In this document: positions 1 to 64,000 of the stretch, piece after piece
How positions within the stretch are numbered: the first letter of the stretch is position 1
How the letters are laid out: the number at the start of each line of letters is the position of its first letter
Assembly (NCBI RefSeq): GCF_000173075.1
Contig: NZ_ABVL01000001.1
Location: 434,001 to 498,000 of the forward strand
Length of the DNA stretch: 64,000 bases
Source of the DNA: Chthoniobacter flavus Ellin428
GTDB taxonomy: Bacteria > Verrucomicrobiota > Verrucomicrobiia > Chthoniobacterales > Chthoniobacteraceae
Direction of reading: 5' to 3'
Notes under the pieces: model-generated
Database searches by the model: none
The model's input: the letters and a program-made list of their open reading frames with translations, nothing else
What the model was told of the DNA's origin: nothing
Made by a program: the position numbers and the translations under genes

Positions 1-1966
1 CTCCGCCACGGCCTGGAGCTGGCTCTCGGGAATGGGAGTAGTGCCGGTGAAGCGCTGGCCCAACCGGTCGCACGTGGCGCGGAGGAATCCGGCGACCCGC
101 TCCGGGTGGCGCGAGAGCGCGCGGAAGTGGCGGAACGCGCCGTGAATTTCGCGGGCGACTTCGCGGCTCATGCCGTCGGCGTCGAGCAATTCGCGGAGAC
201 GGATTTGCCGGAGGCCCAGTTGCAAGCCGGTGAGCATTTGGTCTTCGCGGAAGTCGTCCGGGGCGACGGGCAACTGGCTGGTCGCCCGGTGGAGGAGCCG
301 CAATCGGTCGAAGCTGCACGCCGTCCAACGTTGCTCGGAAACGAAACCGGCCCGCAGCGTGGCGCCGGCCAGTTCGCGACGCATCGAGCGCACCAGGAGG
401 ATCCGCCGTGCCTGCGGGGTGAGCGGGCGCACGATGTGGAAGGAGAGGAATCCGCAAGCCGCGGCGGTGAGCAGGGCCAGGCCATTGTTCAGGAACGCGG
501 AGATGTCGTAGGTCATCTGGTTCGCCGGATTGGCGAGCCCATAGAAGATGAGCATGGAAACGACCGAGCTCCCGAGCAGGCGCGGATGCCGGTAAGCATA
601 GGTGGCTGGCACGAGAAAGACCCCGAGGGAAAGCACGAGGATGCCGAGCCCTTCCGCCTTCTGCCAGACCCAGAAGGCATCGACGTACGCCATGCAGGCG
701 CAAAAGGTCGCGCTCTTCATGAAGGAGAAGCCGAGGTCGGGCGCATTTTCCTGCAACGAGAGCAGGGCGAGCACGATGCAGATAAAGAGAATGAGCATCG
801 AACCCGATGGCCACTGGGTGATGAACCAGATCGCACTGGCCATGCCTACGGCTACGAAAACCCGCAGAGCGTGGAGCGCGGCGGTGTAGTAGTCGCGATG
901 CTGGGTGACGCAGGAGGGGCGCCGCGGTTTCCACGAGCCGTACAAACCGGCCCAGTCGTAAACCGCTTCCTCGAGTTCCTCGAGGATTTCGCCGAGGCGA
1001 TCGAGGACGAAGCGATCGGACATTTTCTCGCCGGCCGGATCACCGTGATGCAGCGCGCTCAGCGCCGCGATTTCCTCGCGCAGACTGGTCAACTCGCGCA
1101 CGAGTTCCGTGGCTTGGGTTTCGGCTTTTTCCGCCACGGCCTTTTGCGCGAAGGCATCGAGGAGCGTCGCGGTGCGGACAAAAAGATTTTCCGGAATGCC
1201 ATGCTGGGGGTGGTGTCGGCGATGAATCTCGATCGATTGCGCCTTGGCCAGCAGGCAGGAGAGCGTGGCGACGAGGCTGCGGGCCTGTCCTGTGCGCAAG
1301 CGCGACTCGGGAGTCTCGGCGGTGGTGACGTCCAGCGTGTGCTCGATGGTGGCCAGGCGATCCACCACATGCCGCCAGCCCAGCGCCGAAGGTGCCGCGG
1401 CGGGGTGCAGGGCGTGCGCCACTTGATGCAGGGTCGCTTTCAAATACTCACCGAGTTGGTGGACGGTTTCGCGCCAGTGACCCTGGGGCGGGAGCATCAC
1501 TGCCATGACGATCACCGCGGCGACCATGCCGACGAAAATGCAGGAGACCCGCATGATCGCGAGATGGAAGACTTGGGAGGGATGGTCCGCGGCGGACATC
1601 GAAACGATGGCGCAGGTATAGCCGGCGAGGACGGCGCCATAGGCCTGGTAACTCCGGACGAGTGCGCCGGCGGCGGCGCAGATGGCGAGGTAAGTGGCCA
1701 GCGCGCCCAGGAAGAGGTCGGGCGTCTGGTTAAAAAGCGCGATGAGCACGACGGCGACCAAGGCGCCGGTGACGGGTGCCAAAGACCCACCAGATGATCT
1801 TGGAATAGTTCAGCCGCGGCGACTGCATGAAGAGAATCCACACCGTGATTCCGCACCATTGGGCCGGCTCGAGTTGCAGGATGAAAGCGGTGATCAGCGC
1901 CAGCACCGTGGCCAGCCAGGCTGCCAACGAATAACGGATGGAAGAGGGGTGCAGCAGTGGTCTCAT
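1..1966 (-). pseudogene. FUSC-family inner-membrane efflux protein, frameshifted, C-terminus off the left edge
   Basis: The reading frame starts at ATG 1966 and opens with a hydrophobic stretch (MRPLLHPSSIRYSLAAWLATV) followed by WCGITVWILFMQSPRLNYSKIIWW, typical of the first membrane bundle of FUSC/AaeB/YccS-type exporters. At about 1778 the frame breaks. Removing one C from the run read as ACCCG on the minus strand restores GTVTGALVAVVLIALF, the usual continuation, and that frame stays open to position 1. It encodes a cytoplasmic domain and a second membrane bundle (about 850-400). The FUSC family exports aromatic acids and related compounds. The divergent LysR gene suggests an aaeR-aaeB-like pair (inference). 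The single indel could be a sequence error or a real mutation. Confidence 0.72.
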
Positions 1967-2151
1967 GTCACCGCCAACCGCCCGATCACGCTGCCGTTTC
2001 TGCCGAGGGCGCGAACCACGACGGTCCCGCCCCGTTTGGGAGCAGGATTACGGCGACCGGGGCAGGTCATTCCTCGTGGAGTGGACAGATGCATGAGGGC
2101 GGCATCTTCTCCGAAAACGACCGCTAACGTCTAATCGCCTTTCGACATGGG

Positions 2152-2170
2152 CCATAACTTTAGGTTATGG
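2152..2170. promoter_or_regulatory. Perfect palindrome between FUSC and LysR genes, candidate LysR operator
   Basis: CCATAAC (2152-2158), a 5-base spacer, then GTTATGG (2164-2170) form an exact 7+7 inverted repeat inside the divergent intergenic region, about 80 bases before the LysR start. The ATAAC/GTTAT core suits a LysR-type dimer site, and the position fits control of both genes. Binding is inferred from position and symmetry only. Confidence 0.5.
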
Positions 2171-2247
2171 GTTTCCCATTCCGATACGGCGCAGCGGGTG
2201 GCCTACGACGGGGCCGCTCCCCCGGCCCGGAAAAATGTAAACCGCCC

Positions 2248-3144
2248 ATGATGAATTATCGCCTCGAGGTTTTCCGCAGTGTCGCGGAGAGCCAGAGCAT
2301 TTCCAAAGCCGCCCGCCTGCTGCACCTCCTTCGCAGCCGGCGGTGAGCAAGCACATCCAGCAACTTCGAGGAAACGCTGGGCGTTCCTCTTTTCAATTCG
2401 CTCCGCGCGGGGGATGGACCTGACCCCGGCGGGCCTGGTGTATTTGCAGCATGTGCGTGAAATCGCCGCGGCGCATGAAGCGGTCGCGCAACGGTTGCCA
2501 GGCTCCTGCGGGGCATTCTGACCGGACGGCTTCGCCTCGGCACGAACAAGACGATCCTTTCGTATTACCTGCCGAAAATTCTCGCCCGCTTCAAAAAGCA
2601 GTTCCCTTCCGTGACCTGCGATGTCACTGACGGTAACACCGACACGATCATCGGCGCGCTGCTTGATCAGCGCATCGACCTGGCGCTGATCGAAGGCCCG
2701 TGTCATCGGACCGAGATTCAGAAAGAGACGTTCTTTGAGGACGAAATCATTTGGATCGCTGCGCCGTCCCATCCGCTGGCGAAAGAGGCCAAGGTGACTC
2801 CGACGATGGTGATCGAGTGTCCGATCGTGGTTCGCGAGGTCGGGGCGGGAACCCGGCAATTCATGGAGTCGGCGTTGCGCCGGTTGGGCATTCGCCCGAA
2901 TCGGCTGAAGATCGTGCAGGAAATTCCCAGCCCCGCGGGCGTCAAACGGCTCGTCGCTGCTGGATTGGGGATTGGTTATGCGTTTCGTCTGGGCGTCGAA
3001 CAGGAGATCGCGTCCGGCATCCTGCGGAAGATCCATTGTCCGAAGCTGACCATTCGCGGAGCGTTTTCCTTGCTGTTCCGGCAGGGGCCTTCGCCTTCGG
3101 GAGTCGGTCAGGCGTTCAAGCAGATGCTGTTGAGCGAGGAATAG
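2248..3144 (+). pseudogene. LysR-family transcriptional regulator with several indels in the N-terminal half
   Basis: ATG 2248 (or 2251) begins MMNYRLEVFRSVAESQSISKAARLL, a LysR winged helix-turn-helix. Following homology, the frame must shift at about 2328-2335, 2371-2375, 2394-2400 and 2500-2510 to keep the helix-turn-helix, LFNR and LRGILTGRLRLG segments. From about 2510 to the stop at 3144 the effector-binding domain is intact (SYYLPKILARFKKQFPSV, DLALIEGP, AAGLGIGYAF) and resembles the CysL/YeiE group. The protein similarity survives on both sides of every indel, so this is either a very recent pseudogene or a locally poor sequence. It stands divergent to the FUSC gene and probably regulates it. 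Confidence 0.75.
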
Positions 3145-3231
3145 AATGAATTGCTGGAAGGCATTTCCGAAAATGCGAAGAGGATATTTGCGGTGAGCGC
3201 ACCGCAGAGATGCGCGAAGCGCTCCAAAAAC

Positions 3232-3426
3232 ACCGTCATCCTGAGCGAAGCGGGGAAGTATGGGCGGAGTCGAAGGACCTCTGACTTCTTTGGGTTTTCG
3301 AGCGGAGCTTCCACAACTTGCTCGCGACCACGCGTCCATCAAGCCACCGCCTTCGCCCGGGATATTGGAGGTCCTTCGACTCCGTGTCCCGCCCCTTTAC
3401 CACCGGGACACTCCGCTCAGGATGAC
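3232..3426. repeat. Long imperfect inverted repeat (REP-like), copy 1
   Basis: The left arm starts GTCATCCTGAGCG at 3235 and reaches GTCGAAGGACCT near 3279. The right arm is its reverse complement, from AGGTCCTTCGACT (3369) to CGCTCAGGATGAC (3426). A second element of the same design lies at 39925-40117 and a degenerate single arm at 32199-32250. It fills most of the gene-free interval 3145-3498, between the convergent LysR and TolC-like genes. Confidence 0.75.
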
Positions 3427-3498
3427 AGAGATTTTTTTGGGCGCTTCGCGCTTTTCTGCCAGGCGCTAACGCTATTAACAGCCGGCGGATAGCGCTCC

Positions 3499-4911
3499 TC
3501 ACCGCCGCGGCACTACCTGCGGCACCGGCGATTGCAGGTACTTCGGCGCGCCGGTTTGGAAATCCAGCACCAGCCGATTGATCTGATACTCGTACGTTGC
3601 CGTCGTGTGATTGATCTGCGCCTGCAGCTTGGCGAGTTGCGCCTGGCTGAATTCCACGATTGAGGTCATGCCAATATTGTATTTCGCCTCGGCGAGATTG
3701 TAGGCCTGCTCGGCGTTCGCAAGGAGGCTCGCCGTGACGTCGATTTTGTCGGCGGAATTGGTGGTGTTGAGCAAGGCGACTTCCACGTCTTTGGCGATGA
3801 GGTCTTCGATTTCCTGCAAATTCTGGTCGGCGGTTTGCGCCTGCAAAGAAGCCTCCTTGTCCCGCGCGCTCAGCCGAAAACCGGTGAACAGGGGCAGCTC
3901 GACATTAACGCCCGCCGCGGCGTAATCGCCTTCCACGCGAGGATCGCCCGCGGTGCCTCGGCCGGCGGCGCCGATCAGGGAGACCTTGGGAAGATGAGCG
4001 GCGCGTTCGGCCGTCGCGGTTTGTTTGGCGGCATCGCGTTCATGACGCAAGGAAAGTGCCTCCGGCCGCATCGCCAGCGCTTGGGTGATGTAACCGGCAA
4101 GATTGCCCTTGGGCATCGCGAATTGCGGGATCGGCACCAGCGCGAACCGGTGTGTTTCGTGGTAGCCGAGAGCATAGGAGAGATCCGCGAAAGCGGCGTT
4201 GACCTGGTTCTGGGCTTCGAGCCGAAGCAGCTTGGCTTCGTCGAGGCTCACCCGGGCGAAACTCACATCGAGCTCGGACTTGAGCTGGCTCTTGGCCAGC
4301 GCGCCGACTTGATCGGCCAGGAGTTGGCGGGCCATCACCGTCTCATCCGCTACTCGCAGGAGCGCTTGCGCCTGCTGCGCCTGGAAATAAGCACGGTCGA
4401 CGAGCAGCATTACTTTGGCGCGCGCTAGCGTGCTTTTCTGGACAGCGGAAAGCGCCATGTTTTTCGAGGCCGCGGTAAGGTTCCACGTGCGCCCGAAATC
4501 CGTGATGAGCTGGTTGAAGAGAATCCCGTTGGCCTGGCGGCTCAGGATGGTCGGGTTATTCAAACCGCCTGAGGCGGCAATACGGGTATCCTGGTTGGTG
4601 ATCGGATGGAGGCCGAAAAAGCCCGCGAAGTCATCTCCCGTGGTGACGGCGCTGAATTCCGCCGTGATCTGCGGATAAAAGGCGGACTTCACCTGCCGCA
4701 CGACCTGTTGGGCGGCCAGCGCCTGGTACTGCGCAGCGTAGACCGTCGGCGATTGCTGCAGAGCGATGGTTTCGGCTTGGGTGAGGTCCAGTTGATCCAC
4801 CGGCGCGGGATGCTTTTCCGGCGCGGCTGGCGCCGGGAGGGGTCGGGCTTTCGGTGTAGCCGCAATTGCGCAGCAGGTGATCCCGAAGAAAACGAAGAAA
4901 AAGCGCTTCAT
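3499..4911 (-). CDS. TolC-family outer-membrane efflux protein
   Basis: This 470-residue protein has an N-terminal signal peptide (MKRFFFVFFGITCCAIAA) and two long amphipathic repeats: LDLTQAETIALQQSPTVYAAQ near residue 45 and a second half around YNLAEAKYNIGMTSIVEFSQA. This is the fold of TolC-like outer-membrane channels for tripartite efflux. The length is normal for the family. It is the last gene of the efflux operon; its start overlaps the stop of the RND pump gene by 4 bases, implying translational coupling. It should form the exit duct for the pump and adaptor encoded upstream. The substrate cannot be told from the sequence. Confidence 0.92.
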   Translation of the reverse strand: MKRFFFVFFGITCCAIAATPKARPLPAPAAPEKHPAPVDQLDLTQAETIALQQSPTVYAAQYQALAAQQVVRQVKSAFYPQITAEFSAVTTGDDFAGFFGLHPITNQDTRIAASGGLNNPTILSRQANGILFNQLITDFGRTWNLTAASKNMALSAVQKSTLARAKVMLLVDRAYFQAQQAQALLRVADETVMARQLLADQVGALAKSQLKSELDVSFARVSLDEAKLLRLEAQNQVNAAFADLSYALGYHETHRFALVPIPQFAMPKGNLAGYITQALAMRPEALSLRHERDAAKQTATAERAAHLPKVSLIGAAGRGTAGDPRVEGDYAAAGVNVELPLFTGFRLSARDKEASLQAQTADQNLQEIEDLIAKDVEVALLNTTNSADKIDVTASLLANAEQAYNLAEAKYNIGMTSIVEFSQAQLAKLQAQINHTTATYEYQINRLVLDFQTGAPKYLQSPVPQVVPRR

Positions 4912-7900
4912 GAAATGGGCTGGAGTTCGTTGTGGGGAGCGCTCTCGACGCGCATGGGAGAGGCCGGGCGTTTGTCGGCGAAACGCTTGCGATAGACGAT
5001 ATAAAACGCGGCGGGCACGATGAAGACGGTGAGCACTACCGACACGGTGAGGCCGCCGATGATGGCACGGGCCAGCGGAGCGTAGGCTTCGCTTCCCGTG
5101 CCCAACTTCATGGCCATGGGAATTAGGCCGATGATCGTCGCGAGCGACGTCATCAAGATCGGACGCAGACGCACCCGGCAGGCAAATTGCACGGCTTCGC
5201 GCAAGGCCATGCCGTCTTCGATGAGGCGATGGGTGAACTCGACGATGAGAATACTATTGGAAACCACGATGCCGGCCATCATGACGATACCCATGAGCGA
5301 CATGACGTTGAGCGTCGTCCCGGTCGCGGTGAGCATCACGATCACCCCGGCGATGCCCGGTGGCACGGCGAGCAGAATCAAGAAGGGGTCGATGAAGGAT
5401 TTGAACTGTGCGACGAGCACGAGGTAGACGAGCACCAGAGAGAGAATCAGACCGAGGCCGAACGAAGTGAACGAAGAATTCATCGCCTGCACCGATCCGT
5501 GAATGGCGATGCGAACGCCTTCCGGCTTGTTGGTGTCTTTGACGATTTTGTTTACCGCGCTGGCGATGCGGCCGAGCTCCTCGCCATGCGGAGCGACGAA
5601 GACGTCGATGACCCGGCGCAATTGGAAGTGGTCGACCTCGGTGGGCGAGAGCATCGGGACCAGCTTGGTCACGGCATCGAGCCGGGCCGGATCCGTTTGA
5701 TTGGAGGCGCGCAGAGGAATGCCCTTCAAGTCGGACATCGTTTTCACGGTGTCTTCGGGATACTGGACGGTGAGCAGGTAGTCGTTGCCGGTTTTCTCAT
5801 CAACCCAGAAGCTCGGGGCGATCATGCCGTTCGAAGCGAGGGCGGTGATGACGTTGCCGACCACTTCTTTTTCGCTCAGGCCGAGCTGGCTGGCGTGGAG
5901 GCGGTCGATTTCGAGGCGCATCGAAGGCATGTCGATGTCCTGCGGAATGAGCACGTCGCTCACTCCCTTGATCGCCTTGACCTTGGCGGCGATTTCCGTG
6001 GCTGTGGCGTAGGCCTTTTGCAGATTCGAACTGCTGACCTGAATGTCGATCGGCGCCGGTTGGCCAAGGTTCAAGACCGCGTCGACGAGGCCGCCGGACT
6101 GGAAGTAAGCGGAAAGCTCGGGCACTTCGTCGTGGATGGCCTTGCGCATCCGGTCCATGTATTCGTAGCTGCCGATCTTGTGTTCATCCTGCAAGCTCAC
6201 TTGCACAAAGGCGGTATGCGAAGCGGAGTTGCTGGTATAGATGGCGGAGAAATCGGCGGTGGAACCGAGATTCGAGACGATCAGGCGCAGGTCTTTCGGT
6301 TCGACGATCTTGCGAACGAGCGCCTCCACTTTCGCGACTTCCTGTTCCGTGACCTCGATGCGGGTGCCGGTCGGCGCTTTGAGGTTGATGACGAACTGTC
6401 CGGGATCGGTGCGCGGGAAATACGCGAGGCCCAGCGCCGGAACGAGGGCAAAGCTCAGGACGAACAGTCCGAGAATGGCCAGAACCGTGGACGCCGGACG
6501 CGCCAGGGCAAAGGTTTGCGCGCCGTCGAAGCGATTGAGAAAGGCGTGGAAGTTTTTGTTGAACCAGAAGTTGAAGCGGGCCCAGGCGCCGGCCGGGGGC
6601 GGGCCGTCATGCGAGCCGTGTTCCTGGTGGGCCTTGATGAGCTTCGCGCAGAAGAGCGGCACCACCGACATCGCCACGGCGTAGGAGGCGAAGAGCGAGA
6701 GTACGACCGACAGCGCCAGCGCGGAGAACAGGAAACGGCTGACCCCGTAAAGGAACGTGACCGGGAAGAACACGATCGCCGTGGTGAGGGTGGCCGCCAG
6801 CACCGGCAACGCGACTTCCGAGCCACCTTTTTCCGCAGCCACCTCGGGCGTTTCGCCCAGTTCGATGTGGCGAAAGATATTCTCCAGCACCACGACCGAG
6901 TTATCGATCAGTCGCGAGAAGGCGAGCGCGAGGCCGCCGAGAATCATCGCGTTGATCGAATTGTCTCCAAAGGACAGCGCAATAAAGGTCGCCAGCGCGG
7001 AGAGCGGAATGGAAAGAAAGACCGCAACGGTCGCGCGAAAGTTTCCCAGGAAGATGAGAATCATCAGCCCGGTGAGGACAAGGCCGATCGCGCCTTCGTG
7101 GAGGAGGTTTTCGATGGCGGTCTTCACGAAGACGGATTGATCGAACACCACATTTGCCACGAGCGATTTCGGGACGTCGAGCAGTTCGGAGACGGCTTTT
7201 TTCACCCCGTTGACGATGGAAATGGTATTGGCATCGCCGCCTTGCTTGAGAATCGAGAGATAGGCGGATTTCTGGCCGTCGATGCGCACGACGTTGGTCT
7301 GGATCTGGGCGCCGTCCTTGGCGTGGCCTACGTCGCCGACCAGCACGGGTTTCCCATCCACCGTCTTCAGCGGCAGATTGTTAATATCCTCGATGCCGCG
7401 GAGCTGGCTATTGGTGTAGAGACCGTAGTCGATCGGGCCGATCTTCACGTCGCCGGCTGGAAGAATGAGGTTGGATTCGTTCACCGAACGGACCACGTCC
7501 ATGACGCTGAGTTGATGTGCCTCCAGCTTCAGCGGATCGACGTAAACCATGATCTGGCGATACTTGCCTCCGAACGGTTGCGGCACCGATGCGCCGGGCA
7601 CACTCGCCACCTGGTTGCGGACCGTGAATTGCCCGATGTCACGGAGTTGGGTTTCGTTGAGTCCCTCGCCTTTCAAGGTGATGAGGCAGACGGGCAGGCT
7701 CGAGGCATCGAACTTCAACACGACCGGGGGCAGCGTGCCGGGAGGCAGGCGTCTAAGCTGCGCCATGGCCAGATTCGAAATGGTGGTTACCGCCGAGTCG
7801 GCGTTGGTCCCGGGCTGAAAGTAGACCTTGATCAGGCTCACGCCGGGCAGCGAGCGCGACTCGATATGGTCGATGCCGCTGCCGAGGGTGAAGAAGCGTT

Positions 7901-8096
7901 CGAAGCGGCCGGTGATGTCATTTTCGATCTGCTCGGGCGGCATGCCGGAGAAGAAGGTGGCGACAACGACCACGGGAATGCGAATCGCCGGAAACAGGTC
8001 GACCGGCATGCGCACCAGGCTGGTGACGCCGATCACGCAAATCATCAAACAAATGACGATGATGAAGTACGGATACTTGATGGAAAAACGAGACAT
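4908..8096 (-). CDS. RND-family efflux pump, inner-membrane transporter
   Basis: This 1062-residue protein has the full RND layout: TM1 at residues 10-28, the first large periplasmic domain at about 30-335, TM2-6 (about 336-490), TM7 near 540, the second periplasmic domain, and TM8-12 at the C-terminus (SLVLVYLVLVAQFKSFIDPF, then MSLMGIVMMAGIVVSNSIL). It resembles AcrB/MdtB-type pumps that export drugs or other small molecules by proton antiport. In TM4 the usual Asp-Asp relay reads Asp398-Asn399 (SRLIDNSVVVLEN). The gene lies between an RraA-like gene and a TolC-like gene in one operon under a two-component system. Confidence 0.95.
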   Translation of the reverse strand: MSRFSIKYPYFIIVICLMICVIGVTSLVRMPVDLFPAIRIPVVVVATFFSGMPPEQIENDITGRFERFFTLGSGIDHIESRSLPGVSLIKVYFQPGTNADSAVTTISNLAMAQLRRLPPGTLPPVVLKFDASSLPVCLITLKGEGLNETQLRDIGQFTVRNQVASVPGASVPQPFGGKYRQIMVYVDPLKLEAHQLSVMDVVRSVNESNLILPAGDVKIGPIDYGLYTNSQLRGIEDINNLPLKTVDGKPVLVGDVGHAKDGAQIQTNVVRIDGQKSAYLSILKQGGDANTISIVNGVKKAVSELLDVPKSLVANVVFDQSVFVKTAIENLLHEGAIGLVLTGLMILIFLGNFRATVAVFLSIPLSALATFIALSFGDNSINAMILGGLALAFSRLIDNSVVVLENIFRHIELGETPEVAAEKGGSEVALPVLAATLTTAIVFFPVTFLYGVSRFLFSALALSVVLSLFASYAVAMSVVPLFCAKLIKAHQEHGSHDGPPPAGAWARFNFWFNKNFHAFLNRFDGAQTFALARPASTVLAILGLFVLSFALVPALGLAYFPRTDPGQFVINLKAPTGTRIEVTEQEVAKVEALVRKIVEPKDLRLIVSNLGSTADFSAIYTSNSASHTAFVQVSLQDEHKIGSYEYMDRMRKAIHDEVPELSAYFQSGGLVDAVLNLGQPAPIDIQVSSSNLQKAYATATEIAAKVKAIKGVSDVLIPQDIDMPSMRLEIDRLHASQLGLSEKEVVGNVITALASNGMIAPSFWVDEKTGNDYLLTVQYPEDTVKTMSDLKGIPLRASNQTDPARLDAVTKLVPMLSPTEVDHFQLRRVIDVFVAPHGEELGRIASAVNKIVKDTNKPEGVRIAIHGSVQAMNSSFTSFGLGLILSLVLVYLVLVAQFKSFIDPFLILLAVPPGIAGVIVMLTATGTTLNVMSLMGIVMMAGIVVSNSILIVEFTHRLIEDGMALREAVQFACRVRLRPILMTSLATIIGLIPMAMKLGTGSEAYAPLARAIIGGLTVSVVLTVFIVPAAFYIVYRKRFADKRPASPMRVESAPHNELQPIS

Positions 8097-8113
8097 GAAA
8101 GAAGAGGGAGGAG

Positions 8114-8845
8114 TTAGCTTTTGCGGCCGGAATCCGGCTGGGATTCGTCAGTGCAGGGGCTGCCTTTGGTGATGCGCTTGAGCCCTTCCAGGGTGAAGCC
8201 AGGAGTATGGCAGTATTTGACAATCGCACGTTCGCGTTCCTGGATGCGCTCCACGGTGGCGGGAACTTGTTCCGCGATCTCTGCGGGAACCAGCACCACG
8301 CCGTGCTGGTCGCCGTGCAACAGATCTCCCGGAGCGATGCGCAGCCCGCCAACCTCGACCGCGCCACCGACTTCCACCACATGTATGTAGGAGTGCGAGA
8401 CGGCGACACTGCTGGAAAACAGCCGAAAGCCCAGGCGCTCCACCGACGGCAGATCGCGAACGGCGCCATTGGTGACGGCGCCGACACAGCCGAGGGCCTG
8501 CAGGATGGCCGCGTGCGTTTCGCCGATGAACGCCCCGGTGCCGGCGTGGCGGTCCATATCCTGGATGACCAGCACGTGCGGCTTCGGTTGCGTCTGGAGA
8601 AAGGCCCACCAATCCGTGCGATCGAGATAGTTTTCGCCCTTCCATGAGGGGGATTCGGAGCGCACGCGCAGAGTCATGGCATAGCCGACCATGGGAGGGA
8701 GGGCGGGCAGTTGGCAGCGAATGGAGGCGTCGGTGAAGCCTTCGTTGCGCAGCCGCACGTCGAAGCACTCGATGGCATTCACCACGGCGCACGTATCGAG
8801 CTGGCCGAGGGCGGCGAGAGTTTCCTGGGAGACGAGTGGATTCAT
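8114..8845 (-). CDS. RraA-like family protein (possible oxo-acid aldolase or demethylmenaquinone-methyltransferase-like)
   Basis: This 243-residue protein carries hallmark segments of the RraA/HMG-aldolase fold: GCVGAVTNGAVRDLPSVERLGF and GDLLHGDQHGVVLVPAEIAEQV. The Asp in the GAVRDL motif and the GDQHG loop match the metal- and substrate-binding region of 4-hydroxy-4-methyl-2-oxoglutarate aldolases. Members of this family are either aldolases/decarboxylases of pyruvate-type oxo-acids or regulators of RNase E; the sequence alone does not decide. It lies in an efflux operon, 15 bases after the adaptor gene and 17 before the RND gene, an unusual place for a metabolic enzyme. Family assignment is firm, function is not. 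Confidence 0.8.
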   Translation of the reverse strand: MNPLVSQETLAALGQLDTCAVVNAIECFDVRLRNEGFTDASIRCQLPALPPMVGYAMTLRVRSESPSWKGENYLDRTDWWAFLQTQPKPHVLVIQDMDRHAGTGAFIGETHAAILQALGCVGAVTNGAVRDLPSVERLGFRLFSSSVAVSHSYIHVVEVGGAVEVGGLRIAPGDLLHGDQHGVVLVPAEIAEQVPATVERIQERERAIVKYCHTPGFTLEGLKRITKGSPCTDESQPDSGRKS

Positions 8846-8860
8846 GCAGCGCTGGGTGAA

Positions 8861-10189
8861 TCAGTTGGTCTTGGGCGTTTCGATCAGCTTGCCGGTGGCC
8901 TTCTGGCCTGGACGTGCCAGCGTGCGGCTGCCGACGATCACGAGATCGCCCTCGGCGACGCCATCGCGGATCTGCACTTTGTCCGGAGTTTGCAGGCCCA
9001 CGGTCACCGGGCGTTCTTCGACGACGTTGTCCTTGTTCAAAACGAAGACGGTCGGCTTGTCGCCCGTGGAGACGGCCTGGACCGGGACGGCCAGGGCATT
9101 TTTTTCTTCCTTCAAAATGAGGCGCACGAAGGCGTACATGCCCGGCTTGTAGCGGCCGTCGCGATTGGGCACGTCCACCTCCGTGTGCATGGTGCGGGTG
9201 GCGCGTTCCACTTTCCCCGAGAAACGCGAGATCTTGCCCTTGAAGGTTTCATTGAGCGCACTGACCGAAACCTCCACCGGGTTGCCGTCCTGAATCAGCG
9301 GCGCGGCGGACTCCGGCACGGGGAAGACGAGACGCAGCATGTCCTGCTGGGCGAGATCGACGAGCGGCAGGGTCTGCGTACTCGAAGTCGTGCCCGCCTG
9401 GATGAGCGCGCCGGGATCGGCATAGCGATGGGTGATGATGCCTTCGAAAGGGACGGTGATCGTGGCGTAATCGAGCAGCGTCTTCGTTTTGTTCACCTCC
9501 GATTGGCGTTCCTGCACGCGCTGCTGGGCGGCGCCGAGCGCCCCTTGCATCGCGTCGTTCTTCGCCCGCGCGTCATCCAGTTCCTGCTGGGCGACCAATT
9601 TCGGATGGTCCTTGCTCACGCCTTGCAGGCGTCCATAAACGATCTTGGCCTGGGCAAAATCGGCCTCCGCCCGCTTCACGTCCTCCAGGCTCGCCTGGTA
9701 GGCGGATTGGTCCCGGGCCAGTTCGTCCTGCAATTCGGGCACTTCCAGTTCGGCAATCTTCTGTCCGGCTTTGACCTGGTCTCCGACATCGACGGAGATT
9801 TCTTTCAAGTAGCCGGCCACTTTACTGTGCAGCGAGACTTCCTGATAAGGGTGGAATTCGGCCGACAACCAAAGATCCTGGACGAGGTCTTCACGCGCCA
9901 CTTTCGCCACGGCCACCGTCGTCTTCGCAGTTTCGGCGGAACCGCTCTCATGGCGACCCATATAGAGGATCGCTGCCGCCAGTGCCGCCAGCACCAGGGC
10001 AATGGTGAACCATGGCATACGGCGCTTTTGCGGCGGAGTGGAGTGGGCTGGGGAAACTGTGGGCGGCGGGGCAGGATGAACTGCAGGTGCCGGCGGGGTG
10101 GTGGCCGCGGGGTGAGGATGCGGCGGGGTGGATTCCGTCATGGGTTTGGCCTCGGATGGTGGTGGTGCCGAGAGGGAGGATTGGCTCAT
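8861..10189 (-). CDS. RND efflux periplasmic adaptor (membrane fusion protein, HlyD/AcrA type)
   Basis: The 442-residue protein begins with a Pro/Ala-rich cytoplasmic tail (residues 1-55), followed by one membrane anchor (WFTIALVLAALAAAILYMG). Next come a barrel-sandwich hybrid (HSKVAGYLKEISVDVGDQVKAGQKIAELE), a coiled-coil hairpin (about residues 155-230), the second half of the lipoyl-like domain (DYATITVPFEGIITHRYADPGALI) and beta-barrel/membrane-proximal domains. It links the RND pump to the TolC-like channel encoded downstream. The long proline-rich tail before the anchor is atypical for AcrA-type lipoproteins. It starts 12 bases after the histidine kinase stop. Confidence 0.93.
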   Translation of the reverse strand: MSQSSLSAPPPSEAKPMTESTPPHPHPAATTPPAPAVHPAPPPTVSPAHSTPPQKRRMPWFTIALVLAALAAAILYMGRHESGSAETAKTTVAVAKVAREDLVQDLWLSAEFHPYQEVSLHSKVAGYLKEISVDVGDQVKAGQKIAELEVPELQDELARDQSAYQASLEDVKRAEADFAQAKIVYGRLQGVSKDHPKLVAQQELDDARAKNDAMQGALGAAQQRVQERQSEVNKTKTLLDYATITVPFEGIITHRYADPGALIQAGTTSSTQTLPLVDLAQQDMLRLVFPVPESAAPLIQDGNPVEVSVSALNETFKGKISRFSGKVERATRTMHTEVDVPNRDGRYKPGMYAFVRLILKEEKNALAVPVQAVSTGDKPTVFVLNKDNVVEERPVTVGLQTPDKVQIRDGVAEGDLVIVGSRTLARPGQKATGKLIETPKTN

Positions 10190-10201
10190 GGATATGCGGA
10201 G

Positions 10202-11613
10202 CTAGCTTTTGTGGGCGAGCGGGAGTTCAACGGTGAAACGACAGCCGCTGGGCGGTGTATTGGCGGCGGTGACACCGCCGCCATGGGCGGTGCAAATGGA
10301 TTGGATGATGGAAAGACCGAGCCCCGCTCCGCCGATCTCGCGGGAGCGCACTTCATCCGCCCGGTAAAAACGCTCGAACAAATGTGGCAGGGCCGTCTCG
10401 GAAACGCCCGGGTCCCGGTATCGGAGACCTCGAGCAGTGCACTGCCATTCTGCGAGCGCACCGCGAGAGAGACCCGTCCATGTTCGGGCGTGTATTTGAT
10501 CGCGTTGTCGAGCAGGTTGACGACGACTTGCTTGAGCCGGGAGCGGTCCCCCTCGATTTCCACACAGTGGGAAGTCTCGTAGACGAGATCGATGTGTTTC
10601 ACCTCGGCGAGCAGGCACATCTGTTCGGCAGTCGTCTCCGCGAGTTTGGCCAGGTCGAACCGCACACGTTCGGTTTGGGCTTCACCGGAATCGAGGCGGG
10701 AAAGGGCGAAAAGACCTTCCACGATACGCACGAGGCGCTCCGCTTCCTCCAGCAGACTGGCCAGGGAATCGCGCAGATCCGGCTCGAGCTTGCGGTCGAG
10801 CAGGATGGCTTCGAGTTCGCCGCGGATGATGGTCAGCGGGGTGCGCAGTTCATGCGAGGCGTCGGCAGTGAAACGCGCCGTGTTTTGAAAGGACTCATCC
10901 AGACGGGCGATCATCTGGTTCAGCACCGCGGCCAGATGCGCGACTTCATCGTCGCTGTTCAGTGCCGGAAGCCGCCGGCTCAGCTGGCTCAGTGTAATTT
11001 CCTGGGCCGCGCGCATCATGGTCTGCACCGGTTGCAGCGCGCGCTTGGTGAGGACATAGCCACCGAAAATCACGACGGCCAGCACCACCGGCAGGCCCAG
11101 CAAAAGGGTGAGGAGCAGGCGCTGAAGCAGTTGTTCGTTGGACGTGAGCGTGCCGCCGACCTCGATTAAAAACGTGTTGTTGCGCGCCTGCACTCGCTGG
11201 GCGGCGACGAGCAACCGGGTGCCGCCCGGCGCCACGACCATGTACGTCGTCGGTTTTTCCGCCTTGCGCTGCCACACCGGAATTTCCTGCGGAGCAAAGC
11301 TCCGGTCATTCGGCTCGTCGGAAAGAAACAGGATCTGTCCATCGCTGCGCGAGACGCGCACAAAACGGTCGTTCGTCGCCGGGTCGTAGCGTTTGACGAT
11401 TTCCCGCGAGACGTATTGAGGATCCTTCCCCGCCGGATTACTGGTCACCAAATCCGCGATCTGTTGCGCGCGGTGCGCCATGCTTTCACCCAACACTTGA
11501 TTGCCAAAAAAACGGAGCGTGGTGTAGGTGAACGCGCCGAAGCCCAGGAGCACGAGGAGCAGGACGCCCGCGTACCAGACGATCAACCGAAAATGGATCG
11601 ACTGGGAATTCAT
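10202..11613 (-). CDS. Sensor histidine kinase (CusS/QseC-like) with an indel in the ATPase domain
   Basis: Starting at ATG 11613, the protein has TM1 (about residues 9-30), a periplasmic sensor domain, TM2 (LLLTLLLGLPVVLAVVIFGGYV), a HAMP domain, the H-box ADASHELRTPL and the N-box NLLDNAIKYTPE. At about 10408-10420 the frame shifts. The upstream frame reads SDTGTRAF and runs to a stop at 10186. The other frame supplies the expected SETALPHLFERFYRADE, then GGAGLGLSIIQ, and ends PLAHKS at 10202. Two extra bases in the GGGACCCGGG tract explain the break. I give the repaired extent. It overlaps the response regulator by 4 bases and presumably phosphorylates it. Confidence 0.85.
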
Positions 11614-12290
11614 TCCATGCCGTTTTCATTGATCACGTAGCCCACGCTGCGCACGGTGTGAATCAACTTTCTGTCGAAGGGTTCGTCGATCTTCGCCCGC
11701 AATTGGCGGACGTAGACATCCACGATGTTGGTCAATCCCTCGAAGCTCTGGTCCCACACGTGTTCCACGATCATGGTGCGGGAGAGGACGCGCCCGGCAT
11801 TCGTCGCCAGGTATTCCAGCAAGCCATATTCCTTGGCGGTCAGCTTGATCGACTGGCCCCCACGCCGCACCTGGTGCGCGAGCCGGTCGATCTCGAGGTC
11901 GGCGATCTGAATGACATTGGCGCGCGGCACGGCGCCGCGCCGGAGCAGCGCCTTGATGCGGACGAGCAATTCTGCAAAGGCGAACGGCTTGGTCAGATAG
12001 TCGTCCGCGCCCGATTCGAAATTGGCCACCTTGTCGGAAAGCGCATCGCGAGCCGTCAGCACTACGATGGGGACATCGGTGTTCTGCTTGCGCACGCGCC
12101 GGATCAGTTCCGTGCCGTTGATTTCCGGCAGCATCAGGTCGACGATGAGCAAGTCGTAAGGATTGAGCGACGCCATCTGCAATCCCGTCTTCCCATCACG
12201 CGCCGTATCCACTGCAAAACGCTCGGCCTTGAGGCCGACTGTAATGAAGCGGGCTACTTTCTCTTCGTCTTCAACGAGAAGGATGCGCAT
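11610..12290 (-). CDS. Two-component response regulator, OmpR/PhoB type
   Basis: The 226-residue protein has a receiver domain (MRILLVEDEEKVARFI) with the acidic pair at residues 7-9, phospho-acceptor Asp51 (LLIVDLMLPEINGTEL), Thr79 and Lys101. A C-terminal winged helix follows (LTAKEYGLLEYLATNAGRVLSR, VDVYVRQLRAKID, IHTVRSVGYVI). It is closest in style to CusR/CopR regulators that control RND efflux operons (inference). It is the first gene of the six-gene operon down to 3499; the pump genes are its most likely targets. Confidence 0.95.
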   Translation of the reverse strand: MRILLVEDEEKVARFITVGLKAERFAVDTARDGKTGLQMASLNPYDLLIVDLMLPEINGTELIRRVRKQNTDVPIVVLTARDALSDKVANFESGADDYLTKPFAFAELLVRIKALLRRGAVPRANVIQIADLEIDRLAHQVRRGGQSIKLTAKEYGLLEYLATNAGRVLSRTMIVEHVWDQSFEGLTNIVDVYVRQLRAKIDEPFDRKLIHTVRSVGYVINENGME

Positions 12291-12605
12291 GGGGAACTAC
12301 TAGACACTGTCGTTCTGGGGTTCTTATGAAAGTACTATTAAGAATTCCTCATACTGCAAAGCGTAGACGAATGGTTTACAGCGTGACGGGTCCAAATCCT
12401 CCCTCTGGAGATCGTTGCTGGAGGGCATTCCAGGCGGGTGAAAGTAGAGAGAGCAATGGTAGGGCGGCCATCCTGGCCACCTCCGCCCGAACCAAGGCCA
12501 TGCGTCGCCCTGCGGCGGCGAAGATCGCCGCCCGACAATTGCCTTTTCTGTTCGAAACGTTTTGGAGACTATTTCACACTCTCGTACCCCCGAGTGTCCT
12601 GCGAC
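12291..12605. repeat. Intergenic stretch with a GC-rich hairpin repeat
   Basis: No gene is visible. The segment 12451-12545 contains a GGGCGGCCATCCTGGCC arm and a GGCGAAGATCGCCGCCC arm, a nested palindrome. A related hairpin (GGCGACTTCCTAGTCGCC) occurs near 29945. The response regulator promoter probably lies in the more AT-rich 12300-12365 part. Confidence 0.4.
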
Positions 12606-13397
12606 CTATTTCAGCTTCGTCAAAGCCTCGCGGCCCCGTTCCTTGGTTTCCGGATCGTCCTTTTCCCGGTTGGGCATGGAGAGCCCTTTGTCGATGCAGC
12701 GGCGGGCGTCATCCTTTCTTCCCATTTGCGCGTACACCCGGCCGAGTTCGACATAGTGCATGAGGCGATGTGGGTTAATGGCAATCGCCTTGTGCAAACA
12801 CGCCTCCGCCTCTGCGTTGCTTCCCTTGGGAAGTTTACCGTAAACAGCACCGGCTAACAGGCGCTTCAAGCCGGTGATATCGGCCAGGACGCGATTCCAT
12901 CGCCCTAGAATATGCCACGCGGTGTCATCGCGCGGATCCAGTGCCAGTGCCTTATCCACCGACTCTTTGATCCGCGGTGTGGCGTCCACTTGATCCTTGG
13001 TCTTCATGTAAGGCAGCATCTTCCCCAAGGTAATGGCGATGGAAAGCTGCGCCTCGGGATCCTTCGGGCCCGCGGCCGCGGCGCGTTCGGAATAGCCGAG
13101 CGCGATATGGCCGAGTCGCAGCTTTTCCGCCTTCGAAGAAGCGTCCGCCAGCATATATCGATACTGCCTTGCGATGCGCACGAGCACATCGGCGTTTTTC
13201 GGATCCAGCTTCTCGGCTTGATTGTAATATTGCAGCGCATCCTTGGCGTCGAAGCGGTCGTCGAATTCCGCTCCCTGCTTGATCAAATCGTCCAGCGCCG
13301 GTGGGGCTGTGGGAGGGATATCGGCCGCCACCGCCGAGACACCAAGCAGGGCGGCTGCCGCCACTCGAAAAAAAGACAAAAAGAGACGAGTATTCAT
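12606..13397 (-). CDS. Exported TPR protein resembling the RMDN/FAM82 family
   Basis: I choose ATG 13397 (MNTRLFLSFFRVAAAALLGVSAVAA, a clean signal peptide) rather than the longer frame from 13490. The mature part has tetratricopeptide-like helices in the order seen in regulator-of-microtubule-dynamics (RMDN/FAM82) proteins: YYNQAEKLDPKNADVLVRIA, KALALDPRDDTAWHILGRWN, a VLADITGLKRLLAGAVYGKLP segment, AEACLHKAIAINPHRLMHYV and a closing DDPETKERGREAL. Bacterial members exist but their role is unknown. It probably sits in the periplasm as a scaffold. It is monocistronic and lies downstream of the two-component gene in the same orientation. The family call rests on motif order, not a search. Confidence 0.75.
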   Translation of the reverse strand: MNTRLFLSFFRVAAAALLGVSAVAADIPPTAPPALDDLIKQGAEFDDRFDAKDALQYYNQAEKLDPKNADVLVRIARQYRYMLADASSKAEKLRLGHIALGYSERAAAAGPKDPEAQLSIAITLGKMLPYMKTKDQVDATPRIKESVDKALALDPRDDTAWHILGRWNRVLADITGLKRLLAGAVYGKLPKGSNAEAEACLHKAIAINPHRLMHYVELGRVYAQMGRKDDARRCIDKGLSMPNREKDDPETKERGREALTKLK

Positions 13398-14105
13398 GGC
13401 ACATGAAGCGTGTTGGGTCGCAGCCTTCTCGTAGATCCCGCGTGGTGAGATAAGCGACGCACCTAATAAGGATTCGCGAGCCGAAGGCAAATGGTTTGAT
13501 CTCCGGCCTCTCTCGGCTGAAAATTTGTCTGGCTACACTGAAGGCCGGCGCAAAAAACGCCCCTGAAAATGACTAAACATTCAGGGAATGTTCAGCCGCG
13601 CGTCATGGGAAGTGGAGTTTGATGGGCGGACCCAGATTGATACTCACTGTGCAGCCTCTTCTTCCGCGCAAAATCGATTCCCTTACTGCAGGTGGTTTTC
13701 CCAGTCTTCGCCTGGTCATCGCGAAGTGGATGAGGGTCTCAGGGGTCGTCATTTTTTGCGATTTGTGCGGTGATCTTTGGATGTGAACTATTCCTGGATC
13801 GGGCTCACTTGTGGTGGCTCTTTGCGGCGACCGTGGCTTCCATGATCCTTTTCCGAATCGGTCGAAAGCTGGAATCATCTTGGCAGCGAATTAGAAATCC
13901 TCGGCTGGACGACGCATCTCAGTCGTTGTGCCGCCGACAAGCCATGCCGGCCCTTGGGGAGTATTGTTTCCGCGACGGGTTGACGCGTTGCGGGTGTGAG
14001 CCGTGGCGGTGTGAACAGAGACATCCTTCGACTTGTATGGCAGTTCGTGAATCTGAAAACGTCGCTGCCTGCGCCCGGCGCCTTTCTCAAAAGGCCTGTT
14101 AGGCG
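13398..14105. other. Gene-poor interval between the TPR gene and the pectin operon
   Basis: No convincing gene is seen in these 700 bases. Short frames exist on both strands, including one at 13770-14102 with a hydrophobic patch (LWWLFAATVASMILF), but no clear start signal, codon pattern or recognisable domain. The TPR gene promoter should lie at its left end. Confidence 0.4.
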
Positions 14106-15446
14106 TCACTTTTGCTGCGGATGCCATCCGTCCTGCCCGCTGAGGATGGATTCGGCCGAAAGGGAAGACTCCACCTTTGGCGCGAGCGCTTTTGCCGCGG
14201 GATTCCGACCGCTGACCTCCAGCGGATGGCCACTCGAGTCCGTGCTGCCGCCTTCCTCGAACCGCAAAGTGTCCGCCGGTGGACCAATGATCTGCCATCC
14301 CTCGGGCAGGATGTGCGGGCCCATCGCGCAATGCACGAATGCGACGTGGCTGGCCGGAAAACGCCCGGTGTCGATGCGCGCGAGCCAGCATTTTTGGACG
14401 CCTGGCGCCGCCGTGAGTCGACAGTGGACGAAGAGATAGCCCGGTCGTGCCGCGGAATTTCGCGCCTGCACGATATAGCCGTCGTGCATCGATCGAAGTT
14501 CGCACCGCTCGAAAGACGCCGTGCCATAGCCCCACACATAGTCGACATCGCCTTCGATGTAAGAATCGGCCACGTAAACGCGGCCACTGAGATTGAGGGT
14601 GTCCTGGAAGCTGAGAAAGTTTGCGTTTCGTAACACGCAACGTTGGGCGTTGATGCAAACCGCTTCCGCCTGCGATCCACGATAAGGCGTCGTGTTCTGC
14701 ACCGTGAGATTCTCCAGCATGAAATCGTCGGCTTCGCACCCCAGGACGGCACGTTGGATCCAGCCCGAGTTGAGCTTCTCGTTATTGGTATAGCTAATGA
14801 TCGTGCCCTGCCGATCCTCTCCGATGAGGTGAACATGTTTGCGCTCGCGATCAATGCGCACCAATTCGTGATAGTTCCCTTTCCGGATAAAGATCACCGG
14901 AACGTGCGTGAGGCCCGGTTTCATTTGATCCACCGCACCCTGCACGGTGCAGAAGTCGCCGGTGCCATCCGCCGCGACGATGAGGCGGTCGGCTTTGGAT
15001 GAAGGCGTCGCTTTCGTCCGAAAAGTCCACCCTGTGTTGAAGCCCGTGAAGTCGTGCCCTTCGGCGTCCTGAAACGCGCCGGGCGGAATGCGAACCTCGT
15101 AGGATTCGTTAGGCCGGAGGCACTGCGTCCGCAAACGAACGAACGCGGTGTTTCCGTCGATGCAGACCGGTTCGTAAGATAGTGCGGTGCTGTTCTCGGA
15201 ATCTCCAAAGCGGTCCGTGTACTTGGTCGCTGCGAGGTCGACGGTGTCCACCGTCGCGCCATCGGATTCGCGGCGAACTTCGATTCTTCCGTGATGCGCG
15301 AGAACCGGTGGTTCGTTGAAGGTCAACCGTAGTGGGCTATCGACGCAGGCATTGTTCCCGACGGGTCCGTGGGCGACGAGGTTCAGTTCGCTGTGAGCCG
15401 TGGCCAGCATCGCGCTGCAGAGAAGCGGGAGCAGAAGGCGCATCAT
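14106..15446 (-). CDS. Secreted pectinesterase (CE8) with N-terminal Ig-like domain
   Basis: The start at ATG 15446 overlaps the uxaC stop as ATGA and begins with a signal peptide (MMRLLLPLLCSAMLATAHS). An Ig-like (Big_5 type) domain follows (about residues 20-140), then a right-handed beta-helix with pectin methylesterase motifs: GSQAEAV, LSFQDTLN with the first catalytic Asp, and EGDVDYVWGYGTASFE with the second. The family motif LGRPW is replaced by a divergent LARID stretch. The enzyme removes methyl groups from pectin, making it accessible to the two GH28 enzymes of the same operon. It is the last gene. A longer frame to 15485 would overlap uxaC and lacks the signal peptide at its end. 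Confidence 0.9.
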   Translation of the reverse strand: MMRLLLPLLCSAMLATAHSELNLVAHGPVGNNACVDSPLRLTFNEPPVLAHHGRIEVRRESDGATVDTVDLAATKYTDRFGDSENSTALSYEPVCIDGNTAFVRLRTQCLRPNESYEVRIPPGAFQDAEGHDFTGFNTGWTFRTKATPSSKADRLIVAADGTGDFCTVQGAVDQMKPGLTHVPVIFIRKGNYHELVRIDRERKHVHLIGEDRQGTIISYTNNEKLNSGWIQRAVLGCEADDFMLENLTVQNTTPYRGSQAEAVCINAQRCVLRNANFLSFQDTLNLSGRVYVADSYIEGDVDYVWGYGTASFERCELRSMHDGYIVQARNSAARPGYLFVHCRLTAAPGVQKCWLARIDTGRFPASHVAFVHCAMGPHILPEGWQIIGPPADTLRFEEGGSTDSSGHPLEVSGRNPAAKALAPKVESSLSAESILSGQDGWHPQQK

Positions 15447-16876
15447 GACGGAAAGCCGAAGTAGGTCCGCGCGTTTTCGTGGCATATATTGCGGACGAGT
15501 CCGCCGACCAGCGGGACGTCATCCGGAAGTTCACCGGACTCGACCTCGCGACCAAGGAGGTTGCACAGGACCCGCCGGAAATACTCATGACGCGGATAAG
15601 ACATGAAGGAGCGCGAGTCGGTGACCATGCCCACGAAGCGGGAGAGCAGGCCGAGATTGGAAAGGGCATTGAGTTGCCATTCCATCGCTTCCTTTTGATC
15701 CAGGAACCACCAACCGCTTCCCAGTTGGACTTTACCGGCGACGCTTCCGTCCTGAAAATTTCCCAGTGTGGTCGCGAAGGCGTAATTGTCCGCCGGATTC
15801 AAGTTATAGAGGATGGTTCGGGGCAAGGCGCCTTCGGAATCCAGACGATCGAGATAAGTCGCCAGCGGACCGGCTTGCGGAAAATCGCCGATGGAATCGA
15901 ATCCGGTATCCGGCCCAAGCTGACCGCGCAGCCGTGTGTTGTTATTGCGGAGGGCGCCGAGGTGGAGCTGCATGGTCCAGCCTTTCTCGGCGTAGAAGCG
16001 GCCGAGAAAGAGCATCACGAAGGAGGCGTATGCCACGTGCTCGGCGGGTGAAACTTCCTTCCCCTCGAGCGCGGCGGTGAAAATGGCCGCGGCCTCCGCT
16101 TCGCTGCAGGGTTCGGCGTAGCAGCGTTCCAGCCCGTGATCGGAAAGACGGCAGCCGTGCCGATGAAAGAATTCGCCGCGTCTGCGAAGCGCCTCCAGGA
16201 GTTCATCCAGGGAGCGGATTTCCATTTGGCTGGCTATCTCCAGGCGTTGCAACCACGCGCTGAAAGCCTGCGGACGGTTTACCGCCAGGGCGGCGTCGGG
16301 ACGGAATGCCGGCCAGACCTCGGTGCCGGGTTCGCTGGTTCGGAGCGTATCGTGATGGGCCAGATCATCGGTGGGATCATCCGTAGTGCAGAGAGTCGTG
16401 ACGCGAAATCTTTTGAGAATGCCGCGGGTGGAGAATTCCGGGCTCGTGAGCTGTTCGTTGATCTCATGCCAGATCCGCTCCGCGTTCGATTCGTCCAGCA
16501 AATCACTGATTCCGAAATAGCGGAGGAGCTCCAGATGAGTCCAATGATAGAGCGGATTGCGCAGGGTGTGGGGCACGGTGGCCGCCCAGGCCTTGAATTT
16601 TTCCAGCGGCGTGGCGTCTCCCGTGCAGAAGCGTTCGGCGACTCCGTTGGAGCGCATCGCCCGCCATTTGTAATGGTCGCCTTCCAGCCAGATTTCGAAA
16701 GGGTTTTCAAACTGCCGGTTTTCGGCGATGTCGCGCGGGGAGAGATGACAGTGGTAATCGAAGATCGGCTCCGGGGCGGCGAACTCATGATAGAGCCGGC
16801 GCGCAGTGCGCGTGGTGAGAAGAAAGTCGTCGTGAATGAAAGGGCGCGATTGCATGAGACGGTCGTGGAAATTCAA
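15443..16876 (-). CDS. uxaC: Glucuronate/galacturonate isomerase
   Basis: This 477-residue protein matches UxaC along its full length: FDYHCHLSPRDIAENRQFENPFEIWLEGDHYKWRAMRSNGV near the N-terminus with the metal-binding His-x-His, TTLCTTDDPTDDL, MQLHLGALRNNN, GSGWWFLDQKEAM and MVTDSRSFMSYPRHEYFRR. It converts D-galacturonate to D-tagaturonate (and D-glucuronate to D-fructuronate) in the cytoplasm. The stop overlaps the pectinesterase start and its start overlaps the GH28 stop, so the three are translationally coupled. Its product tagaturonate is the substrate of the epimerase encoded divergently at 22275. Confidence 0.97.
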   Translation of the reverse strand: MNFHDRLMQSRPFIHDDFLLTTRTARRLYHEFAAPEPIFDYHCHLSPRDIAENRQFENPFEIWLEGDHYKWRAMRSNGVAERFCTGDATPLEKFKAWAATVPHTLRNPLYHWTHLELLRYFGISDLLDESNAERIWHEINEQLTSPEFSTRGILKRFRVTTLCTTDDPTDDLAHHDTLRTSEPGTEVWPAFRPDAALAVNRPQAFSAWLQRLEIASQMEIRSLDELLEALRRRGEFFHRHGCRLSDHGLERCYAEPCSEAEAAAIFTAALEGKEVSPAEHVAYASFVMLFLGRFYAEKGWTMQLHLGALRNNNTRLRGQLGPDTGFDSIGDFPQAGPLATYLDRLDSEGALPRTILYNLNPADNYAFATTLGNFQDGSVAGKVQLGSGWWFLDQKEAMEWQLNALSNLGLLSRFVGMVTDSRSFMSYPRHEYFRRVLCNLLGREVESGELPDDVPLVGGLVRNICHENARTYFGFPS

Positions 16877-18282
16877 TGCGTGGCGGGCAGAGCGTTGGCG
16901 GCGGGCACGGTTTGCACATCGAAATTGGCGGTGCGCAGATTGTGGATGTCCTGTTGGGTGAAAGGAGCGGCCGCACCGTCGATATGCACGTCGTCGAAAA
17001 CGACATCGCTGATCGGGCTTTCCGGCAGTCCGACCAATTCGCCAGCCTTCCTGGTGGTCCCGTGGCAGACGATCTTTTGAAAGGTGATGTTGCGCACCAT
17101 CGGCGTTTGTTTCGTCACCGGCGCCAGCTCAGGATGAGCCGCGGCCTTCTTGTCGTCGTAGAAGAGAAAGATGGTGATGGCAGTCTCGACATTTTTCATG
17201 GTGATGTCGCGGTAGAGGACGTTCTCCACCACGCCACCCCGGGTTCGGTCCGATTTGATCCGCAGGGCGGTCCCGGTGTTTTCAAATGCGCATCGTTGCA
17301 CGAGGAAATTGCGGACGCCGGCTTCGGTCTCGCTCCCGATCGAGACGCCGTGTCCGTGGAGAAATTTGCAGTCCGTGACGGTGACGTTTTCCGTCGGTTC
17401 ATTGGCGACTCCGCCGCCTTTCACCGCGATGTTATCGTCGCCGGTATCGATGGTGCATCGGCGGATGAGCACATCGCGCGAATTGGCTGGGTCAATCCCG
17501 TCGGTATTCGGAGCGTCGGCGGGAGAGAAGATGGTTACATCCTCGACGACCACGTCGTGGCAATGATGCGGAACGAAATGGAACATCGGCGAATTGCGCA
17601 GGGTCACTCCCTGGAGGTGAACACGCGCGCAATCGCGCAGGGTGATGAGGAAGGGGCGCGGAACATAGAGCGGCTTTTCTGGCGGTGCCGGCTTTTCACT
17701 TTTTGGGGATGTGGAATCGGCCGGCTTGGTGGAAGCAGATTCTCCTGCCTTTGCAGCGGCGGCCGCGCGCTCGGCGGCTTTGTCGGATTTGGCCCACCAG
17801 CCCGAGCCCGCTCCGTCGATGATCCCTTCACCGGCGATAGCGATATCGTCGAGTTTGGTGCCGCTGATGAGCGGACGTAACAGCTTCTTGTAACCGTCGA
17901 TCTCTTGCTGCGTAGCCGGCAAAGGATCGGGGAGACCGAAATCGGAAAAGCGATCGGAGGCTTGAATGATCGCGCCCTTTTCCACGATCAGCGCCACATG
18001 GCTGGCAAGTTCGATCGGGCCGGTGCGGAAGGTTCCGGGGGGGACGACAACCCGGCCGCCGCCCGCTTTGGCGCAGGCCTGGATGGCGGCACGAAAAGCC
18101 TCGGTGTTCAGGGCCTTTCCGTCGCCTTTGCCACCAAATTGCAGGATCGAAACGGAACGCTGCGGAATGACGGCGGGACGCGGTTCGATCGGCACGGGAT
18201 CCTTTGCCGATAGGGGCGCCGAGAGCAACGCGGTGGCGAGCGCGACTGCCGGGAAGAGGGTGGAAAAGGGAATTGCTTTCAT
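16873..18282 (-). CDS. Secreted polygalacturonase-type glycoside hydrolase (GH28)
   Basis: This 469-residue protein has a signal peptide (MKAIPFSTLFPAVALATALLSAPLSA). The parallel beta-helix carries GH28 signatures: NTDGIDPANSRDVLI, IDTGDDNIAVKGG with the catalytic Asp residues, GHGVSIGSE with the conserved His and the basic LRIKSDR. A low-complexity Ala/Lys/Pro insert (about residues 165-205, KAAERAAAAAKAGESAS...) interrupts the early helix and is unusual. It should hydrolyse homogalacturonan or oligogalacturonides in the periplasm or outside. It overlaps uxaC by 4 bases and lies 19 bases after the regulator gene. Confidence 0.93.
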   Translation of the reverse strand: MKAIPFSTLFPAVALATALLSAPLSAKDPVPIEPRPAVIPQRSVSILQFGGKGDGKALNTEAFRAAIQACAKAGGGRVVVPPGTFRTGPIELASHVALIVEKGAIIQASDRFSDFGLPDPLPATQQEIDGYKKLLRPLISGTKLDDIAIAGEGIIDGAGSGWWAKSDKAAERAAAAAKAGESASTKPADSTSPKSEKPAPPEKPLYVPRPFLITLRDCARVHLQGVTLRNSPMFHFVPHHCHDVVVEDVTIFSPADAPNTDGIDPANSRDVLIRRCTIDTGDDNIAVKGGGVANEPTENVTVTDCKFLHGHGVSIGSETEAGVRNFLVQRCAFENTGTALRIKSDRTRGGVVENVLYRDITMKNVETAITIFLFYDDKKAAAHPELAPVTKQTPMVRNITFQKIVCHGTTRKAGELVGLPESPISDVVFDDVHIDGAAAPFTQQDIHNLRTANFDVQTVPAANALPATH

Positions 18283-18301
18283 AGTGGTTTGGCGTTGGGC
18301 G

Positions 18302-19453
18302 TTAGCGCCCGCGGCGGGCGATCTTCCGGAACTCCGCGGGAGTGGTTTTCTCCGCCCGGCGGAACGCGATGAAGAAGGTGTTGATGCTGGGATATCCGCT
18401 TTGCTGGGCGATGGACTCGATCTTGTCTTCGGTCTCCGCCAGCAGGCGTTTGGCGAGATTTAGCCGCACACCGCGAATCTTGTCCCCGGGAGTGCAGCCG
18501 ACATGTTCCGAAAACGCCTGGTGCAATCCACGGCGCGACATCCCCGCGGCACGCGCGACGTCGTCGACGCTGATGGCCTGGGCAAAGTGTTCCGCGATGA
18601 AATGCAGCCCGCGGGCCACGCCACCGTGGTTCACGGCGAGAATGTCGCTGCTCTTCCGCGTAATCACTTGCGCGGGGGGAATCCGCACCGGTTTCACCGG
18701 TTGCCTGGCGCCGCGCATCATGCGATCGAGCAGTTCCGCGCCGCGATAGCCCTGCTCTTCCAGGTTCGTATCGACGCCGGAGATCGAGCGGTTGGCCGCA
18801 CCGACGGAAAGGAGATAGTCGTCGATCCCGACGATGGCGACTTCGCTCGGAACCTGGATTTTCGCTTCCGCGCAGACCTCCTGGATTTCCACGGCGAGCG
18901 TGCCGTTGGCGGTAAAGACCGCGAGGGGTTTGGGCGCGGATTGAATCTGGCGGAGCAGCCACTCGCGCCGGCGCAGCCATTGGTTTTGTCCGGAGCCCTG
19001 CCCGGACGTTTCCCGCCAGCGCCACCATTCACACTCCTCTCCGGAGGCCGTCAGCGCCCTGGCAAAGCCTTCGCCACGCTCTACCTGCGACCAATTCTCG
19101 GAGTCGCTGTAAAAGCGAAAGTGCCGCAGACCACGGTCGAGAAAATGGCTGGCCACGAGCTGGCCCGTTTTGGCGTGATCCTGGACCACGTGGGCAAAGG
19201 GCAGGTGCGGCCGGCGCATGGAAAAATCCACCGTCGGCTTTTTCACCGAGGCGACGAAATGCGCGAGATCGTCGCCGGCGGCCAACCAGGCAAGCACGCC
19301 GTCGCCTTCCCATCCCCATGGAATGACCTTTTCGTGAATGATGCTGTGCGCGGCGAGATGCCAGCGATGTTCGGTGGCATAGGTGGCGATGCCTTGCAGC
19401 AGCCGGTGATCGTACCAGCCGAGCGCAACGAGAACGTTTTTGGTCCTGGCCAT
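18302..19453 (-). CDS. XylR-type regulator: LacI-like sensor domain plus AraC helix-turn-helix
   Basis: The 383-residue protein opens with a type 1 periplasmic-binding-like domain without an N-terminal LacI helix (VLVALGWYDHRLLQGIATYA, VPSEVAIVGIDDYLLSVGAANRSISGVDTN). It ends with an AraC-type double helix-turn-helix (ISVDDVARAAGMSRRGLHQAFSEHVGCTP, ESIAQQSGYPSINTFFIAFRRAEKTTPAEFRK). This is the XylR layout, which binds a sugar and activates catabolic genes. It sits in the hexuronate operon, 6 bases after the exuT-like stop, so it likely senses galacturonate or a breakdown product (inference) and controls its own operon and the divergent uxaE. Confidence 0.92.
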   Translation of the reverse strand: MARTKNVLVALGWYDHRLLQGIATYATEHRWHLAAHSIIHEKVIPWGWEGDGVLAWLAAGDDLAHFVASVKKPTVDFSMRRPHLPFAHVVQDHAKTGQLVASHFLDRGLRHFRFYSDSENWSQVERGEGFARALTASGEECEWWRWRETSGQGSGQNQWLRRREWLLRQIQSAPKPLAVFTANGTLAVEIQEVCAEAKIQVPSEVAIVGIDDYLLSVGAANRSISGVDTNLEEQGYRGAELLDRMMRGARQPVKPVRIPPAQVITRKSSDILAVNHGGVARGLHFIAEHFAQAISVDDVARAAGMSRRGLHQAFSEHVGCTPGDKIRGVRLNLAKRLLAETEDKIESIAQQSGYPSINTFFIAFRRAEKTTPAEFRKIARRGR

Positions 19454-19459
19454 GATTCG

Positions 19460-20728
19460 CTAGATCTTCGCCACGGCCAACCGCGGCGCGAGGAGGTGCA
19501 GCAGGGCCAGGGCGAGCAGGTAAGCCGCCGCGGCGATGAAAAAGAGCAGGGTGTAACTCCCCGAGTGACCGAGGATGTAACCCGTGAGTTTGAGCAGCCC
19601 CATGGCGCCGAGGGCTCCGGCCATTCCGCCGATGCCGACCACGGATCCCACGGCCTGGGTCGGGAACATATCGGAGGCCGTCGTGTAAAGGTTCGCCGAC
19701 CAGCCCTGATGGGCGGCAGCCGCCAGGCCGACGAGCCACACCGCGGCCCACATGTGAGAGATCTGCGTGACCATGGCCACCGGCACGACACAGAGCGCGC
19801 AGGCGAGCATCGCGACTTTGCGCCCCGCGTTCACCGACCAGCCGCGATGAATCAACGACGAAGACAGCCAACCTCCGGCGATGCTGCCGACGTCGGCCAG
19901 GCAATAAATCAGGACAAAGGGTAGACCAAAGCTCTTGATATCGAGGTGGTACTGCTGATTGAAAAACAGCGGCAGCAGATAGAGATACCAGCGCCAGACG
20001 GAGTCGGTGAGGAATTTGGCGACGACGTAGGCCAATGTCTGGCGGTGGGGCAGCAGGCGCAGCCAGGAGATCTTCGTGACCGGTTCGACAGGGTCACTGC
20101 GAATGTAAGCCAATTCCCCGGCGGAAAGACGCGGATGTTGCTCCGGAGCGCGATAGGTCCTGAGCCAGAGGACCAGCCAGAAAAAGCCGACGGCGCCGGT
20201 TCCGATAAACGCCCATTGCCAGCCCCATTTGACGAAAATGAGCGGCACGAGCCATGGCGCGAGAAGGGCGCCGAAATTGGAACCCGCATTGAAAATGCCC
20301 GTGGCGAGCGCGCGTTCCTTTTTAGGAAACCATTCCGCGACGGTTTTGATGCATGCGGGGAAATTGCCCGATTCGCCCAGGCCGAGGAGAAAGCGGGCGA
20401 CGCTGAAGCCCACGATGCCCGCCATGGCGGCGTGCAGCATCGAGGCGCCGCTCCAGAAGAACATGGCCAGCGCAAATCCGGCAAAGGTGCCGATGCGATC
20501 CAACAGGCGGCCGGCCAGCAATTGGCCGATGGCGTAGGCAACCTCAAACCAGAAAACGATGTCCGTGTAATTGGTATTGCTCCATCCGAAGATGCGCTCC
20601 ATCTCCGGAGCGAGGATACCGAAGACCTGCCGGTCGACGTAATTGATCGTCGTGGCGAAGAGGAGCAGTCCGCAGACGACCCAACGATAACTGCCCACGC
20701 GGCGGGAGGAGGAGTTCTCGTAAGTCAT
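19460..20728 (-). CDS. MFS hexuronate transporter (ExuT-like)
   Basis: The 422-residue protein has 12 predicted membrane segments and anion:cation symporter hallmarks: INYVDRQVFGILAPEMERIFGWSNTNY in TM1, LLAGRLLDRIGTFAGFA in the TM2-3 loop, RFLLGLGESGNFPACIKTVAEWFPKKERALATGIFNAGSNFGALLAP in TM4-5, then GWSANLYTTASDMFPTQAVGSV. This pattern is typical of ExuT/UhpC-like hexuronate symporters. It would import galacturonate released by the GH28 and pectinesterase enzymes. It overlaps the upstream GH28 by 4 bases. Confidence 0.94.
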   Translation of the reverse strand: MTYENSSSRRVGSYRWVVCGLLLFATTINYVDRQVFGILAPEMERIFGWSNTNYTDIVFWFEVAYAIGQLLAGRLLDRIGTFAGFALAMFFWSGASMLHAAMAGIVGFSVARFLLGLGESGNFPACIKTVAEWFPKKERALATGIFNAGSNFGALLAPWLVPLIFVKWGWQWAFIGTGAVGFFWLVLWLRTYRAPEQHPRLSAGELAYIRSDPVEPVTKISWLRLLPHRQTLAYVVAKFLTDSVWRWYLYLLPLFFNQQYHLDIKSFGLPFVLIYCLADVGSIAGGWLSSSLIHRGWSVNAGRKVAMLACALCVVPVAMVTQISHMWAAVWLVGLAAAAHQGWSANLYTTASDMFPTQAVGSVVGIGGMAGALGAMGLLKLTGYILGHSGSYTLLFFIAAAAYLLALALLHLLAPRLAVAKI

Positions 20729-22110
20729 TTCTTGCGCACGGGTTCAATGTCGACGTTCTCGAAAGTGATTGATCCGGCGTGCTGGGTTCGGGATGCCGCT
20801 TCCACGCCGTGAAACGTGCAATCTTTCAGGCGGACATCGTCGATCACCGCCGCGGGAAAAGAGGTGATCGTGGCCACGCTGCCGCAGGACTCTGCGGTCA
20901 CATTCTCGATGCGCACGTGGCGCAGCACCGGTCTTTCCGGTCCATGGGCGCCCTCCTCGTAGTCGAATTCCACGGAAAGGACCGCTCTGGCGACACGGCC
21001 GATTTTCACCTGGGACACCTGGATGTTTTCGATCTCTCCGCCGCGGACCGCATTCGACTTGAATCGAAAAGCACGATCCAGCCGGGGGCTGTCCATTTGG
21101 CAATCGGACACGAAGACGTTTCGCACCCCGCCGGAGACTTCGCTGCCGATCGTCACCCCGCCGTGGCCGTCTTTCATCGTGCACCGGCGAATGATGATAT
21201 TTTCCGCAGCGACGCCGACGCGCCGGCCGTCGTTGTTGCGTCCGCTCTTGATGGCGATGCAATCGTCGCCGGTTTGAAAAGTGCAATCCTCGATGAGGAC
21301 ATCGTGGCAGCTCTCTGGATCGCAGCCGTCGTTGTTCGTCCCCAGGCTATGCACGGTGACGCCACGCACGGTGACATTGGTACAAAGTGTGGGATGAATC
21401 TCCCACATGGGTGAGTTGACGATGGTGACGCCCTCGATGAGCACGTTTTTGCATCGATAAGGTTCGATGAAGCTGGGCCGCAGAAAATGGCCCGCGCCAA
21501 AGATGCGTTGGGCCACGGGTGTTCCGTCGGCGCCCTGCTGATCGAGTTGCTTTCGATCCGCCGCTTGCAATGCCGGTTTGTCTGGGGCGCGCTCGTTCCA
21601 GGCCCACCAGTTCTGCGAGCTGGCCGAGCCGTCGAGGGTCCCTGCACCGGTGATGGCGACATTCTCCTGCTCGAAGGCATAAACCAGCGGCGAGTAATTC
21701 ATGCACTCGATGCCTTCGTAACGCGTGAGGACCACCGGTAGATATTTCGCCGGCTCTGGGACGAAGCGCAGCGTCGCTTCTTTCGCCAGGTGCAGGTCTA
21801 CGTTGCCCAGGAGATGCACGGCGCCGGTGAGCCACACTCCTGCGGGAATAGTGACGCGTCCGCCGCCGGCGGCGTGGCAGGCGGTGATGGCCTTCGCGAT
21901 GGCTTCCGTGCTGTCCGCATTCGGCGAGGCGCCGAAGTCGGTGATGGAAAAATCGCGGGCGGGAAATTCCGGCGACCGGATTTGCGCAAGGATCGCCTGC
22001 GATTCACTGGTCTCAATCTCTGCCGCCCGGCAAGAGCAGGCGGCAATGGCGATTGCGCCGAGCAGGAGTGGGATGGTGGAAAGGGCGGGGGACATCGATG
22101 TCCGGAACAT
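20725..22110 (-). CDS. Secreted GH28 family pectin hydrolase, first gene of the operon
   Basis: I prefer ATG 22110 (MFRTSMSPALSTIPLLLGAIAIAACSCRAAE) over 22149, because the longer frame adds 13 residues before the export signal. The ...IAAC stretch could be a lipobox, which would anchor the protein in a membrane. The beta-helix carries NNDGCDPESCHDVLI, FQTGDDCIAIKSG with the catalytic Asp pair, GHGGVTIGSE and FRFKSN. This set resembles exo-polygalacturonases and related rhamnogalacturonan hydrolases more than classical endo-enzymes (inference). It heads the six-gene minus-strand operon, so its promoter lies in the gap shared with uxaE. Confidence 0.9.
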   Translation of the reverse strand: MFRTSMSPALSTIPLLLGAIAIAACSCRAAEIETSESQAILAQIRSPEFPARDFSITDFGASPNADSTEAIAKAITACHAAGGGRVTIPAGVWLTGAVHLLGNVDLHLAKEATLRFVPEPAKYLPVVLTRYEGIECMNYSPLVYAFEQENVAITGAGTLDGSASSQNWWAWNERAPDKPALQAADRKQLDQQGADGTPVAQRIFGAGHFLRPSFIEPYRCKNVLIEGVTIVNSPMWEIHPTLCTNVTVRGVTVHSLGTNNDGCDPESCHDVLIEDCTFQTGDDCIAIKSGRNNDGRRVGVAAENIIIRRCTMKDGHGGVTIGSEVSGGVRNVFVSDCQMDSPRLDRAFRFKSNAVRGGEIENIQVSQVKIGRVARAVLSVEFDYEEGAHGPERPVLRHVRIENVTAESCGSVATITSFPAAVIDDVRLKDCTFHGVEAASRTQHAGSITFENVDIEPVRKK

Positions 22111-22132
22111 GCTCCCGCTGCCGGGCGTCCGC

Positions 22133-22187
22133 AATGCCGGTTTCGGCATTAGATATTGAAAAAACGGCAGATGACGGCGGACTGCCG
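22133..22187. promoter_or_regulatory. Two palindromes in the divergent hexuronate promoter region
   Basis: AATGCCG (22133-22139) and CGGCATT (22144-22150) form a perfect 7+7 inverted repeat. CGGCAG (22165-22170) and CTGCCG (22182-22187) form a second 6+6 pair. Both lie between the divergent GH28 and uxaE starts, where an operator for the XylR-type regulator is expected. The assignment is by position only. Confidence 0.35.
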
Positions 22188-22274
22188 AAAACTCAATGGG
22201 GAATGCAGAAAGCAGCGATTTCGCGGCGGCGGAATTGGGCTAAATGGCTGCAAACCACTTCACTGAATCTCTCC

Positions 22275-23531
22275 ATGCAATCCTTTAAATCCGTTGAAAA
22301 ATACACTCTTGGCATGGGCGACCGTTTCGCCCGGCAGGGCAAAGCGCAACTGGCGGCGATCGCCCAGGCCCGCACCATGGGTATCGGGGTCACCCCCGTC
22401 TGGAACAAATCGAACCGCGAGCATTCTCTCGTGGGCACCGAGCCAGCCAGTGTTCTCGCCGAGGCCGAGGCCGCGGTGGCCGCGCTCGAGTGGGCAGGCG
22501 GCTTCCACGTCGATGCGGACCACATCCATCTCCAGACCGTCGATCGCTTCATCGCGCCCAGTGATTTCTTCACGCTCGATGTTGCCGATTACGTCGGCCA
22601 GCGGGCGACCGAGGAATCCATCGAAGGTTTCATCCAGGAAAACTGGCATCTCCGCGGTCGCGTTTTCATCCCGGGATTGGACGAGCCGCTGGCCATCGAT
22701 GAGCAGCTCCTGCGCGCCACTGCGGAGAAGTTTCTCTGGGCCATGGAGGAAGCGGGCCGGATCTATCGTTACATTGCCGAGCGCAAAGAACGAAACCGCT
22801 TCATCACCGAAGTGTCCGTCGATGAGACGGACCGGCCGCAGACTCCGGCGGAGCTGTTGCTCATTCTCGCGATGATCGCCCGCGAAGGCATTCCCGTCCA
22901 AACCATCGCGCCGAAATTCACCGGCCGCTTCAACAAGGGCGTCGATTACGTCGGCGACCTCGCGCAGTTCGAGAAGGAGTTCGACGAAGACCTGTATGTC
23001 GTCGCGTTCGCAATCCGCGAATTTGGTCTGCCGGAAACCCTCAAGCTCAGCGTCCACTCCGGAAGCGACAAGTTTTCTCTCTACCCCATCATCCGCCGCC
23101 TGATCCGCCAACACGACGCCGGTCTGCATGTGAAAACCGCGGGCACGACCTGGCTGGAGGAGTTGATCGGTCTGGCGGAGAGCGGTGGCGAAGGCCTTAC
23201 CCTGGCCGCGGAGATCTACGCGCGGGCCATGACGCGCTTTGAGGAACTGGTGAAGCCGTACGCGCCGGTGGTGGACATCGATCCGGCCCGGCTCCCCATT
23301 CCGGGTGAAGTTGCCCGATGGAGTTCCGCTCAATTCGTGGGCGCGCTCCGTCATGTTCCGTCGTGCCCGGAATACAACCCGCATTTCCGGCAATTCCTGC
23401 ATGTCTCTTTCAAGATTGCCGCCGAATTCGGCGAGGCCTACACCGCTGCGCTGGCCACGAACGAAGCCATCATCGCTCGCAACGTGACCGGAAATCTCTT
23501 CTCCCGTCATATCCTGCCGCTGTTTAGTTAA
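22275..23531 (+). CDS. uxaE: Tagaturonate/fructuronate epimerase
   Basis: ATG 22275 gives MQSFKSVEKYTLGMGDRFARQGKAQL, the usual start of UxaE, so I reject the longer frame from 22053. The 418-residue protein shows family segments VTPVWNKSNREHSLVGTEP, AGGFHVDADHIHLQTVDRFI, SDFFTLDVADYVG and LSVHSGSDKFSLYP, with the His and Asp residues that bind the metal. UxaE interconverts tagaturonate and fructuronate, so galacturonate can join the fructuronate branch without UxaB/UxaA. It is transcribed divergently from the uxaC operon and followed by the giant lyase gene. Confidence 0.93.
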   Translation: MQSFKSVEKYTLGMGDRFARQGKAQLAAIAQARTMGIGVTPVWNKSNREHSLVGTEPASVLAEAEAAVAALEWAGGFHVDADHIHLQTVDRFIAPSDFFTLDVADYVGQRATEESIEGFIQENWHLRGRVFIPGLDEPLAIDEQLLRATAEKFLWAMEEAGRIYRYIAERKERNRFITEVSVDETDRPQTPAELLLILAMIAREGIPVQTIAPKFTGRFNKGVDYVGDLAQFEKEFDEDLYVVAFAIREFGLPETLKLSVHSGSDKFSLYPIIRRLIRQHDAGLHVKTAGTTWLEELIGLAESGGEGLTLAAEIYARAMTRFEELVKPYAPVVDIDPARLPIPGEVARWSSAQFVGALRHVPSCPEYNPHFRQFLHVSFKIAAEFGEAYTAALATNEAIIARNVTGNLFSRHILPLFS

Positions 23532-23573
23532 AGGCCCAAGATTGACATTAGACAGGGCGGGCTGTGTCATTAG

Positions 23574-29786
<6,213 letters not shown>

Positions 29787-29794
29787 GGGGAGAG

Positions 29795-30196
29795 TTGAGA
29801 GTTGAGAGTTGAGAGCCGGTTTTCGGCCTGCCTTGTCGCGGACCCAACTTGCTTTCTCTGTTCTTGAAAAAGCAGGCGCTGCGGCCTGCGCATTGCCCAG
29901 ATCTTGGCCGGTATCTATGCGCCGAAACTGGATGGTGCTGGGAGCGGCGACTTCCTAGTCGCCGACCGAAAAACCGTTGCGCGAAGCGCCTCTCTTTTTT
30001 GGGCGTCGCTCCGCGACGCAGGGCGACCTGGAAAGTCGTCCCCTCCCACGGGGCTGTCGCCCATACCGTCTTATCCAATCCGGAAAAACATGAGTAACGC
30101 TATAACCTGTTGCGTCGCTTTTCGGGAACAGAGAAAGCAGATTTGGCCAGCGAGAAGGCAAATCGAAAACCGGCTCTCAACTCTCAACTATCAACT
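29795..30196. repeat. MITE-like element: about 85-base inverted repeats around a hairpin core
   Basis: The left end (29795-29880) reads GAGAGTTGAGAGTTGAGAG, then CCGGTTTTCG, then GCTTTCTCTGTTC. The right end (30108-30196) is its reverse complement with roughly 80% identity by eye (GAACAGAGAAAGC, CGAAAACCGG, CTCTCAACTCTCAAC). The core contains the hairpin GGCGACTTCCTAGTCGCC. No gene lies inside. A further end-like copy occurs at 31198-31243. Confidence 0.65.
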
Positions 30197-30737
30197 TATC
30201 CGCCGCCTCCGGTGGATAAGTAATCCGCAATCCCGTCCGTTTCGCAAATGGCGTGAGATGATGCGGGTCCCGCCGGGTGGCACTCATGATGTGCTCCACG
30301 GGGATTCCCCGGATCACCAGCGCATCCGCAATCAGCGAGCGATGACACCGCCACGGCACCGCTTCCGCGCACATCACCGCCACCTGTTTTGTCTGGGCAG
30401 CCTCGATCAGCTTCTCGATCGCCGCAGTAAAATCCTCCGTTTGCATGTAATCCGCATAGCCGCGGAACGACTGGTTCCTCCAACCTGAATTGACCGATTC
30501 CTGCTTCGGCTTCCGCAGCCCGCCGAGATCCTTCACATGGCGATATTCGATCCCGGCTTCATCCAGCGATTTCGCCAACGCGTCCCGCTCAAACTGGGGA
30601 TTATGCCGCGAGCGTGGCACCGTCCGCACGTCCACGAGCAATGCGACGCCATGAGCCTGCAACAACCCGATAAACTCCTCGATGGGTCTGGTCGAGTGGC
30701 CGACGGTGAAAATAGTGCGTGGTTCGTGTTTCTGCAT
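30177..30737 (-). CDS. DUF488 family protein
   Basis: This 186-residue protein opens with IFTVGHSTRPIEEFIGLLQAHGVALLVDVRTVPRSR and has the family's closing motif MCAEAVPWRCHRSLIADALV, with Cys-Ala-Glu and Cys-His-Arg. DUF488 proteins are widespread and of unknown function; some resemble nucleases or nucleotide-binding enzymes. The last seven residues (KLIVES) and the stop are encoded by the right end of the adjacent inverted-repeat element, so the C-terminus may have been altered by the repeat. It follows the small gene at 30782 by 44 bases, probably as an operon. Confidence 0.88.
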   Translation of the reverse strand: MQKHEPRTIFTVGHSTRPIEEFIGLLQAHGVALLVDVRTVPRSRHNPQFERDALAKSLDEAGIEYRHVKDLGGLRKPKQESVNSGWRNQSFRGYADYMQTEDFTAAIEKLIEAAQTKQVAVMCAEAVPWRCHRSLIADALVIRGIPVEHIMSATRRDPHHLTPFAKRTGLRITYPPEAADKLIVES

Positions 30738-30781
30738 TGCAAGGTACTTCGCAGCCGGATCACCCCACGAACGCCTCCCAT

Positions 30782-31054
30782 TCAGCCGCCCGTCAGATAG
30801 CGACGAATCTCCGTTTCATATTCCGGAAAATAGCGACCGATCACCAGCAGATCGAAAGAGGACAAAATGGAAGTATTCGACTCCCGTTCCAAAAGAAACC
30901 GAAAGCTCGCCTCGAGCAATTGTGGCGTCGAGCTTTTCTCCCCAGCCAGTCGTCGAACCTCCTCCGGCGTGACCCGCACCCGATGCTCGGTCGTGGTCTG
31001 TCCTTTGACCGTTACCAGCCATTCATTCTGCGAGAGGGGTTCAACGTCGATCAT
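30782..31054 (-). CDS. Small conserved hypothetical protein
   Basis: This 90-residue protein begins MIDVEPLSQNEWLVTVKGQTTTEHRVRVTPEEVRRLAG and ends ASFRFLLERESNTSILSSFDLLVIGRYFPEYETEI. The FLLERE...FDL.VIGRYFPEYE ending is familiar from short conserved proteins in many phyla with no assigned function. It has no signal peptide or membrane segment, so it is probably cytoplasmic. It is the first gene of a likely two-gene unit with the DUF488 gene. The promoter would fall near 31055-31130, where a dispersed repeat arm is found. Confidence 0.8.
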   Translation of the reverse strand: MIDVEPLSQNEWLVTVKGQTTTEHRVRVTPEEVRRLAGEKSSTPQLLEASFRFLLERESNTSILSSFDLLVIGRYFPEYETEIRRYLTGG

Positions 31055-31070
31055 GGGGCTGTGAGTGCTT

Positions 31071-31130
31071 TATCCTAAAAGCGGGAATGGGATGGCCACA
31101 AAAAGGCCAAGAGGCACAAAAAGAGAATGT
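31071..31130 (+). repeat. Left arm of a distant inverted repeat (CACAAAAAGG type)
   Basis: Contains CCTAAAAGCGGGAATGGGAT, GCCACAAAAAGGCCAAGAGG and CACAAAAAGAGAA. The reverse complement at 32977-33035 carries the same order with few changes. The two arms bracket the esterase gene and the small His-rich protein gene. Confidence 0.7.
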
Positions 31131-31197
31131 TCCTCGGCCAAGTAGGTGGCGCTCATCGACACCCCGCGGGTGAGACTACCTCATGGCCGGTGACCTT

Positions 31198-31243
31198 GCA
31201 GGCCGAAAACCGGCTCTCAACTATCAACTCTCAACTATCAACT
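31198..31243 (+). repeat. Solitary end of the 29795-30196 repeat family, with heptad TCAACTM units
   Basis: GGCCGAAAACCGGCTCTCAAC is followed by four 7-base units of the form TCAACTA/TCAACTC. It matches the right end of the element at 30165-30196 in the same orientation and abuts the esterase stop codon at 31244. Confidence 0.7.
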
Positions 31244-32116
31244 TTATTTGGCCGCCGCCGGCGCCGCGAAGCCGCTGTCATGCATCCACTCGACCAGGCG
31301 TTGTGGCCACGAGTGGATCGATTCGAATTTCGAACGGCCGCCCAACCCGAATCCGTGTCCGCCCCGCGCATAGAGGTGAACCTCCACTGGCCGCTTGGCC
31401 TGCTCGTATTTGGCGAGTTGATCGAGGATCGGAGTGACGTGGCTGAGATCGTCATTCGCCACCACGAAGAAAGCCGGCGGCACATCGTTCGCGATCGGAC
31501 CGGAAGGAATTCCCAGCGGCCCCGGATAAATCGAGATCTGAAAATCGGCCCGGCAATTCAGGCGATCGATCGGATCGGCCGCCTGCGCGTTTCCCTCCGT
31601 CGGACTGTAGACCAGCATGGCCACCACCTCGCCACCGGCCGAGAAGCCCATCACCCCGATGCGTTTCTGATCGAGGTTCCATTCCGCCGCGCGGCTGCGA
31701 ATCACCCGCATGGCCCGCTGCACATCCTGCCGTGGATGAATGTCGAGAGAGTAGGGGGATCCTTCCTCCCGCGGCAGCCGATGCTTGAGCACAAACGCGG
31801 TCACACCGAGATCGTTCATCAGCTTTGCCGGTTCGACTCCTTCGCCGCCAAACCCGAGCTGACGGTGTCCACCGCCGGGAATGATCAGCACCGCCGCGCC
31901 ATTGGCTTTTTCCTTGGGCGCGGGAAACACCGTGATCGACGGATTGTTGATATGCGTCACGGACGTTCCCTTGACCACCTCCGGTTCATTCTTCAGCGAC
32001 TCAAACCCCGGCGCGCCGTTTTCCCAGAGATGAATGACGAGCGGTTCGTCTGCCCGGGTCAAAGACGCAGCAGAGACAAAGAAGAGGAATGCGAGGAGGA
32101 ACGACAAGGGCTTCAT
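31244..32116 (-). CDS. Secreted alpha/beta hydrolase, BD-FAE/acetyl-esterase-like
   Basis: ATG 32116 opens a signal peptide (MKPLSFLLAFLFFVSAASLTRA); the longer frame to 32356 lacks support. The 290-residue protein has the oxyanion-hole segment AAVLIIPGGGHRQLGFGGEG, the nucleophile elbow IGVMGFSAGGEVVAML with catalytic Ser, a late Asp (VVANDDLSHV) and the catalytic His in YARGGHGFGLG. This matches bifunctional deacetylase/feruloyl-esterase-type proteins that remove acetyl or feruloyl groups from plant polysaccharides. It may support the pectin genes upstream, though it is 1.5 kb beyond the lyase and bracketed by repeats. Confidence 0.88.
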   Translation of the reverse strand: MKPLSFLLAFLFFVSAASLTRADEPLVIHLWENGAPGFESLKNEPEVVKGTSVTHINNPSITVFPAPKEKANGAAVLIIPGGGHRQLGFGGEGVEPAKLMNDLGVTAFVLKHRLPREEGSPYSLDIHPRQDVQRAMRVIRSRAAEWNLDQKRIGVMGFSAGGEVVAMLVYSPTEGNAQAADPIDRLNCRADFQISIYPGPLGIPSGPIANDVPPAFFVVANDDLSHVTPILDQLAKYEQAKRPVEVHLYARGGHGFGLGGRSKFESIHSWPQRLVEWMHDSGFAAPAAAK

Positions 32117-32198
32117 GCAAGAGGGTTTTCTCACGCCTTCGCGCCGATGGAAAGCCTTGCCGCGGAGTGGTTGTAGTGGCGGCGACGTCTCTCCCCGT

Positions 32199-32250
32199 GT
32201 GTCATTCTTGGAGTGGAGGGAGGGTAACGACCGGAGCACAGTCGAAAGTC
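32199..32250 (+). repeat. Degenerate single arm of the GTCATCCTGAGCG repeat family
   Basis: TGTGTCATTCTTGGAGTGGA followed by GGAGCACAGTCGAAAG resembles the left arms at 3235 and 39926 (GTCATCCTGAGCG ... GTCGAAGG). It lies upstream of the esterase gene; no right arm was found. Confidence 0.4.
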
Positions 32251-32413
32251 GAGTCTTCGGGACGCCTATGGGACTGCGGGGCAAACCTGGCCGAACAGAG
32301 CCTGAAACGGATCGGTGAGATCCTTTCCCCTTTTGAGATGGAGCGAGGAGCGACATCTCGAGCCGTCAAGGGAGGCGGGCAAGGGAATCCCGCCCCCCCT
32401 TAAAAAACGCGGG

Positions 32414-32707
32414 TTACTTGTCGTGGTCCCCGTGTTTCCGGTCGTGGTGTTTCCATTCACCGCCGTAAATCCATTTCCCCTCGTGCTCGTAACGATCCTT
32501 GTAGTGGTGGCCTTCCCACTCGAAGTCACCGGCTTCGTGTTTCCCGCCGTGGTAGTAGTGTTTGTTGTAGAAGTAGTAGTCGCCGTCGTAATCGTCCGGC
32601 ACATTCGTCCACACTCCGGTGGTGACGGTGATATGAGGTTCCGCCTTGAGCAGCGGGGCCGTAGTCAGGCCGGCGGCAAGGCATAGCAGAATCAGTTTCG
32701 TTTTCAT
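32414..32707 (-). CDS. Small secreted His/Tyr/Asp-rich protein
   Basis: The 97 residues begin with a signal peptide (MKTKLILLCLAAGLTTAPLLKA). The mature part is rich in His, Tyr, Asp and Gly (DDYDGDYYFYNKHYYHGGKH, then HHYKDRYEHEGKWIYGGEW and a HHDRKHGDHDK tail). No known domain is recognised. Such composition could bind metal ions or matrix, but that is speculation. It is the only gene between the esterase and the right arm of the flanking inverted repeat. Confidence 0.72.
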   Translation of the reverse strand: MKTKLILLCLAAGLTTAPLLKAEPHITVTTGVWTNVPDDYDGDYYFYNKHYYHGGKHEAGDFEWEGHHYKDRYEHEGKWIYGGEWKHHDRKHGDHDK

Positions 32708-32900
32708 AGCCAGAGAATCGCTGGCTGGGCGGCCTACGGATGTGAAAGCACGCCCGATTGGCCGGGCTGGGTTGGCTTCCCGACACCTCGGACCGGACTA
32801 TCTCGATGGACCGGCCGGCGTCCTCGGAGCACCGGCGTTGGTCCATGGAATTCCGCTGAGCGGCCTGGCCCAGCGTGCCTCGAGGAAAGATGCCTGGCGC

Positions 32901-32962
32901 CTCGGCGAGGGGCGGGGGAGTTTGAGCGGATTCCTCCGCTAACACTTCGCCTCACCGAGCGT
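32901..32962. repeat. Dispersed repeat (TCGGCGAG...AGCGGATTC), copy 1
   Basis: This 62-base segment aligns with 36427-36490 at roughly 80-85% identity by eye. Shared blocks are TCGGCGAG, GGCGGGGGA, AGCGGATTC, CCGCT and the closing CCGA.CGTCA. It has a small internal palindrome around AGCGGATTCCTCCGCT and lies about 200 bases upstream of the His-rich gene. Confidence 0.65.
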
Positions 32963-32976
32963 CACTGGCTGAATCG

Positions 32977-33035
32977 TTGCCTTCTCTTTGTGCCTCTTGA
33001 GCCTTTTTGTGGCTATTCCCAGTTCCGCTTTTAGG
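32977..33035 (-). repeat. Right arm of the distant inverted repeat
   Basis: Reverse-complement copy of 31071-31130: CTTCTCTTTGTGCCTCTTG, then CCTTTTTGTGGCTATTCCC, then CCGCTTTTAGG. It ends against the stop codon of the OB-fold-like gene at 33037. Confidence 0.7.
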
Positions 33036-33036
33036 C

Positions 33037-33372
33037 TTAGGGCACAGTGATCTGGGTCAGCGTGGTCACGACGATCTCGGGTTTGCCTTCGACGTCCTTG
33101 ATCAGTCCAGTCACCGCTACGGACTTGCCGTCAAACTTCGAGAGCATGGCAAACGGCAGGGTGAACGAGACCGCCGAGAACACGTGATTGGGATATTTTC
33201 CGCCGAAATTGAGGAAGACCGCTTTGGGTCCCTTGCTGATCTGATCCACGGTGCCTTTCACCGTCGCCGTTTCTCCCACGTGATTCTTGGCCTCGGCCGG
33301 CGTGAGGTCGGCCGCGTGAACGGAAGCCAGGGCCAGGAGGGACAGAGCGAGGGAAACGAGGGAAAGTTTCAT
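33037..33372 (-). CDS. Small exported OB-fold-like protein
   Basis: ATG 33372 gives MKLSLVSLALSLLALASVHA, a signal peptide; the frame from 33408 adds 12 non-signal residues. The 91-residue mature part, DLTPAEAKNHVGETATVKGTVDQISKGPKAVFLNFGGKYPNHVFSAVSF...LPFAMLSKFDGKSVAVTGLIKDVEGKPEIVV, has the strand pattern of a small OB-fold often annotated as nucleic-acid-binding-like in secreted proteins. The partner is unknown. It is a single gene. Confidence 0.8.
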   Translation of the reverse strand: MKLSLVSLALSLLALASVHAADLTPAEAKNHVGETATVKGTVDQISKGPKAVFLNFGGKYPNHVFSAVSFTLPFAMLSKFDGKSVAVTGLIKDVEGKPEIVVTTLTQITVP

Positions 33373-33530
33373 TTTCGGGATGTTGTGGGCTTCTCTCGCG
33401 GTGATCAACCCTGAAGGCCTTGGCCAGCTCCAGGCGATTCGGTGGCAGGAAGCGTTCTCGAACGTGGCCGTCCAAATCGTGACGCTGCCGGGTGAACAAT
33501 CCGGTGGTGGAATGCGTCCAATAGAGTGCC

Positions 33531-33725
33531 ATGTCTGAAATCACATTCCCAATTGAGTTCATCGGTGGCAGCCGGGATGGAGAGATCCGTGAAGCCACGG
33601 CCGCGCCTGACTATCTCGAGGTGCGGGTCGAGGGTGGCTTCAAGGAGATCTACGAACGGCAGAATAGCGAGCCACCGTTTGTCTATGTCCAGATCGGGTA
33701 TGCGCAGAACGAGACCTGGAAATGA
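33531..33725 (+). CDS. Small hypothetical protein
   Basis: The 64 residues MSEITFPIEFIGGSRDGEIREAT...YLEVRVEGGFKEIYERQNSEPPFVYVQIGYAQNE read like a real soluble beta-rich protein. The FIGGSRDGE opening resembles short phage- or plasmid-borne proteins with an FxGGPxDG motif. There is no signal peptide. It is transcribed divergently from the OB-fold-like gene. Function unknown. Confidence 0.6.
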   Translation: MSEITFPIEFIGGSRDGEIREATAAPDYLEVRVEGGFKEIYERQNSEPPFVYVQIGYAQNETWK

Positions 33726-33829
33726 CCATGAACGCACCGTGGGCGAGTCACCGCGGATCCGGCCAATGTAGGACCAAGGTCTGATACGCGTCGCCTTGGT
33801 GCTTCGGGAAGAATGGGGGTTCGCCATTC

Positions 33830-34390
33830 ATGAAACATTCTTTCGTCTACCCCCTGACCTCACTACTGCTCGGTTTTCTCCTGGTTGCTCCGGTCCACGG
33901 GCATTCGGACAACGGCGTGGAACTGGCCCGTGAATCGCGCATGGCGGTGCGCGAACTGGCGGCGACCAACGCGGGTGCTCGCGCCGTCTGGAGCCACTCG
34001 GTTGCCGCCCTGGTTTTTCCCCATCTTGTCTCCACGGGCGGCATCTTCGACAAACATGAGGCGGAGGGGACGCTCATCAATCAACACACCGCTACGCTGG
34101 GGCACTACAAGACCGTGGCCGATAGTTACGGTTTCGACGATGCCAGGGGAAAAATGGGCTACGTCCTCTTCTTTGTGCAGGTGAAACCGCTGTCGCTTCT
34201 GCACCAGAAAGGCGGCTGGGAACTCGGTCGCAAACCCGGCGTGATCATCGTCGACAAATCCTTCGCCGAGTCGCTCCGCACGACGAAGCCGCAGGCGGGT
34301 ATTTATGTGTTTGCCTTCAATGAACGCGGGTTGGTGAGTGGCCTCAAATTGCGCGGAACAAAGATCACGGAATTGCCGGTGGAGCATTGA
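33830..34390 (+). CDS. Exported SYLF (Ysc84-like) domain protein
   Basis: The 186-residue protein has a signal peptide (MKHSFVYPLTSLLLGFLLVAPVHG) and a SYLF/Ysc84-like domain: VAALVFPHLVSTGGIFDKHEAEGTLINQ, GHYKTVADSYGFDDARGKMGYVLFFVQ, then PGVIIVDKSFAESL and FNERGLVSGLKLRGTKITEL. SYLF domains bind lipids; bacterial members are secreted proteins of unclear role, with some reports of links to envelope integrity. It is a single gene with its own start 104 bases after the previous stop. Confidence 0.88.
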   Translation: MKHSFVYPLTSLLLGFLLVAPVHGHSDNGVELARESRMAVRELAATNAGARAVWSHSVAALVFPHLVSTGGIFDKHEAEGTLINQHTATLGHYKTVADSYGFDDARGKMGYVLFFVQVKPLSLLHQKGGWELGRKPGVIIVDKSFAESLRTTKPQAGIYVFAFNERGLVSGLKLRGTKITELPVEH

Positions 34391-34585
34391 CGCTCCCTAT
34401 CGCTCCGCGATGCGCCCTCCCACGGAAATCCACCCACTCAAACAGCGAAGAGGCACATTTGGCCCCATCGGCGATTCGCGGTTGCGTCAGCTTCACCGGT
34501 TCCACCCCGACCGATGGGAGATGGAAGGAACACGCCGACCATGGCTGCGGCCAAAAGGCGCAATTTCATATCAGAAAATTCAACA

Positions 34586-34879
34586 TTACGGGTTCAACCA
34601 ATTCTCGTGAAGTTCATCCGTGCCTTCTTCGGCATCACTCCACGCCACGGCGAAGTAGCCGTCTCTGGTATAGGGATGCGTGGAGGCCAATCTCGCGAAT
34701 TCGTCAAAGGTTTCCTGACTGTCGATGAGAACCGCGTAAAAGACATGGTCCGGTCGTTCCAGTAACTCAAAGAGGACTTCGCCGTCGCAAAGTCCATCAG
34801 TCAGCTCGGTGAAGGTGGTTCCCTTCACCAATCGCCCGATGTCGCGAATTTCCGGCGCCGGTTTGTAGTAGGTATGCAT
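34586..34879 (-). CDS. Small hypothetical protein, coupled to an upstream membrane protein
   Basis: ATG 34879 overlaps the stop of the upstream gene as TGATG, so I prefer it to the longer frame. The 97 residues (MHTYYKPAPEIRDIGRLVKGTTFTELTDGLCDGEVLFELLERPDHVFYAVLIDSQETFDEFARLASTHPYTRDGYFAVAWSD) look like a compact soluble protein with no known domain. There is no signal peptide. Its coupling with the two-TM protein suggests they act together. Confidence 0.65.
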   Translation of the reverse strand: MHTYYKPAPEIRDIGRLVKGTTFTELTDGLCDGEVLFELLERPDHVFYAVLIDSQETFDEFARLASTHPYTRDGYFAVAWSDAEEGTDELHENWLNP

Positions 34880-35079
34880 CAGGAGCGAGGACGAGCGAGA
34901 TTCAGAAGCCAGAGAGACAAGCCGATCAGAAGCAAGAATGCCAGCACGCTTGGCCACAGTGGGATCAAATGGGCAGCCACCACGACTTCAGGCCGGATGA
35001 GCAGACGCGCCAATTGGGCCAGCGACATCACACCGAATACGAACCCCGCCACTCGCAATCCCATGGTTTGAGAGTTCAT
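34879..35079 (-). CDS. Small two-TM membrane protein
   Basis: The 66 residues contain two hydrophobic segments, VAGFVFGVMSLAQLARLL and PSVLAFLLLIGLSLWLLNL, separated by a short loop with IRPEVVVAAHLIPLWP. The stop overlaps the start of the next gene (TGATG). The composition resembles small conserved membrane proteins of about 65-70 residues found in many environmental bacteria. Function unknown. Confidence 0.7.
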   Translation of the reverse strand: MNSQTMGLRVAGFVFGVMSLAQLARLLIRPEVVVAAHLIPLWPSVLAFLLLIGLSLWLLNLARPRS

Positions 35080-35199
35080 AGCGGAACATCAACTCCGCCG
35101 CTCGCGTCTTCAACAAGAATGCACGCGTCCCTTGCACACCGGCCAGAACGCCGGATTCTAGTGTGCCGGTCGCATAAAGAAGCGCTCCCCGATGAAGCT

Positions 35200-35355
35200 C
35201 TATTTTCCCAGCAGTAGGCAGACGCCAGTGACGAGAGCGAGAAGTGGCAGCACGAAGCTGAGCGTCCCAAGACTGATTCCGAAAAGCCCGACGACTCCAA
35301 TGAGGACGAGGTAAAGGCCGAGCAGCGTCGTGCCGAGATTCTTGGGAAGTTTCAT
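35200..35355 (-). CDS. Very small two-TM membrane protein (51 aa)
   Basis: Reading from ATG 35355 to TAG 35200 gives MKLPKNLGTTLLGLYLVLIGVVG, then LFGISLGTLSFVLPLLALVTGVCLLLGK. The N-terminal MKLPKNLG..LLG.YL.L.G pattern followed by a second hydrophobic helix ending LLLG(K/R) occurs in many short conserved membrane proteins. It lies 120 bases upstream of the 66-residue membrane protein, on the same strand. Confidence 0.7.
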   Translation of the reverse strand: MKLPKNLGTTLLGLYLVLIGVVGLFGISLGTLSFVLPLLALVTGVCLLLGK

Positions 35356-35579
35356 GGCGGTCCCTCTTGTCGATAAGGTATCACCACTTGACCGATATTC
35401 AAACAGCCCGGATGGGCAGGCGCCGTCTTCATTCTCCGCTCACCTCGTGGTTGGCGGCGCGAGCAAACAGCTGTCAGAAATAGGGGTCATTCGGGCCAGG
35501 CGACATTCTTTTGACAGGTCGATCCAACGCCACAAGAATTTGGGCAAAGGAGGTGGTTCCCAACACGGATTCAGTGGAA

Positions 35580-35918
35580 TCACGCGAGCGATAGCCAAAC
35601 CCGGGCACCCGGCGATTTTCCATCCGGAACCGTGCCGTCGAAGGCCGGCTCGTTGATCGCTTGCACGAGATCGGACTCCCTCACGCCGATCTCACTTTCT
35701 GGCAGGTGACAACGCGCACGGAATACTTTCTCCGCGGCTGCAAATACTCTCAAGTTGGTCTCGAGAGAGTGCGCGGGTAGCGCTTCATCGAATTCGACCA
35801 GGGCGGTCGCCCTCGCCATCACGCCGTAGTGCTCGACTGGCTTTCTAAACGCCACCAGTCCGATTTTGAATTGAGTGCTGGTCGTTCTGGGAACAGGAGG
35901 AGTGCAGCAATGCATCAA
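35580..35918 (-). CDS. Possible hypothetical protein
   Basis: The frame encodes up to 112 residues. A likely internal start gives MARATALVEFDEALPAHSLETNLRVFAAAEKVFRARCHLPESEIGVRESDLVQAINEPAFDG, which has protein-like composition. The C-terminus (GARVWLSLA) and the long unusual N-terminus are less convincing. No domain is recognised. It could be a remnant in this repeat-rich stretch. Confidence 0.3.
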   Translation of the reverse strand: MMHCCTPPVPRTTSTQFKIGLVAFRKPVEHYGVMARATALVEFDEALPAHSLETNLRVFAAAEKVFRARCHLPESEIGVRESDLVQAINEPAFDGTVPDGKSPGARVWLSLA

Positions 35919-35990
35919 CTACTGAATCGTATCCCAATTGCCCTGCGGCTTTCCTACCTCAGATCCTCTTCCACGGGGTCCGAAATTAAG

Positions 35991-36248
35991 CTATCGCTGG
36001 TGATGGTGTCGGCGGTGACCGCCAAAGCCGATGGATACGTTCGTATTCCGATTAATGGGCTTTCGCGTCTTCGATTTTGACAACTCACCGCTTGGCGGGT
36101 GGTCCAGATCCTCCCGATAGTTTGGGTCCACATACGAGTGGCTGTAGAATTCGTGGTGATAATGTTCCAACGCTCCGGGTTCGTCGTGCTGCGGGACCGC
36201 CGCTCGGATTTGAGGAACATCCAGTAGCCCCAGGCAGAGCAGAGCCAT
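35991..36248 (-). CDS. Small secreted His-rich protein
   Basis: The frame gives MALLCLGLLDVPQIRAAVPQHDEPGALEHYHHEFYSHSYVDPNYREDLDHPPSGELSKSKT and a HRRHHHQR tail. A hydrophobic start (a TTG five codons upstream would give MKSGAMALLCLGLLDVPQIRAA) suggests export. The acidic, His/Tyr-rich body resembles in composition, not alignment, the protein at 32414-32707. Both genes have the same 62-base repeat upstream. No domain is recognised. Confidence 0.5.
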   Translation of the reverse strand: MALLCLGLLDVPQIRAAVPQHDEPGALEHYHHEFYSHSYVDPNYREDLDHPPSGELSKSKTRKPINRNTNVSIGFGGHRRHHHQR

Positions 36249-36426
36249 CGCCCCCGATTTCAACGTTCCCAAAATGATTCCAGAATGGGTCGGCGATTCG
36301 CCATGCCCACTCGTGGTGACGGAGCGAAGTTCGGAGGCTGGTTCCAACTCACGTTGGCCTCCGCGTCCGCAGGTGGTGTTCGGGCTCAGTGGTTTCATGG
36401 GTCACCCATTCCTGGTAGATGACGTA

Positions 36427-36490
36427 TCGGCGAGAGGCGGGGGAATTTAAGCGGATTCCGCCGCTGACACTTTCAACTCGCCGACCGTCA
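36427..36490. repeat. Dispersed repeat (TCGGCGAG...AGCGGATTC), copy 2
   Basis: Aligns with 32901-32962 over its full length with scattered changes and a 2-base length difference. It sits upstream of the second His-rich gene in the same relative orientation. Confidence 0.65.
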
Positions 36491-36665
36491 ATCACGGAAT
36501 CGGATCTCCATGGAGCAGCGGATTGATTTGGCACCCGCGGATGAACTCATTTTCTCCTCCCGGCGGCTCCCAATTGCCCCGCGGCTTTCCGGCATCCGTT
36601 CCGCTTCCGCCCGAGCCCGCCTTCCCGATCACCGGCCGGGCTTTGCGAATGGGTTCCGGCACAGG

Positions 36666-36854
36666 CTATCGCCATTTCCGTCGGCCGCACCCGTGGCAGT
36701 GAAAGGGCTGGAACGCGTTGAACACGGCGGAAAGGAACCAGATCGGAGTCCACAGCCCGAGGGTGAAGAGGCACAAAAACAGATGCTGGCCATTGTGGGT
36801 GCCCTCTTTGAAAAAAGACCGGGGGCCGTGGAAGTGTCCGCGAATCGTGGCCAT
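36666..36854 (-). CDS. Small membrane protein with C-terminal Cys/His cluster
   Basis: ATG 36854 gives 62 residues: MATIRGHFHGPRSFFKEGTHNGQHLFLCLF, then TLGLWTPIWFLSAVFNAFQPFHCHGCGRRKWR. One hydrophobic helix (LFLCLFTLGLWTPIWFLSAVF) is followed by a CHGC motif that could bind a metal. I know similar short 'FTLGLWxPxW' proteins from many bacteria, all uncharacterised. It lies just after the GIY-YIG gene (13 bases), possibly in the same transcript. Confidence 0.65.
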   Translation of the reverse strand: MATIRGHFHGPRSFFKEGTHNGQHLFLCLFTLGLWTPIWFLSAVFNAFQPFHCHGCGRRKWR

Positions 36855-36867
36855 GGCTGATTGAATC

Positions 36868-37116
36868 TCAGAAATGCCGGTTTGCGAAGGCGCGGCCGGA
36901 GTGGGTCTTGAGGTATTTTTCGAAGTCGATTGCCTTCGTCCGGTCATGGAAAGCAATCGCGACATTGATTTTCCATGGTCGATGATCTGAGGTGTAAGAG
37001 ACTTCGCCAGCGTTGTGCCGGCGCAACCGGTCTTCCAGATCGTCCGTGCGGCCGACGTAATATCGCGTGGGGTCCGCTTCGCTCACCAGGATGTAGACGT
37101 AGGTGAACTTCGCCAT
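36868..37116 (-). CDS. GIY-YIG nuclease superfamily protein
   Basis: The 82-residue protein carries the motif pair as VYILVSEADPTRYYVGRTDDLEDRLRRHNAGEVSYTSDHRPW with the Arg of helix 1, then the acidic FEKYLKTHSGRAFANRH ending. This is the compact stand-alone (UPF0213/YhbQ-like) form. The family contains nucleases, but small members have no settled role. It lies between tmRNA and the small membrane protein, on the minus strand. Confidence 0.9.
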   Translation of the reverse strand: MAKFTYVYILVSEADPTRYYVGRTDDLEDRLRRHNAGEVSYTSDHRPWKINVAIAFHDRTKAIDFEKYLKTHSGRAFANRHF

Positions 37117-37180
37117 CGGATGGGGATTGTGTTGGCCAAGGCCGGTGCGAGAAGCCCGGCTTCGCTTCGCTATGCCGTGG

Positions 37181-37213
37181 CACTTTTTTCGTCTCTCTGA
37201 GTCGAAAAAAGTG
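37181..37213 (-). terminator. Hairpin at the end of the tmRNA gene
   Basis: CACTTTTTTCG (37181-37191) and CGAAAAAAGTG (37203-37213) form an exact 11+11 inverted repeat that begins at the mature 3' end of the tmRNA. The stem is A/T-rich. In the minus direction the T-run lies in the right arm, consistent with termination or 3' processing. Confidence 0.55.
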
Positions 37214-37589
37214 GAGGCGAGGGGAGTTGAACCCCTGTCCTGATGACTCTCATCACAAGTTTCTACATGCTTAGCCCGTCCTTAATTTGAGGAGAGAAAC
37301 GATTGGCGGGCAAACTGCCCTCTCCCGGTCGACCACGAAATTTTCTTACCTTTGGGCGCGGTCATTCCGCCCTCGGGCCAGCCTGCTGTCGTCGCCCCCG
37401 CCGCCAGCAGGCGTCACAGCGGGGACGTCACGGTCAATTAAGCCGCGAGGGCCAGCTCCTCCGAAGAGAAGTCGGCTTCAACTACGTTGTTCGCAGTTAT
37501 GTTTTGCCCAGGTGTTTTAACGAGGCCAACCAGGCTTCCTCGGCATGCGGCCTGTGTCTCGAACCAACAGTCGAAACCAGTACGCCCCC
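37212..37589 (-). ncRNA. ssrA: tmRNA (transfer-messenger RNA)
   Basis: On the minus strand the 5' end GGGGGCG (37589-37583) pairs with CGCCTCC near the 3' end (37219-37213). The 5' part contains the conserved ACTGGTTTCGACTG segment, and the 3' part has a T-arm with GGTTCAA (37234 region). The tag frame, 37494-37438, starts at a GCG resume codon and encodes ANNVVEADFSSEELALAA then TAA. The ALAA ending is the classical degradation signal. tmRNA rescues stalled ribosomes together with SmpB, not seen in this window. CCA appears not to be encoded. Confidence 0.93.
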
Positions 37590-37644
37590 TTTTGGGTAAG
37601 GAGAATGTAGCGGGGAGGAGGAAGGGATGCAAGGGGGATCGCGG

Positions 37645-37790
37645 GAGGGGGCGGATATCGGAGATGGGAGATCGGAGATCGGAGTTCGGGAATCGGCGTG
37701 CCATTCGGCATCCGGAGTTCCCGATCTCCGATCTCCGATATCCGATATCCGCATTCCGAACTGAATACTGATCACTGATCACTGAACACT
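37645..37790. repeat. Heptad-type repeats and large inverted repeat after the tmRNA
   Basis: 7-base units of the type CGGAGAT run from 37656 to 37690; the complementary ATCTCCG units run from 37720 to 37750, so the block folds as one long imperfect hairpin. A second heptad, ACTGATC, repeats three times at 37766-37787. No gene is present. Confidence 0.65.
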
Positions 37791-37825
37791 TGTCCCCGCC
37801 CCCCGCCCCGCTACGCTCCCACGCC

Positions 37826-38002
37826 ATGCCCAAACCCCTCCTCCCGCTTTTGCTCGTTGTTGCCTTGATGTCGCTTTCCGGCTGCTCCTTGTTCCACAGG
37901 AAGGCGCCGAAGTCTTCGGCGCACATCTACGAAGGGGATTCGCCGACGTTGCGCTTTACCGACAAGCCGGAAGCGGCGGGTGGCGAGGTCAACCCTTATT
38001 GA
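37826..38002 (+). CDS. Small lipoprotein
   Basis: ATG 37826 gives 58 residues: MPKPLLPLLLVVALMSLSGC, then SLFHRKAPKSSAHIYEGDSP and a TLRFTDKPEAAGGEVNPY ending. The lipobox LSGC predicts cleavage before Cys20 and lipid attachment. The short mature tail with HIYEGDSPT and a NPY end matches tiny lipoproteins I associate with Verrucomicrobiota; function unknown. The frame from 37790 adds 12 residues without a signal role. It converges on the universal stress gene. Confidence 0.75.
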   Translation: MPKPLLPLLLVVALMSLSGCSLFHRKAPKSSAHIYEGDSPTLRFTDKPEAAGGEVNPY

Positions 38003-38432
38003 TCGCCGGGACGACGACGACCGGGCAGCGAGCTTCTTTGATGACGCCGTGGGTAACGCTGCCGACGAGCAGATCGTAAAAGGCGCCGTGACCGTGGGAG
38101 CCGATGACGATGAGGTCAGCCTGCTGTTCGCCGGCTTCGTGCACGATTTTGTCGACGATCGGCCCCTGGATGTGCAGGGCGATGACGTCGCAACCGCTGG
38201 CGAGGAGCCGCGTCTTGATGTCGTCGAGGTGCTGGCGTTCGACCTTGTAATCGCGGGCGGCAGTGATCCGCACGGTGGGTGGGCCGGCTTCGAAGCCGAC
38301 GAAATCAGGTTCGGGCTCGGCGACGTTGAGGACGATAAGGCGGCCCTGGAAGGCCGCGGCGAATTTCCGCGCTGTTTCGACGACGGTGGGGGTGACATCG
38401 GAGAAATCAACCGGAACGAGTATGTTTTTCAT
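37989..38432 (-). CDS. Universal stress protein UspA family
   Basis: The 147-residue protein has the fold start MKNILVPVDFSDVTPTVVETARKFA and the ATP-binding signature G-2x-G-9x-G-S in IGSHGHGAFYDLLVGSVTHGV, so it probably binds ATP. The end, ARCPVVVVPA, is typical. A strong GGAGG ribosome-binding site precedes ATG 38432. Such proteins respond to starvation and other stress; the target here is unknown. It is monocistronic and divergent from rarA. Confidence 0.93.
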   Translation of the reverse strand: MKNILVPVDFSDVTPTVVETARKFAAAFQGRLIVLNVAEPEPDFVGFEAGPPTVRITAARDYKVERQHLDDIKTRLLASGCDVIALHIQGPIVDKIVHEAGEQQADLIVIGSHGHGAFYDLLVGSVTHGVIKEARCPVVVVPAINKG

Positions 38433-38547
38433 TTATTGCCTCCTTGTTAATTTCGCACGGTAGGGTAGCCCTGCGTGCCCCTGCTGTCGCACTATTCTTT
38501 GCCTTTCCCCGGTCGTCAATTGGCCGTTCCGGGGCTACCGTTTTACC

Positions 38548-39900
38548 GTGTCCGATCTCTTTTCCACTGAAGCACCTCCCGAACCTCAGGTAGCGACGAA
38601 TGCGCCGCTGGCCCAGCGGATGCGTCCGCGTTCGCTGGAGGAGTACGCCGGTCAGGAGCACATTCTGGCGCCGGGGAAGCTGTTGCGCCGGGCGATCGAG
38701 GCGGACCGCATTTCGTCGATCATTCTCTTCGGCCCTCCGGGGACGGGGAAAACGACGCTGGCGGAGATCATTGCCAGCGCCACCCAATCGCGCTTCGAGC
38801 GGCTGAGCGGGGTGGAGAGTAATGTGGCGGATCTGCGCCGGGTGATTGCCACGGCGGCAAATCGGCTGACCAACAAAGGTGAGAAGACGATCCTGTTTAT
38901 CGATGAGATTCATCGCTGGAACAAAGCGCAGCAGGATGTGCTGCTGCCGGATGTGGAGCGGGGGACGGTGCGGCTCATCGGTGCGACGACGCACAATCCG
39001 TTTTACTATATCAATTCGCCGCTGGTTTCGCGTTCGCAGGTGTTCCAACTCGAGCCGCTCACGCCGGCGGATTTGGTGAAGCTGCAGAAGCGCGCGCTGA
39101 CGGATGAAGAGCGTGGCTTTGGGAAGATGAAGATCGAGGTGGCCGAGGAAGCGTTGCTGCATCTCGCCACGGTGGCGGATGGCGACGCGCGAAAATGCCT
39201 GAATGCGCTGGAGATCGCAGTGGTGACGACGGAGCCGGACAAGGCGGGCGTGATCCATATCGACCGCGCGAACGCCGAGGAGTCGATCCAGAAAAAGGCC
39301 GTGGTCTACGATGCGGGTGACGATCAGCACTACGATACGATCAGCGCATTTATCAAAAGCGTGCGGGGGAGCGATCCGGACGCCGCGCTCTACTGGCTGG
39401 CCAAGATGCTCTATGCGGGGGAGGACATTCGCTTTCTCGCGCGGCGGTTGGTGATCCTGGCCAGCGAAGACATTGGCATGGCGGATCCGCAGGGGATCGT
39501 CATCGCCGTGGCGGCGCAGCAGTCGGTGGAATTCATCGGCCTGCCCGAGGCGCAGATTCCGCTGGCGCATGCCACGGTGTATCTGGCCACCGCGCCAAAA
39601 TCGAATCGCGCTTATGCCGGCATTCTCGCGGCGAAGAAGGAAGTGCAGGAAGGTGTGACGCTCGCGGTGCCGCGGCACTTGCGCGACAAGAGCAGCAAGC
39701 GCGCGGCGAAGGCGTTTGGGCACGAGGGGTATCAATACAGCCACGATTTCGAAGGGGCCTACGTCCCGCAGGCTTATCTGCCGGAGGGTCGGCGTTATTA
39801 CGAACCGAGCGATCAAGGCTATGAGAAGCGCGTGCGGGAGCGGCTGGAATACTGGCGGGCGCTTTTCGAGCAGGCGCAGGCGGAGGGTAAGACGAAATAA
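38548..39900 (+). CDS. rarA: Replication-associated recombination protein A (AAA+ ATPase)
   Basis: The 450-residue protein starts with GTG at 38548 (MSDLFSTEAPPEPQ). It has the family opening PLAQRMRPRSLEEYAGQEHILAPG, Walker A FGPPGTGKTT, Walker B TILFIDEIHRWNKAQQD, sensor 1 LIGATTHNP and the C-terminal tetramerisation part (YDTISAFIKSVRGSDPDAALYWLAKML, AKSNRAYAGILAAKKEV, YSHDFEGAYVPQAYLPE). It matches RarA/MgsA full length, including the eukaryote-like WRNIP1 core. It acts at stalled replication forks. Confidence 0.96.
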   Translation: MSDLFSTEAPPEPQVATNAPLAQRMRPRSLEEYAGQEHILAPGKLLRRAIEADRISSIILFGPPGTGKTTLAEIIASATQSRFERLSGVESNVADLRRVIATAANRLTNKGEKTILFIDEIHRWNKAQQDVLLPDVERGTVRLIGATTHNPFYYINSPLVSRSQVFQLEPLTPADLVKLQKRALTDEERGFGKMKIEVAEEALLHLATVADGDARKCLNALEIAVVTTEPDKAGVIHIDRANAEESIQKKAVVYDAGDDQHYDTISAFIKSVRGSDPDAALYWLAKMLYAGEDIRFLARRLVILASEDIGMADPQGIVIAVAAQQSVEFIGLPEAQIPLAHATVYLATAPKSNRAYAGILAAKKEVQEGVTLAVPRHLRDKSSKRAAKAFGHEGYQYSHDFEGAYVPQAYLPEGRRYYEPSDQGYEKRVRERLEYWRALFEQAQAEGKTK

Positions 39901-39924
39901 TTGGGGATGGCGTACCATTATCGG

Positions 39925-40117
39925 TGTCATCCTGAGCGGAGCGCTCGTGGGCCAGTGGGGAGCGTGCAGTCGAAGGATCCCGCCGCTCTACGAGCGATGT
40001 TCGCTGGTTGTTTGGTTGGGTTTGCACGTGGTTCCAAAAGCGTCTCGCTGGTTGTTCGGCGGGGTTCTTCGACTGCGTGCCCGCCGCCTTGCCGCCGGGT
40101 ACTCCGCTCAGAATGAC
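39925..40117. repeat. Long imperfect inverted repeat (REP-like), copy 2
   Basis: Left arm GTCATCCTGAGCGGAGC ... GTCGAAGGATCC (39925-39981); right arm GTTCTTCGACTGCG ... CTCCGCTCAGAATGAC (40064-40117). Same outline as 3232-3426, with different inner sequence. It fills the gap between rarA and the DUF1080 gene. Confidence 0.75.
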
Positions 40118-40261
40118 CGCGGGGAGAGAGCGCCTCGCAAGCCAGCCGCGGTTGGATATCGCTACTTGCGTATGAGGCTCCGCCCAATGAGCCGAGCGAC
40201 AACGCCGCTAATGGCGCGCTGGTTTGCGGGTTGTCGGAAGAACCGCTCACCCTTCCCGCCC

Positions 40262-41221
40262 ATGTCTCCCCGCTATCTCCTTCCCATTCTCCTCACCCTA
40301 CCCTTGGCGCTTTCGGCATTCGCCGAAGAGAAAGCGCCCCAGGAGACCTTCCTTGAAGCGGATGCGGCCGGGCCGGATTTCGCCGTCCAAGGCGAATACA
40401 CCGGCGAAAAATGCGCGGCGCAGGTGATCGCCCTCGGTGCGGGCAAATTCCACATCGTCGGCTGGAGCTACGGGCTGCCCGGGACGACAGATGAGGCCGA
40501 GAAGAAGGTCGAAGTCGACGCGCAGCGCGAGGGAGACAAGGTGACTTTCGATGGCAGTGGTTGGAAGGGCGCGATCCAGGCGGGGCAATTGATGGGGACG
40601 AACGACCAGGGCCGCACTTTCGAACTGCGCCACATCGTCCGCGAATCGCCAACACTCGGAGCCAAGCCGCCGACTGGCGCGCTCGTGCTTTTCGATGGCA
40701 CCTCGGCCGACGCGTGGGCGGGCGGACACATGGACGATCGCAAGCTGCTTTTCGCCGGCACGAAGTCGAAACAGAAGTTCGGCGACTTCACTTTGCATGT
40801 CGAATTCCGCACTCCCTTCAAGCCCACGGCACGCGGTCAGGCGCGGGGCAACAGCGGCGTATATCTGCAGGACCGCTACGAGGTGCAGGTGCTCGATTCT
40901 TTCGGACTGAAGGGCGAGAACAACGAATGCGGCGGCATCTATTCGAAGATCAAGCCGCGGCTAAACGCCTGCTTCCCTCCGCTCTCCTGGCAGACCTATG
41001 ACATCGATTTTGAGGCCGCGCGTTTCGATGCCGACGGCAAGAAGACGAAGGACGCCGTGGCCACCGTTCGACAGAATGGCATCCTCATCCAGGACCACGT
41101 CGACATTCCCAGTTCGACGGGCGGCGGCCAACCGGAAAAGCCGGAGCCCGGTCCGATCCAACTGCAAGGACACGGCAACCCCGTCTTCTTCCGCAACGTC
41201 TGGATCGTGGAGAAGAAGTAG
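40262..41221 (+). CDS. Secreted DUF1080 (3-keto-disaccharide hydrolase-like) protein
   Basis: ATG 40262 gives a signal peptide (MSPRYLLPILLTLPLALSAFA); the longer frame from 39716 runs through rarA and the repeat. The 319-residue protein has an N-terminal sandwich (about 25-130), then the DUF1080 concanavalin-like domain: ALVLFDGTSADAWAGG, FTLHVEFRTPFKP, GNSGVYLQDRYEVQVLDSFG, CGGIYSKIKPRLNACFPPLSWQTYDIDFEAARF and GPIQLQGHGNPVFFRNVWI. DUF1080 proteins are abundant in Verrucomicrobiota and Planctomycetota; some hydrolyse 3-keto-glycosides. It likely acts on plant-derived sugars outside the cytoplasm. Confidence 0.9.
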   Translation: MSPRYLLPILLTLPLALSAFAEEKAPQETFLEADAAGPDFAVQGEYTGEKCAAQVIALGAGKFHIVGWSYGLPGTTDEAEKKVEVDAQREGDKVTFDGSGWKGAIQAGQLMGTNDQGRTFELRHIVRESPTLGAKPPTGALVLFDGTSADAWAGGHMDDRKLLFAGTKSKQKFGDFTLHVEFRTPFKPTARGQARGNSGVYLQDRYEVQVLDSFGLKGENNECGGIYSKIKPRLNACFPPLSWQTYDIDFEAARFDADGKKTKDAVATVRQNGILIQDHVDIPSSTGGGQPEKPEPGPIQLQGHGNPVFFRNVWIVEKK

Positions 41222-41342
41222 TGGGGCGGAGGCGGAAGTGATCAGTGCTTAGTGAAGAGGTCGCGGCGGCGCGCGCGATGTGGAGGTTTGACAGCGCGGC
41301 TGGGCTTCGCCTTTGTTGGCGCATGCCGTGTGAAATCGCCGC

Positions 41343-42251
41343 ATGAAGACCTCGGAATTCCGCGTTGATGCCGCGGCGGCAGGGCCGCGTCTCGATCAAT
41401 TCCTCGCGAGCGCTGCGGCCGGCCTTTCGCGGGCGCGCATTCAGGATTTGATCAAAGAGGGCCACGTGACGCTGAACGGCGGCGTCGCCAAGGCGAGCGC
41501 ACGACTGCGCGCCGGCGATGCCGTGACGCTGCACGAACCACCGCCCGTGCCCACCGAAACGGTGGCCGAGGAGATCGCGCTCGATGTGCTTTTCGAGGAT
41601 GACGACTTGATCGTGATCAACAAGCCGGCGGGCCTCGTCGTGCATCCGGCGGCCGGCAATTGGTCGGGCACGGTGGTGAATGCCTTGCTGCATCACTGCC
41701 AGACTTTGTCCGGAATCGGCGGCGAGCAACGGCCCGGCATCGTGCATCGCCTGGACAAGGACACGAGCGGATGCCTGGTCGTGGCCAAGAACGACGCGGC
41801 GCATCAATCTCTGGCGAAGCAATTTGCCGGGCGCGAAGTGACGAAGATTTACCTCGCCCTCGCGGCGGGAAAGTGGGCGCGGAAGAGTGGAGTGATCGAG
41901 GCGCCGATCGGCCGCCATCCCGTGCAGCGGAAGAAGATGACGGTGCTGCCGGCAGACAAGGGCCGCGCGGCGAAGACCGGCTATCGCGTGCTGCTGGAGT
42001 TGCCGGTGGGCACGCTGGTGGAGTGCACGTTGCACACCGGGCGCACCCACCAGATCCGGGTGCACCTCAAGCATCTCGGCCATCCGATCCTCGGCGATGA
42101 GGTCTACGGGCGGCGGGGCGATTTTGCGCGGCAGATGCTGCATGCCTGGCGACTGGGGTTCGTGCATCCCGGCACGGGAAAACATTTGAATTTCGAGTCG
42201 CCGATTCCACCCGATTTCGTAGAAGCTGGTGTCCCGAATCCCCTGCCATGA
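41343..42251 (+). CDS. RluD-family pseudouridine synthase
   Basis: The 302-residue protein has an S4 RNA-binding domain (LDQFLASAAAGLSRARIQDLIKEGHVTLNG) and the RluA/RluD catalytic domain, with HRLDKDTSG at residues 135-143 (catalytic Asp138). YLALAAGKW, TVLPADKGRAAKTGYRVL and VECTLHTGRTHQIRVHLKHLGHPILGDEVYG follow. The layout with S4 domain favours RluD (23S rRNA positions 1911/1915/1917), but RluC is not excluded. The stop overlaps the uracil-DNA glycosylase start as ATGA. Confidence 0.93.
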   Translation: MKTSEFRVDAAAAGPRLDQFLASAAAGLSRARIQDLIKEGHVTLNGGVAKASARLRAGDAVTLHEPPPVPTETVAEEIALDVLFEDDDLIVINKPAGLVVHPAAGNWSGTVVNALLHHCQTLSGIGGEQRPGIVHRLDKDTSGCLVVAKNDAAHQSLAKQFAGREVTKIYLALAAGKWARKSGVIEAPIGRHPVQRKKMTVLPADKGRAAKTGYRVLLELPVGTLVECTLHTGRTHQIRVHLKHLGHPILGDEVYGRRGDFARQMLHAWRLGFVHPGTGKHLNFESPIPPDFVEAGVPNPLP

Positions 42252-43156
42252 GTGAATTCCCCAACGCCCTCGATCTCGTCTACAGCACGCTGCGCGAATT
42301 GCGCGAGCAAGGTGTGGAGTTGCGCGCCTCGGCGGATGCACTGGAACGCCTCGCCAATACCCGCACGGTCGCACCCGTGTCGACGCCGACGGCGGCCCCG
42401 CCAGCGGCCGCGGTGGCGGCGCCGGTGGCCCCGACACCGAAGCCGGCATCCGAACCGGTGAAAGCAGCCGCCCGGGTGAGCGAAACGGCGCCCGTCTCGC
42501 ATTACGATGGCCCACGCATGGCCCCGCTCGAGGGTTCGAAGGCCGAGCGCCTGGCGGCGATGCGCGGCCCGGTGCTGGCCTGCACCAAGTGCCCGCACCT
42601 GGTGAAGTCGCGCACCCAGGTCGTCTTCGGCGTGGGCAATCCCGAGGCGGAGTTGATGTTCGTCGGCGAAGCGCCCGGCGAAGACGAAGACCGGCAGGGC
42701 GAACCTTTCGTCGGCAAGGCGGGCCAGTTGCTGACCAAGATCATCGAGACGATGGGCTTCGCCCGCGGAGACGTCTACATCGCCAATGTCCTCAAGTGCC
42801 GCCCCGACATGCCGCCGGGGATGCCCGGTAATCGCAAGCCGAAGGTCGAGGAGATGCAGACTTGCCTGCCGTATCTGCGGGAGCAGATCGATATTATCCG
42901 GCCCCGCCTCCTCGTGGCGCTCGGGGCGACGGCGATGGAGGGACTCACCGGCTCGACCGATTCCATGTCACGTCTGCGCGGACGCTGGCACGATTTCCAC
43001 GGCACGCCGCTGATGGCCACGTACCACCCCGCTTATTTGCTTCGCAACCAATCGCTGAGCGAGAAACGCAAAGTGTGGGAAGACATGCTCATGGTCCTGG
43101 AGCGTCTCGGTAAAATGATTTCGGAGAAACAGCGGAATTATTTCCTATCGAAGTAG
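42248..43156 (+). CDS. Uracil-DNA glycosylase, family 4 (iron-sulfur type)
   Basis: The 302-residue protein has an Ala/Pro-rich linker (about residues 40-80), then the family 4 fold. The four Cys of the [4Fe-4S] cluster are Cys112, Cys115, Cys184 and Cys206 ([23 protein letters not shown]). The catalytic loop is [23 protein letters not shown], and the late [10 protein letters not shown] carries the motif His. It removes uracil from DNA. It overlaps the RluD-like gene by 4 bases and the convergent squalene synthase by 12. The N-terminal extension is long for the family. Confidence 0.95.
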
Positions 43157-44182
43157 ATTCTCTTCGCCTGGTGCCACGGGCCGTGTCTTGCCCGTGGCTC
43201 GTTTGTACGACCAGGCCAGCGCTTTCGGCGAGAACGCCGATGCGAGGGCATAGATGAAAGCGAAGCGCACGGTCATGCGCGACACCTTGACTTTACCGGG
43301 CTTGGTGAGTGTGCCCGGTTTGGCCAGCAGCCGCAGCGTGCGCAGCCCGATGTACCACGGTAGAAAGCACGCCATGCGCAGCCGGGCGGAACGCAGCGTG
43401 GAGATGTATTCGTATCCGGCGTCGAGTTGCTGGGTCGCGCGTTCCAGCCAGCGATCGTAGACGGGTTGCGCTTTCACCGGCGCATCGAGCAAGGGCGTGG
43501 GGGAAGTGCCGGCGGCGCGCAGTTCCGGTTCGGGCAGATAGCAGCGGCCGTTGCGCAGGTCTTCGGTGAAATCGCGCAGGATATTCACGAGCTGCAGTCC
43601 CTTGCCGTATTCCTCGCCGAGCTTGCGCAAATCCGCGAGCCCGAGCGAAGAGCACCCCGGCAGATGATTCAGGCAAACCCGCGTCCAGAATTCCCCGACG
43701 CATCCGGCGACAAGATACGTGTATTCGTCGAGTTCCTCCGCACTCTGCAGCGCGACCACATGCACGCCGCCGACGCTGAAGCGCTCGAGGTCGAGTGTTT
43801 GTCCGCGAATGATCCTCTCCAGCACGTCCACGATCTCGCTGCGGTCCTTGTTATCCACGTGCTCGAGCCACTGCAGGCAGCGGTCGAGATTGCAGAGCAG
43901 CATGGTCTCACCCGCGTGCGTCGTGTGAATGTCCTGCTGCAACTCCGCCAGGCCATCGGTCTTGCCCGTGCGGATCATCCGGGCAAAGGAGGCCAGATGA
44001 TGGAGCCGCGTGGCCTCCGGCACCTCCGGGCTGTCGGCAATCGTATCGCTCGCCCGGGCGAGCAGGTAGGCCAGTCCCACAGGGGCGCGCAACTTCGACG
44101 GCAGTAGCCGGATCGAAAGGTAAAATGAGCGGGAGACCGAAGCGAGCAGGGGGCCGCCGAGATCTTTGGTTTGGAAGGCCAT
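43145..44182 (-). CDS. Squalene/phytoene synthase family protein
   Basis: ATG 44182 (MAFQTKDLGGPLLASVSRSFYLSIRLLP) matches the usual start, so the frame to 44266 is rejected. The 345-residue protein has both Asp-rich motifs that bind Mg-diphosphate: ARASDTIADS (DxxxD) and LVNILRDFTEDLRNGRCYLPE. Two C-terminal hydrophobic stretches (FLPWYIGLRTLRLL, FAFIYALASAF) suggest membrane association. It condenses prenyl diphosphates head to head, more likely farnesyl diphosphate to squalene than phytoene formation, by likeness to FDFT1-like proteins (inference). No partner terpenoid gene lies nearby. Confidence 0.9.
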   Translation of the reverse strand: MAFQTKDLGGPLLASVSRSFYLSIRLLPSKLRAPVGLAYLLARASDTIADSPEVPEATRLHHLASFARMIRTGKTDGLAELQQDIHTTHAGETMLLCNLDRCLQWLEHVDNKDRSEIVDVLERIIRGQTLDLERFSVGGVHVVALQSAEELDEYTYLVAGCVGEFWTRVCLNHLPGCSSLGLADLRKLGEEYGKGLQLVNILRDFTEDLRNGRCYLPEPELRAAGTSPTPLLDAPVKAQPVYDRWLERATQQLDAGYEYISTLRSARLRMACFLPWYIGLRTLRLLAKPGTLTKPGKVKVSRMTVRFAFIYALASAFSPKALAWSYKRATGKTRPVAPGEENLLR

Positions 44183-44370
44183 GTGAGGCGAGGGATTACA
44201 CGAATCCGACTCGGTTGGGGAGGGGATTGATGGCGGCTCTTCTGGGAGACTCGGGGCGAGGTGCATACAGGGTGCGTATTTGTGCGTGGATGACCTTGGG
44301 CGAAGTCGCGTGTATCATTGCAAGAAGCGTGCTCGCGCCGTTCGCTGACTGTCTACATCGAGGCGCGCGA

Positions 44371-44703
44371 TCAGGTGCCACCCGTGACCGTATAGCCCTG
44401 TGCCCGCAGGTCCTCGGCCAAATCTTTTTCCATCTGCGCCGCCGCTTCATAAGGCATCGGATTGAGATGGGCGAACAACTCGGGCATGAGCCGGAGGCCA
44501 TACTTCCGTACCGTCCAGGCAGACTTGTAACCGTTCTTGTGATTCTCGAAACGGTGCTCCACCGGCAAGCCGGTCATGCCCACATAGACACACGGCTTCG
44601 TCGGATCGCGCTGCGGATTGAGCCGTAACACCGAAGGATGCTCCGCGACCGCGTCATCGAGCAGGATGACGTAGACGTTGTGATGAAAATCGGCAGCAGA
44701 CAT
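44371..44703 (-). CDS. Small GIY-YIG-like hypothetical protein
   Basis: ATG 44703 gives MSAADFHHNVYVILLDDAV, and the 110-residue protein shows CVYVGMTGLPVEHRFENHKNGYKSAWTVRKYGLRLMPELFAHLNPMPYEAAAQMEKDLAEDLRAQGY. The VYVILLD...VYVGMTG pair, the Arg in helix 1 and the late Glu (QMEKDL) fit a diverged GIY-YIG fold. The upstream frame to 44796 adds an unlikely 31-residue tail. Function is unknown; it stands alone between two larger minus-strand genes. Confidence 0.7.
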   Translation of the reverse strand: MSAADFHHNVYVILLDDAVAEHPSVLRLNPQRDPTKPCVYVGMTGLPVEHRFENHKNGYKSAWTVRKYGLRLMPELFAHLNPMPYEAAAQMEKDLAEDLRAQGYTVTGGT

Positions 44704-44849
44704 GGCGCAGCGATTTCGAGAGGGGGGAGCGCTCAGCGCAATTTTATACGCCGAAGGCGTTACATCATCCAGCCCAGGGTTGCGAGGAACGAGCAAACAG
44801 AAGTGCTCTAAGATTACTCCATTACGCGGTCTCGGACACTTTCCACCCT

Positions 44850-44880
44850 AACGGGCCGGAGGCGTTTCCTCCGGCCCGTT
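44850..44880 (-). terminator. Perfect GC-rich hairpin just after the EF-G gene
   Basis: AACGGGCCGGAGG and CCTCCGGCCCGTT form a 13+13 perfect stem with a 5-base loop, starting 8 bases beyond the EF-G-type stop. No U-tract follows in the minus direction, so it may act as a transcript-end stabiliser or weak terminator. Confidence 0.65.
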
Positions 44881-44888
44881 CCCTTCGC

Positions 44889-47033
44889 TTACCTGCGGGC
44901 TAGCACCCTGGCCGCCAGCTCAGCCGGCACGATCTCGAAGCGCGCGGGCACCATCGAATACTCCGCGCGTCCCTTGGACAGGGAACGGATCGCATTCGCG
45001 TAGCCGAACATTTCCGCCAGCGGCACTTCCGCGGTGACCACGGCGATGCCGGCCTTGGTCTCGAGTTCGCGCACGAGGCCGCGGCGACGATTCAGGTCGC
45101 CGACGATGTCGCCCTGGTATTCGGGCGGCGTGGTGCATTCCACCGACATGATCGGCTCGAGCAGCACGGGCTTCGCCTTCGCCACGGCATCCTGGAAAGC
45201 CAGGCTGCCGGCGATCTGGAAGGCCAGGTCGCTCGAGTCCTTGCTGTGGAAAGAGCCGTCGACGATATCGACCGCTAGGTCCACGACGGGATAGCCGCCG
45301 AGGCCGCCGCTCTGTGCGGCTTCGAGGATGCCCTTGCGGACCGCCCCGATGAATTGCCGCGGAATGGCGCCACCGACGATCCGGTCGTTGACGACCAGCC
45401 CGCTACCACGTTCCAGCGGAGTGATCTCCACGAACACGTGGCCGTGCTGGCCGACACCGCCGTTTTGCTTGATGTGCCGGCCTTCGCCTGACGCGGAAGC
45501 GGTGATGGTTTCTTTGTAAGCGATCTCCGGCGCGCCGGCGCGGGTGGCGACCTTGAAGTGCTCGAGCATGCGTTCACGAATGACTTCGAGGTGCAGTTCA
45601 CCCATGCCGGCGATGAGCGTCTGGCCCGTTTCCGGGTCGGAGCTCACGCGGAAGGTAGGATCGTCTTCGGCGAGTCGTTGCAGGACGAAGCCGAGGCGTT
45701 CCTGGTCGGCGCGCGTCTCCGGCTCGATGGCCATCGACACCACCGGCGGCGGGAAGGTTGGCGGCGCCAGCAACACGGGCGCGCGTTCCGCGCACAAGGT
45801 GTGGCCAGTGACCACGTCCTTCAGCCCGGCGACGACGGCGATGTCGCCGGCAAAGGCGGCTTCGAGCGCGGTCTCTTTGTCGGCGCGCACTTCCGAGACG
45901 CGGCTGATGCGTTCGCGACGCCCGGTCACGGTATTGAGCACGGTGTCGCCCGGGCGCAGGACGCCCGAATAGACCCGGACGAACACGCGGCGGCGCGAGA
46001 ATTCATCCGTGCTGAGCTTGAAGACCAGCGCGCGGAAGGGTTCCTCGTCGCCCGCAGGCACGGCGATGCTTTCGCCGCTGTCGGGGTCGGTGCCGATGGC
46101 CGGCGGCAGATCGATGGGGCTGGGCAGATAATCCACCACCGCATCGAGCAGCGCCTGGACACCGACGTATTTGAACGCCGAGCCGCCGACGACGGGCACG
46201 AAACGATTCGCGATGGTTTGCCGGCGGATGGCCGCCTTCAATTCCAGCGCGTCGATTTCGCGTTCCGCCAGGAAGGCGTCGGCGATCGGTTCGTCGATTT
46301 CCGCGAGGACTTCGATGAGCGCATGGCGCGCTTCGGTGGCACATTCGCGTTCCGCCGCGGGTAACTCCGTGATGTGATAAGTCAGGCCGTATTCCTGGGC
46401 GACATCATAGACGATCGCCCGGCCATGGATGACATCGATCTGGCCGCGCAAGTCGTCCTCACGCCCGATGGGAATGAGCACGGGCCACGCGTTGGCATTC
46501 AGCTTGGTGCGCATTTCGCCGACTACGCGCTCGAAGTCCGCGCCGAGCCGATCCATTTTGTTGATGAATGCCAGTCGCGGCACGCCGTAACGCGTGGCCT
46601 GGCGCCAGACGCGCTCGGATTGCGGTTGCACGCCTTCCACTCCGGAGAACACGGCGACGGCGCCGTCGAGCACGCGCATCGAGCGCTCGACCTCGGCGGT
46701 GAAGTCCACGTGACCGGGTGTGTCGATGATATGGATGCGATGGCGCACGCCGCGGAAGGGCTTGAGCAGCCCGTCCTCGGCTTGCGGCGTCCACGCGCAC
46801 GAGATCGCGGCGGCGGCAATGGTGATGCCCTTGCGGCGCTCGATTTCGTCGAAGTCCATGGTGGTATCGCCATCATGCACCTCGCCGGCGTGATGGATCG
46901 CGCCGGCGTAGAAGAGGATGCGCTCGGTGAGCGTCGTCTTGCCGGCGTCGATGTGCGCAGCGATGCCAATGTTCCGGGTCTGTTCGATCGGAACGTTGCG
47001 TCTCACGGTGGTGTTGGTCTTGGTGGTGTTCAT
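44889..47033 (-). CDS. Elongation factor G-type translational GTPase
   Basis: ATG 47033 starts MNTTKTNTTVRRNVPIEQTRNIGIAAHIDAGKTTLTERILFYAG with the P-loop, followed by switch I DTTMDFDEIERRKGITI, IDTPGHVDFTAEVERSMRVLDGAV and FINKMDRLGADF. Domains II-V follow (LHLEVIRERMLEHF in domain III, PEIAYKETI in IV, MSVECTTPPEYQGDIVGDLNRRRG and SKGRAEYSM in V). The 714-residue length fits EF-G. AAAAISCAW replaces the usual SAATT.CFW in switch I, so this may be a paralogue rather than the main EF-G (inference); no rps genes adjoin it. I did not assign fusA for that reason. Confidence 0.93.
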   Translation of the reverse strand: MNTTKTNTTVRRNVPIEQTRNIGIAAHIDAGKTTLTERILFYAGAIHHAGEVHDGDTTMDFDEIERRKGITIAAAAISCAWTPQAEDGLLKPFRGVRHRIHIIDTPGHVDFTAEVERSMRVLDGAVAVFSGVEGVQPQSERVWRQATRYGVPRLAFINKMDRLGADFERVVGEMRTKLNANAWPVLIPIGREDDLRGQIDVIHGRAIVYDVAQEYGLTYHITELPAAERECATEARHALIEVLAEIDEPIADAFLAEREIDALELKAAIRRQTIANRFVPVVGGSAFKYVGVQALLDAVVDYLPSPIDLPPAIGTDPDSGESIAVPAGDEEPFRALVFKLSTDEFSRRRVFVRVYSGVLRPGDTVLNTVTGRRERISRVSEVRADKETALEAAFAGDIAVVAGLKDVVTGHTLCAERAPVLLAPPTFPPPVVSMAIEPETRADQERLGFVLQRLAEDDPTFRVSSDPETGQTLIAGMGELHLEVIRERMLEHFKVATRAGAPEIAYKETITASASGEGRHIKQNGGVGQHGHVFVEITPLERGSGLVVNDRIVGGAIPRQFIGAVRKGILEAAQSGGLGGYPVVDLAVDIVDGSFHSKDSSDLAFQIAGSLAFQDAVAKAKPVLLEPIMSVECTTPPEYQGDIVGDLNRRRGLVRELETKAGIAVVTAEVPLAEMFGYANAIRSLSKGRAEYSMVPARFEIVPAELAARVLARR

Positions 47034-47892
47034 GGTGACTCCTTGGTTGGGTTGTGGTGGTGAAGTCGCCACGCGTCCCCCCGCGAAGGGAAACAGATCA
47101 GGGCATGAAAAACCCCGCTGGCTCACTTCGAGGAGGCAGCGGGGCGAAAGGAAGAAAGCTCCGTCTCCTAGACGGTGCTCGCGCTGCTCCTCGATGAGGA
47201 AATAAATTTCAGAATCCGGCTCGCCGGGGCAAAACCCATCCGGAACGAACGAGCCGAGTGGCTCGTGCGCTCTGCGCGATTCAGAATGAAGCGGACGGAT
47301 GTCATGTGGCGTTGAGGTTAAATTATTTTTGGCCTTTCGTCAAATTTCGCACCGTCCGCCGGTTCAAAAGTGGCGCGTCGTGGCCAATGATTCGGGGGAT
47401 TTGGCGTTCGCTCTTTTACGAACGTTTTGTCGAGCGGAGTTTGGCGCGTTCCGACTTGGTTGGCGATGCGTCTTTCCACGCCTTGCATTGGGACGGTTTT
47501 CACGAACACGGTGGAGACGCCTGCGGATAGCCGCTGTGTCCGAGTGTTACCCTGATCTTCGTGGCAGTTTCTACGCAGTTAGTTCTGCCCTTGTTGGTCC
47601 GATGCAAGGCGGGTTCGCATTTTGCCGATCGGTCGGAGTGCCGGGATAACGGTTTTCACGGAAGAGAAGTCACTCCATTGCTCGACAATTCGGACGCATA
47701 GTTACCGAAGGTGCATGTTCGTAAAATGTTATAACTCCGAACACTTTGTAACAGCGGTTTCTCCGAGTTATAGATACACTGATTTATCTTGCACCGGGCT
47801 GGCGCGATCTGCTCATTGTCGAGCGATCGAAAGCACTTCTGCTTCGATTGCCCAAAAAGCGAAATTCTAACTCCTCGTAAGAATACCTAAAC
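47034..47892. other. Gene-free region with EF-G leader and AT-richer segment
   Basis: These 859 bases separate the divergent EF-G and small secreted Cys-protein genes. Near the EF-G gene lie the leader terminator and a CCGTCT.AGG.AGACGG hairpin (47160-47180). The rest, 47230-47892, is visibly AT-richer than its surroundings, with only short unconvincing frames (for example 47299-47649). It could hold a decayed gene or a transcribed RNA. Confidence 0.4.
47106..47144 (-). terminator. Intrinsic terminator in the EF-G gene leader (possible attenuator)
   Basis: In the minus direction CCCCGCTG (47144-47137), a loop, CAGCGGGG (47120-47113) and TTTTT (47112-47108) form a textbook intrinsic terminator about 70 bases upstream of the EF-G ATG. 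No gene ends just before it, so it interrupts the EF-G leader and might control read-through. Confidence 0.65.
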
Positions 47893-48108
47893 ATGAACCG
47901 CAAGATCAAAAGATACACGGGTTATGCGGCAGCGGTGGTGGTCGGTATGCTGGCCTTCTGCTTTGTCGCCTCTTCGCGAGCGGACAACTCTATTCGTGGC
48001 AAGACGACCATCTGTTACCGGTGTCACACCCTTGTCGTCGATAATGGCGAGGTGAAGGATTACCTCCGCTCGGGGGCCACTGTGGGCGCCTGCGCCACGA
48101 GCCCGTAG
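47893..48108 (+). CDS. Small secreted Cys-containing protein
   Basis: The 71 residues begin with an export signal (MNRKIKRYTGYAAAVVVGMLAFCFVASSRA). The 41-residue mature part, DNSIRGKTTICYRCHTLVVDNGEVKDYLRSGATVGACATSP, fits a short pattern I know from other secreted proteins: a Cys/His pair, TLxV, a helix, then GATxGxC. CYRCH formally matches CxxCH, but the protein seems too small for a cytochrome. An intrinsic terminator follows; the O-antigen-ligase-like gene starts 84 bases further on. Confidence 0.7.
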   Translation: MNRKIKRYTGYAAAVVVGMLAFCFVASSRADNSIRGKTTICYRCHTLVVDNGEVKDYLRSGATVGACATSP

Positions 48109-48141
48109 ATCCTTCGCGTCCAGACAGTCATCGAAGTTACC

Positions 48142-48176
48142 AAGGCCCTGGGTGAGAATCCGCTCAGGGCCTTTTT
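48142..48176 (+). terminator. Intrinsic terminator after the small Cys protein
   Basis: AAGGCCCTG (48142-48150) pairs with CAGGGCCTT (48165-48173), followed by TTT. It lies 33 bases after the small gene's stop and 16 before the next start, so it likely ends or limits transcription into the O-antigen-ligase-like gene. Confidence 0.75.
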
Positions 48177-48191
48177 CCTCCGACGCTCGAG

Positions 48192-49535
48192 ATGACGATT
48201 TTGCTGCTTATCCTGTTGGCGATCGCCATGGTTGGGACTCAGTTGTTGCTCGGTGGAAAAGAGCCGGCCTTCAGTCTGCCCGGTTACGGCGTACTGGCGC
48301 TGGGAGCGGTGTTGAGTGTGTGGTCATTGCGGCGCCTGCCGATTTCCAGGCGCACGTTGGTGTGCATCGCGACCAGCGTCGTCTTCTTCGGTTGCATCGT
48401 GATTCGCGCGTTGTTTTCGGAAGACCATTACCTGGCGAGGAGAGACCTGTATCTCGCACTGGCGGTGCTGATCGTTTACCTGCTGGTCGTGTTGCAGGTG
48501 ATCTCGCCCCGATTGCGTTTCTCGTTGGTCGGCGTCCTGCTGGTGCTGGGAGTGGTCGATACGGCCATCGGTGCGCTCCAGTACCAGCGTGGAGATGGCT
48601 TCATGCCGTTCGAATTTTTGTCGGCGGTGGGATATGGGGCGCGGGCGCGGGGCTTCTTTGGATGTCCGAATCATTTGGCGGGCTTTCTCGAGGTGGTGGT
48701 GATGCTGGGACTGAGCGTGGCTTTCTGGAGTGCCTGGCCGTGGTGGGGGAGGATCCTCATTGGTTACGCTTCGGCGGTCTGCGGCGTCGGCTTAATGCTC
48801 ACCGGAAGCCGCGGTGGCTACATGGCGCTGGCGGCAGGGTTGATGATTCTGGCCTGTCTCAGCGCGCTGCTCCTCAACCAACGAGGCCGGCCTTCACTTG
48901 CGCTCGCGCTGATGGCCAGCGTGGCCGTTGGGCTGTCGGCAGGAGCGTGGAGCATCCAGGCGGTGCTTCCGGCCGTATCCACGGTGCGCGACAAGATCCA
49001 TTCCGTCGTTTCGCTGGAAGCCGCTGTCGTGAATTGCCGGCCCCGGCTTTGGTCCTCGGCGCTGCAGCAGTCTGGCCTGAGCCCCGTGGCCGGAACGGGG
49101 AGCGGCACTTACCTTTACTACGGACGGCAATTTCGCGATCCGTCCATCCAGACCGATCCCGTTTATGCGCACTGTGATTACCTCCAGTTACTTGGAGAAT
49201 ACGGAATTGTCGGTGCGGTGGGTTTCTTGCTCTTTTTCGGATGCCATCTCGTCAGCGGTTGGAAGGCTTTTTGGCAGCAGAGTTCCCTCTACGGGGAGGC
49301 CGGAGGAGGAGGGCAGGGCGGTTCGGTGGCGCTGACGATCGGCGCTCTGTGCGGCACCGTCGCCATCGCGGTGCATTCCTGCGTCGATTTCAATCTGCAC
49401 ATTCCAGCCAATACGCTTTTCGTGGCCTTTGTCTTTGGCATGCTCGCGAATCCCGGTGGAGAACAGCGCCGGTTCGATCCTGCGTGGATGCCTGGTTGGC
49501 GGGCGGTGTTTGCCCTGCGTTGGGGCTTTGGCTGA
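48192..49535 (+). CDS. O-antigen ligase/polymerase-like membrane protein (Wzy_C type)
   Basis: The 447-residue protein has about 10-12 hydrophobic segments and the large-loop signature of Wzy_C proteins: YGARARGFFGCPNHLAGFLE (with the conserved Asn-His) and LMLTGSRGGYMALAAG. A periplasmic loop contains RPRLWSSALQQSGLSPVAGTGSGTYLYYGRQF and YAHCDYLQLLGEYGIVG, typical of the family. It joins or polymerises surface glycans. The frame ends at 49535 in mid-hydrophobic segment (AVFALRWGFG) and the +1 frame continues into a TPR protein, so the true product may be the usual ligase-TPR fusion with an indel near 49520. Confidence 0.85.
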   Translation: MTILLLILLAIAMVGTQLLLGGKEPAFSLPGYGVLALGAVLSVWSLRRLPISRRTLVCIATSVVFFGCIVIRALFSEDHYLARRDLYLALAVLIVYLLVVLQVISPRLRFSLVGVLLVLGVVDTAIGALQYQRGDGFMPFEFLSAVGYGARARGFFGCPNHLAGFLEVVVMLGLSVAFWSAWPWWGRILIGYASAVCGVGLMLTGSRGGYMALAAGLMILACLSALLLNQRGRPSLALALMASVAVGLSAGAWSIQAVLPAVSTVRDKIHSVVSLEAAVVNCRPRLWSSALQQSGLSPVAGTGSGTYLYYGRQFRDPSIQTDPVYAHCDYLQLLGEYGIVGAVGFLLFFGCHLVSGWKAFWQQSSLYGEAGGGGQGGSVALTIGALCGTVAIAVHSCVDFNLHIPANTLFVAFVFGMLANPGGEQRRFDPAWMPGWRAVFALRWGFG

Positions 49536-50119
49536 TGGCCGCCGTTCTGCGGACGTTACCTGCGGAATATGAGGTTGAACGGGCGAGAGCATTGCTCGCC
49601 GATTCGCGTTACCTCGAGTCTGCGGAGGTCGCCGGGCAGATTGTCGAATTCTCCGAGCGCGGGCTGCGCTACGATGCGCGGAATACCGAGTTGTACTATT
49701 GTCTCGGAGAAGCGCATTTCGCGCTCGCCCGCACCGCCTCATCCCCCGCCGAATCGCAACGGCACCACGAGAAAGCCGTGGCCGCGTATCGGCAAGCCCG
49801 GCAGATCGCCCCGCGCGACGTCCGCCTGTATTTGTGCGAAGCGATTTCGCTGGATGCTCTGCGGCGATTCGATGAAGCCGGAACCGTTTTAGATCAGGCG
49901 CGAGAGTTGGATCCCAATTCGATTTATGTCCTCCATGCCTGCGGCAGCCATCTGTACGCGGAGAAAAAGTTCTCCCAGGCGGAAGCCGAGTACCAGAAAG
50001 CGCGGCAATTGGGCAGTGAAGGTGCGCAGTACTGGCTGGAGATCCTCGCGGAAGATAAAAAGGCCGGGGGGCTGGGTGTGACATCATCCGGTTTACCAGT
50101 CGGGGCCACGGCGCCCTAG
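49532..50119 (+). CDS. TPR domain, separate gene or C-terminus of the O-antigen-ligase-like protein
   Basis: Read from ATG 49532, which overlaps the previous stop as TGATG, it gives MAAVLRTLPAEYEVERARALLADSRYLESAEVAGQIVEFSERGLRYDARNTELYYCLGEAHFALAR, then KAVAAYRQARQIAPRDVRLYLCEAISLDALRRFDEAGTVLDQARELDPNSIYVLHACGSHLYAEKKFSQAEAEYQKA: three or more tetratricopeptide repeats. Upstream in the same frame is PALGLWLMAAVL, the end of a transmembrane helix. In many Verrucomicrobiota ligase-type proteins these repeats are fused to the membrane part, so a split by a one-base indel is likely. Confidence 0.75.
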   Translation: MMAAVLRTLPAEYEVERARALLADSRYLESAEVAGQIVEFSERGLRYDARNTELYYCLGEAHFALARTASSPAESQRHHEKAVAAYRQARQIAPRDVRLYLCEAISLDALRRFDEAGTVLDQARELDPNSIYVLHACGSHLYAEKKFSQAEAEYQKARQLGSEGAQYWLEILAEDKKAGGLGVTSSGLPVGATAP

Positions 50120-50174
50120 CTGCGTCTCTCCCGGAACGCTGGAACTTCCGTCGCGATTGTGGGTTCATGGCTCC

Positions 50175-51158
50175 ATGGCATCCCTCCATTCCCGCCGTCA
50201 GTTTCTCCAGACCTTCGGTTTCAGCGCGGCCGCTTTGCTCGCCGGACGCTTCGACCTGCGCGCCGCTTCGGTCGATCCAAAGGCGCAGCACCTCTTCCTC
50301 TTCGGAGATTGGGGCGCGGTGCTGCCCGATCCGCAACTTCAGGTCGCGCGCACCATGGCGAGCTACATGGAAGGGCAGGGGATTCGGCCGGCTGCGCTGC
50401 TCTCGCTCGGCGATAATTTCTACGGCCAAATGGACGGTGGCGTGGATTGCCCGCGCTGGAAGACGCAATTTGAGGACACCTATCCGAAGTCGCAATTCAG
50501 CGGCCCGTGCTACGCGTTGCTCGGCAATCATGACTACAGCGTCGAGCCCGCCGGAAAGGCCGAGGCTCAGCTCGCCTACGCCGCCGCGCATCCCGGCACT
50601 CGCTGGACCATGCCGGCGAAATGGTATCGCTTTGAATTTCCGCAGGAGCGTCCTCTGGTCACTTTCCTGATGCTCGATAGCAATTACCAAAAAGCCACGG
50701 CGGAAAAACTCTCGCTCACCGAGGAAGAGCGGTCCGCGCAGGCGCAGTGGCTCAAGGCCGAACTCGCGAAGCCGCGGACCACGAAGTATCTCATTATCTG
50801 CGGACATCACCCGCTGTATTCCAATGCCGGCGACAGCGTGAAGCTCATCGGCGAATGGGATGCGCTCTTCCGTGAGCAGGCCGCGCACCTCTATTTCTGC
50901 GGCCACATTCACGATCTCGAGCACCTCGAGTTCGATGGCCACCCCACTTCGTTCGTGGTCTCGGGCGGCGGTGGCACCACGCTGCGGCCGAACGAGAAGA
51001 CGGAGTCTTCCGCACAGAATCGCTTCAATGGCAGGATCCATGGCTTCACCCACCTGGAGATCACTGACCAGCGCCTGGTCGTGCGGCACATCGGCGCGGA
51101 AGGAGGCCAGTTGCACGCCTTCACGAAATCCCCGCAGGGCGCGGTGGAAATCATCTAA
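50175..51158 (+). CDS. Tat-exported metallophosphoesterase (type 5 acid-phosphatase-like)
   Basis: ATG 50175 gives a twin-arginine signal (MASLHSRRQFLQTFGFSAAALLAG); the ORF's TTG start at 50157 adds six residues. The 327-residue protein carries the calcineurin-fold metal motifs: LFGDWGAV, LGDNFYG, LLGNHDYS, ICGHHPLYSNAG and YFCGHIHDLEHLE. This is the set of purple acid phosphatase type 5 (TRAP/ACP5) proteins. It would remove phosphate from organic esters outside the cytoplasm with two metals. It precedes the zinc phospholipase-like gene by 38 bases. Confidence 0.93.
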   Translation: MASLHSRRQFLQTFGFSAAALLAGRFDLRAASVDPKAQHLFLFGDWGAVLPDPQLQVARTMASYMEGQGIRPAALLSLGDNFYGQMDGGVDCPRWKTQFEDTYPKSQFSGPCYALLGNHDYSVEPAGKAEAQLAYAAAHPGTRWTMPAKWYRFEFPQERPLVTFLMLDSNYQKATAEKLSLTEEERSAQAQWLKAELAKPRTTKYLIICGHHPLYSNAGDSVKLIGEWDALFREQAAHLYFCGHIHDLEHLEFDGHPTSFVVSGGGGTTLRPNEKTESSAQNRFNGRIHGFTHLEITDQRLVVRHIGAEGGQLHAFTKSPQGAVEII

Positions 51159-51196
51159 GCGCGACCGCGTCCGTGGATGAACGGAGAGCAGGCATC

Positions 51197-52561
51197 ATGA
51201 AGTCCGTTCTCCCCCTCTTCCGCGCGTTACTCGTTTGTACTTTGCTCGGGGTATCCTCGGGCCACCTCCTCGCCTGGGGGCCGCATTCGGAGATTACCCA
51301 GGCGGCGGTCGATACGCTGAGCACTGATGATGCGATCGTGCGCGAACTCGGCCCGGCGTTGGGCCGGCTGCGTGACTATTGCTGGATGGCCGATCAGCGC
51401 CGGCAATTGCGCCAGGAGGGTGCCGCCGGTTGGTTTTACAGCGACGACTATCTGCTCTTCCCGAAGATGACCACGCACAAGGATCATCTGTGTCCCGAAG
51501 TAAAGCAGACCTACGAGCCGTATTTCCGCCGGGCCTTGCAAGCGCTGCGCACTGAGACGCCGGTAAATGCCGCGCGCTGGATCGGCTCCATCATTCATTT
51601 CACCGAGGATACCGGTTCGCCTCCGCACGCCGCAGAGATCCGGGGCCCCGTGCACAGCAAGATGGAGAATTGGGTCGACGCCAAGGCCGTCACCATCGCC
51701 GGCTATCATCCGCGCTCGCTCGGTGCCACGGATGACGAGGCCGTGGCGGGATTTTTGCAGCGCATGAATGGCTTGATCGCCTTTTCAAAGGAACGCGCGG
51801 AGCGGGCGAAGCCTTTCGTGCTGGGCGACGATCGCGCTTCGACCGAACCGATCGTGCTGGAGAGTGCGCTGGAGTGCAGTCGCGTGGTGGCGGACATGTT
51901 GTTCACCCTCGGGCAGTTGGCGGAGAAATCGCCGACGGCTACCGGAACGGTGCATGGGACGATTACCGGCGCGGCGGCTCCGGGACTCGAAAAGATGCCG
52001 GCCAAAGTGGTGTTGGTCGGCACGGATTTCTCCACTCTGGCGGATGCCAAGGGAGAATATGAGTTTCGGCATTTGCCTCCCGCGACTTATCACGCCGCCG
52101 TGCTCCAGCCGGGTAGTGCGGTCGCCACGGCGGATATCGTGCTGTCGGCGGATCAGACGGTCACTCATGATATCGCGCTCCCTGCCGATGCGGTGCCGGG
52201 TAATTTGATTCGCAATAGCTCGCTGGCGGCGGTCTGGCTGGCGCCTTCCGTGCCGGATATGTGGTATCGGGTAAAATCGCGGATCGATAGCCCCTACTGG
52301 GAGGGGGAGATGCTGCCGCTGCAAAAGGGAAGAACCTATCGAGTGAATGTGTCGTGGCCGGAGAAGTCGACCGGACGCGTCGTAGTGCGCTTGCGCAAGA
52401 GCGCGGATTTTTCCCAATTACCGGAGGAGTTGCCACCGCTGCGGCCGGGACAAACGGAGCTCGAATTTCCGGCCGAGGGTGGCTTTGCCCAGGTGCTCGT
52501 CTATTCCGAAGGAGCGGCTTCTTCCGCGGTCAGAAATGTGGCCCTGACGCTGGTGCCATGA
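51197..52561 (+). CDS. Secreted zinc phospholipase C/S1-P1-nuclease-like protein
   Basis: ATG 51197 begins a signal peptide (MKSVLPLFRALLVCTLLGVSSGHLLA), cleaved before a Trp as in S1/P1 nucleases and zinc phospholipases: AWGPHSEITQAAVDTL. Further zinc-site segments are YCWMADQRR and IGSIIHFTEDTGSPPHAAEIRGPVHSKMENWVDAK. From about residue 245 to 340 lies a carboxypeptidase-regulatory-like domain (GTVHGTITGAAAPGLEKMPAKVVLVG, ADAKGEYEFRHLPPATYHA), then a C-terminal sandwich. It should cleave nucleic acid or phospholipid phosphoesters outside the cell. The stop overlaps the next start by 4 bases. Confidence 0.87.
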   Translation: MKSVLPLFRALLVCTLLGVSSGHLLAWGPHSEITQAAVDTLSTDDAIVRELGPALGRLRDYCWMADQRRQLRQEGAAGWFYSDDYLLFPKMTTHKDHLCPEVKQTYEPYFRRALQALRTETPVNAARWIGSIIHFTEDTGSPPHAAEIRGPVHSKMENWVDAKAVTIAGYHPRSLGATDDEAVAGFLQRMNGLIAFSKERAERAKPFVLGDDRASTEPIVLESALECSRVVADMLFTLGQLAEKSPTATGTVHGTITGAAAPGLEKMPAKVVLVGTDFSTLADAKGEYEFRHLPPATYHAAVLQPGSAVATADIVLSADQTVTHDIALPADAVPGNLIRNSSLAAVWLAPSVPDMWYRVKSRIDSPYWEGEMLPLQKGRTYRVNVSWPEKSTGRVVVRLRKSADFSQLPEELPPLRPGQTELEFPAEGGFAQVLVYSEGAASSAVRNVALTLVP

Positions 52562-54525
52562 GTTCCCTGCGATCGGCCTTCATTCTCCTGGGGACCGCTT
52601 TGTTTCTTTCAGGTCCGCTGGCGGCTGCGGAAACGCGACGCGTCCTCGACAGCCATAGCCATCACCTTGGTTTGGAAGGAGAGCGCGAATGGAAAGATCT
52701 GGATGGCACGACGCCGGAAGGGCGCTCCCTGCAAATCACTTTCGACGCGCACGCCAATGCTCAACCCGCGACGCTGTTCATTCGCCAGCGGGACGTGAAG
52801 CTCAAATGGGCGGTGCTGTTGAATGGCCGCAAGCTCGGCGCGCTCGATCTCATGGAATATCCCGAGGTGGCGACGATCGCCGTGCCGCCGGGTGTGTTGC
52901 ACGAAGGGCCGAACAATCTCTCGATCCTCTCCCCCGAAATGCCGGACGACGTTTTCATCGACGAGATTGCCCTGGATACCCGCGCGCCGGACGAGGCGCG
53001 CCGGGATGGAACGATTCACGTGCGCGTGATCGACCAGGATTCACGGGCCGCGTTGCCCTGCCGTCTCACCATCGCCGACGCCCACGGCGCCCTCGCGCCG
53101 TTGTCTGCGACGCCCGGACAAACCGTCGCCGCGCGCGCGGGCGTCGCCTACACGGGCGATGGGCAGGCCACCATCGGCCTCCCTGCGGGAGACTACACGC
53201 TCTACGCCACCCGTGGTCCGGAGTATGGCGTCGCCGAAAAGAAGATCTCCGTGCACGCGGGCAGTGCGGAGGACATCGACCTCGCCATCGCGCGCGAAGT
53301 AGCCACGCCGCACCTCGCCGCGTGCGACACCCACATCCACACCTTCACCTACAGCAAGCACGGAGATGCCTCGACGGAGGACCGGGTGCTCACGCTGGCC
53401 GGCGAAGGCATCGAACTCGCCATCGCCTCCGATCACAACGTCTACGCCGACTATTCCGACGTGGCCCGGCGCTTGAAAGTGGCCGACGCCTTCACGCTGG
53501 TCCTCGGGGATGAAGCCACCACCACCGTCGGTCATTTCATTGCTTTCCCCATCGCCAGCACCCAGGCGCCGCTGCCGGATGCGAAGCTTACGGATTGGCC
53601 GGCGCTGATGCAATCCATCCGCAGCGTGCCGGGTGTGCAGGTCGTGATCCTCAATCATCCGCGCGACACGCATAACTCCTTCATTCCCTTCGCACTGGAG
53701 AATTTCGACGCCGTGAGCGGCGATAACTTGCGCGGGCCGGACTTCACCTTCGATGCCGTGGAAGTCTGCAATTCGGGCACGCTGCAGTCGGATTTCATGC
53801 GCAGCTTTCGCGACTGGTTCGCCCTGCTCAATCACGGCTATCGCGTGACCGCCATCGGCTCCAGCGATTCGCATGATGTCTCGCGTTTCATCGTTGGACA
53901 GGGGCGCACTTACGTCACGTGCGACGACACGCACCCCGGCCACATCGACGTCGACGAAGCCTGCCGCAATCTCAAGGCCGGGCACGCCTATGTGAGCCTC
54001 GGCCTGCTTGCACGCCTCACCGTGAATGACCGCTTCGAGGCCGGCGACCTGGCGACTTCGCTGGGCAACGAGATCAAAGTGAACGTGAGCGTCCTTGGGC
54101 CGGACTGGGCGCAGGTCGATCGGGTCGAGCTTTACGCGAATGGCATCCAAATTCGCGAGCAGGTCATCGCGACGCCGAAGGCTCCGGGAGAAAAGGCGCG
54201 CATCGAGTGGCGCATTCCGCGTCCGGCGCACGATACTTATCTCGTCGCCATTGCCAGCGGCCCCGGCGTGACCGCGCCCTATTGGGCCATTCCATTTCCC
54301 TATCAGCCCACCGATCGTCTCCGGAATCCCAAAGTCATCGGGGCGACCAATCCCGTGTGGCTCGATGTGGATGGCGACGGAAAATTCACCTCCGCGCGCG
54401 GCTATGCGCAGGCGATTCTCAATCGCGCATCCGGTGACCCCGCGAAAGTGGCGGAGAGCCTCAAAGGCTACGACGCCGCCGTCGCTGCGCAGGTCACCGC
54501 GCTGACGGCGAAGCGCCAGCCGTAG
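52558..54525 (+). CDS. Secreted CehA/McbA-type PHP-domain metallohydrolase
   Basis: ATG 52558, overlapping the previous stop as ATGA, opens with a signal peptide (MSSLRSAFILLGTALFLSGPLAAA). After an N-terminal sandwich (about 30-240) the PHP core carries CDTHIHTFTYSKHG, LAIASDHNVYADYS, LNHPRDTHN and TAIGSSDSHDVSRF, the metal-binding His/Asp set. A C-terminal extension (about 490-655) follows. The CehA/McbA group includes carbaryl hydrolase; many members hydrolyse phosphoesters or amides. Its link to a phosphatase and a phospholipase-like protein hints at phosphoester scavenging (inference). Confidence 0.9.
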   Translation: MSSLRSAFILLGTALFLSGPLAAAETRRVLDSHSHHLGLEGEREWKDLDGTTPEGRSLQITFDAHANAQPATLFIRQRDVKLKWAVLLNGRKLGALDLMEYPEVATIAVPPGVLHEGPNNLSILSPEMPDDVFIDEIALDTRAPDEARRDGTIHVRVIDQDSRAALPCRLTIADAHGALAPLSATPGQTVAARAGVAYTGDGQATIGLPAGDYTLYATRGPEYGVAEKKISVHAGSAEDIDLAIAREVATPHLAACDTHIHTFTYSKHGDASTEDRVLTLAGEGIELAIASDHNVYADYSDVARRLKVADAFTLVLGDEATTTVGHFIAFPIASTQAPLPDAKLTDWPALMQSIRSVPGVQVVILNHPRDTHNSFIPFALENFDAVSGDNLRGPDFTFDAVEVCNSGTLQSDFMRSFRDWFALLNHGYRVTAIGSSDSHDVSRFIVGQGRTYVTCDDTHPGHIDVDEACRNLKAGHAYVSLGLLARLTVNDRFEAGDLATSLGNEIKVNVSVLGPDWAQVDRVELYANGIQIREQVIATPKAPGEKARIEWRIPRPAHDTYLVAIASGPGVTAPYWAIPFPYQPTDRLRNPKVIGATNPVWLDVDGDGKFTSARGYAQAILNRASGDPAKVAESLKGYDAAVAAQVTALTAKRQP

Positions 54526-54534
54526 CCGCACATG

Positions 54535-54560
54535 GCTATCCACTATCCACCATCAACTTT
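54535..54560 (+). repeat. Short heptad-type repeat (CTATCCA/CCATCAA)
   Basis: CTATCCA, CTATCCA, CCATCAA and CTTTCCG follow each other in 7-base steps between the CehA stop and the ferredoxin stop. The spacing equals that of the TCAACTM repeats near 30-31 kb. Confidence 0.4.
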
Positions 54561-55059
54561 CCGTCGCCTTCCCCACGATCCGTTCCGCGTCCCGAGGTGT
54601 GCAGTGGTGAAAATCGTGCCCCCGCCACTCCGCATTCGGACCGCGTTTGCAGTGATCCAGGCAATGAGCTCCTTCCAGTGGAATGGTTCCGGTGAGGCCT
54701 TGGCGGGCCAGCGTGTCTTCCAGCGCATCCCAAAGTTCCTTCCCACCATTGCGCCAGCAGTTCTTCTTGTTGCACACCCGGATCGGGCAGACCGCGCAAG
54801 CCACGAGCCCGTCGGCCGTTACGAGCTTTACCTCGTCGATCACGCGCTTCCTGTCGCCCGCTCGTTCGTGTCCCAGCACCAGAACCTCCGCGCCCGGAGC
54901 CAAAGCCGTCTTCAGCCGATGCCGCAGCTCCTTTTCCACCTTGAGAAAGTGTTCCTCCTTGTCCACCCGCAAGACCATGCGCCGCTTGCCGAGCAGCGTG
55001 CGAATGAAGCCGCAAAACCGGCCGCGCAGTTCGAAAGGGATCGCAGGGTGTGAGGACAT
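54553..55059 (-). CDS. Thioredoxin-like [2Fe-2S] ferredoxin domain protein
   Basis: ATG 55059 gives MSSHPAIPFELRGRFCGFIRTLLGKRRMVLRVDKEEHFLKVEKELRHRL; the frame to 55188 is not supported. The 168-residue protein ends with the thioredoxin-like ferredoxin domain: CPIRVCNKKNCWRNGGKELWDAL and HCLDHCKRGPNAEWRGHDFHHCTPRDAERIVGK, with Cys spacing like NuoE/bacterial 2Fe-2S ferredoxins. It may carry electrons, but the long N-terminal segment (with GAEVLVLGHERAG) is not typical. It is convergent with the CehA-type gene. Confidence 0.85.
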   Translation of the reverse strand: MSSHPAIPFELRGRFCGFIRTLLGKRRMVLRVDKEEHFLKVEKELRHRLKTALAPGAEVLVLGHERAGDRKRVIDEVKLVTADGLVACAVCPIRVCNKKNCWRNGGKELWDALEDTLARQGLTGTIPLEGAHCLDHCKRGPNAEWRGHDFHHCTPRDAERIVGKATES

Positions 55060-55368
55060 AACAGGGGAGCGGCGAATAGTGTTATCCTTCGCGGAACGAA
55101 TGCAAATCGAAGCGTGACGCGTGGCTGGCGGCGCTATGCAACGGAGACCGGCTTCCCCGCGTGCGGGAAGCTCCTGCAAAGTGCCCACGGTTTAGGCAAA
55201 CGCCCGGATCGCGGCTGCCTCGGTGATGGGATGTCCGCCCTCAACCGGAGCATCCCCATGCTGTTTGAAATTGCGGTCGCAACGACGCGCAAACTCGCCG
55301 CCGGTTTAGGTGCGTGTGCTTCCTTTCCATTCGGAAAGCCCAAAGCCGCAAAATCGAAGATACCTTAG
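55060..55368. other. Intergenic stretch, no gene seen
   Basis: No convincing gene, RNA or repeat was recognised in these 309 bases. The ferredoxin promoter should lie at its left end. Confidence 0.35.
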
Positions 55369-55863
55369 TTAGTTAAGGCGAATACTCTCGTACCACTTCT
55401 CATAGTCAGCTTGATGCTCCTTGAAATCAGCCGCTGTGGTTACGAGAATCAGGAGATAACTTCCTTTGGGGCCAACTCCGTACCCCCCAAAAGCCAGCTT
55501 CGAGCCTTTCGTTGCCTTCACGGTTCGGTACCACTTCCAACCTTTCCCAGTGCCTTTGTCGATTTGGGTCCACCCGTCGTCGGGAATCATCGTCAATTTC
55601 ACTCCAAACGCTTCGATGTCTTCCGCGCTTTCCGGTTCCCCCAGCTTGGCAACGGCGTAGAGAGTCACCCCGTCGTGTTCCGAGTAGAGTCCGCCCCAGC
55701 CGCCACCCCATTCCTTTGTCTGCACCTTGGCTCCCTCGGGAACCAGCATGGAAAATCCGTAATCGTTGGCCTTATAGGTTGTCCATCCGGCAGGGTCCGC
55801 AAAGGCGGCTCCGGAGACGAAGACAAGCAGGCTCATGACAGCAGCGAGTATTGGAAGCTTCAT
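55369..55863 (-). CDS. Secreted protein of unknown function
   Basis: I start at ATG 55863 (MKLPILAAVMSLLVFVSGAAFA, signal peptide); three more codons upstream (MNT) are possible. The mature part of about 140 residues, DPAGWTTYKANDYGFSMLVPEGAKVQTKEWGGGWGGLYSEHDGVTLYAVAKLGEPESAEDIEAFG ... KGWKWYRTVKATKGSKLAFGGYGVGPKGSYLLILVTTAADFKEHQADYEKWYESIRLN, resembles secreted PsbP/MOG1-like or DUF1795-like proteins in its order of strands and final helix. The end YEKWYESIRL is common in that group. Function unknown. Confidence 0.75.
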   Translation of the reverse strand: MKLPILAAVMSLLVFVSGAAFADPAGWTTYKANDYGFSMLVPEGAKVQTKEWGGGWGGLYSEHDGVTLYAVAKLGEPESAEDIEAFGVKLTMIPDDGWTQIDKGTGKGWKWYRTVKATKGSKLAFGGYGVGPKGSYLLILVTTAADFKEHQADYEKWYESIRLN

Positions 55864-56207
55864 AGTGTTCATTGGATTCCAGATGTTGGTATGGGTGGTG
55901 TGTGTGGGGTGGGGGGGGGGTTGACGGTTGTTATACCACCGTTGTGAAGGAAAGCGCTACCGAATCAGAACGTCAAGCTCCGCCTGTTGCCTAAGGCTCA
56001 ACGGTGGAGCTACGGTCGAGGCGATGAGTCATGCGATGGGGGCCGGCGGATTCAGCCGGGAGTGCCATAGCGGGGCTGCCGCCGTTGATATTGAGAAATT
56101 CGCCTGATTTCCGAACTCTTTAAGAAGGAATGGAGGAAGGGGTGTAAGAAACTCACACGTTCCTAAAATACACTGACGTTCAGCAACTCGTCATCGCAGA
56201 CGTGTAA
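55864..56207. other. Intergenic stretch with a G-run
   Basis: No gene is seen. A run of ten or more G (55911-55920) precedes GTTGACGGTTGTTATACCACCGT, a near-palindrome at 55921-55943. It may hold the promoter of the secreted protein gene. Confidence 0.35.
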
Positions 56208-56792
56208 TTACTCGCTGTCGTCGGGGGCGTTACAGTTCCAGTTGATAAAGCGGTTCGCAACGTCCGGCGGATTTAACGCTGATACCCAACTCTCAACCAG
56301 TTCCGGTGGTAGGTCTCCAACCAAGAGCAACGTGATTTTGGAACGTTCGGCTCCCGACCCGAAAAAGCCCTCTTGCTCGAGCCTCTGAAAACCGTTCAGA
56401 ATTGCGCTCCAAAGCGATTCGAATTCCTCCTCGGAATCTTCCTCTGCGCCCATGCGATCAAAGTGTGTCCGCAGAGTTCCGTTGATCTCCTTGAAGTGCT
56501 TTTCACCGGCATCTGGAACGAAGAACCCCCAGTCTCCGTAAGACCACCGCAGGCCAGCACGAGTCGATGTGCATCCATACTTGGGGTCGACCTTCTCTCG
56601 GTAGCGCTTCAAGGTCGAGGTCAGGGCCTCCTCCGTATTGGCGGCTGGGTGCAGAAACTGCAACGAATCGTCAGTGAATAATGCGAAAGCGTAAAAGCGC
56701 TGATGCGCATTTACGTTGATTAGGTCGGAGAACGCGGCTCGCAAAGCAACATAGACTTGATCCGCGAGGCGGTCTGGTTGAATCGAGGGCAT
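56208..56792 (-). CDS. DUF4303 family protein
   Basis: This 194-residue protein has the usual DUF4303 beginning (VYVALRAAFSDLINVNAHQRFYAFALFTDDSLQFLHPAANTEEAL) and a RWSYGDWGF segment before FNxGTLRTHFDRM-like helices. The C-terminus has KITLLLVGDLPPELVESWVSALN, also typical. The family often appears in toxin-immunity (SUKH-like) neighbourhoods, but no toxin is visible nearby. It is probably cytoplasmic. Confidence 0.85.
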   Translation of the reverse strand: MPSIQPDRLADQVYVALRAAFSDLINVNAHQRFYAFALFTDDSLQFLHPAANTEEALTSTLKRYREKVDPKYGCTSTRAGLRWSYGDWGFFVPDAGEKHFKEINGTLRTHFDRMGAEEDSEEEFESLWSAILNGFQRLEQEGFFGSGAERSKITLLLVGDLPPELVESWVSALNPPDVANRFINWNCNAPDDSE

Positions 56793-57138
56793 TTATCTTC
56801 GATAGCTTGGCATCCCAAAAGTCCTCAAGCGGATTGTGCGGAGCCGTCTTTGCCGCGACGCAACAAGTCTTGCTGGCGAGACACGCTTTCTGAGTACTCA
56901 GGTGTGACATGTCACTACCGTAGCGCCTGAGACTCAGGGATTTTTACGTGTTTAATAGGCGTGGAAACCGGAAGAGTGAAAGGGGTGGGATTGCGGCCAC
57001 TTTGCCACGACCGCCTGCGTTTTGCGCCTCCGGCGGTTTGGAGTGACGCACCGCGTTTCGCAGTCGAACTGAAAGTTCGAATCTGACCATGTCCGCCATT
57101 TGCCACGGCCCCCTTTTTGCCACGAGCGCCGTGACAAA
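56793..57138. other. Intergenic region downstream of tRNA-Ser with inverted repeat
   Basis: The stretch holds CGCAGTCGAACTGAAAG (57060-57076), repeated in inverted orientation at 57388-57404, and the left arm of the hairpin 57091-57143 attached to the tRNA 3' end. No gene is seen. Confidence 0.45.
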
Positions 57139-57143
57139 TGGCG
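57091..57143 (-). terminator. Long hairpin at the 3' end of tRNA-Ser
   Basis: CCGCCATTTGCCACGGC (57091-57107) and GCCGTGACAAATGGCGG (about 57128-57143) form a long stem with one mismatch or bulge; the right arm includes the tRNA's encoded GCCA end. It lies where transcription of the tRNA would end; it may serve as terminator or be an insertion remnant. Confidence 0.5.
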
Positions 57144-57230
57144 GAAGGGGTGGGATTCGAACCCACGGTGCCTTTTACAGCACGCTCGATTTCGAGTCGA
57201 GTGCCTTAGACCGGACTCAGCCACCCTTCC
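57139..57230 (-). tRNA. tRNA-Ser(CGA)
   Basis: On the minus strand the acceptor stem GGAAGGG (57230-57224) pairs with CCCTTCC, followed by discriminator G and an encoded CCA (57141-57139). The anticodon loop CTCGAAA gives anticodon CGA. A long variable arm, typical of class II tRNA-Ser, precedes the T-arm with GGTTCGAATCC. The length of 92 fits. It reads UCG codons. Confidence 0.96.
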
Positions 57231-57502
57231 GTGATGGGGCGGGAGAGGTAACACCGCTCCCGCAAGGATGCCAGCGGAATTTTTCGCCGCCGACAAAATC
57301 GTCGAAATTCAGAGTAAAAAACGTGAAGGCACCGGTCGGACGCCGTGCCATTCAGTTTGGGGGCCTTGGCGTCATGGTGAGGGGGATGAGAGCTTTCAGT
57401 TCGACTGCGTCACGCGGCGGCGCGCCACAAGTGACCATCTCCCAATTCTCCGAAGAGGATGCAGCGTTCGTTGAAACGCTTATTGCCGCCTCAGCATCGT
57501 CA

Positions 57503-57955
57503 TCATTCGGGATTTGCACCAAGTTTAAGAAGCTCTGCGGCGAGGTCGTCGCCGCCTTTGCTGCCCGCTGCGTGCGCAAGCATCAACGCAGTCTGACCGT
57601 CCGCAGATTTGATGTTCAGGTCAGCACCATGCGCTACCAATGCCTTGAGCATATCGACTCGGGGGCCACCCGCCGCAGCCATGTCGGCCAACCAATGCGT
57701 CGCCGTATAACCTCGGTAATTGTCGGTAGCGTTGACATCGAAGCCGTGGTCAAGGCACCAGACGAGTCCCTCCAAGTTGCCGCAACAGGCATCATAGTGA
57801 AGTTGTGTCATGCCTCGCTTTCCTACTCCGGGACTGAAAAGGGTAGGCTTGGACGCGGGGTTGGAAGTCTCGTTCATCGGACGGCGTGAGATGAGAAAGC
57901 AACCGGGAATGCAAAGGATGACTGCGGCGAGCGCAACGTGTTGGTTTGATTTCAC
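57503..57955 (-). CDS. Ankyrin-repeat lipoprotein
   Basis: This 150-residue protein begins MKSNQHVALAAVILCIPGCFLISRRP; CIPGC is a plausible lipobox. After a linker follow ankyrin repeats: TQLHYDACCGNLEGLVWCLDHGFDVNATDNYRGYTATHWLADMAAAGG, VDMLKALVAHGADLNIKSADGQTALMLAHAAG and DDLAAELLKLGANPE. Such repeats bind other proteins; the partner is unknown. It is 21 bases downstream of the gene at 57977, probably an operon. Confidence 0.85.
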   Translation of the reverse strand: MKSNQHVALAAVILCIPGCFLISRRPMNETSNPASKPTLFSPGVGKRGMTQLHYDACCGNLEGLVWCLDHGFDVNATDNYRGYTATHWLADMAAAGGPRVDMLKALVAHGADLNIKSADGQTALMLAHAAGSKGGDDLAAELLKLGANPE

Positions 57956-57976
57956 GCTAGGCGAACGAATTGCTGT

Positions 57977-58480
57977 TTATTTTGCGGCAAATTGGGAGGC
58001 GACGCGCTCGGCAATAGAAGCATCACGGCTGGCGAAGTAGCAAAATTCGTCGTGCGAAATGTAAAATGCATCACGGCCCGTAGCTGAAATGCCGTAGCAG
58101 TCCCAGATGAAGAGCAGCGATGTGGCGACGATGGAAATGGCGTCGTCCCTGTCGGTTCCGGTGATGATGTGTGCGGGTGCTTCGGTGAGGGGACGACGTT
58201 CTCCGAGAGACTCGCGGAATCGAGTGAATAGCGGCAAATGCTGACTGGAAGGCCATACCGCCCAATCATCGACCAAGATCAGCGTTTCGGATTCGGAAGC
58301 TACGAAAGAGACAAGGCGTTTTGCTAGGTTCACCTTTTTGCCGGAGTCCATTGGATATGGCAGGTCAGCAATGTGGAAGTGGTCGGCACCAACGTTTGGA
58401 CGAATCCAACCAACTTCTCGCAGCGGAACCTGCCGTTCTACGCACCATGCTTGCCACTGTTCTGACGTGAGGATACGCAT
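57977..58480 (-). CDS. Conserved hypothetical protein
   Basis: The 167 residues include MRILTSEQWQAWCVERQVPLREVGWIRP, FHIADLPYPMDSGKKVNLAKRLVSF, LILVDDWAVWPSSQHLPLFTRFRESLGERRPLTEAPAHII, then DDAISIVATSLLFIWDCYGISATGRDAFYISHDEFCYFASRD. I recognise similar unannotated proteins in large-genome environmental bacteria, often near immunity-like genes, but can name no domain. There is no signal peptide. It lies directly upstream of the ankyrin lipoprotein. Confidence 0.75.
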   Translation of the reverse strand: MRILTSEQWQAWCVERQVPLREVGWIRPNVGADHFHIADLPYPMDSGKKVNLAKRLVSFVASESETLILVDDWAVWPSSQHLPLFTRFRESLGERRPLTEAPAHIITGTDRDDAISIVATSLLFIWDCYGISATGRDAFYISHDEFCYFASRDASIAERVASQFAAK

Positions 58481-58576
58481 CGTTCAATTCGACGCTACCA
58501 ATGGCGGGAGTAAAGTGAAGAACAACCCTTTTTAACTCCTGGCGGATTGTGAGGAACGCGCTAACGATGACCCGAC

Positions 58577-59248
58577 ATGCCCGAATACCCGATCCACGAA
58601 CTTGCCGATGACATCGCGCACTCTCTCACCCCGGAGGAGTTTGATGGCGCTGCCCAAATGGCGCTGGAGTTTGTCGATGGACTCAACCATGAGATCATCC
58701 AGCAGCGAGGGGTGAAGTTGGCTTGCTGTGAGGGCTGCGGGATTTGCTGTTCGCTCCGGATCGATGTGTTCGCTCATGAGGTCTTCCTGATCGCCCACCA
58801 CATCCGCAATCATTTCACCGCGGAGGAGACGGCGGATCTGATGGTTCGCCTGGAGGCTCATGTTGCAAAGGTAGGGCCGCTGACGCCTTTTGAGCACGTC
58901 ACGCAGAACATCGTCTGCCCTCTTTTGCAAGATGGCCGGTGCACGGTTTATGCCGTTCGTCCGCACACGTGCCGAAGGCATCACTCCCAGGACCTGGCGG
59001 CCTGCCAATACACCTTTGATCACCCCGATGATCTGGAAACACCTGCGGCCCACGATCGCGATCTCTTTAAAGCCCTCACGGGAGCGATGCAGCACAACGC
59101 CGAGGTGTATTTCGAACTCGGATTTGACTGCACGGTCTACGAACTGGGCACGGCGCTCCATGAAGCCCTGAGTGATCCGGCGAGTTGGCTGAGTTGGCGG
59201 AACCACGAGGAGGCATTTATCCACGCATCGGTGACTCCGATGGAGTAA
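58577..59248 (+). CDS. YkgJ-type cysteine-cluster protein
   Basis: The 223-residue protein has the zinc/iron-binding cluster of the family: CCEGCGICCSLRIDVFAHEV (Cys near residues 53-60), CPLLQDGRCTVYAVRPHTCRRHHSQDLAACQ. YkgJ-like proteins probably hold a metal centre; reported functions are few. The N-terminus (MPEYPIHELADDIAHSLTPEEFD) and C-terminal helices are ordinary. It is a single plus-strand gene. Confidence 0.88.
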   Translation: MPEYPIHELADDIAHSLTPEEFDGAAQMALEFVDGLNHEIIQQRGVKLACCEGCGICCSLRIDVFAHEVFLIAHHIRNHFTAEETADLMVRLEAHVAKVGPLTPFEHVTQNIVCPLLQDGRCTVYAVRPHTCRRHHSQDLAACQYTFDHPDDLETPAAHDRDLFKALTGAMQHNAEVYFELGFDCTVYELGTALHEALSDPASWLSWRNHEEAFIHASVTPME

Positions 59249-59345
59249 TCCGCAAGGGGCGCTCCGCGTCGATCAACCTGGGCGGAATCGCCCGGGTAGC
59301 GCTAAAACCGCGAATGGACGTCAATGAACGCGAATTTTTGATGGA

Positions 59346-59609
59346 TCAATGACGGCGGTTTTTATCCACGATCGCCGCCAGAATCAGAATGAACGCGCCC
59401 AACCGAAGCGAATAAATAAGCGGGACCCATTCCGTCTTGATGGCGAGGACTTCGCAGATGATTCGTTCGACCATCAAGATGACAAACGCGGCCGAAAAGA
59501 AAAAGAAGAGCCGGTCGCGCGTCGACTTCCAAAACCGCAGGAAAAAAAGTGCGGCGGTCAGATATCCCATCGAAATGGCGCCAGCGAGAAAGGCATTCAG
59601 CATAATCAA
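59346..59609 (-). CDS. DUF5985 family membrane protein, second copy
   Basis: From TTG 59609 (or ATG 59603) it gives three hydrophobic helices: NAFLAGAISMGYLTAALFFLRFW, RLFFFFSAAFVILMVERII and PLIYSLRLGAFILILAAIVDKN. This FLxG....Y..A.LFFLRFWK...D.LF..F..AF..L..ER pattern is DUF5985. The start overlaps the stop of the upstream DUF5985 gene. These paired three-TM proteins have no known function. Confidence 0.82.
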   Translation of the reverse strand: MIMLNAFLAGAISMGYLTAALFFLRFWKSTRDRLFFFFSAAFVILMVERIICEVLAIKTEWVPLIYSLRLGAFILILAAIVDKNRRH

Positions 59610-59866
59610 TTGGATTCAAGGACCAATCCGTAAAGCAAGACGAGCAGGGCGCACAGCGTTACGACACTACGCAAAGCAAGCAGGTCGATTTGTGGGAAGA
59701 TGATCAGATCAACGAAAAGAAGTGCGTTAGCGAGGGCGAGGATGGCGAAACACAGCGCGCTCCACCGCAGGAGGGGTAATCGATTTTGCCGATAGGCTCG
59801 CCATAATAGAAAGCTACATAGCAGGCTGGTGACGATACAGAGTAGATAAACGACGGCGGCGATCAT
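59606..59866 (-). CDS. DUF5985 family membrane protein, first copy
   Basis: ATG 59866 gives 86 residues: MIAAVVYLLCIVTSLLCSFLLWRAYRQNRLPLLRWSALCFAILALANALLFVDLIIFPQIDLLALRSVVTLCALLVLLYGLVLES, three helices with the DUF5985 pattern. It overlaps the stop of the upstream gene (59863) by 4 bases and the start of the second DUF5985 gene, a tightly coupled three-gene unit. The frame to 60364 is only an artefact of a shared open frame. Confidence 0.82.
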   Translation of the reverse strand: MIAAVVYLLCIVTSLLCSFLLWRAYRQNRLPLLRWSALCFAILALANALLFVDLIIFPQIDLLALRSVVTLCALLVLLYGLVLESN

Positions 59867-60249
59867 GGCTGCTTTTTGATTTTGAATGCGTCGGCAAAGC
59901 TCTGCGCTGGATCCCGATCCCTCTGGAAAATTGCTTCGATAATGCGGACGGGTTTTGACTTGTAAAGCTGATCGAGCGACGCGATCAGCGAGGCGGTTTC
60001 GCCGCTGGCGGCAAACAAGTAGCGCGGTGGGGTCTCGGAAGTCTTTTGCAGAAAGCCCAGCCTGACGAAATCCTCCAGCCAGCGCTCCACGGAGGGTTTC
60101 GAACTCAGAATCACGTCGTAGACTGCTTGAATCGACCAGGGCGCATCGTGTTTTCCGTGGAGCAGGAGCAGGATTTCCAGTTGTTCGACGGAACGGAAAT
60201 GTGCCGAGATGAATCGCCGAAGTTCGATCGGAATAATTTCGCCGGGCAT
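59863..60249 (-). CDS. Winged-helix-like protein, coupled to the DUF5985 pair
   Basis: The 128 residues MPGEIIPIELRRFISAHFRSVEQLEILLLLHGKHDAPWSIQAVYDVILSSKPSVERWLEDFVRLGFLQKTSETPPRYLFAASGETASLIASLDQLYKSKPVRIIEAIFQRDRDPAQSFADAFKI show the helix pattern of a small winged helix (DNA- or protein-binding) domain. I have seen such genes ahead of DUF5985 pairs. It heads the operon and may regulate it or a neighbouring phosphorelay; no sensor kinase adjoins. Confidence 0.7.
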   Translation of the reverse strand: MPGEIIPIELRRFISAHFRSVEQLEILLLLHGKHDAPWSIQAVYDVILSSKPSVERWLEDFVRLGFLQKTSETPPRYLFAASGETASLIASLDQLYKSKPVRIIEAIFQRDRDPAQSFADAFKIKKQP

Positions 60250-60453
60250 TTGTCGCGAGGAAAGCAGGCTCTATCGCGGAGTGCAAAGCAGGAAACCGCG
60301 CACTCAAAATTCGAAGCGCAAGAACACGCCGCGGTTGGCAGCAGGTTCGTGCTTGCGTTGGCACGCAGTTATTCTGTGCGGGAGGCTGTTCGCGGCAATC
60401 TTGCCGTGCGGTGGGGTTGACGGTTGAACTCTGCCCGCGGAAGGTGATGGACC

Positions 60454-61638
60454 GTGAAAATTGCGATCAATGGTGCGGGCATTGCCGGTCCTGCGCTGGC
60501 TTTCTGGCTCTCCAAATCCGGCCATGACGTCCTCCTCGTAGAGCAGGCGCCGCAACTGCGCCGTGGAGGCTACGTCATTGATTTTTGGGGCTTGGGCTAC
60601 GATCTCGCGGAAAAGATGGGGATTCTGCCGGAGATACTTGCCGCAGGGTATCAGGTCGAAGAGGTGCGTTACGTGAACCGCCGCGGCCGGAAATGCGGTG
60701 GATTTCCGGTGGCCGATCTTGCTGCCTTCACTCATGGCCGTTTTACCACCCTGCGACGGTCCGATCTGGCCGCCTCCATCTACCACGCTATCGAGCCGCG
60801 AGTCGAAACTCTGTTCGGCGATTCGATCGCTACGATCCGCGAAGATCAGCATGGCCTGGAGGTAGGGTTCGACCGCTCTGCTCCGCGCCGCTTCGATATG
60901 GTCATCGGCGCGGACGGGCTCCATTCCCGCGTCCGCCGCGTTGTCTTTGGGCCGGAATCGGACGTCGAGTTCTCTCTCGGCTGCCATGTCGCGGCATTCG
61001 AGACCGAAGGATACCGTCCGCGCGATGAACTCGTCTATGTCAGTCACAATGTCCCGGGCCGGCAGGTTTCGCGTTTTTCGCTGCGCGAAGACAGGGCTAT
61101 GTTTCTACTCTTGTTTCGCGATGAGTTCCTCGACGGCATGGATCCCCAGTCCGACACGGAGCAGAAAGCAGCGCTGACCCGCGTCTTTTCCGACGCCGGG
61201 TGGGAATGGCCGCGCATCCGGGAAATGCTGCCCTCGGTGGCCGACCTGTATTTCGATCGCGTCAGCCAGATTCGTCTGCCCCATTGGACGAGAGGTCGCA
61301 CTGCTTTGGTCGGCGACGCCGCTGCCTGCGTCTCGCTAATGGCCGGAGAAGGCATCGGCCTGGCCATGACCGAGGCCTACATTCTCGCCGGCGAACTGCA
61401 CCACAGCGGAAACGACATCGCCACGGCCTTCCGGCGTTATGAGGAACGACTGATGCCGTTCCTCAACCGCAAACAGCATTCCGCAGTCCGATTCGTCTCA
61501 TCCTTTGTGCCCAAAACTTCCCTAGGCATCTGCTTCCGCAATGTCGTTACTCGCCTGCTGGGAATTCCGGCGGTCGCTGATCGCTTTATCGGTCAGGTGG
61601 TCCACGATGACTTCACGCTGCCCGATTACGGATTTTGA
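60454..61638 (+). CDS. FAD-dependent monooxygenase (TetX/PHBH-like)
   Basis: The 394-residue flavoprotein has the FAD-binding fold start MKIAINGAGIAGPALAFWLSKSGHDVLLVEQAP, the Arg/Asp-Gly motif IGADGLHSRVRRVVFG and LVGDAAACVSLMAGEGIGLAMTEAYILAGEL binding the ribityl part. Enzymes of this layout hydroxylate aromatic or polyketide substrates or, like TetX, tetracyclines. The early segment GGYVIDFWGLGYDLAEKMGI is as in group A monooxygenases. No NADPH-specific hint; no neighbouring pathway. Confidence 0.92.
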   Translation: MKIAINGAGIAGPALAFWLSKSGHDVLLVEQAPQLRRGGYVIDFWGLGYDLAEKMGILPEILAAGYQVEEVRYVNRRGRKCGGFPVADLAAFTHGRFTTLRRSDLAASIYHAIEPRVETLFGDSIATIREDQHGLEVGFDRSAPRRFDMVIGADGLHSRVRRVVFGPESDVEFSLGCHVAAFETEGYRPRDELVYVSHNVPGRQVSRFSLREDRAMFLLLFRDEFLDGMDPQSDTEQKAALTRVFSDAGWEWPRIREMLPSVADLYFDRVSQIRLPHWTRGRTALVGDAAACVSLMAGEGIGLAMTEAYILAGELHHSGNDIATAFRRYEERLMPFLNRKQHSAVRFVSSFVPKTSLGICFRNVVTRLLGIPAVADRFIGQVVHDDFTLPDYGF

Positions 61639-62138
61639 GAGGGGACGCCGCTGTCACGCGGTTCGCAGCATCGGCTTTGGAGGTCAGTCGGCACTTGCGC
61701 ACCTTGAGGGTAACCGATGGCGCAGCTGGTAAACTTTGGCCGCCGCGAACGGTGATGTCGATGAGGAGGTGATCTGGACGCTTTGCCGTGTGCGCTTTCG
61801 TGTTGCGGTTCTCGGTTTTGCCTGTTGGGTGGAAGCGATCTGACGAGTTGCTTGTCTGTGGCCTGGCAAAAAACGGGAGGTCGATGAAGGTCCTCTCGGT
61901 TCGTACGATAACGGAATGAAAACAGAGGCTGGGGGGCGACTCCTGACCCGAGGTTTAGAGTGGCCACTGCTCCCGCCTCTTAGTTGGCCCCCGGCGACCA
62001 AAATCATGAGCTGTATCTGTTAGCTGCCCTCTTCTTTGCGGGACGGCAAGCCGCATGCTTAATTGTGTTACATTATATTTACAGTCAGCTTGGGGTTTCG
62101 GATTGTCCCGCCATAGGTAATTGTGCTGAAATCGCCGA
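61639..62138. other. Intergenic region upstream of the M36 peptidase gene
   Basis: No gene is recognised in these 500 bases. The part from 62040 to 62138 is AT-richer and likely carries the peptidase promoter (e.g. TTGTGT..TATATT near 62063-62080 as -10-like sequence). Confidence 0.35.
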
Positions 62139-64000
62139 ATGTTCCCAGGGCGTGATCTCGCAAGTCGGTATTTGGTCGGCAGTGTCTTAATCCTTTTCAT
62201 CCTCACGATCGGCGGAGTGATGATCTGGCGCTGGCGCGTCAATCATCAGTCTCCTTCCGGCCAGTCGGCTTCACAGAAGGCGAGTCCTCGAGCGCACGTC
62301 GCCTCCTCGACTCCTTCGGCGAAGCCCGATCCGGCGACGACCGCGGCTGCCTCCGTTCCCAGCGCTCCGACGCCTGCCTCCGCGGCGGCGACTCCTCAAC
62401 CGGCACCGGCGAATCCGCTGCTCCAAGGTAAACGACTGGGCTACTTCACCAGCCAAAAGTCGGGCAACGGCGAACCCGACGCCGCGCGCCAGGCTGCGGT
62501 TGAGGCGTTGCAGGCGCGAGTCCCTCAAGTCGCCGTTCAATTCGATCCGATCACCGGCGCGCCCAGCTCCATCACCAGCGTCGGCCGGTTTCTCACTCCC
62601 GCCGTCGCCCCGGGCGGCGATCCGCTGGCCCAGCTTCGGCAGTTCGTGAATGACAACTCCGCGCTGTTTTCCCACGACGCGAGCGCCCTGGCCGCCAGCC
62701 GGGTGACCCGCGACGACGTCACCGCGCACAGTGGCATGCACACCGTCGTATGGCAGCAGCAGGTGGATGGGATCCCGCTCTACAACACCATTTTCAAGGC
62801 CAACCTGACCGGTACTGGCGCGGTGGTGGCCGTGGGAAGCCAGTTCATGGCCGACCCGACGGCGGGGACGCAAATGGACGCCACGCAACGGGCCGCCCTG
62901 ATCGCTCAACCACCGGTGGATGCCGGTAATGCCGTTTCCCTGGCGGCCGCGAATATCGGCGAGCAAGTCGCCGCGGAACAAGTCGCCGCGGCCTCGTCAC
63001 CCACCGGCGCCGAGCGCCGGCAAAACCTGGCCGCTCCGAACCTCTCCGACGTCGTTACGCTTCTTTCCTGGCTGCCCATGGACGCCAACAAGGTACGGCT
63101 GGCTTGGGACGTGACGTTGATGAGCACCAAGCAAAAGGCGATGTATCAAATGCTGGTCGACGTGCAGACCGGCGAAGTTCTCCTGCGCCGCTCGCTCACC
63201 GCAGACATTAGCAATGCCAGCTATCGCGTTTACGCCGATGGCACGAGCTTGCAGCCATTCGATAGTCCCTCACCGATGTCGCCCGGCCTTCCCGCACCGG
63301 GCAGCACGCAGCCGACGGCGGTCAGCCGCAACGTCATTACCACCCAGGCCTTTGACACCACCGCATCGCCGAATGGCTGGATCGACGACAGCGGCACCGC
63401 CACCTACGGCAACAACGTCGATGCCCATCTCGACACCGGCAATACCAATCCCGCTTACGGCGCCGGCACGCACGCGGTCTCCTTGACCCGGAATTTCGAT
63501 TTCACCCTCGATCTAACCCAGGACCCCACCACCTACCAGAACGCCGTCCTCACTGAACTCTTCTACGCCTGCAACTACTATCACGATAAGTTGTACGAGT
63601 TGGGGTTCACGGAAAGCGCCGGTAACTTCCAGCAGAATAACTTCGGTCGCGGCGGTGCCGGCAACGATGCCGTGCTGGCCGATGCCCAGGACGGCAGCGG
63701 GACGAACAATGCCAATTTCTCCACGCCGGCGGACGGCTCGCCCGGCCGCATGCAGATGTATATTTTCACGGGGCCGTCCCCGCATCGGGACGGCGACCTC
63801 GACATGCAGGTGGTGTTTCACGAACACACTCACGGGGTGAGCAACCGCCTCGTCGGCGGCGGGGTGGGGATCAGCCAGTTGCAAACCCAGGGCATGGGCG
63901 AAGGATGGTCGGATTTCTACGCGCTGTGTCTCTTGAGCAAGCCCGCGGATGACGTCAATGGCACTTATCCCGCCGGCGCCTATGTCACTTACCAACTGAG
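62139..64000 (+). CDS. M36 (fungalysin-type) zinc metallopeptidase, truncated at the right edge
   Basis: ATG 62139 opens 620 codons without a stop to the window end. An N-terminal membrane/export segment (YLVGSVLILFILTIGGVMIWRW) precedes a Pro/Ala/Ser-rich linker, then an FTP-type inhibitory propeptide (about 90-330; LFSHDASALAASRVTRDDVTAHSGMHTVVWQQQVDGIPLYNTIFKANL, LAWDVTLMSTKQKAMYQMLVDVQTGEVL). The catalytic part has NALTELFYACNYYHDKLYELGFTE-like start (YQNAVLTELFYACNYYHD) and zinc motif HEHTH at residues 561-565 (FHEHTHGVSNRLVGGG), then GMGEGWSDFYAL with the third ligand Glu. It secretes as a protease whose C-terminus lies outside the window. Confidence 0.93.
   Translation, partial: MFPGRDLASRYLVGSVLILFILTIGGVMIWRWRVNHQSPSGQSASQKASPRAHVASSTPSAKPDPATTAAASVPSAPTPASAAATPQPAPANPLLQGKRLGYFTSQKSGNGEPDAARQAAVEALQARVPQVAVQFDPITGAPSSITSVGRFLTPAVAPGGDPLAQLRQFVNDNSALFSHDASALAASRVTRDDVTAHSGMHTVVWQQQVDGIPLYNTIFKANLTGTGAVVAVGSQFMADPTAGTQMDATQRAALIAQPPVDAGNAVSLAAANIGEQVAAEQVAAASSPTGAERRQNLAAPNLSDVVTLLSWLPMDANKVRLAWDVTLMSTKQKAMYQMLVDVQTGEVLLRRSLTADISNASYRVYADGTSLQPFDSPSPMSPGLPAPGSTQPTAVSRNVITTQAFDTTASPNGWIDDSGTATYGNNVDAHLDTGNTNPAYGAGTHAVSLTRNFDFTLDLTQDPTTYQNAVLTELFYACNYYHDKLYELGFTESAGNFQQNNFGRGGAGNDAVLADAQDGSGTNNANFSTPADGSPGRMQMYIFTGPSPHRDGDLDMQVVFHEHTHGVSNRLVGGGVGISQLQTQGMGEGWSDFYALCLLSKPADDVNGTYPAGAYVTYQL

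Follow-up and report, generated by a model that had tools for sequence, protein, structure and literature searches.

Three consecutive plus-strand genes in the window (the whole 64,000-nucleotide stretch of DNA analyzed, from which positions are numbered) encode metal-dependent hydrolases predicted to be exported, and the genes probably share one transcript. With roughly even confidence, we read the first two products, P1 and P2, as a phosphodiesterase/phosphatase pair by predicted activity, and the third, P3, as a lineage-specific CehA-type addition. P2 would act as a phospholipase-C-like phosphodiesterase in which the mature N-terminal Trp27 helps to hold a three-zinc site, and P1 would release phosphate from the monoesters made by P2. 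P3, with its own independent distribution, would cut an ester, carbamate or diester and would have joined P1–P2 only in this lineage. The first-pass annotation of the three genes was accurate; the pathway drawn from it is an over-reading. Verrucomicrobiota are abundant in soil and little studied, and not much is known of how they draw phosphorus from organic material. A PLC-type enzyme paired with a phosphatase, if true, would be a simple route to that phosphorus. The one element that may be new is the sparse P2 family with its changing partners; the trio itself is not to be regarded as a pathway.

Locus and genomic setting

The genes for P1 (50175..51158, +, 327 aa), P2 (51197..52561, +, 454 aa) and P3 (52558..54525, +, 655 aa) were confirmed as consecutive open reading frames, with the ATGA coupling of the last two as initially described. 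P1 and P2 are separated by 38 nt, and the P2 stop and P3 start overlap within ATGA, spacing that points to one probable transcript. A scan for sigma-70-type promoters returned zero. Lying 55 nt 5' of P1 is a separate overlapping gene pair (48192-50119, overlap TGATG), one gene O-antigen-ligase-like and the other of TPR type; its co-transcription with the trio is possible. The run ends 3' of P3 at a convergent minus-strand gene (54553-55188) for a thioredoxin-like 2Fe-2S/DUF1636 protein. The host genome comprises 7.85 Mb in 62 contigs, and its relatives are Verrucomicrobiota. A horizontal island was rejected, as GC and GC3 of the trio are those of its neighbors and do not indicate recent foreign origin. 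Phage origin was also rejected, with zero matches in a PHROG search. A literature search found no paper on the P1–P2–P3 locus.

Predicted enzyme families

P1 carries the Tat motif SRRQFL at its N-terminus and matches Metallophos PF00149 at 47 bits. Its best PDB relatives are mammalian purple acid phosphatases (PAPs; human 1war, E=5.6e-29), with homology spanning residues 39–314. All seven PAP metal ligands are aligned (D45, D80, Y83, N118, H211, H244 and H246), giving the D, D, Y, N, H, H, H set of the family in its five motifs, GDWG, GDNFY, GNHD, GHhP and GHxH. The initial label of a Tat acid-phosphatase-like enzyme therefore holds, and P1 is a candidate for an ordinary secreted acid phosphatase of the two-metal type. 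The same genome encodes a paralogue elsewhere (G000:C61, 53% identity) and has 15 PF00149 matches altogether.

P2 is a predicted PLC/S1-P1-type zinc hydrolase with a signal peptide identified by eye. Ligand conservation, the profile match, an AlphaFold (AF2) model and Foldseek define a helical PLC-type catalytic domain (residues 27–245; 51275..51931, +). This is followed by a carboxypeptidase-regulatory/transthyretin-like beta domain (residues 251–328; 51947..52180, +) and a C-terminal beta domain. CarboxypepD_reg PF13620 is the sole Pfam match (39 bits, E=8e-10) and was found in 17 of the 18 members of the family alignment (P2 plus 17 orthologues). This architecture agrees with the first-pass description of a zinc phospholipase/nuclease-like protein with a carboxypeptidase-regulatory domain.

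Invariant in all 18 aligned members are W27, H30, D66, H94, H97, H134, D138, H144, H153 and E157 (P2 numbering). W27 directly follows the signal peptide and, by the predicted cleavage site, is the mature N-terminus, so that P2 has both the candidate zinc-ligand set and the predicted N-terminal Trp that mark the PLC/S1-P1 superfamily. In S1 nuclease a Trp is the first residue of the mature chain and the N-terminus binds zinc (PMC5201275); the cluster ligands of P1/S1 nucleases, of the PLC/P1 superfamily, are one Trp, five His and three Asp (PMC4144908). The P2 profile aligned with residues 14–151 of B. cereus PLC. The AF2 model (pLDDT 76.9, with low confidence at residues 83–94 and just before W27) resembled solved superfamily members in fold: Foldseek matched it to PC-PLC and Listeria PLC 8cqm with prob 1.00 and TMt 0.55–0.65 (8cqm, 0.65; 2fgn, 0.61). 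The highest-ranked matches were beta domains of rhamnogalacturonan lyase. Zn_dep_PLPC PF00882 gave weak matches in 7/18 family members (best E=0.0032) and none in P2 itself at E<=1. Lying below the Pfam PLC cut-off, P2 is by its sequence a distant PLC-like superfamily member whose substrate cannot be deduced from it.

P3 matches the NCBIfam CehA/McbA model NF038032 at 141.5 bits over model positions 4–315 of 315, above the curated cut-off of 80 bits across the whole domain, which bears out its description as a CehA-type PHP hydrolase. NF038032 and the orthologue alignment place the PHP catalytic region at residues 255–603 (53320..54366, +); H259, H261, D292, H293, E319, H367, D437 and H439 are invariant among aligned orthologues. 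A signal peptide was identified by eye. P3 scores below the PF02811 cut-off, a PDB sequence search with its profile gave no match, and a single-sequence structure model (pLDDT 42) was unusable for fold. The cited CehA and McbA enzymes are esterase-type carbamate hydrolases (PMC8292978), leaving the label of phosphoesterase unsupported for P3. A literature search for a secreted CehA/PHP phosphodiesterase found none. Sb-PDE of Sphingobium TCM1 is a secreted PHP phosphodiesterase (PMC5460133), so such a role is possible for P3, although family alone cannot tell. The first-pass claim that all three products are secreted phosphoesterases thus stands for the superfamilies of P1 and P2 and lacks support for P3.

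Distribution and partners

The trio was not found together in another genome among the hundreds searched. Within 97 relatives, close P2 orthologues (48–52%) occurred only in G015, G028 and G039; these closest P2-bearing relatives lack a P1 orthologue. Close full-length P3 orthologues (50%) occurred in G006 and G027. P3 was near none of 24 P2-orthologue loci (0/24), P1 or P2 near none of 22 P3-orthologue loci (0/22), and no P1 orthologue adjoined a P2 orthologue at the 24 loci (L131 duplicates L068). Neighbors of P1 and P3 orthologues varied. Conservation of the trio, whose absence the first-pass annotation had named as refuting its proposal, is accordingly lacking, and we reject the trio as a conserved unit. 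Incompleteness of MAGs weakens individual absences and leaves the overall pattern unaffected.

Across 384 genomes of the class, strong P2 matches were present in 10, full-length P3 in 20 and both in 2, against 0.52 expected (p=0.09). With the host genome left out, one co-occurrence remained against 0.45 expected (p=0.37); in that other genome, G421, P2 and P3 lie on separate contigs. A functional P2–P3 link by co-occurrence, which is at chance level across these genomes, was therefore rejected.

Several side observations concern these loci. The records of L056, L065, L066 and L068 are titled Akkermansia muciniphila, while their genes place them among other Verrucomicrobiota, and the titles look mislabeled; L065 is a contig of G028, which belongs to the same family as the window. 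By sequence look, ceramidase-like genes lie near P3 orthologues at two loci (L142:4997-6412 and L154:6930-8213), and a DUF1501-looking family recurs beside them at five (L142, L144, L146, L156 and L157).

Grouped at 70% identity, the P2 orthologues fall into 13 lineages, one of them that of the window, and two of the others pair P2 with a metallophosphoesterase. In one (L059, L061 and L064) a co-directional metallophosphoesterase gene lies 28 nt upstream of P2, identified by Pfam scan in L061 and L064 and by motif pattern plus 95% identity in L059. In the other (L067) a co-directional gene lies 12 nt downstream. These two types and P1 are mutually unrelated (zero BLAST matches below 0.01). The background, taken from 12 genomes totaling 67.7 Mb, was 155 metallophosphoesterases (2.29 per Mb), or ~0.25% of genes assuming roughly 0.9 gene per kb. 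On this basis ~0.06 neighbors were expected in the 12 other lineages and two were seen (probability of at least two, ~0.002–0.004). Chance or shared ecology could be an alternative explanation of the pairing.

P2-type domains are also fused to other hydrolases: to a GDSL lipase (L066:4460-6766 and L068:7875-10052), to a sulfatase (L069:7806-10679), and to a BNR sialidase with a SASA (sialate) esterase (L059:2428-5739). The fusion partner varies even where the P2 domains exceed 80% identity. These arrangements point to P2 acting together with exchangeable hydrolases, and the variety of adjacent and fused partners makes a P1–P2 pairing more plausible than chance. We tentatively propose, as a possibility short of a probability, that P2 represents a Verrucomicrobiota family, so far undescribed, whose exported PLC-type enzymes have repeatedly gained a second hydrolase, namely unrelated adjacent metallophosphoesterases in three lineages and a fused GDSL lipase, sulfatase, or sialidase with sialate esterase elsewhere. 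It might then serve as one step in an interchangeable two-step degradation of phospholipid-like or other complex substrates.

Alternative explanations and known systems

The neighborhood could be fortuitous, bringing together three unrelated secreted hydrolases in one genome with no common substrate. Such an accident would explain why every other genome examined lacks the trio, why P2 and P3 co-occur at chance once their own genome is set aside, and why P1 and P3 orthologues have varied neighbors. It fits poorly with the tight same-strand spacing, the ATGA overlap and the recurrence of P2–metallophosphoesterase pairs in two other lineages, and we consider it rather doubtful. At the other extreme, the three enzymes might form a dedicated pathway, induced by phosphate starvation, that liberates phosphate from nucleic acid or lipid. 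The superfamilies of P1 and P2 and the existence of Sb-PDE speak for this; the lack of conservation and the carbamate substrates of the cited CehA/McbA enzymes speak against it. No PhoB-box-like site was found near the trio, a weak point against induction and an uninformative test, since the host's own pst-type loci also lack a clear box. A three-enzyme pathway is thus quite improbable, and what survives of the proposed phosphate-liberating unit is the P1–P2 pairing, for which the metallophosphoesterases beside P2 in the two other lineages argue.

A further question is which phosphodiester P2 would cut. As an S1/P1-type nuclease/3'-nucleotidase, it would act with P1 to turn extracellular nucleic acid into nucleoside and phosphate. 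In favor of this, P2 belongs to the superfamily of those nucleases, and the zinc site predicted for it has an N-terminal Trp, as in S1 nuclease. Its profile and fold matches are nevertheless PLCs, with no S1/P1 nuclease structure among the best 50 Foldseek matches. The S1-P1 nuclease profile PF02265 matched neither P2 nor its 17 orthologues (0/18, against 7/18 for Zn_dep_PLPC), and the position of S1 Lys68 has no conserved counterpart after P2 D66. A nuclease is therefore unlikely, and a phospholipase is the favored predicted activity from sequence and model.

Under the preferred reading of a P1–P2 pair with P3 added, each product has known counterparts. P1 aligns over nearly its full length with low-molecular-weight/TRAP-type PAPs (human 1war and pig 1ute) and shares all seven ligands, including the Tyr of GDNFY; it differs in being bacterial and bearing a Tat motif, and its phosphatase activity is predicted. 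The P2 catalytic domain is closest, in profile and in fold, to zinc-dependent PLCs (B. cereus PC-PLC 1ah7, the broad-range Listeria enzyme 8cqm and PF00882), which have in common with it an H-x3-D-x5-H ... H-x3-E motif and a Trp after the signal peptide. Identity is ~18%, and P2 adds the carboxypeptidase-regulatory and C-terminal beta domains. With the S1/P1 nuclease family P2 has in common the features given above; Lys68 of S1 lies three residues past Asp65, a distance at which P2 offers no conserved equivalent. P3 matches the whole domain model of the CehA/McbA carbamate hydrolases and has the PHP metal motifs in common with them, with additional N-terminal beta domains. Sb-PDE is shorter (413 aa mature) and PF02811-type; like P3 it is a secreted PHP-type hydrolase, by prediction in the case of P3, and it shows that phosphodiester cleavage is possible for such enzymes.
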